From the IMG/VR virus record IMGVR_UViG_3300031963_000791, positions 1 through 26,975 of that record: DNA of 26,975 nt. One strand, 5' to 3'. The notes under the pieces were generated by a model. The model saw nothing but the letters and a program-made list of their open reading frames with translations, did not search any database and was not told the DNA's origin. The translations under genes and the position numbers were made by a program. This document shows positions 1-26,975 of the stretch, piece by piece (the first letter of the stretch is position 1; every line of letters starts with the position of its first letter). This DNA is from a virus.

Positions 1-26
1 GAAAGCCTCTCCCAAAGCGTTCTCAT
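1..26 (-). CDS. 5' end of a leftward gene, cut by the window edge
   Basis: An ATG at 24-26 overlaps the TGA of the 65-aa gene upstream in the ATGA arrangement used throughout this operon. Only about eight codons (MRTLWERL) are visible, so no function can be given. It probably continues the late structural operon downstream of the portal. Confidence 0.45.
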
Positions 27-220
27 AAGTCGTTGTCAACATTCTTCTCCTCATCAAGGATTTTCAAGAGTACCTCAATTGCCTGCTCGTAGCCGGCAAC
101 CACACCGACACGATACCCGTACTCAAAGGCATCGCGCTGTTGGGGCCGCTTCAAGGCATCTGCTGCAAATTGCTGCTGCTCTGCCTTGAGGCGGTTTAGG
201 AGTTTGGTTTCAAAATTCAC
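23..220 (-). CDS. 65-aa hypothetical phage protein downstream of portal
   Basis: This is a small soluble protein of unknown function. It is mostly helical by composition, with a charged N-terminal helix (KLLNRLKAEQQQ) and an acidic C-terminus (LDEEKNVDNDL). The start is GTG at 218-220, and its G-T-G-A overlaps the TGA of the preceding 45-aa gene, which indicates translational coupling in the late operon. No catalytic motif, membrane segment or signal peptide is visible. Small acidic proteins after the portal gene are common in podovirus-like phages, but I cannot assign a role. Confidence 0.7.
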   Translation of the reverse strand: MNFETKLLNRLKAEQQQFAADALKRPQQRDAFEYGYRVGVVAGYEQAIEVLLKILDEEKNVDNDL

Positions 221-354
221 GCCTGATTTTTTTCCGTCTTGGGCTCGGGCGGCAGAGACTGACCGTCTACCTTCTCGCCCGCAGCCAAGCGGTGCTTCTG
301 CTTCACATAGGCGCTGTTCATAGAGACAGTGCCCTCTTTCGGCTTATCGGCCAT
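217..354 (-). CDS. 45-aa hypothetical protein between portal and 65-aa gene
   Basis: This short reading frame begins MADKPKEGTVSMNSAYVK and ends in a Lys/Pro/Glu-rich tail. It is preceded by an AAGGAA ribosome-binding site seven to eight bases before the ATG at 352-354. It fills the gap between the portal stop and the next gene, and its stop overlaps the next GTG by four bases. The composition is hydrophilic and probably disordered. There is no recognised domain. Operon position and a good ribosome site are the only support. Confidence 0.65.
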   Translation of the reverse strand: MADKPKEGTVSMNSAYVKQKHRLAAGEKVDGQSLPPEPKTEKNQA

Positions 355-364
355 GGTGATTTCC

Positions 365-2863
365 TTATCGCGTTCCAGGGTTGATGCCGGTGCCGGTGCT
401 TACCGCCACCTTCTCGCCGGTGGCCATCTCGGCCGCCGCAAGCAACTTGGCGGTGTCATTGTCCGCCGTGTTCATACGCTCACGCGCGGCCACCTCAGCC
501 GCGGTGCGCTGGCTTTCGGCCATCTGCCGGAACTGCTCAGCCTGCAACTTCTCGGCACGCGCCTGCTGCTGATCCGTAAGCTTGGCCGCATCATTCTGCT
601 GCTGGATTTGCAACTTCTGCTGCTCAATCTGGATCCGCGCCTGATCAACTTGGGCACGCTGCTGCAACGCCTGCCCTTGGATTTGGGCATTGAGTTGCGC
701 GACTTGCATGCTGCTGTCGGGCGGCATCGGCGGTTGCGGCCGGAATTGCTGGGCGGCCTGATCAATCTGCGCCAGTTCTTGGCCAAAGGCGCCAAGCTGT
801 TGCTCAATAAACTGCTGGACTTGTATAATCACCTTAGTCTGCTCAGTTGCCTCGTCAGGAATAAGGCCCTGCTTGCTGGCTTCGTCCACAGCATTGTGCG
901 CCTCCACCAGATAATAGTTCAGCAGATGGTCGCGCAGGTGGGTGGCCATGGGATACAGGAACGTCTTCACGATCACCGGGTTGCTGCCAAACAGCGGGGA
1001 CTTCAAGAACGCCATGTGCGTCATGATGTGCGCCATGTGATCCTGCTGCGGCATCACATAAATCGGCCGCCCCATGGTGGCCGCGACATTTTCGCTGACC
1101 GGGTCCATGTTCTCGGTTGCCGGCAGCGGTTGCAACACTTCATCCGCCGGCACCTTGAGGGTGCGGAGGAACATCTCCTCCACCTTCCGCATGTCGTACA
1201 TCTGCGGCAGGGCGCCAGCACGCTGCATGATCGCTTGGATCTGGGCAAAGCGCTGCGTTTCAGAGAAGATCGCCGGGTCACTGACGGGGACGACATCGAG
1301 CGGCCCATCAAAGTCTGCCGGCTCAATCTCAATGCCAGCATCCTGCGCCTCAATATCTTCCTCAGTCAAATAGGCGCTGTTGATGCGGTGCAGGATCTTG
1401 AAGCACCGCGCCATTGAGTTGTGCAAGCGCGAATGGATGCTGGAAAACACCACCATCCCCTGCTCAATCAGCGCCATGGTCGTGCCGACAGGCTGATTGG
1501 GGTTCTGGTCGCTCAGTTTCTCAAAGCTGGTCTGCACAACGCCCTTGCCGGCGTCCACCAGGAAGCCCAGCAACTGGAACAGCGTGGGGCTCGGCGGGTT
1601 GAACGGCATGGGCATGGCGAGCTTACGCACGTCATCAATCAGCGCGCCGCCCTCCATCTCCACCACTTCAGTCGGCTGAAGGTTGATGGTCTGGCCGCCA
1701 GGGCCGCCCTTGAGCTTCAGCAGGGTGGGGATGTTCTGGATGTGGGCACTATCAAGCAAAGCCCGCAGCGCGCCCGTAGCAGCCCCAGAAAGGCCGCCAA
1801 TCATGTGCGTCAGGCCAATAGGATAAGCACCGCGCCAGGGCACAAACGGGAACTCAACGATCCAATCCAACTCTTTGTGGTTGGGGTCGTCCTGCTCCCA
1901 GTTGCGATACAGCGCCAGCGCCTTGCCGGTGGATTTGTCCACGCTCAGGATGTAGGGGCTGACGCCCTCATCAAAATCCAGAAACGTGTAAATCTCAAAG
2001 ATCGTCCGCAGCCCGTCCTCGTTGTAGCTGGTGGACTTGCGGCCCTCGATCTTGTCATTGGCGATGCTGGCTTTGGAGAACTCCGGATCATCCGGGTAGC
2101 CAAGATCCACATCAATATACATGCCCGCCTTAACGCGCCGCTCATATTCCATCTTTGTGATGTACTGAACATGCGTCTTGCGCTCGGCCGAATAGAAGTT
2201 GGTGGCAGCAAACGGCAGGTAAACGTCGTCAATCGGCACAAACTCGGCCTGGGGGCGCCGGTGCTGATTGTTCCACATGAATTTCATGTATTGGCCGCCG
2301 CCGAGCGGCAGCTGCGTGCTGAGCTGCTCCAACTCGGAGCGGAACTCCGGCATCTGCTCGGTGGTCTGCCAATTCATGAAGGTGGCCTTGCGCTCGGCCT
2401 TATCCACCTTCTCTTTGTCTTTTTGGCCGTAAATTTTACTCTTTACCGGGCCATTGGGCGGGAAAATTTCCTTCATGAAGCGCGCGGAGAAATCCACGCA
2501 CGCTTCCACCAGCATCGGGTGAACGACCTTATTGGCGCCCGTAAACTGCGCGCCGCCAGGAGCGTCATCCCCCAAGCCAGTGCGGCGGAGGCCCTCCTCG
2601 TAAAGCTTGTCGCGCTTTTCTCGGGCTTCCTTGTCGCGGTCTATTTTTTCAAGAAGATCGTTTACCGCTTCTTTGAGAAGCGACGGATCAACCTCTTCCA
2701 CAATGTTCGCAAAGTGTTCCAGGTTGCTTTGATTTTCTTCTTCATTCTCAAGCCGAATGATTGCTCCGCCATCTTCAGTGTCCCTCACTTCGCTGTTTTT
2801 GTCGTCCAGAAACTCTACAGTTTCGCCGCGATCATCGTCGTCATCATTGAGAGTTTCAGACAT
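365..2863 (-). CDS. phage portal (head-tail connector) protein
   Basis: This is the likely portal, the dodecameric ring at the capsid vertex through which the terminase packages DNA. It has 832 residues from the ATG at 2861-2863. That start has GAGG six bases upstream and overlaps the previous gene by eight bases; an in-frame TTG lies four codons earlier. Features seen: an acidic N-terminus with a run of Asp; the segment ANKVVHPMLVEACVDFSARF followed by EIFPPNGPVKS, typical of large podovirus-type portals; a long mixed wing/stem region; and a Gln-rich helical, probably coiled-coil, C-terminus from about residue 690 to 800. It follows the terminase genes on the same strand, the usual order. 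The family is recognised by sequence character and context; the exact subfamily is not certain. Confidence 0.88.
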   Translation of the reverse strand: MSETLNDDDDDRGETVEFLDDKNSEVRDTEDGGAIIRLENEEENQSNLEHFANIVEEVDPSLLKEAVNDLLEKIDRDKEAREKRDKLYEEGLRRTGLGDDAPGGAQFTGANKVVHPMLVEACVDFSARFMKEIFPPNGPVKSKIYGQKDKEKVDKAERKATFMNWQTTEQMPEFRSELEQLSTQLPLGGGQYMKFMWNNQHRRPQAEFVPIDDVYLPFAATNFYSAERKTHVQYITKMEYERRVKAGMYIDVDLGYPDDPEFSKASIANDKIEGRKSTSYNEDGLRTIFEIYTFLDFDEGVSPYILSVDKSTGKALALYRNWEQDDPNHKELDWIVEFPFVPWRGAYPIGLTHMIGGLSGAATGALRALLDSAHIQNIPTLLKLKGGPGGQTINLQPTEVVEMEGGALIDDVRKLAMPMPFNPPSPTLFQLLGFLVDAGKGVVQTSFEKLSDQNPNQPVGTTMALIEQGMVVFSSIHSRLHNSMARCFKILHRINSAYLTEEDIEAQDAGIEIEPADFDGPLDVVPVSDPAIFSETQRFAQIQAIMQRAGALPQMYDMRKVEEMFLRTLKVPADEVLQPLPATENMDPVSENVAATMGRPIYVMPQQDHMAHIMTHMAFLKSPLFGSNPVIVKTFLYPMATHLRDHLLNYYLVEAHNAVDEASKQGLIPDEATEQTKVIIQVQQFIEQQLGAFGQELAQIDQAAQQFRPQPPMPPDSSMQVAQLNAQIQGQALQQRAQVDQARIQIEQQKLQIQQQNDAAKLTDQQQARAEKLQAEQFRQMAESQRTAAEVAARERMNTADNDTAKLLAAAEMATGEKVAVSTGTGINPGTR

Positions 2864-5576
2864 ATTGTGCCTCAATCTGTTTTGCGAGCTGGTCTACCGC
2901 CCGCGGATCATAGGCGGAAACTGAACCTCCGCCAGCGTATTTGGCATGCAGCTTGGCCAGACCGCCATGGGCATAGCCGCGCCCGTAATCCATGCCGTAG
3001 CCTGCTGCACCATATGCCGGCGTGGGCTCCGGCGCGTTGAAGACCCCAGGCTCATAACTCATTACCGTGGGATCCAGGCCCAACTCTTTGCCGATTTCGT
3101 TGCCAATCATGCCGCCAATCGCGCCAGCACCAGGAATGCCAGTTGCGAGGCCCATTAGGCCGCCGACAACCCCCAGCGCGCTGACGCTGACCGCCGGCGT
3201 CTGGTTGCCAAGCTCATCAACATTGACGCCCACCTGCATGCCCGGCGGTGACATCGCGCTCTGGACGCCGTAGCCCAAGGCTTGCCCAAAACCGATTTCG
3301 CCGCGCCCCAAGGCGCCAATGGCTTCAGCAATACCCGGCGCAGCATTGAAGCCAGTCGGTGCCACGCCCCCGGTATCGGCAATACCAAAGCCTCGGCCAG
3401 CCTCTTGCGCGGCCACGGCCGTGTTCATGTTGGCGGCTTGTTCGGTGCCCTCAGGATCTGCGTTTGACATACCTTGGTTGCCTTGGCCTGGGCCACCGCC
3501 AGCGCCAGCACCCGTAGGGCCAGCGCCTTGGCCTTGGTTGCCGCCAACAGCATCCTGAGTGGCAGCTTCAGACATAGAGTTTGCGTTGTCGCTGCCCGGC
3601 CCTTCTCCAGGCCCCTCATCATACGCCCGGATGCCGTGCTTGGTCATGCGGCCGGAACCACCGCGCGCCTTCAGCAGCGCAGCCTCCCGATCCGTAATGT
3701 AAGCAAGCTTATGCTCCTGGCCGCCAATGTAAGTTTTGGCCGGCGCCTCTACCTCGCCGCCCTCGGCAAACTCCTGCACAATCCGGTCAATCTCATCCGG
3801 GTCATACGCAGTTGCAGGCTCACGCACCATGCCACCCTCTTCATAGCGGCGCACAAGGTTAATCAGATCAGGGTCAAAAACACCTAATTCTTGATGATAA
3901 TATTTTACAGGGGAATAATCTAAAGAAACACTGTCATGCCCTCTTGAGATAATTTTTTGGGCAACTTCTTTCGCGCTGGCGTCCATTGGAAGATTTAATT
4001 CTTCACGAATTAATCTACGTTTATCCGCAAACCAGGAAGGCAATTTTAATTGAAGTGGATTTTCAATTTGCAAATCAACTTCATATCGAACAGGCCAGAC
4101 TGGTGCTCCTTGGGCATTAAGTCGCTCAACACCTGCTTTATCAGTGGAAAAATACAAAGCGCGCCCTAATTGCCCCTCATCGGTTGTGCTTCCGGCTTTT
4201 GAGATATCAAACCGTCTAAAACGATACGGGCTGCCGTGGTAGGCGCGAATAGACGCAGGCCCCTCAGTAAACCCGCGCACAGCATTGATCTGCCGTTCTT
4301 CTTCCGGCGTAGGCTCAACAGCGCCACGCACCACAGCGCTCATACGCTGGCCAGCCTCACCAAAGGAACGCGGCATCGGCGCAAACCCGCGACCCTCTGC
4401 TGACCGCAGCTCAGCAACAGGCTCGCCAGCCCCAACAGCACGATCAGCCAGGATGCTGAGATAGTCCTCGTCAGAAGGGCGAGGTACAGGCGCAGAAGCC
4501 GGGCGGCGGGCGCGGCCGCCCTCGGCATACTTCTGATCCAACTCAGCAAGGCCGCCCTCGGCGTAGCGGCGCGTGATGTCAATCAAATCATCGCCAAACA
4601 TGACGTAGTTGCGGGTGTTTTGGCGTCCGGTTCTGCTGCCAGCATCAAGATAACGCAAGCCAGGAATGCCAGCCTCACGCAATTGCGCGGCAATCTCAGG
4701 CGTCCGCAAATCAATGGCCTCGCCAATTGGCTTCATCTCGCGCTCAAGAACGCGGGCGCTTCCTGTGCGCGGTGCGCGCAAGACATCTTCAAGAAATGGA
4801 ACGGCGCGCTCGGGCTGCCGCACAAGCGGCGCATCCCAATTCACCAATTCTTCTGGTGTGGTACGAAGTCGCACTTCATACATGTGGCCGGGAGAATATG
4901 AAATTTCAGGCAATTTTTGCTTTGACCTTAAAAGTCGTATAGCGTCAGCAGCGACATCAACGCCAAATCCATTTTCTGCATTTTCTTTGATGGCTTTGAT
5001 GGCTTTTGCTCTACTTCCATACATTTGATCCATTGAGGAGGCATAATGGTCAAAGCGTGAAAAATTAGGATTTTCACCGCCAATCAAACGCCTTCCTACA
5101 GATTGATCTCTATATCTACGCGCTACAGGCTCAGCGCCAGCAAAATACAGCCCGCGTCCATAAGCAGTCGCCCCCTCACCCGTGCCAATCTTGCTGATAT
5201 CAAACCGTTCAAAACGATGCGGGCTGCCATGATAGGCACGAATGGACGCAGGCCCTTCAGTAAACCCGCGCACAATATTCAAGCCCATTTGCTCTCCAGG
5301 CGTAGGCTCAACCTCACCACGCAGCATCGCGCTCATGCGCTGGAACCCTTCGCCCTGAAATGGCGTTGGCGCAAACCCGCGACCCTCTGCTGACCGCAGC
5401 TCAGGCACAGGCTCACCAGCCCCGACAGCACGATCAGCCAAAATGCTGAGGTAATCCTCGTCAGAAGGCCGAGGCACAGGCGCAGCAGCCGGGCGGCGGG
5501 CGCGGCCGCCCTCGGCATACTTCTTGGGCTTGCCTCGATACTTCTGGTTCAGATCACGGAGGGACTTGGCGGCCAT
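2856..5576 (-). CDS. 906-aa protein with two ADP-ribosyltransferase-like (polyvalent-protein) domains
   Basis: A late-operon protein that probably enters the virion. From the ATG at 5574-5576 (GAGGGTG upstream) there are two homologous halves. Residues about 18-112 and 348-442 are nearly identical (KYAEGGRARRP, then PVPRPSDEDYLSILADRAVG). Each is followed by an ART-like core, at about 113-340 and 443-582, starting IRAYHGSP and containing FDISK and G-R-[GA]-L-Y-F. His of YHGS and Tyr of LYF fit the first two positions of an H-Y-x ART triad, as in phage polyvalent-protein ARTs. The first core ends with GIPGLRYLDAGSR; the second is shorter and divergent. Then come YAEGG-type motifs, a Gly/Ala-rich linker, a Gly-rich hydrophobic stretch (about residues 800-850) and another GG motif near the C-terminus. 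Enzyme activity is inferred, not shown; either copy could be inactive. Confidence 0.75.
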   Translation of the reverse strand: MAAKSLRDLNQKYRGKPKKYAEGGRARRPAAAPVPRPSDEDYLSILADRAVGAGEPVPELRSAEGRGFAPTPFQGEGFQRMSAMLRGEVEPTPGEQMGLNIVRGFTEGPASIRAYHGSPHRFERFDISKIGTGEGATAYGRGLYFAGAEPVARRYRDQSVGRRLIGGENPNFSRFDHYASSMDQMYGSRAKAIKAIKENAENGFGVDVAADAIRLLRSKQKLPEISYSPGHMYEVRLRTTPEELVNWDAPLVRQPERAVPFLEDVLRAPRTGSARVLEREMKPIGEAIDLRTPEIAAQLREAGIPGLRYLDAGSRTGRQNTRNYVMFGDDLIDITRRYAEGGLAELDQKYAEGGRARRPASAPVPRPSDEDYLSILADRAVGAGEPVAELRSAEGRGFAPMPRSFGEAGQRMSAVVRGAVEPTPEEERQINAVRGFTEGPASIRAYHGSPYRFRRFDISKAGSTTDEGQLGRALYFSTDKAGVERLNAQGAPVWPVRYEVDLQIENPLQLKLPSWFADKRRLIREELNLPMDASAKEVAQKIISRGHDSVSLDYSPVKYYHQELGVFDPDLINLVRRYEEGGMVREPATAYDPDEIDRIVQEFAEGGEVEAPAKTYIGGQEHKLAYITDREAALLKARGGSGRMTKHGIRAYDEGPGEGPGSDNANSMSEAATQDAVGGNQGQGAGPTGAGAGGGPGQGNQGMSNADPEGTEQAANMNTAVAAQEAGRGFGIADTGGVAPTGFNAAPGIAEAIGALGRGEIGFGQALGYGVQSAMSPPGMQVGVNVDELGNQTPAVSVSALGVVGGLMGLATGIPGAGAIGGMIGNEIGKELGLDPTVMSYEPGVFNAPEPTPAYGAAGYGMDYGRGYAHGGLAKLHAKYAGGGSVSAYDPRAVDQLAKQIEAQYV

Positions 5577-5577
5577 A

Positions 5578-8100
5578 TCATTCACCCTCAAGGCCAGCGG
5601 CAGCGCCGGCACCCAAAAGCCCAGGGACAACAAGCGGCTGTTGCCTATTCGCAAAGCGGCGGAACACTTCTTCAGGCGTCAAGCCACGCTCAGCAGCACG
5701 ATCATCAACAACCCGGTTAAAGATGTTGTCAAACGTATCAAGGCTGCTTTCACGCACGCCCGTGCGCTTTGCTGCGCCCATCCACAAACTTGCCTGCAAC
5801 TGCGCTGGCGTCATACCCATGCGATTGGCGATATCCAGCGCAAGCCGCTCATAAGCACCATACTCGTTGTCGCGCGGCACCTCGTCCCAAACTGTGGGGC
5901 GGTTGCGAATGAACTGGAACAACTCACCTTCTGCACCGCCAGCCTCCCGCACAGCACGCGCTGCATTAAAGCTCGTCTGCATCACTTCCTTGCCGGTTGC
6001 ATCCTTCACCTTGCGGGTCTTGATGTTATCACGCGCAATTTCTGGGAAGCGTTCAGCAATTTCAGACGCAAGCTCTTGGCTGATCACAGCGCTACCATGC
6101 AGGAAGCGAGGATCATTAGACGCCATACCAATGAAGCGCATGAAATGCTTGTCGGCCGCGATGTTCTCAGGATTGCCAAGCAGACTGTTGGCAAAACCAC
6201 GAGGCTTTGGCGCTCGCGTTGGTTCAATATTTTGAAGGAACTCACCGCGATCAATAAGGTTACTCAAAACCCCTTGATACTGTTGCGTCAAACTACCGTA
6301 AGGCTCAGGTGGCCGTGGGTATTTCCCGGTTGCCTCAAACTCTGCTTGGCGCGCAGCGCGCGACTCGGCAGGTTCAGCAAAATAGTAAGATGCCTGCCGA
6401 ATATTGGGATACACAGCATTGCCAGGGCTGGCGCCACCTATGCGATACATAAATTCAAGCCACGCATCATGGCCTGCTTTTTCACCAAGCTCGTCAATAA
6501 ACCGCTGCCGCGTGGCCTCGGTGTTGTACCAAGCGCGGCCAATATCTTCGCCTTCGCGAGCCGTAGCCATGATGTCATTCAAAAGGTCTGGCTCGTTATC
6601 AAGCCGCCCTTGGAACTCGGCAAAGCGTGCGCTTTCACCTCTTGCAGGCGCATGCCGAATTACCGTGCCAGGGCTTCTGTCAGGCGCTGCGCCAGGAACG
6701 TCAGGAACCGGAATGGCCTCACGCAATCCGCCAGTAGCTGGTTTGCCGGAACGCGCCGCGCCAGCAGCCATCAAAACTCCTCTACCAGTTGGCGGCTTGT
6801 TAGCCCCAATGACAGCGCGGGGGTTTGGCTCAAAATCAACCTCTGGCACTTCGTAGTTGATCCTGGGCGGCCGGCGACCACGCCCAGCACCCAGCGTCTG
6901 CGCCGGGCCACCCTGCACCCCAGCCATGGGCATCAGATCCAGCGCCCCAGGCACCGCCAAGGATGTCTCGCCCGTGTCCACATCTTGGCCCACAGGCAGC
7001 ACAGCAGACCGGCGCGTGGTAGCCGCAAAGTCGCGCACGTCACGGCCTTTGCGGCCGGCAGGATCAATCAGGCGCCCGTCTGGCATCTCAATGGCGTAGC
7101 CGCTCTGAGTTGCTTCCGTCTGCACAATCCGGCCACCCTCGGGGATCTCAATCCCCGCCATGGCGCTCAGCATGCCGCGCTGCACATCCTCCGGCCGCGG
7201 GATCAGGCTTGCCGCCGCCTCAAATGGCGACACCGCATTGCCTGGGTAGAACACACGGCCGCCACGAGGCACCGGCACACCGGCAACGCCTAGGCGCGAA
7301 GCCGGCGTCATAAGCGGATCCCGCTCCAGCAGGCGCCGATCATACTCCTCATCAGCAGAGCGGATTGTCGGCGCGTCGGCGTAGCGGTCCTCCATGTCAA
7401 TCAGGCTCTCGCGCACGCGGCCGCCCTCGGCGTAGCCCTCAACGCCAGCACGCCTCATGATATTCTTAACGTAATCTTGCGTTTCAGTAATTCGGGGGAT
7501 CTGATTGCCGGCCTGGGCAACCCTGTTGGGCCCGGCATTGTAGGCAGCCAAGGCAAGCGGCAGGCTGCCAAAGCGGTCAATCTGCTGGCGCAGATACCGG
7601 GCGCCGGCATCAAGGTTCTGCGCCGGATCATAGCGGTCAGCACGCAAATCCGCCGCGGTGCCGGGCATCAGCTGCGCCAAGCCATAGGCGCCCCGGCGGC
7701 TGCGGGCCTCCGGGTTGAATTTGCTTTCCTGGTAGACCAGCGACAGAAACACGTCGCGCGGCAGGTTATACTTCTCCGCCAGCCTGATAGCCTCGGACAC
7801 CCAAGGATTGTCGGCGGGCAGCACGGAGCCAATGCGCGGCGGCACGGCATCGCCGGCAGTCTCGCCGGGGAATACACGAGGGGGGCCAGCCTCTGCGCTA
7901 TCCCCGGCTGTTCGGGGAGGTGCCACAGCCGGAGGAATGGGAGGCAGCGGCAGAGACTGGCGGCTTGCAGACCTGCGCTGCTCGGCCGCTAGGGCAGCAG
8001 GCACGTCAAACTCTTGCATGCGGGGGCGGCGCGTAGGGCGCTCCAGCTCACGCATAATATCTAGGGGCGGGCGGGGCGGAAGCGGGAGGGATCCGGACAT
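5578..8100 (-). CDS. 840-aa lytic transglycosylase (SLT) fusion, polyvalent virion protein
   Basis: The N-terminal third holds a classic soluble lytic transglycosylase domain at about residues 98-218. The catalytic Glu is in YQESKFNPEARS (residue about 125), followed by GAYGLAQLMPGTA, the DAGARYLRQ helix and LALAAYNAGPNRV. It should cleave peptidoglycan, most likely during DNA entry because the gene is in the late head operon. After the SLT comes a YAEGGRV motif, a Pro/Gly-rich linker, then a 350-residue C-terminal region (with RAWYNTEATRQRFIDELGEK and WDEVPRDNEYGAYERLALDI) that looks conserved but that I cannot name. The start is the ATG in TAATG overlapping the previous stop, with AAGGTGA upstream; a GTG two codons earlier is less likely. 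Confidence 0.88.
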   Translation of the reverse strand: MSGSLPLPPRPPLDIMRELERPTRRPRMQEFDVPAALAAEQRRSASRQSLPLPPIPPAVAPPRTAGDSAEAGPPRVFPGETAGDAVPPRIGSVLPADNPWVSEAIRLAEKYNLPRDVFLSLVYQESKFNPEARSRRGAYGLAQLMPGTAADLRADRYDPAQNLDAGARYLRQQIDRFGSLPLALAAYNAGPNRVAQAGNQIPRITETQDYVKNIMRRAGVEGYAEGGRVRESLIDMEDRYADAPTIRSADEEYDRRLLERDPLMTPASRLGVAGVPVPRGGRVFYPGNAVSPFEAAASLIPRPEDVQRGMLSAMAGIEIPEGGRIVQTEATQSGYAIEMPDGRLIDPAGRKGRDVRDFAATTRRSAVLPVGQDVDTGETSLAVPGALDLMPMAGVQGGPAQTLGAGRGRRPPRINYEVPEVDFEPNPRAVIGANKPPTGRGVLMAAGAARSGKPATGGLREAIPVPDVPGAAPDRSPGTVIRHAPARGESARFAEFQGRLDNEPDLLNDIMATAREGEDIGRAWYNTEATRQRFIDELGEKAGHDAWLEFMYRIGGASPGNAVYPNIRQASYYFAEPAESRAARQAEFEATGKYPRPPEPYGSLTQQYQGVLSNLIDRGEFLQNIEPTRAPKPRGFANSLLGNPENIAADKHFMRFIGMASNDPRFLHGSAVISQELASEIAERFPEIARDNIKTRKVKDATGKEVMQTSFNAARAVREAGGAEGELFQFIRNRPTVWDEVPRDNEYGAYERLALDIANRMGMTPAQLQASLWMGAAKRTGVRESSLDTFDNIFNRVVDDRAAERGLTPEEVFRRFANRQQPLVVPGLLGAGAAAGLEGE

Positions 8101-8375
8101 TACCACTTCACCTTATTGGCCCAATAGGCCGCGCTGCTGGGCCCCTTGGCGATGTTGGCAGAATGCCGCGCCTTAAACGATGCGCGCTTGGTTTTCATCC
8201 GTTCCGATTCGCCTTCCTTGGGCTTGCCGGCGGTGGAAGCGCCTTGCTCACCAAAGCGAATGACTTTCTCTTTGCCGTCGTAGCACGCCTTCACGACATG
8301 CGACTTGGTGGGGTGGTCAGGCGTGCGGCGCGGCTTGTTGCAGGCCATCGCGTCCTTGTCCACGCGGTTGCTCAT
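8100..8375 (-). CDS. 91-aa conserved basic phage protein
   Basis: A small Lys-rich protein of unknown function. It contains KEKVIRFGEQGASTAGK and ends with RHSANIAKGPSSAAYWANKVKW. A small protein with a closely similar [FR]xARHxA...SAxYWxxxVKW ending is, from memory, frequent beside phage terminase genes. A Cys-x-Cys-poor sequence (only two Cys) argues against a zinc finger. Its start overlaps the previous gene's stop as ATGA, and its TAA overlaps the ATG of the transglycosylase gene. The context suggests a packaging or head-assembly accessory, but this is inference. Confidence 0.8.
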   Translation of the reverse strand: MSNRVDKDAMACNKPRRTPDHPTKSHVVKACYDGKEKVIRFGEQGASTAGKPKEGESERMKTKRASFKARHSANIAKGPSSAAYWANKVKW

Positions 8376-8536
8376 TTCTTGCGGGCCGCTCGCATGTTAT
8401 CGACCATATTGGGATAGGGCCGCCCGGCCGCCTTGGCCATGGCCTTCGCAGAAGCCTTCTGATCGTCAGACAGGCCCTTGGGTTTCCCCAGGCCCTTGGG
8501 TCGGCTCTTTTCCCAGATGGGCTTCTTAGACGGCAT
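8372..8536 (-). CDS. 54-aa basic protein after TerL
   Basis: From the ATG at 8534-8536, with AAGGGT nine bases upstream, this encodes a strongly basic peptide beginning MPSKKPIWEKSRPKGLGKPK and ending MVDNMRAARKK. It overlaps the end of terL by 11 bases, and its TGA overlaps the next ATG by four. The Lys/Arg/Pro-rich composition suggests nucleic-acid binding or disorder; no domain is recognised. An upstream in-frame start would extend it by 16 residues into terL and lacks a better ribosome site. Confidence 0.72.
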   Translation of the reverse strand: MPSKKPIWEKSRPKGLGKPKGLSDDQKASAKAMAKAAGRPYPNMVDNMRAARKK

Positions 8537-10097
8537 ACGGGTTGACCCTTTCGCGCTTGTACTGCCGCGGCTCGTCACGTTCACGCGCCTGCGGCAGATC
8601 GAACCAGCCCTCGTTTTTTAGGTATATTACGGCTTGGCTGAAGGTGTCCACATAATCATCATGCTCGGCCACGGGGAATTTGGCCAACTGCTTCAGGAAC
8701 GCCTGCGCCCAACTCACGGGCTGCCCTCGGTTCTTGCCGCTCTCAGGCAGCCAGAGGAAGCCCATCTCCAGCGTGGGGCTGGCCTGATGCGCCCGGCTGA
8801 TCTTGTCGGCGTTGCCTGGGTTGTACCCAATGGCCGGCACCTTGGCCAACCGCAGATCCTGCAGCAGCGACTGCCCAGAGGCCTTGGCTTCCACTAGGAT
8901 CCGGTCAGCCCGGCGGGCGGTGCGAAGGCCATCCTTAACCGTTGTCCCGCCATACTCGGTTGACCAGTCCTTGATCACCCTGGACCGCAGCTCGGGGTAA
9001 CTGAGATGCTCGTCCCAGGCGTCAATCAGCATGGCGTTGCGCTGGCTGTTGTAAGTGAAGATGCCCCAAACCGTACAGGCGGTGGGGTCGCCCGAGGTTT
9101 TCTCAGTGAAAGCGCAATCATAGGATTGCAGGATGTACTCGAACTGCGGCAGGCCCTTATCCGCTGGCCAAAGCTGAAACTCTTTGGTTTTGAGGATGCC
9201 GCCTTCGCTCGGCACCGGATCCTGCTGCAATTGGCCCGAGGTGCCATAGCTGCCCAAGAGTTGCTTCAGCTCGGTGATTTCTTTCTCGCCAAATCGCTCC
9301 GGGCAGATCAGCTCACCTTTCTGCTGCCGCGGATCGTAGGGGCCCATACTGGTCTTGCGGCGGACCCCATCCCACTCGGCTGGGATCATGAGATGTTCCC
9401 ACCCGCCAATGTCTGCGAGGATATGGCCGCTGATGTCGCGCTCATGCAACCTTTGCATAATCGTTACCATGGCATCCTTTTTGGGATCGTTGAGGCGGGT
9501 ACTCCACACCATGTCAAACCATTCAAGCGCGCTATCGCGGATCACGTCAGACTGCGCTTCCTGGGCGCTGTGCGGATCGTCTAGGATCAGGCGGCTGCCG
9601 CCTTCACCCGTAGCCGTGCCGCCCACGCTGGTGGCTAACCTATAACCCGTCTTGTCGTTCTCGAACCTTTGCTTGGCGTTCTGATCGCCCGCAAGCTTAA
9701 ACATGTGGCCCCACCGCTCCTGATACCAGGGCGATTGGATCAGGCGGCGCGCCTTTAGGTTGTCGCGGATGGAAAGGGTGCCGCTGTAGCTGGCGCAGAG
9801 GTATTTGTGTGATGGGTCGGTCAACCATTCCCACATGGGCCACATCACGCTGACGATGGTGGATTTGGAATGGCGCGGCGGAATATTGATCAGCAGCTTG
9901 CGGATCTCGCCGGCGGTGATGGCTTCCAGATGCTCGCAGATCTCTTCAATGTGCCAGGACGGAATGAAGGGGACGCCGGGCTCAACCACCGGCCAAGCCT
10001 GCTGCACAAACTCATAGAGGCTCGCAGAGGCCGCCCGGCGCTTCTGCTCGCGCTCAATGAGGCCCAGCATAACCTCGGGCGTCAACGGGACATTCAT
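8526..10097 (-). CDS. terL: terminase large subunit (ATPase and nuclease)
   Basis: This is the DNA-packaging motor. The N-terminal ATPase domain has the Walker A-like IPPRHSKST at residues 73-80, characteristic of one large group of phage terminases. A Walker B stretch, RLILDD, lies at 169-174, followed by PHSAQEA. The C-terminal RNase H-like nuclease has three plausible metal ligands: Asp327 in QSYDCAF, Glu403 in ILVEAKASG, and Asp480/481/484 in EHDDYVDTFSQA. At 523 residues the length is normal. The ATG overlaps the terS stop (ATGA). TerL should work with the small subunit encoded just upstream and dock on the portal encoded downstream. Confidence 0.97.
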   Translation of the reverse strand: MNVPLTPEVMLGLIEREQKRRAASASLYEFVQQAWPVVEPGVPFIPSWHIEEICEHLEAITAGEIRKLLINIPPRHSKSTIVSVMWPMWEWLTDPSHKYLCASYSGTLSIRDNLKARRLIQSPWYQERWGHMFKLAGDQNAKQRFENDKTGYRLATSVGGTATGEGGSRLILDDPHSAQEAQSDVIRDSALEWFDMVWSTRLNDPKKDAMVTIMQRLHERDISGHILADIGGWEHLMIPAEWDGVRRKTSMGPYDPRQQKGELICPERFGEKEITELKQLLGSYGTSGQLQQDPVPSEGGILKTKEFQLWPADKGLPQFEYILQSYDCAFTEKTSGDPTACTVWGIFTYNSQRNAMLIDAWDEHLSYPELRSRVIKDWSTEYGGTTVKDGLRTARRADRILVEAKASGQSLLQDLRLAKVPAIGYNPGNADKISRAHQASPTLEMGFLWLPESGKNRGQPVSWAQAFLKQLAKFPVAEHDDYVDTFSQAVIYLKNEGWFDLPQARERDEPRQYKRERVNPYAV

Positions 10098-10687
10098 CCC
10101 TTCTTGCCCGCGGCTTTCATCAACAGCGCTTGCATCTGCGCCAACTCAGCGTCCGACAAGGCTTTCAGGTGCGTTGTCTCAATCTTGATCGCCCCGCCAT
10201 CTTCGCCGGTCAAGATTGTCTTCTCGCCGTAGATCTTGGGTAGCACCTTAGACAGATACCATTTACGCGTATCTACCTGTAGCCGCTTGTGAGCCACGAC
10301 ATCAGCGCTGAGAGGCATCAGGCGCCGCTCTAATATAGGCATATTGCCGTCGTACATTAGATTGCCACTGGCATCAGTTTTCTGCACCATCACCCATTCA
10401 TGGGTTTTATCAGACATGTCGATGATGTCTTCAGCAATGCTGGCAAAGCCAACCTCGCGCGCAGACAAGTAGCGTTGCCGCGTGCCGGCGGGGTTATCGT
10501 CGCGCACCCAACCGCGGACTGTCAGATGGTCAGGCATGCCCTCATCGTTGTCGCAGATATTCAGCAAAGATCTACCAAGAGCCAATTGGCTGCAGATATG
10601 ATCCATGACCTTTTCGCGGTCATACAATTGCGCCCTGCCAGCGCTATGCGCGCCAACTTTTCTGCGCTCAATTGCTGGCTTCTTCAC
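10094..10687 (-). CDS. terS: terminase small subunit
   Basis: The likely DNA-recognition subunit of the packaging complex, 197 residues long. Residues 20-60 look like a helix-turn-helix (MDHICSQLALGRSLLNICDN, then VRGWVRDD). The sequence DTRKWYLSKVLPKIYGEK near residue 140 is a hallmark of a common TerS family. The C-terminal helix (LSDAELAQMQALLMKAAGKKG) could contact TerL. The gene lies immediately upstream of terL with a four-base overlap, the usual arrangement. Its own start overlaps the stop of the preceding gene. Confidence 0.92.
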   Translation of the reverse strand: MKKPAIERRKVGAHSAGRAQLYDREKVMDHICSQLALGRSLLNICDNDEGMPDHLTVRGWVRDDNPAGTRQRYLSAREVGFASIAEDIIDMSDKTHEWVMVQKTDASGNLMYDGNMPILERRLMPLSADVVAHKRLQVDTRKWYLSKVLPKIYGEKTILTGEDGGAIKIETTHLKALSDAELAQMQALLMKAAGKKG

Positions 10688-11022
10688 TTCAAATTCTCAA
10701 GCTTGTAAAGCGTGGTCATATGCAAGGCGGTCAGGTCGTCTAAGATGTTTTCCAGCGCCGGCACGCCCTTGCAGATGGCTTCCCTGTTTTGGTTCAGCCA
10801 AAGCAGCTCGTCGTTGATCAGTTTGATGATGTCGTCTGTCTCGCTCAAGTTCACCAACCCAAAAGCGCCTTGGTAGGCTTCAATCAGATTATCAAGCTTG
10901 TCGATGACGTTTTCATAGTAGCCCCCCAGCGCCTTGTGCTGGGCATATGACTTGGTCTTCCAATGCTCAAGGTGCGCCGCGTTGCGGGCGCCAAACATTC
11001 GCTCAATCAGGTCTTTGATCAT
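10684..11022 (-). CDS. 112-aa helical Dps/ferritin-like phage protein (DUF5856-like)
   Basis: First gene of the late leftward operon. The N-terminal pattern AAHLEHWKTKSYAQHKALGG followed by YYENVIDKLDNLIEAYQG strongly recalls the Dps first helix (H-W-x-x-x-G/S-x-x-x-x-H with a following Asp/Glu-rich helix). It also matches, from memory, a small phage family annotated DUF5856. The rest is helical and lacks Cys. Whether it binds metal or assembles a cage is unknown; at 112 residues it is shorter than Dps (about 160). The ribosome site is AGGGGTGG and a good promoter lies 23 bases further upstream. Confidence 0.72.
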   Translation of the reverse strand: MIKDLIERMFGARNAAHLEHWKTKSYAQHKALGGYYENVIDKLDNLIEAYQGAFGLVNLSETDDIIKLINDELLWLNQNREAICKGVPALENILDDLTALHMTTLYKLENLK

Positions 11023-11044
11023 GGTCCACCCCTGGGTTCAACAT

Positions 11045-11073
11045 ATTGTATGCGCTGCTTGAAGTTGCCACAA
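11045..11073 (-). promoter_or_regulatory. candidate late promoter of packaging/head operon
   Basis: On the minus strand a TACAAT -10 (11045-11050) lies 17 bases from a TTGTGG -35 (11068-11073). Transcription would begin near 11038, just before the ribosome site and ATG of the first late gene. The -10 matches five of six consensus bases. It sits in a 192-base gap with no convincing gene. Confidence 0.55.
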
Positions 11074-11214
11074 GAAAAAGCTGATTTGATTGAGTTTTTG
11101 CAGCGCAAACCATTTTGCTGAAGCCAGGAAAATAAACGATATCAACGGGTTCGCGCGCGTAGTTGTTGGATTGCGCGAAGGCAGCCGCAACAAGCAACCG
11201 CCATCACCCTCTTT

Positions 11215-11361
11215 TCAGCCTTCTCGCATCGCGTCGTAGAGTTCGCCGGCCAGCTTGGAATAGGCCCCCTGACCCAGGATTGCGTCGAAGGCTTCTGGCA
11301 AGGTTTTGCCGCTGTTGACGAGGGCAAGGATGCGGGCGGAAATTTTGAAATTGATGTCCAT
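11215..11361 (-). CDS. 48-aa hypothetical protein
   Basis: From the ATG at 11359-11361, preceded by AGGAGAAACGAAA, this encodes a compact helical protein starting MDINFKISARILALVNSGK and ending LAGELYDAMREG. No family is recognised. It is the last middle gene before the late promoter gap and is separated from the preceding gene by a 45-base spacer with a GC-rich hairpin. An in-frame start 13 codons upstream has a poorer ribosome site. Confidence 0.7.
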   Translation of the reverse strand: MDINFKISARILALVNSGKTLPEAFDAILGQGAYSKLAGELYDAMREG

Positions 11362-11382
11362 TTTCGTTTCTCCTGTGAGGGT

Positions 11383-11409
11383 GGGGGCCGTAGCCCCCAT
11401 TTTGTTTTA
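11383..11409 (+). terminator. hairpin with T-rich tail, reading rightward (antisense to local genes)
   Basis: The arms GGGGGC (11383-11388) and GCCCCC (11393-11398) close a CGTA tetraloop and are followed by ATTTTGTTTTA on the plus strand. That is an intrinsic-terminator shape for rightward transcription, although all neighbouring genes run leftward. On the minus strand the U-run precedes the stem, so it would not terminate the local mRNA. Confidence 0.35.
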
Positions 11410-11643
11410 GAGGTTGATGCCGTGCTGGGCGGCCAGGGAGCGGCCGGCCGCGGTGAAGTCGATCCAGGTGTCAGCGCCGTCGTTGAAGGTCTTGATAAAG
11501 CCGGCCTGCTTGAGCTGGGTGAGGTTGCCGCGCTCTTCCTTGCCGCCGCCGACATTGCCGCCGACCAGCGGGGTGCCGCTCCAGTTGCCGGCATCGCGGG
11601 CGTAGGCGAGGAACACTGAGAGGGAGGTTTCGGTGATGGTCAT
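11407..11643 (-). CDS. 78-aa winged-helix-like hypothetical protein
   Basis: Begins MTITETSLSVFLAYARDAGN. The second half (GNLTQLKQAGFIKTF, then WIDFTAAGRSLAAQHG) has the helix-wing-helix rhythm of small winged-helix proteins, with a recognition-like helix LTQLKQAGF and a short wing, so DNA binding is possible but unproven. The start has CAGGAGAT upstream. It is the first gene after one of two duplicated promoter/leader cassettes, so it is probably under the same control as the 92-aa gene at 12095-12373. Confidence 0.75.
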   Translation of the reverse strand: MTITETSLSVFLAYARDAGNWSGTPLVGGNVGGGKEERGNLTQLKQAGFIKTFNDGADTWIDFTAAGRSLAAQHGINL

Positions 11644-11650
11644 GTTGGTA

Positions 11651-11750
11651 TCTCCTGTTTGGCGGCGTTATTGCCTTGAAGACACTTCTATAGATTGTCG
11701 CAAAACGCTACAACCCCCTTATGTAGATACTTAACCACTTTTTATGTTTT
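11651..11750 (-). repeat. promoter/leader cassette, copy 1
   Basis: This segment is a direct repeat of 12381-12479. Both contain, in minus-strand order, an exactly shared 26-base block (11725-11750), the 17-bp dyad, a -10 region, a shared leader core (CAAGGCAATAACGCCG) and a CAGGAGA ribosome site. The shared 26-base block overlaps the last codons of the 56-aa gene. The copies lie 730 bases apart in the same orientation, each ending just before a start codon. Confidence 0.85.
11687..11713 (-). promoter_or_regulatory. leftward promoter with operator-like dyad, copy 1
   Basis: The minus strand has TTGTAG (-35, 11708-11713) and TATAGA (-10, 11687-11692) with a short 15-base spacer. The dyad TGTCGCAAAACGCTACA (11696-11712) covers the spacer and most of the -35. 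The same dyad occurs at 12426-12442 and 20662-20678. A bound repressor would block polymerase. Confidence 0.55.
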
Positions 11751-11901
11751 CTCGCTCCACCACCAGAAGCACCTTGCCGTCTGGTCGGGTGACGCTGAAG
11801 GGCGGCTGGGTGTAGCCGGCGCGGGTGAGGGGGAGCTTGGGCAGCGTGATCCATGTGCCGCCCTCGTGGTCAAGCCAATAGCCCCAGATGGTTTCAGACA
11901 T
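11731..11901 (-). CDS. 56-aa hypothetical protein
   Basis: Encodes a protein beginning MSETIWGYWLDHEGGTWIT, rich in aromatic residues and beta-prone (PPFSVTRPDGKVLLVVERE), with no recognised domain. The ATG lies within the last eight bases of the preceding HTH gene (ATGTCTGA), which indicates coupled translation. The final codons and TAA fall in the 26-base repeat shared with 12454-12479, so the 3' end may have been created by the repeat duplication. Confidence 0.65.
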   Translation of the reverse strand: MSETIWGYWLDHEGGTWITLPKLPLTRAGYTQPPFSVTRPDGKVLLVVERENIKSG

Positions 11902-12091
11902 TCTGTTTATCTTTCATGAGTTCAAGCATGCGGATGACGGACACGGGGATATTGGCTTGCTCTGCCAGCCAGCGGAAAACCGTGGTGCGGTGTACGCCGG
12001 CAAGCTCAGCAAGATCGTTGACGTGAAGCTCCAAGGCACCCATCAAATTTGATAGGTGCTTGGCGCTGGTGTTGATGCGGGTTTTGATCAC
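11894..12091 (-). CDS. 65-aa helix-turn-helix DNA-binding protein
   Basis: Residues 20-43 (VNDLAELAGVHRTTVFRWLAE) form a textbook HTH of the Cro/XRE or resolvase type, so this is a small phage transcription factor. The start is GTG at 12089-12091 with GGAGGG seven bases upstream; the preceding gene's TGA lies three bases before. It is encoded between the two duplicated promoter cassettes, and it is a candidate for the protein that binds the 17-bp dyad. No dimerisation domain beyond a short C-terminal helix is visible. Confidence 0.8.
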   Translation of the reverse strand: MIKTRINTSAKHLSNLMGALELHVNDLAELAGVHRTTVFRWLAEQANIPVSVIRMLELMKDKQNV

Positions 12092-12094
12092 CGC

Positions 12095-12373
12095 TCAGCC
12101 CTCCGCTGTCTTGGCTTTGGGGACCACAGTGGTGACCACGCTCTTGCTAGTGCAGGCAGCGATTTGCTCGGCGGTGAGGAAGCTTTTGGCCAGCTTGGCA
12201 TCAAAGTTGGTGCGCTCGGAAAGCTTTACCACCGCATCAGAAAATTCGCCAATGACGGATTCTTGGCCGGTTGCGATGATCTGCTTACGCAGCGCATCGT
12301 ATTCGGCTTCGATTTCCTTCTTGCGCTCATGGATGGTGGCGAAGCGGTCAGCGAGGGAAAGGTTATCAAGCAT
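12095..12373 (-). CDS. 92-aa coiled-coil hypothetical protein
   Basis: The N-terminal half is a charged helix (ERKKEIEAEYDALRKQI), followed by a beta/helix stretch (SDAVVKLSERTNFDAKLAKS) and a Lys/Val-rich tail. The arrangement resembles small phage proteins that sit near replication genes, but I cannot name a family or function. It is expressed from the second promoter/leader cassette and has a strong CAGGAGA ribosome site. It begins an operon with the HTH and 56-aa genes. Confidence 0.75.
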   Translation of the reverse strand: MLDNLSLADRFATIHERKKEIEAEYDALRKQIIATGQESVIGEFSDAVVKLSERTNFDAKLAKSFLTAEQIAACTSKSVVTTVVPKAKTAEG

Positions 12374-12380
12374 CTTAGTT

Positions 12381-12479
12381 TCTCCTGTCTTTCGGCGTTA
12401 TTGCCTTGAGGAGAGGTATATCAACTGTCGCAGAACGCTACAAGACAAAAATGAGATACTTAACCACTTTTTATGTTTT
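12381..12479 (-). repeat. promoter/leader cassette, copy 2
   Basis: Second copy of the cassette at 11651-11750. The leader, dyad and 26-base block (12454-12479) occur in the same order with nearly identical spacing. The shared block here is intergenic rather than coding, which suggests that regulatory rather than protein function explains its conservation. Confidence 0.85.
12415..12443 (-). promoter_or_regulatory. leftward promoter with operator-like dyad, copy 2
   Basis: TTGTAG (-35, 12438-12443) and TATACC (-10, 12415-12420) are 17 bases apart on the minus strand. The dyad TGTCGCAGAACGCTACA (12426-12442) sits in the spacer and overlaps the -35. It is expected to drive the 92-aa, HTH and 56-aa genes. 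Confidence 0.58.
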
Positions 12480-12484
12480 AGGGG

Positions 12485-12561
12485 AAAATCCCCCCGGCAA
12501 CAGGGATTGCGGTGTGCCGGGGGTAGTAGTCTGGGACAGGAGAACGGCGCTCGTGGGCGCC
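12485..12561 (-). terminator. probable leftward terminator with two hairpins
   Basis: Reading leftward after the 77-aa gene there is a hairpin with GGCGC/GCGCC arms (12546-12561). A second, 9-bp stem follows (arms 12491-12499 and 12515-12523, CCCCCGGCA with its complement), then GATTTT. The T-run is short, so termination may be partial. It separates the upstream middle genes from the repressible cassette. Confidence 0.5.
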
Positions 12562-12570
12562 GCTTCCACC

Positions 12571-12804
12571 CTACGCCGAGGCTTGCTCGGCCTGCAAGAC
12601 TTTTTGCAGCAAAGCATCTTGCCGATCTATCTCGCGCTCTACTCTGGCGATTTCCAGCAACGTGCGTTGGTGGGCTAACGTGTCTCTGGCGGCCAAATCT
12701 TGCTTTGCGCGGTCATGCAGGTGCGGCAGCCGGTAGCGCAGGGCGCGGGGGCTGTTCAGCAGCCGATCAAGCAGGGCGGGGTCTAGGGGTTTCACGGGAA
12801 ACAT
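12571..12804 (-). CDS. 77-aa helical hypothetical protein
   Basis: Begins MFPVKPLDPALLDRLLNSPR. The second half is a long charged helix (HQRTLLEIARVEREIDRQDA) likely to form a coiled coil. It is rich in Arg, Leu and Gln with no Cys. The ATG directly follows the TAA of the preceding gene with no gap, so translation is probably coupled. Function unknown. It is the last gene before the hairpin terminator. Confidence 0.68.
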   Translation of the reverse strand: MFPVKPLDPALLDRLLNSPRALRYRLPHLHDRAKQDLAARDTLAHQRTLLEIARVEREIDRQDALLQKVLQAEQASA

Positions 12805-13014
12805 TTAGTCCAGCCCCAGCAATGCGCGTGCTTCGCGGTTTGCTTCTTTTGAGCGGATTATCTCGTATTCGAGATTGCTTGGCTGGATTGGCTTGAAGAG
12901 CTTTTTTGCTCGATTGAGATGACACATGAAATCAGCCATATCAGTGTCAAGATCAACCATACCAGCATCATTAGAAATGACCCTAAGCCGGGCAGTTCTG
13001 AGTTCTTCATTCAT
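12805..13014 (-). CDS. 69-aa hypothetical protein
   Basis: Begins MNEELRTARLRVISNDAGMV and ends in a basic/acidic helix (SKEANREARALLGLD). The start is well supported by AGGAGGAAACA; an ATG four bases earlier is out of frame. The composition suggests a small soluble alpha-helical protein. No family is recognised. It lies between the 38-aa membrane microprotein and the 77-aa gene in a continuous leftward run. Confidence 0.68.
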   Translation of the reverse strand: MNEELRTARLRVISNDAGMVDLDTDMADFMCHLNRAKKLFKPIQPSNLEYEIIRSKEANREARALLGLD

Positions 13015-13023
13015 TGTTTCCTC

Positions 13024-13140
13024 CTATGTTCCGAATATCAACAGCAGGATTATTCCCGCGGCCATTGTCCCGAAAAAACTGCAGCCCATGATGAGCAACA
13101 GGGCAAGAACTGCGCTGCCCCAGTCTGCGCGTTTACGCAT
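13024..13140 (-). CDS. 38-aa membrane microprotein
   Basis: A short frame reading MRKRADWGSAVLALLLIMGC then a second hydrophobic stretch (MAAGIILLLIFGT). The basic N-terminus (RKR) predicts N-in topology, with one long or two short membrane helices. The ATG overlaps the end of the RuvC-like gene by eight bases (ATGCGTAA), and its TAG is followed directly by the ribosome site of the next gene, both signs of a real gene. It could be a tiny holin, an exclusion factor or a host-membrane effector; nothing in the sequence decides. Confidence 0.62.
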   Translation of the reverse strand: MRKRADWGSAVLALLLIMGCSFFGTMAAGIILLLIFGT

Positions 13141-13603
13141 TTACTTTCTCCTTCAGCGCCACCCACCGGGCGAGCAGGGCAGCTTCTGCGCGGCCATCGT
13201 CTTTTGCCCTGTCAAAATCCCGGCACCCTGGCCAGAACCGCTGCGCCATTTGCCGGGCGGCTCCCTTGTCTGCAGGAACGTTGGCGGCTCGTTTCCATGT
13301 GGCTGGGCGGTAGAGGCTGACGGGCAGCTTTAGCCCCGCGCAGACGCCCGATAGGATGCCCGCTGAAAATCCGAAATTGAACATCGAGGTAACGCCTTGG
13401 CCGGGCATTGCCGAAACGTCCTCCACAGCCACGAGGCGGATAAGATCGTCATGCTCTTCCAGCATCGCCACAAGCTGCTGGGGGCTGACTTTCTTTTTGC
13501 CGTTGACTTCAATCGTTGGCATGTCGGCCACCCTGATTAGGTGGCCGGTATCTGCTACCCAGGCGATGGCGCCGCTGATGCCTGGGTCAATCCCGAGGAT
13601 CAT
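13133..13603 (-). CDS. RuvC-like Holliday junction resolvase
   Basis: A 156-residue RNase H-fold nuclease. It starts MILGIDPGISGAIAW with catalytic Asp6, has Glu61 in AVEDVSAMPGQG, and ends with an Asp/Glu cluster (Asp135, Asp136, Glu140) in AKDDGRAEAALLA. These match the four acidic positions of RuvC-type resolvases. It should cleave branched DNA made during phage recombination and replication before packaging. Its ATG overlaps the stop of the preceding SANT/HTH-like gene. Confidence 0.9.
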   Translation of the reverse strand: MILGIDPGISGAIAWVADTGHLIRVADMPTIEVNGKKKVSPQQLVAMLEEHDDLIRLVAVEDVSAMPGQGVTSMFNFGFSAGILSGVCAGLKLPVSLYRPATWKRAANVPADKGAARQMAQRFWPGCRDFDRAKDDGRAEAALLARWVALKEKVNA

Positions 13604-13953
13604 GACGTGTGCCCTGGGAATGTGTATTCGCCCCGGTTGAGGCGATCTATGGCAGTTTCAATTGAGTTGTGTGATCTGCCCATAATTTCACAGATTTGGA
13701 CGATGGTCTTGCCGTCATGGATTAAGTCCCTGAGGCGCGCCAATTCTTCTGGCGTCCAAGAGCGTCTGTAGTTGGCGGGTTTTGCTGCGGCTTGTGGCTT
13801 GGGTTTGCTCATGGAGGTTATGGTTTCCGCCACCCATCTGGGTGCCGGGGACGGCCCCTTCAGGAATGCCTCCATTTCGTGGGCCAGTTCCATGGCCGAC
13901 TTGGGGTCTGGCGCGTGGGCCAGGGCGAGCTTCAAAATTTCCATTCTGTCCAT
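13600..13953 (-). CDS. 117-aa protein with Myb/SANT-like HTH
   Basis: The C-terminal half (RSWTPEELARLRDLIHDGKT followed by IVQICEIMGRSHNSIETAIDRL) is a Trp-initiated HTH resembling Myb/SANT or GcrA-type DNA-binding domains. The N-terminal half is helical (MEILKLALAHAPDPKSAMELA), then a Pro/Lys linker. It is probably a phage regulator. The start is the ATG at 13951-13953 with AAGGTGG seven bases upstream; a TTG two codons earlier is unlikely. The gene overlaps its neighbours by three to four bases. Confidence 0.82.
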   Translation of the reverse strand: MDRMEILKLALAHAPDPKSAMELAHEMEAFLKGPSPAPRWVAETITSMSKPKPQAAAKPANYRRSWTPEELARLRDLIHDGKTIVQICEIMGRSHNSIETAIDRLNRGEYTFPGHTS

Positions 13954-13955
13954 GA

Positions 13956-14228
13956 TCAATCCACCTTGAGTTTGGCCAGCAGCACGGTGCCGACGGGGTC
14001 ACGGCGCTGGGTCATTGCCAGTGCCCCATCGTCGCGCATGCCTTTCAGCACGCGCCACTGCTCGTAGGGCATGGTGGGTTCCCACTCGCCCCTGCCGTTG
14101 GGCCTGACGGCCACGATGATCCAATTCGCTCCCACGTCCTCCAGGCTCTCCGCACGGGCCTGGGTGGTCACCGGAGGGGCTGCGGATGGCATGAGTGCCT
14201 TGGGTGGCTGCTTGGGCTTCTGTGCCAT
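13956..14228 (-). CDS. 90-aa hypothetical protein
   Basis: The N-terminus is Lys/Pro/Ala-rich and probably disordered (MAQKPKQPPKALMPSAAPP). A beta-prone core follows (NWIIVAVRPNGRGEWEP), then MPYEQWRVLKGMRD. I do not recognise it. The ATG overlaps the preceding TGA by one base (TGATG). It is co-transcribed with the GapR-like gene upstream and the SANT-like gene downstream. Confidence 0.7.
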   Translation of the reverse strand: MAQKPKQPPKALMPSAAPPVTTQARAESLEDVGANWIIVAVRPNGRGEWEPTMPYEQWRVLKGMRDDGALAMTQRRDPVGTVLLAKLKVD

Positions 14229-14530
14229 CAGAAACGCTCCGTAGCGGCTTTGCCGAGCGGCGTGTCTGCCAGCTGGCCGAGGGCGGCGAGGTATGTCTCC
14301 AACAGGGCCTCGCGCTCTTCGCGCTTGGCTTCATCTTCCGCCCGGCGCTTAATGATCAGCCGGATGGTGGGCGTGTCAAAGCTTGCGCTCTTGGCTTCCT
14401 TGTAGATGTCCTTGATGTCCTCGCCCAGGTTTTTGCGCTCGGCCTCCAGGGCCTCAATCCGCTCAATGATGCTGAGCAGGCGTTTGGCCGTGGCACTGTT
14501 GACGCTGCTGTTGTGTCCGATATCGCTCAT
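14228..14530 (-). CDS. GapR-like (DUF2312) DNA-binding protein
   Basis: The 100-residue sequence has the full GapR/DUF2312 signature: LLSIIERIEALEAERKNLGE, then DIKDIYKEAKSASFDTPTIR and IIKRRAEDEAKREEREALL ending ETYLAALG. In Caulobacter and relatives GapR is an essential nucleoid-associated protein that clamps overtwisted DNA ahead of polymerases and stimulates topoisomerases. A phage copy may relieve or redirect supercoiling during phage replication and transcription (inference). The ribosome site AAGGGG lies eight bases before the ATG. It points to an alphaproteobacterial host. Confidence 0.9.
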   Translation of the reverse strand: MSDIGHNSSVNSATAKRLLSIIERIEALEAERKNLGEDIKDIYKEAKSASFDTPTIRLIIKRRAEDEAKREEREALLETYLAALGQLADTPLGKAATERF

Positions 14531-14545
14531 GTCATGTTCCCCTTT

Positions 14546-14935
14546 TCATTCCCACCAATTGTCCTGGGTGGTGACAGGTGTGTGCCGGCGTTCTGGTGCT
14601 TCATCGGCAATCGCGTCACGCTCGGCGGCGTCTACCGGGTCGTCGATTGTCCAGTGCCGTATTCTGACTGTGGCGGGCGCTGGGTGGCAATTGCAGCACC
14701 TCCAGCCCTTGTGTGGTGTCTCTGCTTCAGTCCAAAACCTGATGCCCCCAAGGCATGGCTTGCAGGGCTCGCCTGGGGGCATTGGTAGCGGGTCGCTCCA
14801 TCCGACGTAGGTCATTTCTTCTCCAATCTCCCATGCCCGCCGCCAGCGGGCGATTTCTTTCGGCGTGGCTTTGACTGACGCGAGTTGTTTGGGCAGTTCT
14901 TTTTTGGGGGAGCGGCCCCGCGGATTTGCGGCCAC
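14546..14935 (-). CDS. 129-aa zinc-ribbon-like hypothetical protein
   Basis: A C58-x2-C61 pair (GEPCKPCLGG) and C80/C81/C83-H84 (GWRCCNCHP) could form a four-Cys zinc ribbon. The flanks are charged and Trp-rich. It may bind DNA or protein. The start is GTG at 14933-14935, with a GGAATAGGA stretch just upstream that is close to the codon, so a later start cannot be excluded. It is followed by the GapR-like gene. Family unknown to me. Confidence 0.7.
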   Translation of the reverse strand: MAANPRGRSPKKELPKQLASVKATPKEIARWRRAWEIGEEMTYVGWSDPLPMPPGEPCKPCLGGIRFWTEAETPHKGWRCCNCHPAPATVRIRHWTIDDPVDAAERDAIADEAPERRHTPVTTQDNWWE

Positions 14936-14939
14936 GGTC

Positions 14940-15257
14940 CTATTCCGACTGCTGCGAAATCAGGATCAGCGCCCTTATTTTTTCGTGCAATTCGGGGCGG
15001 TGGGTTTCAAGCAGCATGGCGTCCCGGCTGTATGAGATGCGCCCGGTTTTGACGTGATGTCCGAACCAGTAATTGGCCTTCCCCTTAGCGCGACCATCGG
15101 CCACAACTTTGTACGTCCACCACTCGGGATTGTGATCCTGGTTTTTGCCGTACAGCAGCCATTCCACCCCATCGGCATCCTCGCACGATCCAATTTGCAG
15201 CCAACCGTCTGCCTCATTCGGCGGGTTGCCCAGGTACATCTTGCCAGTCACGCCCAT
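14940..15257 (-). CDS. 105-aa hypothetical protein
   Basis: A soluble, aromatic-rich protein. It contains MYLGNPPNEADGWLQIGSC, DGVEWLLYGKNQDHNPEWWT and a C-terminal helix (HRPELHEKIRALILISQ). No known motif. It is first in the leftward middle operon, immediately after the origin-like gap, with an AAAGG ribosome site nine to ten bases before the ATG. Its stop lies five bases before the next GTG. Confidence 0.72.
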   Translation of the reverse strand: MGVTGKMYLGNPPNEADGWLQIGSCEDADGVEWLLYGKNQDHNPEWWTYKVVADGRAKGKANYWFGHHVKTGRISYSRDAMLLETHRPELHEKIRALILISQQSE

Positions 15258-15693
15258 TTTTTTCTGCCTTTCAGCTAACGCCTAAACTCTATAGGTTTTA
15301 GAACGATTCGCAAGCCATTTTTTTAACCGCCCCAAAAAAATCTCTGTGCCCTTTTCCGTAACGAAACGGGGGGGGCCCCACTCTGTGGGGGGGGGCCTGT
15401 TTTGTTACGTTGGGGCGCGGCTCAAACCGATTAGCCGCCCCCTACCGAAAATCTTCCTCACTGTTCTAACAGTCCATCTGTTTATTTTTTTTTTTTTTTT
15501 TTTACAAAATTTTTCTGTTCTAACTGCGGTGGTGGTGTCAGCCCTTTTACGGCTGACACCCCGTAACAAGGGGCGTAACACTTTCTTACCCCCTGTAAGG
15601 GGACTTTTTGTTACGCTTGTTACGGGGGTAACATTTACATCCGTCAAGTGTGTTACGCTTGATGTTACGCATGTTACGCCCCCTCCCTGGCCC
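15258..15693. other. gene-free repeat region, candidate replication origin
   Basis: No credible gene occupies these 436 bases. TGTTACG occurs in direct orientation at 15403, 15609, 15618, 15651, 15663 and 15672, and inverted as CGTAACA at 15562 and 15574; another copy lies at 15805 inside the primase gene. There is a perfect 10-bp hairpin (arms 15534-15543 and 15551-15560, 7-base loop), a 19-T run (15485-15503) followed by AT-rich sequence, G-runs of eight to nine, and two CTGTTCTAAC copies (15461, 15515). Iteron-like repeats, an AT-rich tract and a hairpin beside a primase-helicase gene fit an origin. At the left end, sequence with TATAGA near 15291 may be the promoter of the 105-aa gene. 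Confidence 0.55.
15534..15560. repeat. perfect 10-bp inverted repeat (hairpin)
   Basis: GGTGTCAGCC and its exact complement flank a seven-base loop (CTTTTAC). There is no T-run on either side, so it is not an intrinsic terminator. Position within the TGTTACG repeat field suggests a role in origin function or primase loading. Confidence 0.7.
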
Positions 15694-17787
15694 TCAAACG
15701 TCAATCTGCATAACGTCTTGAATTATCCAGACTTTTTCGTCCATGAAGCCGACTAACTGCAATTTGATCAGGCGTTGCTTGACCCTCGCCCATGTTACTC
15801 TCTTTGTTACGGGGTCATCTATGCTCGCTCGGCTGACCCACTTCGCTCTCCATGTCTCCACAGAGACATTTTTTACTCTGGGGAGGTTGCCGAAACCCAC
15901 CTCGCCACGCTCCCCAATGCAGTCGTGTAAAGCTCGCATAGCAATAGTTTCCCAGTCATTCAGTCTGATGCCCTTGCTTTTTTCTGCCTCCGGCGGGTCT
16001 TCTGGCAGGGCCACGCAGCTGGTCACGGGCTTACCCCGGCGGTTCATGCCAAGCTCAACCGTGTGCAGACTGAAGCCCCACGACCCCTCAATTTCCAGAT
16101 CGCGCTGCTTTTTCACAACGGCAAGGGAGGGGGCTTTCGGATCCGGGCGGCTGATCTCAATCTCGGTGTCTGTGGCCGCCCTCAACAGGCTGTGGCCTCG
16201 GGCGCCCTTGGCTGCGTCCTTGCCAGAATGGTGGACGACATTGACGTGCGCGCCGGTTGCCTGCCGCACCCTGTCGATGTTGCTGACCAAGGCGCCCATG
16301 TCGTCTGGGGCGTTCTCATTACCGCCCGCCAGGGCCCTGGAGAGGGTGTCAAGGATCACCAGCTTAACCGGGATGTCCATCGCCTTGGCGGCCGTCTGGA
16401 TGGCCTCAATGAGCCTCTGGGTGTCTGCCTCCGGGTCCAGCAGGTTCATGGCCACGGGAATGATGGCAAACGGCAGGTTCACCCCTTCCAGGGCATAGTG
16501 CTTGCGGAAGGCCGCCACGCGGTTGCTGATGCCGTGGCTACCTTCCAAGGCGCAGTAGATCACGCCCCCCTTCTCTACCGCCCTGTTTCGCCATGGCATG
16601 CCTGCGGCAACGTGCAGCCCCATATCAGTCATGAAGAACGTTTTGCCGCAGTTACTCTCGCCGTAGGTGACGCTCATGGCGCCCTCAACAACAACCCCCT
16701 CAATGAAATCGGCCGTGTCCAAGTTCGGCTGGATGTCGGGGAAGTAAATCAGGGGCAGTGGCGTCAGTTCGCTTTTGCGCTTGGCCTCTGCCTCGCCGGC
16801 AATGGGGTCCACATTGGGCAGCTGCCATTTTTCGCGGGCGCTGCTAATCATGCCCTCAAGGTCTTTACGGGTCTGACTGACCGTGTAGCCGCTCATGGTG
16901 ACGCCTGGGGCCGCCAGCATAATCTCGGCGTCCGAGATGCCCCGGTTTACCCAACTGGCGACCAGCCTGAGCATGGCGTTGTGCCACTGGTGCGGCTGCC
17001 TAATTTGGTCGATTAGGGCCGATATGCTGCCGCTAGAGGGCGTGGACCCCAAATCTACCGCCCACCCGTCCTGCGCCACGGCAGGGGCCGCTGGCGCCGT
17101 TGTGAGAGGCTGCTCCGGCAGTGTTGGTGTTGTGGCTGGGCCGATCGACTTTGTGTAGTCAATCATTGCGTGCAGAGGATAGCGCCCAGGCCGCCCATCT
17201 TTGGGCCAAAGAAGCTCTGTCAGCTCTGGCTCTGTGCGGCCGGGCTTTACGGGCCACGCGATGCTACCGGGCATCCGCATCAGGCGGGTGGGATTGACCA
17301 CTGCCGGATCGCCCCCGAAATGGTGGGCGAGGTTACCATTAAACTGCCTGACCATCTGCGGATTGATGGTGGGCTCGCTAATCGGCCAAAAGGATTGGGC
17401 CCTGATAGCGGGGCTGCGCCCCGTGATGATCAGGAATGCCGGCTTCATTTGTAGCGGGTGGCTCTGTAACCGCGCGACACTCTCGGCGTCATCGTGGTCT
17501 ACATGAGCCCCTGGGGCCATCCAGAAATGCTCGTCAGTAGTGGGGCCGGGCATATCCTTGAGTGTCGAAACACGGAAATACATGTTCGCGCCCGGCTGCT
17601 GATTAATATCAGCCGCAAACGCAACCAGTTCTTCAATTTCCGTAAGATCAAACCTCTTGAACTTGTTGAGTTTCTTGGATTCCGGATCGCGCCAGCCTAT
17701 CTCTAGGGCGCCCCGGTAGCAGTGTTTGAACCAAAACGAGAGGCCATCAAACATGGCGTCTGTATTGGGCTTAAGCCTTCCAGTCAT
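15694..17787 (-). CDS. primase-helicase (AEP-type primase with RepA-like AAA ATPase)
   Basis: A 697-residue bifunctional replication protein from the ATG at 17785-17787 (AGGAG eight bases upstream). The N-terminal part resembles RepB-like archaeo-eukaryotic primases: APGAHVDHDD with acidic metal ligands, ITGRSPAIRAQSFWP, and DPAVVNPTRLMRMPGS. The C-terminal part is a hexameric RepA/RecA-fold ATPase: Walker A YGESNCGKTFF near residue 375, Walker B KLVILDTLSR near 480, then NVVHHSGKDAAKGARGHSLL. The last residues form a probable winged helix. It should prime and unwind DNA at the phage origin, whose candidate lies directly downstream. Confidence 0.9.
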   Translation of the reverse strand: MTGRLKPNTDAMFDGLSFWFKHCYRGALEIGWRDPESKKLNKFKRFDLTEIEELVAFAADINQQPGANMYFRVSTLKDMPGPTTDEHFWMAPGAHVDHDDAESVARLQSHPLQMKPAFLIITGRSPAIRAQSFWPISEPTINPQMVRQFNGNLAHHFGGDPAVVNPTRLMRMPGSIAWPVKPGRTEPELTELLWPKDGRPGRYPLHAMIDYTKSIGPATTPTLPEQPLTTAPAAPAVAQDGWAVDLGSTPSSGSISALIDQIRQPHQWHNAMLRLVASWVNRGISDAEIMLAAPGVTMSGYTVSQTRKDLEGMISSAREKWQLPNVDPIAGEAEAKRKSELTPLPLIYFPDIQPNLDTADFIEGVVVEGAMSVTYGESNCGKTFFMTDMGLHVAAGMPWRNRAVEKGGVIYCALEGSHGISNRVAAFRKHYALEGVNLPFAIIPVAMNLLDPEADTQRLIEAIQTAAKAMDIPVKLVILDTLSRALAGGNENAPDDMGALVSNIDRVRQATGAHVNVVHHSGKDAAKGARGHSLLRAATDTEIEISRPDPKAPSLAVVKKQRDLEIEGSWGFSLHTVELGMNRRGKPVTSCVALPEDPPEAEKSKGIRLNDWETIAMRALHDCIGERGEVGFGNLPRVKNVSVETWRAKWVSRASIDDPVTKRVTWARVKQRLIKLQLVGFMDEKVWIIQDVMQIDV

Positions 17788-17801
17788 GGGGGGCGCTCCT
17801 A

Positions 17802-18878
17802 TTAAGCGCGAATTATTGTGATTTTTTCCGCTGCGCGGGTAATCCCCGTGTACAGCCACTTCTGCCTGTCTTCCTGACGACGATACTCGTCAATCAGTAT
17901 GACTTTGTCCCATTCGGACCCCTGGGCTTTGTGGACTGTTAGGGCATACCCAAAATCAAAATATGTGGTCACGTCAGTGTTATTGGGTAGCCCTGACTTG
18001 AGGCCATGAAAATTGACGTTGGGCACTTCAACGGCCACACCATCTACGTTCAGTTTAATAGTGGTATCGCCTTCGTAGAACGGCTCAAGAAGGTCATAGA
18101 GGCCGCCATTGAAAATCCCATAGTCAGGGGCGTTTTTCAGGCACAAGACGGGCTCGCCAACCTGGGGATGCGGCATCATGGAAAAGCCGCGGATTTCACG
18201 CATGTGGCGGTTGACGGCTTGCCGGGTCTTATTAGTCCAGCACAGCACAATATCCGCATCACGCTTGTCTTGCTCAGATAACTGGCCGGGGCGGCAGACG
18301 CGGAAATTCTCGCCATCTTCGCCGTAATTCGCGCCAGACCTGATGGCATGCGCCTGCCTGATAATCGGGCTTTCCAATGCCTGCCGGTGGATGGTTGATA
18401 TTGTAAAGTCTGGTTTGTTGAAAAACTGAACGCCGTCTACGGGAGGCAGCTGCCCTGGATCGCCGCAGGCAACAACCTTCACGCCCGTGCGAAGGATGTC
18501 GGCGGCTATTTTTTCACTGATCATGCTGCATTCATCAAGCAGCAGAACTTCATTTCTTAGCTCAAGAACGTCGTGTGCCTCTTTGAAGATTGGCCGTATT
18601 TTTCCTTTTTTATCTCTCTCTTCGCCCCTCAATTTGTAGAATGCCGCGTGGACTGTCATGGCGGGCAGGCTGGTTTTTTTTCGCAAAACTGACGCGGCTT
18701 TTCCGGTCAATGTGCAGAGCAGCACATCTTCGTATCGGTCAGCAATGTTTGCCAAAACCGTGGTTTTGCCGGTGCCGGCGAGGCCGTGCAGCGTAAATAT
18801 CTGCCGACTGTCGTCTGCGAGAAAGTAACGAATGTGGGAAACAGCGGTGAGCTGTTCGTCGCTCAGGGTGATAGCCAT
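17802..18878 (-). CDS. RecD/Dda-like superfamily 1B DNA helicase
   Basis: 358 residues with the complete SF1B set: Walker A HGLAGTGKTT (31-40), motif Ia TLTGKAASVL, Walker B VLLLDECSM, motif III ACGDPGQLPPV, motif IV around CWTNKTRQAVNR, and the C-terminal ALTVHKAQGSEWDKVIL with YTGITRA. It resembles T4 Dda and the helicase core of RecD, so it is expected to move 5' to 3' on ssDNA, in replication initiation or recombination. It starts with GGAGAGCCAC before the ATG and ends 14 bases before the primase-helicase start. No RecBC partners are present. Confidence 0.93.
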   Translation of the reverse strand: MAITLSDEQLTAVSHIRYFLADDSRQIFTLHGLAGTGKTTVLANIADRYEDVLLCTLTGKAASVLRKKTSLPAMTVHAAFYKLRGEERDKKGKIRPIFKEAHDVLELRNEVLLLDECSMISEKIAADILRTGVKVVACGDPGQLPPVDGVQFFNKPDFTISTIHRQALESPIIRQAHAIRSGANYGEDGENFRVCRPGQLSEQDKRDADIVLCWTNKTRQAVNRHMREIRGFSMMPHPQVGEPVLCLKNAPDYGIFNGGLYDLLEPFYEGDTTIKLNVDGVAVEVPNVNFHGLKSGLPNNTDVTTYFDFGYALTVHKAQGSEWDKVILIDEYRRQEDRQKWLYTGITRAAEKITIIRA

Positions 18879-18906
18879 GTGGCTCTCCGTTTAGGGAGGT
18901 AGGGAA

Positions 18907-18928
18907 CCCCCGGCCGTTTGACCGGGGG
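18907..18928 (-). other. GC hairpin between SSB-like and helicase genes
   Basis: Seven-bp arms CCCCCGG and CCGGGGG flank an eight-base loop in the 58-base gap. Without a following U-run it is more likely an mRNA stabiliser or partial attenuator than a full terminator. Confidence 0.4.
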
Positions 18929-18937
18929 CGGTAGATA

Positions 18938-19537
18938 TCAGAACGGCACTTCGTCGTCTGCCATAGCCTTTTTAGGGGCGGGCTTAGCAGTGCCCAAGAT
19001 TTCAGGCCGGTCAACCCATTTCAGGATTTCAAACTCGGGAGCGTGCGTTGTGCCCCGTGCGCTTTCAATCTTGATGGAGCTTTTCATCTTGATGACCGGC
19101 AAGCGGACACCATCTGGATTTGCCGCGACCAGGATCGCCACCAGCTGGCAGAAACCTTGGTATGCACCCGCCTGGGCCTGTTCCCAAATGGCTTTATTCT
19201 CTTTGCCGTAGGCAAGCGGAATGTGGAAGCCTTTTGTCCAGCGATACTCGCCTGAGCGTGCTGGCGGCATTTCTTCAAAGTGCGCGGTTGTGGCGTTCCA
19301 CTTCCATTCCGGCGCGGTACCCTTTTGGCCAGTAGAATAGCACCAGCCGGTTTTCATGTTATAGATGTCAAGGACAACGCCCTTATTGAAGCCATCAAAC
19401 AGCTTCCTGCCATCTGCATCACGAATAACGAAAGAGCGGCCGGGAATATCCCCGTCCATGCTTTCGCGTGCGGTCCAGGCAATGAATGGGCCTTCTGAGC
19501 CGCCTGAACCTTGAGAGCCGATATCTACATTGAACAT
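18938..19537 (-). CDS. single-stranded DNA-binding protein, phage type
   Basis: 199 residues starting MFNVDIGSQGSGGSEGPFI with AAGGAAG before the ATG. The core is beta-rich (GRSFVIRDADGRKLFDG; WCYSTGQKGTAPEWKW; VRLPVIKMKSSIKIES). The C-terminus is the acidic MADDEVPF, like the DDDIPF tail with which SSBs recruit replication partners. It lies among helicase, primase and exonuclease genes. The OB-fold is inferred rather than visible as a motif; a recombination mediator is the main alternative. Upstream in-frame starts lack ribosome sites. Confidence 0.72.
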   Translation of the reverse strand: MFNVDIGSQGSGGSEGPFIAWTARESMDGDIPGRSFVIRDADGRKLFDGFNKGVVLDIYNMKTGWCYSTGQKGTAPEWKWNATTAHFEEMPPARSGEYRWTKGFHIPLAYGKENKAIWEQAQAGAYQGFCQLVAILVAANPDGVRLPVIKMKSSIKIESARGTTHAPEFEILKWVDRPEILGTAKPAPKKAMADDEVPF

Positions 19538-19603
19538 TTTTGACTTCCTTACGTTGTTGTGTTGCCGCGCTGTTGATGGCCGCGGGGCGCTTGCCATTCT
19601 CGG

Positions 19604-20347
19604 CTACATGCCGAAAACTTCCCTTCCAGTGGATCGCGCATTCGCGTCCCAATAGAAAGACCCGTAATTGGGAACGACAGAGGCAATCAGCTTTTCTGTG
19701 TCGTCCGTCAATGCCAGAAAATTTTGGATGCGGAGTGCGATTTGCCGCGCCTGTTCAACATGCTTTTCTGTGTTTTCAAGCGTGAAGATTTCTGCATCTC
19801 GCGGCGTGATGTAGCACACTCTGCCTGTTTTATTTGTGCCGTAGAGATAAAGGCTGACTTGTCTGTTGTGCGCTTCTTCAATGGAGTTGACGGAGCGGAG
19901 TTTTGTTTTGATATCAAGGCGAATGCCATGATTGCTCCATCCCACATCGACGTATCCAATGAATGGCACTGCAACGCCTGGGAGGGTTATTTCAATCTTG
20001 TGTTGAACCTCATCTGGTATGCCAGCGATGCGGAGTTTTTTAATTCCATGTTCAACGATGTTCATGATTGCCGCGCGTTCTTTCGCGGCTTTTCCGTCTA
20101 AATCCGCAATCACCAAACGGTCAAACTCGTCAAGCGCATGCTGTTGGCATTCCACAATTGGCGCGTCTGGATTGAGTAGACCCATAACGATACCGGCTTC
20201 TGATGCCGTTCCGCGATGCGCTGCTGGGCCAACGCCTGTGCTTTTCTTTGCTAATTTTTGCATGACCCACATTGCTGGTTCTGCCGCAAATAGGTTGATG
20301 CTGCTGGCAGACAAATGCTTGATGCCATGCTGTTCAAATGGATTCAC
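19604..20347 (-). CDS. PD-(D/E)XK exonuclease (RecB/YqaJ/Cas4-like)
   Basis: From GTG at 20345-20347, which has a strong AGGAAGG site, the protein is 247 residues. An ATG ten codons upstream has a weak site and would overlap the HTH gene by 44 bases. Motifs: AAHRGTASEAGI with His44 and Glu50; GYVDVGW with Asp134; RLDIKTK with Asp145 and Lys147; and RQVSLYLY with Gln163 and Tyr167. Together they form the catalytic core of phage recombination exonucleases. It would resect DNA ends for annealing or degrade host DNA. It probably works with the SSB-like protein encoded next; no annealase was recognised. Confidence 0.85.
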   Translation of the reverse strand: MNPFEQHGIKHLSASSINLFAAEPAMWVMQKLAKKSTGVGPAAHRGTASEAGIVMGLLNPDAPIVECQQHALDEFDRLVIADLDGKAAKERAAIMNIVEHGIKKLRIAGIPDEVQHKIEITLPGVAVPFIGYVDVGWSNHGIRLDIKTKLRSVNSIEEAHNRQVSLYLYGTNKTGRVCYITPRDAEIFTLENTEKHVEQARQIALRIQNFLALTDDTEKLIASVVPNYGSFYWDANARSTGREVFGM

Positions 20348-20582
20348 GTTGCGGCCTTCCTGTTGAATAAGAGCCATGGGCTTTTCTAAGTAGCTGCGGC
20401 GTGATCCAAGATAATTTTTGGCGGCGCGCCAACTCCAAGATATCAAGCCAATAAGTTGCGCCAATCCTGCGACCAGGGCGCAGCCAGTTATCTACAATAT
20501 GTAGATCCACGCAGATCTTATCTGCCACATATTTAGTGCCACCCAGGGCGGCAACGATATCTCGGGTTGATCGCATAGTCAT
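20334..20582 (-). CDS. YdaS/Cro-like HTH regulator
   Basis: First gene of the leftward early operon. The pattern STRDIVAALGGTKYVADKIC followed by VDNWLRPGRRIGATYWLDIL and ELARRQKLSWIT is that of YdaS/Cro-type HTH proteins (DIVxALGG...VAxxL...V.NW...). It likely represses the divergent promoters beside it. Start options are ATG at 20580-20582 (AGGATAGAGG upstream) or two codons later; a further ATG pair at about 20600-20603 is less likely. The stop overlaps the exonuclease start by 14 bases. Confidence 0.82.
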   Translation of the reverse strand: MTMRSTRDIVAALGGTKYVADKICVDLHIVDNWLRPGRRIGATYWLDILELARRQKLSWITPQLLRKAHGSYSTGRPQRESI

Positions 20583-20589
20583 AGCCTCT

Positions 20590-20619
20590 ATCCTAGTCAT
20601 CATTTTGATGGGCTGTCAA
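20590..20619 (-). promoter_or_regulatory. candidate leftward early promoter
   Basis: A perfect TTGACA (-35, 20614-20619 on the minus strand) is followed after 18 bases by TAGGAT (-10, 20590-20595). Transcription would start only a few bases before the HTH gene, so the mRNA could be nearly leaderless, as for lambda cI from PRM. Confidence 0.45.
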
Positions 20620-20656
20620 CACCCCGTAAAAAATAAATTAGTTTCCATCTTTTATG

Positions 20657-20685
20657 TTGACTGTCGCGAAACGCAACAGTAAGGT
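20657..20685 (+). promoter_or_regulatory. candidate rightward early promoter with operator
   Basis: TTGACT (-35, 20657-20662) and TAAGGT (-10, 20680-20685) are separated by 17 bases. The spacer is filled by the dyad TGTCGCGAAACGCAACA (20662-20678), which extends to a nearly perfect 21-bp palindrome (20660-20680). It drives the rightward small-gene cluster. Confidence 0.55.
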
Positions 20686-20732
20686 TATGTCATTGCAAAC
20701 AAGCCGAAACGGCAAACAGACAGGAGAGTAAA

Positions 20733-21038
20733 ATGACTATTGGTAATTACAACCTCGAAGGTGACATCGCGGCCAAGCTGGCGAAGCTGGATGCTGCCGA
20801 CGATCACCCCACTGTGGCGATTGCTGAGCGTGTGGTGTTCGCCACCCAGTCTTTTCTGGAACGCCTTCTTGAGATCCGCAACCTCCACCGCACCGACGAG
20901 TGCGACGATCTGATCAACAGCACCCGCGACCTGCTGTCTGACCTTGTCGGCCGCGCGGTTGGTGAGGAAGAAAATGACCGCATCAACGCCAGCTGGAACC
21001 GCGCCTGCGCCGCCGCTGACCTGCGTCGGGGGGCCTGA
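20733..21038 (+). CDS. 101-aa hypothetical early protein
   Basis: First gene of the rightward cluster, with CAGGAGAGTAAA before the ATG and a 50-base leader containing a small GCCG/CGGC hairpin. The protein is acidic and helical (DIAAKLAKLDAADDHPTVAI; RLLEIRNLHRTDECDDLINS), ending with a basic patch. No family is recognised. Being first behind an operator-controlled promoter, it is a plausible early host-interaction protein. Confidence 0.75.
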   Translation: MTIGNYNLEGDIAAKLAKLDAADDHPTVAIAERVVFATQSFLERLLEIRNLHRTDECDDLINSTRDLLSDLVGRAVGEEENDRINASWNRACAAADLRRGA

Positions 21039-21041
21039 GCC

Positions 21042-21299
21042 ATGGGCGCGTGGAAAGACATGCTGATTGATATGGACAACGCTATGCTTGAGCAGCAGGC
21101 CGCAGATGATTGGAACCGCTACGAGATGGAACGGGACGAGGCGATTGAACGCCGCAGGGAAATCATGCAGCGGGCCTGGAAGCTGCACCGCGCCGGCATG
21201 AAGCTGGCCAAGTTCTTCCCCGAGATTGGACAGATCAACCTTGAGTTGGCTGCCCAATACCGCGCAGAAGCCCGCGAGATCCGGAGGGATTGGCGGTGA
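21042..21299 (+). CDS. 85-aa hypothetical helical protein
   Basis: Highly charged helical sequence (MLEQQAADDWNRYEMERDEA; ERRREIMQRAWKLHRAGMKL) with no Cys and no known motif. It begins three bases after the previous stop without a strong independent ribosome site, so it is probably coupled. Its TGA overlaps the GTG of the next mini-gene. Confidence 0.7.
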   Translation: MGAWKDMLIDMDNAMLEQQAADDWNRYEMERDEAIERRREIMQRAWKLHRAGMKLAKFFPEIGQINLELAAQYRAEAREIRRDWR

Positions 21300-21379
21300 G
21301 ACTGCTTGAGATAATTGCCGGCGGCCTCCTGATGGGGGCCGTAATCCTGCTGATCCTGTTCGCGGATCTAATCATATGA
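21296..21379 (+). CDS. 27-aa membrane microprotein
   Basis: GTG start overlapping the previous TGA, with an ideal GGAGGG seven bases upstream. The peptide is one hydrophobic helix: LLEIIAGGLLMGAVILLIL, then FADLII. The strong ribosome site and exact overlaps at both ends argue that it is translated. It could be a membrane effector or purely a coupling element. Confidence 0.55.
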   Translation: MRLLEIIAGGLLMGAVILLILFADLII

Positions 21380-21510
21380 TCCGGCAGATTGGACAATTCT
21401 GGTTCATCACGAAGGCGCCAAGGGGCGCCTTCTACGGCTACCCCTGGCCCACCCGCCAGGATGCCCAGGAAGCCCTAACAGCGGTCATGGAGGCCCATCA
21501 TGCAGATTGA
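21376..21510 (+). CDS. 44-aa hypothetical protein
   Basis: Begins MIRQIGQFWFITKAPRGAFY and contains YPWPTRQDAQEALTAVMEAH. The ATG overlaps the preceding TGA by four bases, and the C-terminus overlaps the next gene by 11 bases. It looks like a small beta-hairpin plus helix protein; unknown function. Confidence 0.6.
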   Translation: MIRQIGQFWFITKAPRGAFYGYPWPTRQDAQEALTAVMEAHHAD

Positions 21511-21691
21511 AGCACAACCCACCACCAGCACCACGGCAGAGGCCGCCCAGGCCAAGGCAGAGGCAAGGCTGCTGCTGGCCGAGAATGGGCTGCTGCGGCA
21601 GGCCTTGGTGCATGCCCGGCAGTGCATTGATGCCGACGATGTGATTGGCGCGCATGCTATCATCACGGCGGCGCTGGGAGAAAAAGAATGA
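21500..21691 (+). CDS. 63-aa helical hypothetical protein ending LGEKE
   Basis: A coiled-coil-like sequence (EAAQAKAEARLLLAENGLLR) with GGAGG six bases before the ATG. It ends in ITAALGEKE. The DNA encoding this ending, GGGAGAAAAAGA, doubles as the ribosome site for the next gene, whose ATG overlaps this stop. It is the first of four genes joined by the same junction. Function unknown. Confidence 0.7.
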   Translation: MQIEAQPTTSTTAEAAQAKAEARLLLAENGLLRQALVHARQCIDADDVIGAHAIITAALGEKE

Positions 21692-21900
21692 GCGACATCG
21701 CAGATAAAATCTACGCAGCCACCGGACTTACGCTCGGCGCAGAGGCGGCGGCTGCGATTGGGCGGCTGATCCAAGCCGAGAACGAAAAGCTGCTGGCGGC
21801 GTTGCAATGGCTGCTGAATGATTTGGAAGATTACCCGGCAAGCGCCAGACCTATAGCAGCCTATGACAATGCCCGCGCGGCGCTGGGAGAAAAGGAATGA
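21688..21900 (+). CDS. 70-aa hypothetical protein ending LGEKE
   Basis: Begins MSDIADKIYAATGLTLGAEA; helical with a central Trp/Leu stretch (LLAALQWLLNDLEDYPASAR). It ends ARAALGEKE with the repeated GGGAGAAAAGGA junction and an ATGA overlap. Related in architecture to its neighbours, but the middle parts are not obviously homologous. Confidence 0.7.
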   Translation: MSDIADKIYAATGLTLGAEAAAAIGRLIQAENEKLLAALQWLLNDLEDYPASARPIAAYDNARAALGEKE

Positions 21901-22094
21901 GCGACGAAATGGACAACAACATCAGCCACCCAGGCCAGCCCACGCATGACTGTGGCAAACCAATCGCGCCTCCTCAAACCACCGAAATTGAGAGGCTGCG
22001 CGCTGCTGTGCAGGATTTGGCGAAGCATGTCTGGCGCGGCGATTGGGATAAGCTGAAGCCGGAAACACGCGAGTTGTTGGGAGAAAAGGAATGA
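21897..22094 (+). CDS. 65-aa hypothetical protein ending LGEKE
   Basis: Begins MSDEMDNNISHPGQPTHDCG; a short disordered N-terminus is followed by a helix (TEIERLRAAVQDLAKHVWRG). It ends RELLGEKE, again supplying the ribosome site of the next gene. No domain is recognised. Confidence 0.68.
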   Translation: MSDEMDNNISHPGQPTHDCGKPIAPPQTTEIERLRAAVQDLAKHVWRGDWDKLKPETRELLGEKE

Positions 22095-22294
22095 GCGAAG
22101 TAAAAAAGCGTGGCCGCAAACCACTACCTAAAGAACAATTGGCTATAACGCACCGGAAAAATGTCAGCCTTGATGCGGAGGCTCAACAAGCTCTAAGCGC
22201 CGTCAGCAAAAAACTAGAGCGGGAGTTAGGGTTTAAGCCGACATTAACACAGACCGTGTTGTGGCTAACCCGCGCGGCGTTGGGAGAAAAGTAA
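22091..22294 (+). CDS. 67-aa small DNA-binding-like protein (AT-hook plus RHH-like)
   Basis: The N-terminus KKRGRKPLPKEQ resembles an AT-hook (RGRKP). The following strand NVSLDAEAQQALSAVSKKLE and GFKPTLTQTVLWLTRAAL fit a ribbon-helix-helix fold, in which a beta strand contacts the major groove as a dimer. It is therefore a probable regulator, although the RHH call rests on pattern only. It ends RAALGEK and is the last gene joined by the GGGAGAAAA junction. Confidence 0.72.
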   Translation: MSEVKKRGRKPLPKEQLAITHRKNVSLDAEAQQALSAVSKKLERELGFKPTLTQTVLWLTRAALGEK

Positions 22295-22509
22295 TGAGCG
22301 ACCTCCAGATCGTCATTGGCCGCGATTACACAAGAGAGCTTTGGATGGCCGCAATCATGCGCGGCAATAATGTTATGACTGTTGGCTATGAACCCACGAA
22401 AGAAGAAGCCATGGAGTGGGCGCGCAAGGCCGTGCAAGCCCGAGGCTGGGAAGGCGATAACAGAGATCCGCCCGATATTTTTGAAAGAGCGTGGCAGGAA
22501 GACAAATGA
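22294..22509 (+). CDS. 71-aa hypothetical protein
   Basis: The ATG shares one base with the previous TAA and is served by the repeated GGGAGAAAAG site. The sequence MSDLQIVIGRDYTRELWMAA is followed by an acidic helix (EPTKEEAMEWARKAVQARGW). Looks like a small alpha/beta protein. Not recognised. Four-base overlap with the next mini-gene. Confidence 0.7.
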   Translation: MSDLQIVIGRDYTRELWMAAIMRGNNVMTVGYEPTKEEAMEWARKAVQARGWEGDNRDPPDIFERAWQEDK

Positions 22510-22556
22510 TCGACCTAATCTTGATGATCATCTACAACGTGGTAAAGAGCCTATGA
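22506..22556 (+). CDS. 16-aa hydrophobic mini-ORF
   Basis: MIDLILMIIYNVVKSL starts in an ATGA overlap with the previous gene and ends in an ATGA overlap with the next. It has no strong ribosome site of its own. It may exist mainly to carry ribosomes between two genes 44 bases apart; a membrane micropeptide is the alternative. Confidence 0.4.
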   Translation: MIDLILMIIYNVVKSL

Positions 22557-22912
22557 GCAAGGCCGCTTACTTCAACAGAAAGTTGACGGATGAGCAGGTG
22601 GATGAAATCCGCAAAAGCGCAGAGCTAAGCCACGAGCTAGCCAAGCGTTTTGATGTCTCGGCCCGCACCATCAGATCAATCAGAAACCGGCAGGTCTACA
22701 GAGTGCCGGCGCCACCAGAAGCACCCGGCAAACAAGCCGGGCTGCACGTCGCCCCAAAGCCCATGCTGCGCCCCAGGCCATGCATGTGCTGCCGGAAGGA
22801 TTTCGATTCGGAAGGCAACCACAACAGATTGTGCTGCGACTGCAAAAGCAAGCGCAGCATCAACCCCTACGAAGTCATAACAGGCGTCAGCAGACGCGTA
22901 GACAGGAGATAA
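22553..22912 (+). CDS. 119-aa HTH plus zinc-ribbon regulator
   Basis: Residues 10-48 form an HTH (LTDEQVDEIRKSAELSHELA, then KRFDVSARTIRSIRNRQVYR). Residues 77-97 hold C77-x2-C80 and C94-x2-C97 around KDFDSEGNHNRL, a compact zinc-binding module of a type common in alphaproteobacteria and their phages. It is probably a sequence-specific transcription regulator. It lies with two further DNA-binding proteins at the end of the rightward operon. Confidence 0.82.
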   Translation: MSKAAYFNRKLTDEQVDEIRKSAELSHELAKRFDVSARTIRSIRNRQVYRVPAPPEAPGKQAGLHVAPKPMLRPRPCMCCRKDFDSEGNHNRLCCDCKSKRSINPYEVITGVSRRVDRR

Positions 22913-22914
22913 CA

Positions 22915-23211
22915 ATGTATAATCCAGACAAAGCAATGGTCATGTTTGACCAACTTAGCGCAGCCGGGAAGCACGGTACCTTGAGCCTTAAAATCCTTTT
23001 GCACACTTACATTGAGGAGCGTGAGCCCCTGATCAGCGAGACAGCTAAGGCGCTGAAGGTGTCGGCGCCGGCAATCTCTCGCACCGTAGACAAATTGGAA
23101 GAGAAGGGCCTCCTGCGGCGCGTGCGCGAGCAGAAAGGCGACAAGCGCGAGGTCCAAATTTTTATCACCCCCAAGGGAATGGCATTCCTTAACAAGATGC
23201 TCGTTGCTTAA
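22915..23211 (+). CDS. 98-aa MarR-like winged-helix regulator
   Basis: The ATG at 22915-22917 follows a strong CAGGAGAT site. ISETAKALKVSAPAISRTVD, KLEEKGLLRRVREQKGDKRE and VQIFITPKGMAFL form the helix-recognition helix-wing core of MarR proteins, but at 98 residues the dimerisation helices are shortened. Likely a phage repressor or activator. Its TAA shares a base with the next ATG. Confidence 0.85.
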   Translation: MYNPDKAMVMFDQLSAAGKHGTLSLKILLHTYIEEREPLISETAKALKVSAPAISRTVDKLEEKGLLRRVREQKGDKREVQIFITPKGMAFLNKMLVA

Positions 23212-23540
23212 TGCCGCGGGCAAAAAATGATCTTTATGCACGCGCGTTGGGAGTATCCCTTCGCGCGGCGCGTAAATACCGCAACTGGTCAATGACTGAA
23301 CTGGCCAGGAAGGTGAACGTATCTCGATCAGCAGTGGCATCCTGGGAGGGCGGCCGGGGATCACCCAGCTGGGCCCATCTCGTCACATTCGCCACCGTCT
23401 GCAACGTTAAACTCTCCAGCCTAATCATCTCAGTCGAGAAGGCCGCCGCCATGATGGAAAGTCAAAATGATCCAACAGCTGAACCCGCCCCTGCCACTGA
23501 TCACGCCCAGAGGAAAAGCCTGGGCGCATCTCGTGATTGA
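23211..23540 (+). CDS. 109-aa XRE-family HTH regulator
   Basis: Residues about 12-70 are a classic XRE HTH: ARKYRNWSMTELARKVNVSR, then SAVASWEGGRGSPSW. It resembles Cro/C1-type repressors. The C-terminal tail (about residues 82-109, NDPTAEPAPATDHAQ) is disordered and overlaps the next gene for 74 bases. It could be the repressor of the dyad operators, or an autoregulator of this cassette. Confidence 0.85.
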   Translation: MPRAKNDLYARALGVSLRAARKYRNWSMTELARKVNVSRSAVASWEGGRGSPSWAHLVTFATVCNVKLSSLIISVEKAAAMMESQNDPTAEPAPATDHAQRKSLGASRD

Positions 23541-23658
23541 CTACGGGCCAGAAGCAGATCTTCTCTGGGTCTGCTTTCAGGACGACACCCGCGAATGCTG
23601 GACCTACCGGAACAGCGACATCAGGATCCAACCAAACGAAACGATAGGCCGCAAATGA
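23467..23658 (+). CDS. 63-aa conserved phage hypothetical protein
   Basis: Contains LITPRGKAWAHLVIDYGPEA followed by WVCFQDDTRECWTYRNSDIR, a pattern I recall from many small phage proteins of unknown function. GGAAAG lies eight bases before the ATG. The start lies 74 bases inside the preceding XRE gene in another frame. Beta-rich and Trp-rich; no catalytic motif. Confidence 0.75.
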   Translation: MIQQLNPPLPLITPRGKAWAHLVIDYGPEADLLWVCFQDDTRECWTYRNSDIRIQPNETIGRK

Positions 23659-23843
23659 CACAGAAATACGCGCCAGCTTGCATCTGGCATATTCGCATCG
23701 GCAACCTGTTCATTGCCCCGTCCACCCACATGGAGCCCGGCAAATTCTATATTGGGCGGGTGGACAAAGAAGAGGGCGGCGAGTTTGATGCCGCCGCCCT
23801 AGCCCCGATCCTGGCAAAATTCTACCAGGACAATCTGCCCTAA
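23655..23843 (+). CDS. 62-aa hypothetical protein
   Basis: Begins MTQKYAPACIWHIRIGNLFI with a Gly-flanked hydrophobic strand, then GKFYIGRVDKEEGGEFDAAA. The ATG overlaps the previous TGA. Its TAA directly abuts the stop of the convergent 1026-aa gene, with no terminator between them. Function unknown. Confidence 0.7.
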   Translation: MTQKYAPACIWHIRIGNLFIAPSTHMEPGKFYIGRVDKEEGGEFDAAALAPILAKFYQDNLP

Positions 23844-26800
23844 TTACTGAGGTTGGCGCCTTGATAGGTCTTCCAAAATACGCACCGCTGCAGCAACCTC
23901 ACGCGGGTCAGAAGACCGCAGCAGGCCATTGATGCGCGTTGCGTAACGATCATCAATCTCGCCATTCCTTATGGCCTGGGCCACAAGGTTGGTCAGGGAA
24001 CGGTCCCAATTAACAATACCGGATCCCTGGCCACCACGTTCATTGGCCTTGTGAAACAGCTGCGCTTCGCGGTTCAAGGCCGATACAAACAAATCTGACC
24101 GCGCTGGGCTTTCAAAAATGCCTTCCACCCTGGTCCGCATGGCAGGGGAGTTAATCAAGCGTTGCACGTCAGGCAGCTTGGCTTCCGGGTTCATGATGAA
24201 GCTATAGATGTTCTGCACATCACTCTGCGGGTTCTGCGGTTGCGCGCTTTCTTCGTCAAACAATTCGCGCCCAGCAGGGCCGGCAAGCCAAGCCTGGAGT
24301 TTCTTGATGCCCTGATCTTGCAAGCGCGGATTGGTCGTCTGGCGCATGAGGTCAGCAAACAACTCGGGGTCTGTAATTGAGCGAGTGATCAGTTTTTCTG
24401 CGCGGTCACCCGTCAATGACCGAATCCAATCACGGGCTCTGGCAGACCCCATAGAAGCCGCCTGCAGGCTGCCGGCCATGCCATTCCCACCCATGGCGGC
24501 ACCAATTCGCGCGCCAGCGACACGGCCCAGATAGTCAAGGATTTTGCTGGGCGTGTCATCAACAACACCACCGACAGAAGGCAGCTGCCCTCTGGTACGC
24601 TCAAGCGCCATAAACTCATTGGCAATTTGATCCAGCCGCTTCATTTCGTCTGGATTGAAAACAGCCTCATAGGCAGCGCGTTGCTGGGGGTTCCTTAGAT
24701 TGTCAAGAATGACACTGCCCCTGAAAACTTCACCTTCCGGCGTTGGGGTGCGCGCTTGGGCAAGCAGGTCACTAACAAACGCACCGCGAAGGCCGCTCAG
24801 CGCCTTGCCAGACGTATCGCGGTCAGCAGACCGCCGGAGAGACACGGCAACCTCAGCCGGGTTCTCTGCCTTGAAAATCCGCGCGACAGCATCAGCCGGA
24901 TCACCACCCAAGAAACGACCCATTGGGCTTTCAGAAGGCGACAACACCTCGCGGCCAATTACCGTCTGCACTTTCGCCAGATCATCGGCACGCTTCTGGG
25001 CGGCCAGGGCATCATCCAGATACTTACGCACATCAGGATACTGATTGAGCAAAGCCTCGTTCTGCCGCATCCAAGATGTGGCCGCTTCTGGCTTTATACG
25101 CCCCTCAGAGGTCACCACACGATCACGCAGGGTGCGCGTTAGATAATCCTGCACGGCCTCCCTGGTGGGCGCGCTGTCGCCCGTGGCGGCCATTAGGCTG
25201 CGCTCAGCAACACCACCCTTGACGCCGCCGGGGCCGATAAGGCGGGTGAGCGTCATTTCGGCTGGGATAGAAGGGGCGCCGCTTGTGGTGTCCGTAAGAA
25301 GGCTGGCTGGCCCTTCACGGAAGGTCTGGTTTATCTTGCGCGAGAAGTCGCGAGCAACAGCGTAGGGGCCGCTCACATCCGGCAGGCTGTTCATCGTGTC
25401 CAGCGTTGCGTCGGCCAATTCACGCGCAAGCCGGGCTTGATTACGATCACCGGCATCGCGGGCCTTGCGTTCAATCGCCAGCAATTCGCCTCGGAAGCCC
25501 TGAAGCTCTGCCGGCGTTTCCATACCCCTCAGGCCGCGATTGCCTTGCTTGTCAGCCTGCAGGAACCGGCGGGCATAGTCTGGGATGTCCTGTTGTTGCG
25601 TGCGCGGGGTGTTGGCAACCAACTCATCAAACCGAGAAAACAGCGGTGCCGTATCAATCTCCACATCCGCTGGAAGACTGCGCCACAGCTCATTTTCTTG
25701 GCGCCGCGCAGCGTCATAGGCTTTGTCAAATTCCTGCCGAACAACCCGCGACGCATCTTCCCTTGACGTGCCAGGATCTAGCGTTGCTACCCGTTCTTGG
25801 GCGCGATTGCGCGCTTGGGAAACAACTGCTTCCAAGGCATTGTCCAGCCGATCACGCCGCGCCGTGAAGAATGCTCTGGCTTGGGCAGGATCCCCGCCAA
25901 GCTTTGCGGTTTCCTCTAGCAGCGTGGTTTGGGCGGCAGCAGCCCGATCAATAAGGGTTTTTGCCATGGCGGGATCTTTGTCCGCCACAGCCTTTTCCAA
26001 AGCCAACAGGCGCACATCCTGGGTGCGCTGTGCTGGCGTCAATTCACTGATGGATGGCCCCTCTGCTGCCCTTGCGGCAACATCCGGCTCAGCGACTAGG
26101 CTGCCCAACCTGCGGCCAGCACGCACCTCTGCGCCAGCTTCCGTAAATGGCGTTAAGCTGGCGCGAGCGCCGCGATACATCATCCCTGTCGGACCGTATT
26201 TGGCAAGCATCGCAGCCAAGCTTGGCGTGAGGCCGCCGGCCAATTCACCGTAAGTGCCAGCCACTTCTGAGCCAGGATAAGCTTGCTCGGCCATATAACG
26301 GCCAGCGCCAGCGCCGGTGCCAGAAGCCATTTCGCCGGCCAAGGTAGCTAGTGGCGCCCGCACAGGAGCATCTGCAACTTGCCCAGCAATTCGTGATGGC
26401 AATGACGCTGGTGCGGCAGGAATTGAAACTGCGGCTTCCTGTCCACCAATTCTGGACATGACTGACCTAGCGGTAGGAGCAAGCGCCCTTGCTGCACCAT
26501 ACCCTGGGATCAACATCCCTGCAGTTTCGCCTACACTTCGGCCAATATATTCTGGGCCGGTTTCAGCTTGCTGTCCCACCTCTGGCACCATAGGCTCGCC
26601 AATAGCTCGCCCATATTTAGCCAAAAGCGCTTCAATACTTGCAGAGCCGCCAACAGGCGCCTCACTAACTGTGGCTGGCCTTGCGCCAGCAGCCGAAGCT
26701 GCTCGACCTACACCAAACGGCAAATACTTTGGGTCCATTCCCAAAACAGCATTTGCAATATCAACCGGGGCACCAAGGATTGATGCCGCGCCGCGGTAGA

Positions 26801-26924
26801 GAAATGGCAGGAACCCGCCGCCACGACCAGTTTCTTCCTCGGGGGAATGGGTATTTTCTGCCGCTCGCGCTCTGGCCGCAGAAAGTGCTAGGGCGCGTTG
26901 TTGTTCAACGGTCAATTCTGCCAC
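23844..26924 (-). CDS. 1026-aa probable internal virion (DNA-ejection) protein
   Basis: A very large Ala/Arg-rich helical protein. Near the N-terminus are Gly-rich hydrophobic stretches (FLPFLYRGAASILGAP; GMLIPGYGAARALA). Long charged helices fill the middle (residues about 290-560), and the C-terminus is disordered then helical (LMRQTTNPRLQDQGIKKLQA). Size, composition and strand fit an internal core or ejection protein, but no signature enzyme motif is visible. The start is GTG with GAGGAG eight bases upstream, overlapping the previous gene by 13 bases. Confidence 0.65.
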   Translation of the reverse strand: MAELTVEQQRALALSAARARAAENTHSPEEETGRGGGFLPFLYRGAASILGAPVDIANAVLGMDPKYLPFGVGRAASAAGARPATVSEAPVGGSASIEALLAKYGRAIGEPMVPEVGQQAETGPEYIGRSVGETAGMLIPGYGAARALAPTARSVMSRIGGQEAAVSIPAAPASLPSRIAGQVADAPVRAPLATLAGEMASGTGAGAGRYMAEQAYPGSEVAGTYGELAGGLTPSLAAMLAKYGPTGMMYRGARASLTPFTEAGAEVRAGRRLGSLVAEPDVAARAAEGPSISELTPAQRTQDVRLLALEKAVADKDPAMAKTLIDRAAAAQTTLLEETAKLGGDPAQARAFFTARRDRLDNALEAVVSQARNRAQERVATLDPGTSREDASRVVRQEFDKAYDAARRQENELWRSLPADVEIDTAPLFSRFDELVANTPRTQQQDIPDYARRFLQADKQGNRGLRGMETPAELQGFRGELLAIERKARDAGDRNQARLARELADATLDTMNSLPDVSGPYAVARDFSRKINQTFREGPASLLTDTTSGAPSIPAEMTLTRLIGPGGVKGGVAERSLMAATGDSAPTREAVQDYLTRTLRDRVVTSEGRIKPEAATSWMRQNEALLNQYPDVRKYLDDALAAQKRADDLAKVQTVIGREVLSPSESPMGRFLGGDPADAVARIFKAENPAEVAVSLRRSADRDTSGKALSGLRGAFVSDLLAQARTPTPEGEVFRGSVILDNLRNPQQRAAYEAVFNPDEMKRLDQIANEFMALERTRGQLPSVGGVVDDTPSKILDYLGRVAGARIGAAMGGNGMAGSLQAASMGSARARDWIRSLTGDRAEKLITRSITDPELFADLMRQTTNPRLQDQGIKKLQAWLAGPAGRELFDEESAQPQNPQSDVQNIYSFIMNPEAKLPDVQRLINSPAMRTRVEGIFESPARSDLFVSALNREAQLFHKANERGGQGSGIVNWDRSLTNLVAQAIRNGEIDDRYATRINGLLRSSDPREVAAAVRILEDLSRRQPQ

Positions 26925-26975
26925 AGCGCACGCTCCTCAGGTGTTAAAAACCGCCACTCGCTTTCACTTACTCCA
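26912..26975 (-). CDS. 3' end of a leftward gene, cut by the window edge
   Basis: The last 20 codons (ending EWRFLTPEERALWQN) precede a TGA inside the start of the 1026-aa gene. Acidic and helical; too short to assign. It shows that the leftward structural operon continues beyond the right edge. Confidence 0.6.
   Translation of the reverse strand, partial: GVSESEWRFLTPEERALWQN

Follow-up and report, generated by a model that had tools for sequence, protein, structure and literature searches.

How did one phage gene come to carry two copies of the same leader, each followed by a different ADP-ribosyltransferase (ART)-like core, and what would such an arrangement do for the phage? The window analysed here, meaning the whole stretch of DNA examined, is the 26,975-base IMG/VR virus record IMGVR_UViG_3300031963_000791. 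The explanation that we favour as a whole, and which we consider reasonably probable, is that the gene encodes a modular, segment-swapping and injected ART effector of a podovirus-like phage, located in a fixed slot between the terminase and lytic transglycosylase (SLT) genes on one side and the portal gene on the other.

The effector gene and its genomic setting

The minus strand carries, in order, the genes for the large terminase, a 91-aa protein, the SLT protein, the ART protein and the portal (Table 1). An in-frame TTG at 5654 is an alternative start of the effector gene, which would then encode 932 aa. The order terminase-SLT-ART-portal is conserved in relatives, with identities in the close ones of 78-98% for the large terminase and 81-100% (amino acids) for the portal. 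The effector gene ends within the portal ORF (2856 versus 2875), and in relatives too the portal follows it closely. The original prediction had placed the protein upstream of the portal, and a portal gene matching phrog_1216 does lie directly downstream of the ORF end; no small immunity ORF was found in that directly downstream position, where the portal ORF overlaps the gene end. The SLT gene also matches phrog_342 (internal virion protein with endolysin domain; 6.6e-19).

Table 1. Features of the cargo locus and its neighbours in the window
Feature	Position	Strand	Evidence or remark
Large terminase, syntenic 5' neighbour of the cargo locus	8526..10097	-	phrog_38, 4.3e-92
91-aa gene between terminase and cargo genes	8100-8375	-	phrog_7595
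SLT lytic transglycosylase with variable C-terminal region, adjacent cargo gene	5578..8106	-	SLT, 90.5 bits
Modular effector gene, 906 aa	2856..5576	-	ATG at 5576; frame open throughout
Leader copy 1, residues 18-111, constant adaptor, no known family	5244..5525	-	identity of relatives
Core A conserved N block, residues 114-146, with H116 and Y144	5139..5237	-	
Hypervariable segment V1, residues 147-229, predicted four helices	4890..5138	-	GC 0.42
Core A conserved middle block GHMYEVRL...NWDAPL, residues 230-255	4812..4889	-	
Hypervariable segment V2, residues 256-302	4671..4811	-	GC 0.60
Core A conserved C block GIPGLRYLDAGSR...NYVMFGDDLIDITRRY, residues 303-338	4563..4670	-	
Leader copy 2, residues 343-441, different leader allele	4254..4550	-	amino acid comparison
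Core B, residues 442-582, compact ART-PolyVal-like, without large inserts; H447, Y475, E563	3831..4253	-	
Trailer, residues 583-906, Gly-rich with hydrophobic stretch	2859..3830	-	
Portal gene, syntenic 3' neighbour	365..2875	-	phrog_1216, 3.4e-15

In more distant phages the slot is filled differently. The terminase-portal gap of Caulobacter phage RW, whose portal is 53-59% identical, holds no annotated protein gene, and in MW202545 and Pelagibacter phage HTVC027P the slot is occupied by other large proteins, the one in MW202545 with a GP88 domain. The cargo position is therefore probably dispensable. Three further observations concern the neighbouring genes. The 91-aa gene is retained in relatives with 84-95% identity. 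The C-terminal part of the SLT protein differs among relatives (94% in L008, 44% in L012, a partial match in L037 and L046) and may be a second cargo slot. A 1026-aa protein encoded at 23844-26924 has no PHROG match and only a sub-threshold match in Pfam.

Two leaders and two ADP-ribosyltransferase-like cores

The two leaders form a repeat pair in the DNA (spacing 990/993), with 92% identity over 163 nt (4372-4534 versus 5362-5524) and 81% over 148 nt (4203-4350 versus 5196-5343); at the protein level identity is 81% over about 95 residues. The predicted leader duplicate is therefore real, and only its description as almost identical was slightly overstated. Leader copy 1, for which a PHROG search gave no match, is 81-97% identical to the leaders of the closest relatives, where it stands ahead of differing cargo, and is best matched in L008 and L016 (97%), whereas leader copy 2 is best matched in L005 (93%), L009 (92%) and L022 (90%). 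Each leader is thus nearer to those of other phages than to the other copy, which makes the two different alleles, so that another phage is the probable donor of the second cassette, and the array was probably assembled from two different phages. Tandem duplication of the leader in place was rejected on the same comparison.

Between cores A and B the alignment is limited to an N block of 35 residues (63%) and 19 residues at the C end, and each leader does precede a different ART-like core, as had been proposed. The cores had also been described as AT-rich. From about 0.6 in the flanks, GC content drops to 0.405 at 4900-5099 and to 0.37 at 3900-4099; the dips are real, and in core A the dip is confined to V1. 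Third-position GC in the lineage is 0.28 in V1 against 0.51 in the conserved blocks. In 30 other loci the values are 0.36 and 0.54 (p 5.6e-9), V2 being low there as well, so that import of low-GC DNA and weaker constraint are indistinguishable, and AT-richness was rejected as proof of foreign origin.

Across the whole protein, the Pfam family ART-PolyVal (PF18760) reached 43.4 bits in two stretches, above the gathering cut-off of 31.2. Taken singly, core A (23.6 bits) and core B (26.1 bits; profile positions 8-127 of 140) fell below the cut-off, with E of about 1e-5 to 1e-4, and the same was true of the single cores of seven of the eight relatives tested; L039 had no match. In core A, H116 and Y144 are located in predicted strands 112-118 and 143-146, as for the active-site H of strand 1 and Y of strand 2, and in core B H447 and Y475 were placed by alignment with the ART-PolyVal H and Y. 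Predicted strand 322-326 of core A has N323 where an acidic residue, the strand-5 aspartate of ART-PolyVal, is expected, so that any assignment of the third catalytic residue is tentative. The nearly invariant D311 follows predicted strand 306-310, and core B has E563.

A structural model of the leader and core A was obtained with a pLDDT of 72.8 and a pTM of 0.58. In this model V1 is predicted to form four helices between strand 2, which holds Y144, and the GHMYEV strand, and V2 to form helices ahead of the next strand. The model matched predicted viral structures named ART-PolyVal-like (E down to 6e-14); against solved structures it gave no significant match, the best being PARP2 (E 0.59), PARP1 and RES toxin, and the ART profile, when run against the sequences of solved structures, returned chance matches only. 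The Pfam result and the predicted viral structures, with no significant match among the solved ones, are consistent with an ART fold of core A. The AlphaFold model of core B (pLDDT 38) was set aside as unusable. From the sequence evidence we infer that both cores are ADP-ribosyltransferases, with activity predicted.

The cores might instead be catalytically dead or structural, with their variation serving, for example, virion contacts or evasion of a host sensor. N323 and the solved-structure result would suit this explanation, as would L051-L054, where a relative of the trailer is a stand-alone 276-aa gene without cargo. We nevertheless judge it rather unlikely, since the slot also accommodates a nuclease domain, and H116, Y144 and the surrounding glycines are invariant or nearly so across 42 diverse ART-PolyVal-like proteins while the inserts vary freely, as for a retained active site. 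The N block as a whole is near-invariant in this set, a value biased upward by the choice of loci partly on N-block matches; the middle and C blocks are also conserved there.

Exchange of segments and cargo among relatives

Relatives are encoded in 27 viral contigs, and further ones were recovered with leader and trailer queries; a scan of bacterial genomes gave no prophage relatives. When the A-type cores are aligned, three conserved blocks and two variable segments can be distinguished. Most non-identical pairs share 79-97% identity in the N block and most pairs 61-100% in the C block (lowest 47%). Pairwise identity in V1 is bimodal, at either 98-100% or 13-31%, and in V2 it is mostly 89-100% or 12-32%, with the exception of L004-L016 (70%). 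The two segments do not travel together: the window, L009, L012 and L015 have V2 in common (89-96%) with V1 at 18-26%, and L005 and L008 have V1 in common (98%) with V2 at 20%. A direct scan of viral contigs found no relative of the window V1, and the window V2 in five other contigs at 92-100%, including L002, where identity to the window is complete from residue 224 onward.

The changes in DNA identity are stepwise. The window and L012 have the same DNA (100%) for residues 74-133; their identity falls to about 33% in V1 and returns to 86-100% beyond it. L008 and L012 have portal genes identical at 99.8% over 2,496 bp and ART cores that can be aligned only at the three conserved blocks. In the portal tree a single clade was rejected both for the phages with the window V2 allele (p-AU 1.7e-47) and for those with the L005/L008 V1 (p-AU 2e-9). 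Judged by these alignments and trees, V1 and V2 are replaced independently, with alleles that are unrelated or remotely homologous. The L005/L008 V1 has weak relatives (30-35%) in other ART proteins, and identity in the low range of V1 (23.5%) slightly exceeds the shuffled level (17.7%), for which reason the V1 alleles are better called remote homologues than strictly unrelated.

This residual similarity, like the low third-position GC if it meant relaxed constraint, could also be expected if V1 and V2 had diversified by fast point mutation and not by replacement. With the stepwise DNA identities, the L008/L012 comparison and a bimodal distribution almost devoid of intermediates, such an origin is hardly credible, and uniform or point-mutational divergence was ruled out on the stepwise changes. 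Uniform divergence of flanks and cores is not seen in the relatives: flanks can hold 80-100% identity around unrelated cores, and the reverse also occurs, as core B of L047 is 96% identical to that of the window and the C-terminal part of its trailer only 44%. The predicted swapping of cores between shared flanks is thus supported in kind, and the main unit of swapping is smaller than the whole core.

False mosaics could also arise if assemblers had bridged different strains where leader and catalytic blocks are nearly identical. The contigs of L002, L010, L011, L013, L024 and L033 start or stop inside the locus, which is usual at places of strain variation, and 33 of the 44 clustered cores are known from one metagenome only. 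The other 11 distinct cores, which include the L005, L017 and L018 groups with mutually unrelated V1 and V2, were each obtained from between two and four metagenomes that had been assembled separately. One ART, with DNA identity of nearly 100%, is found in different gene contexts in L018 and L037, and the junctions of the window from the end of V1 onward recur in L002. Unrelated V1 DNA must moreover exist somewhere, and chimerism would alter only its pairing. The recurrence of 11 of the 44 cores makes wholesale chimerism unlikely without clearing each junction, those of the window V1 included, and we consider an assembly artefact very unlikely as the general explanation.

Replacement is not limited to segments of ART cores. 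The leader precedes ART A types, ART B (in the window and L047), a PBECR5 nuclease (L009; 57.2 bits, cut-off 25) or modules without a known family (the second cassette of L008, and L031/L032), and in L018, L022, L024, L033 and L047 the leader follows the SLT part without interruption in one fused protein. Arrays of two cassettes occur in the window, L008 and L009. Comparison of these proteins shows, at the level of sequence, a constant leader and trailer framing interchangeable and stackable cargo, which agrees with the resemblance to module swapping in polymorphic toxins noted in the original prediction. The unit of exchange is often V1 or V2, sometimes a whole ART and sometimes a domain of another enzyme class (PBECR5).

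Several other arrangements were observed. In L048-L050 a single protein combines an SLT domain, a region resembling DUF7178 (below cut-off) and the trailer, and so corresponds to a fusion of the two cargo genes of the window from which leader and ART part are absent. In L004 (3-400) the ART is preceded by a ParB-like nuclease domain (phrog_620, 8e-5), and L039 (1353-2066) has a leader-like N-terminus followed by a short YHGGAPNLNK core without a Pfam match, possibly another ART subtype. Module boundaries carry a joint motif like [GS]L..LD.KYA[ED]GG. For the shorter form [YF]AxGG, 52 occurrences were counted in 11 cargo proteins, where 1.7 would be expected, and within the window it is confined to the two cargo genes (2856-5576 and 5578-8106). 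As a general mark of phage ARTs it was rejected, a related motif outside the lineage being seen 11 times against 11.6 expected. The joint motif has a vague likeness to prohead-protease sites; Pfam identified no prohead protease among the head genes of the distant relative MW202545. L010 (132-608) and L011 (384-852) have an extra module of about 130 aa between two FAEGGEV joint copies, as if recombined in at the joint.

The same pattern is present in other phages. Among the 861 pairs of the 42 ART-PolyVal-like proteins, V1 and V2 identities are concentrated at values under 30%; a second, small peak lies above 90%, and the range between the two is nearly empty. Conserved blocks, V1 and V2 are identical at 99%, 15% and 100% in L075/L078, at 96%, 96% and 20% in L093/L094, and at 97%, 16% and 12% in L099/L101. 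DNA alignments show a clean gap of a single segment in L075/L078, L073/L082 and L093/L094, the segment being V1 in the first two pairs and V2 in the third.

Proposed action and comparison with known systems

We propose that homologous recombination between co-infecting relatives would create the combinations, with the near-identical leader and catalytic blocks providing the homology. The effector would be packed into the head and leave it together with the transglycosylase and the DNA, and each ART would use NAD+ to modify host targets early in infection. V1 and V2, lying between the catalytic strands, may help to choose the target, and a swap of either could retarget the enzyme with no rebuilding of the catalytic core. 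Delivery from the head is favoured by the fixed slot among head genes and the SLT-domain fusions. The protein might alternatively be made late and act in the infected cell or after lysis, for instance against competing phages, without being injected. Packaging of the effector is a prediction, and for MuF toxins an additional action on competitors has been suggested (PMC5576092); the slot among head genes, the transglycosylase-domain fusion in five relatives and the lack of an immunity-like gene between effector and portal speak against late action, to which we give a probability as low as that of inactive cores.

More tentatively, and with somewhat less than even confidence, phage ART-PolyVal proteins could be regarded as combinatorial: a conserved catalytic frame would hold two specificity segments, each exchangeable independently of the other and taken from a common pool of low-GC alleles, so that phages with near-identical portals would inject ARTs with different targets. 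The enzymes that phages inject are believed to influence how the first minutes of infection go, and few of their targets have been identified; through segment swapping, phages may be able to vary again and again what is modified in the host. If this is true, the portal gene would be replaced more slowly than the ART cargo, which would suggest that host defences or changes of host exert strong selection. Natural pairs in which the ART differs mainly in one segment, such as L073/L082, are ready-made comparisons of specificity.

The HsdS subunits of type I restriction systems have two variable target-recognition segments between conserved parts, and these are exchanged independently. The likeness to V1 and V2 is one of analogy only, protein and function being unrelated.

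Iyer et al. 2017 (PMC5512222) describe phage polyvalent proteins as adjoining late genes and predict that their ARTs are injected, with T4 Alt as the model, and many ARTs are located near head-packaging genes (PMC9503650). An isolate, Sulfitobacter phage phiGT1, also has an ART-PolyVal gene (phiGT1_5) within its head cluster. With the ART-PolyVal proteins (PF18760) the present protein shares the family, the H/Y motif, a position near head genes and more than one copy per protein; it differs in that one lineage combines constant leader cassettes with two independently exchanged internal segments, an exchange of which we found no description in the parts of PMC5512222 consulted or in the open-access literature searched. 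Phage T4 Alt is comparable in its proposed logic, a head-packaged ART injected to modify host proteins, and differs in its active site, which is R-S-E (PMC5512222), against H and Y here. The MuF polymorphic toxins (Jamet et al. 2017, PMC5576092) likewise have a constant part, swappable effectors and a likely head-associated carrier. In the window, however, the variable cargo is in the middle and not at the C-terminus, no immunity ORF follows, the protein has no relative found in bacterial genomes, and neither Pfam nor PHROGs gave a MuF match for the effector and cargo proteins. As in polyvalent proteins, two ART cores lie beside virion genes and relatives add PBECR5 and SLT domains, and as in polymorphic toxins generally, a constant carrier bears exchangeable domains from a shared pool. 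The system is a variant of the polyvalent phage effectors, with polymorphic-toxin-like modularity and without an immunity gene.
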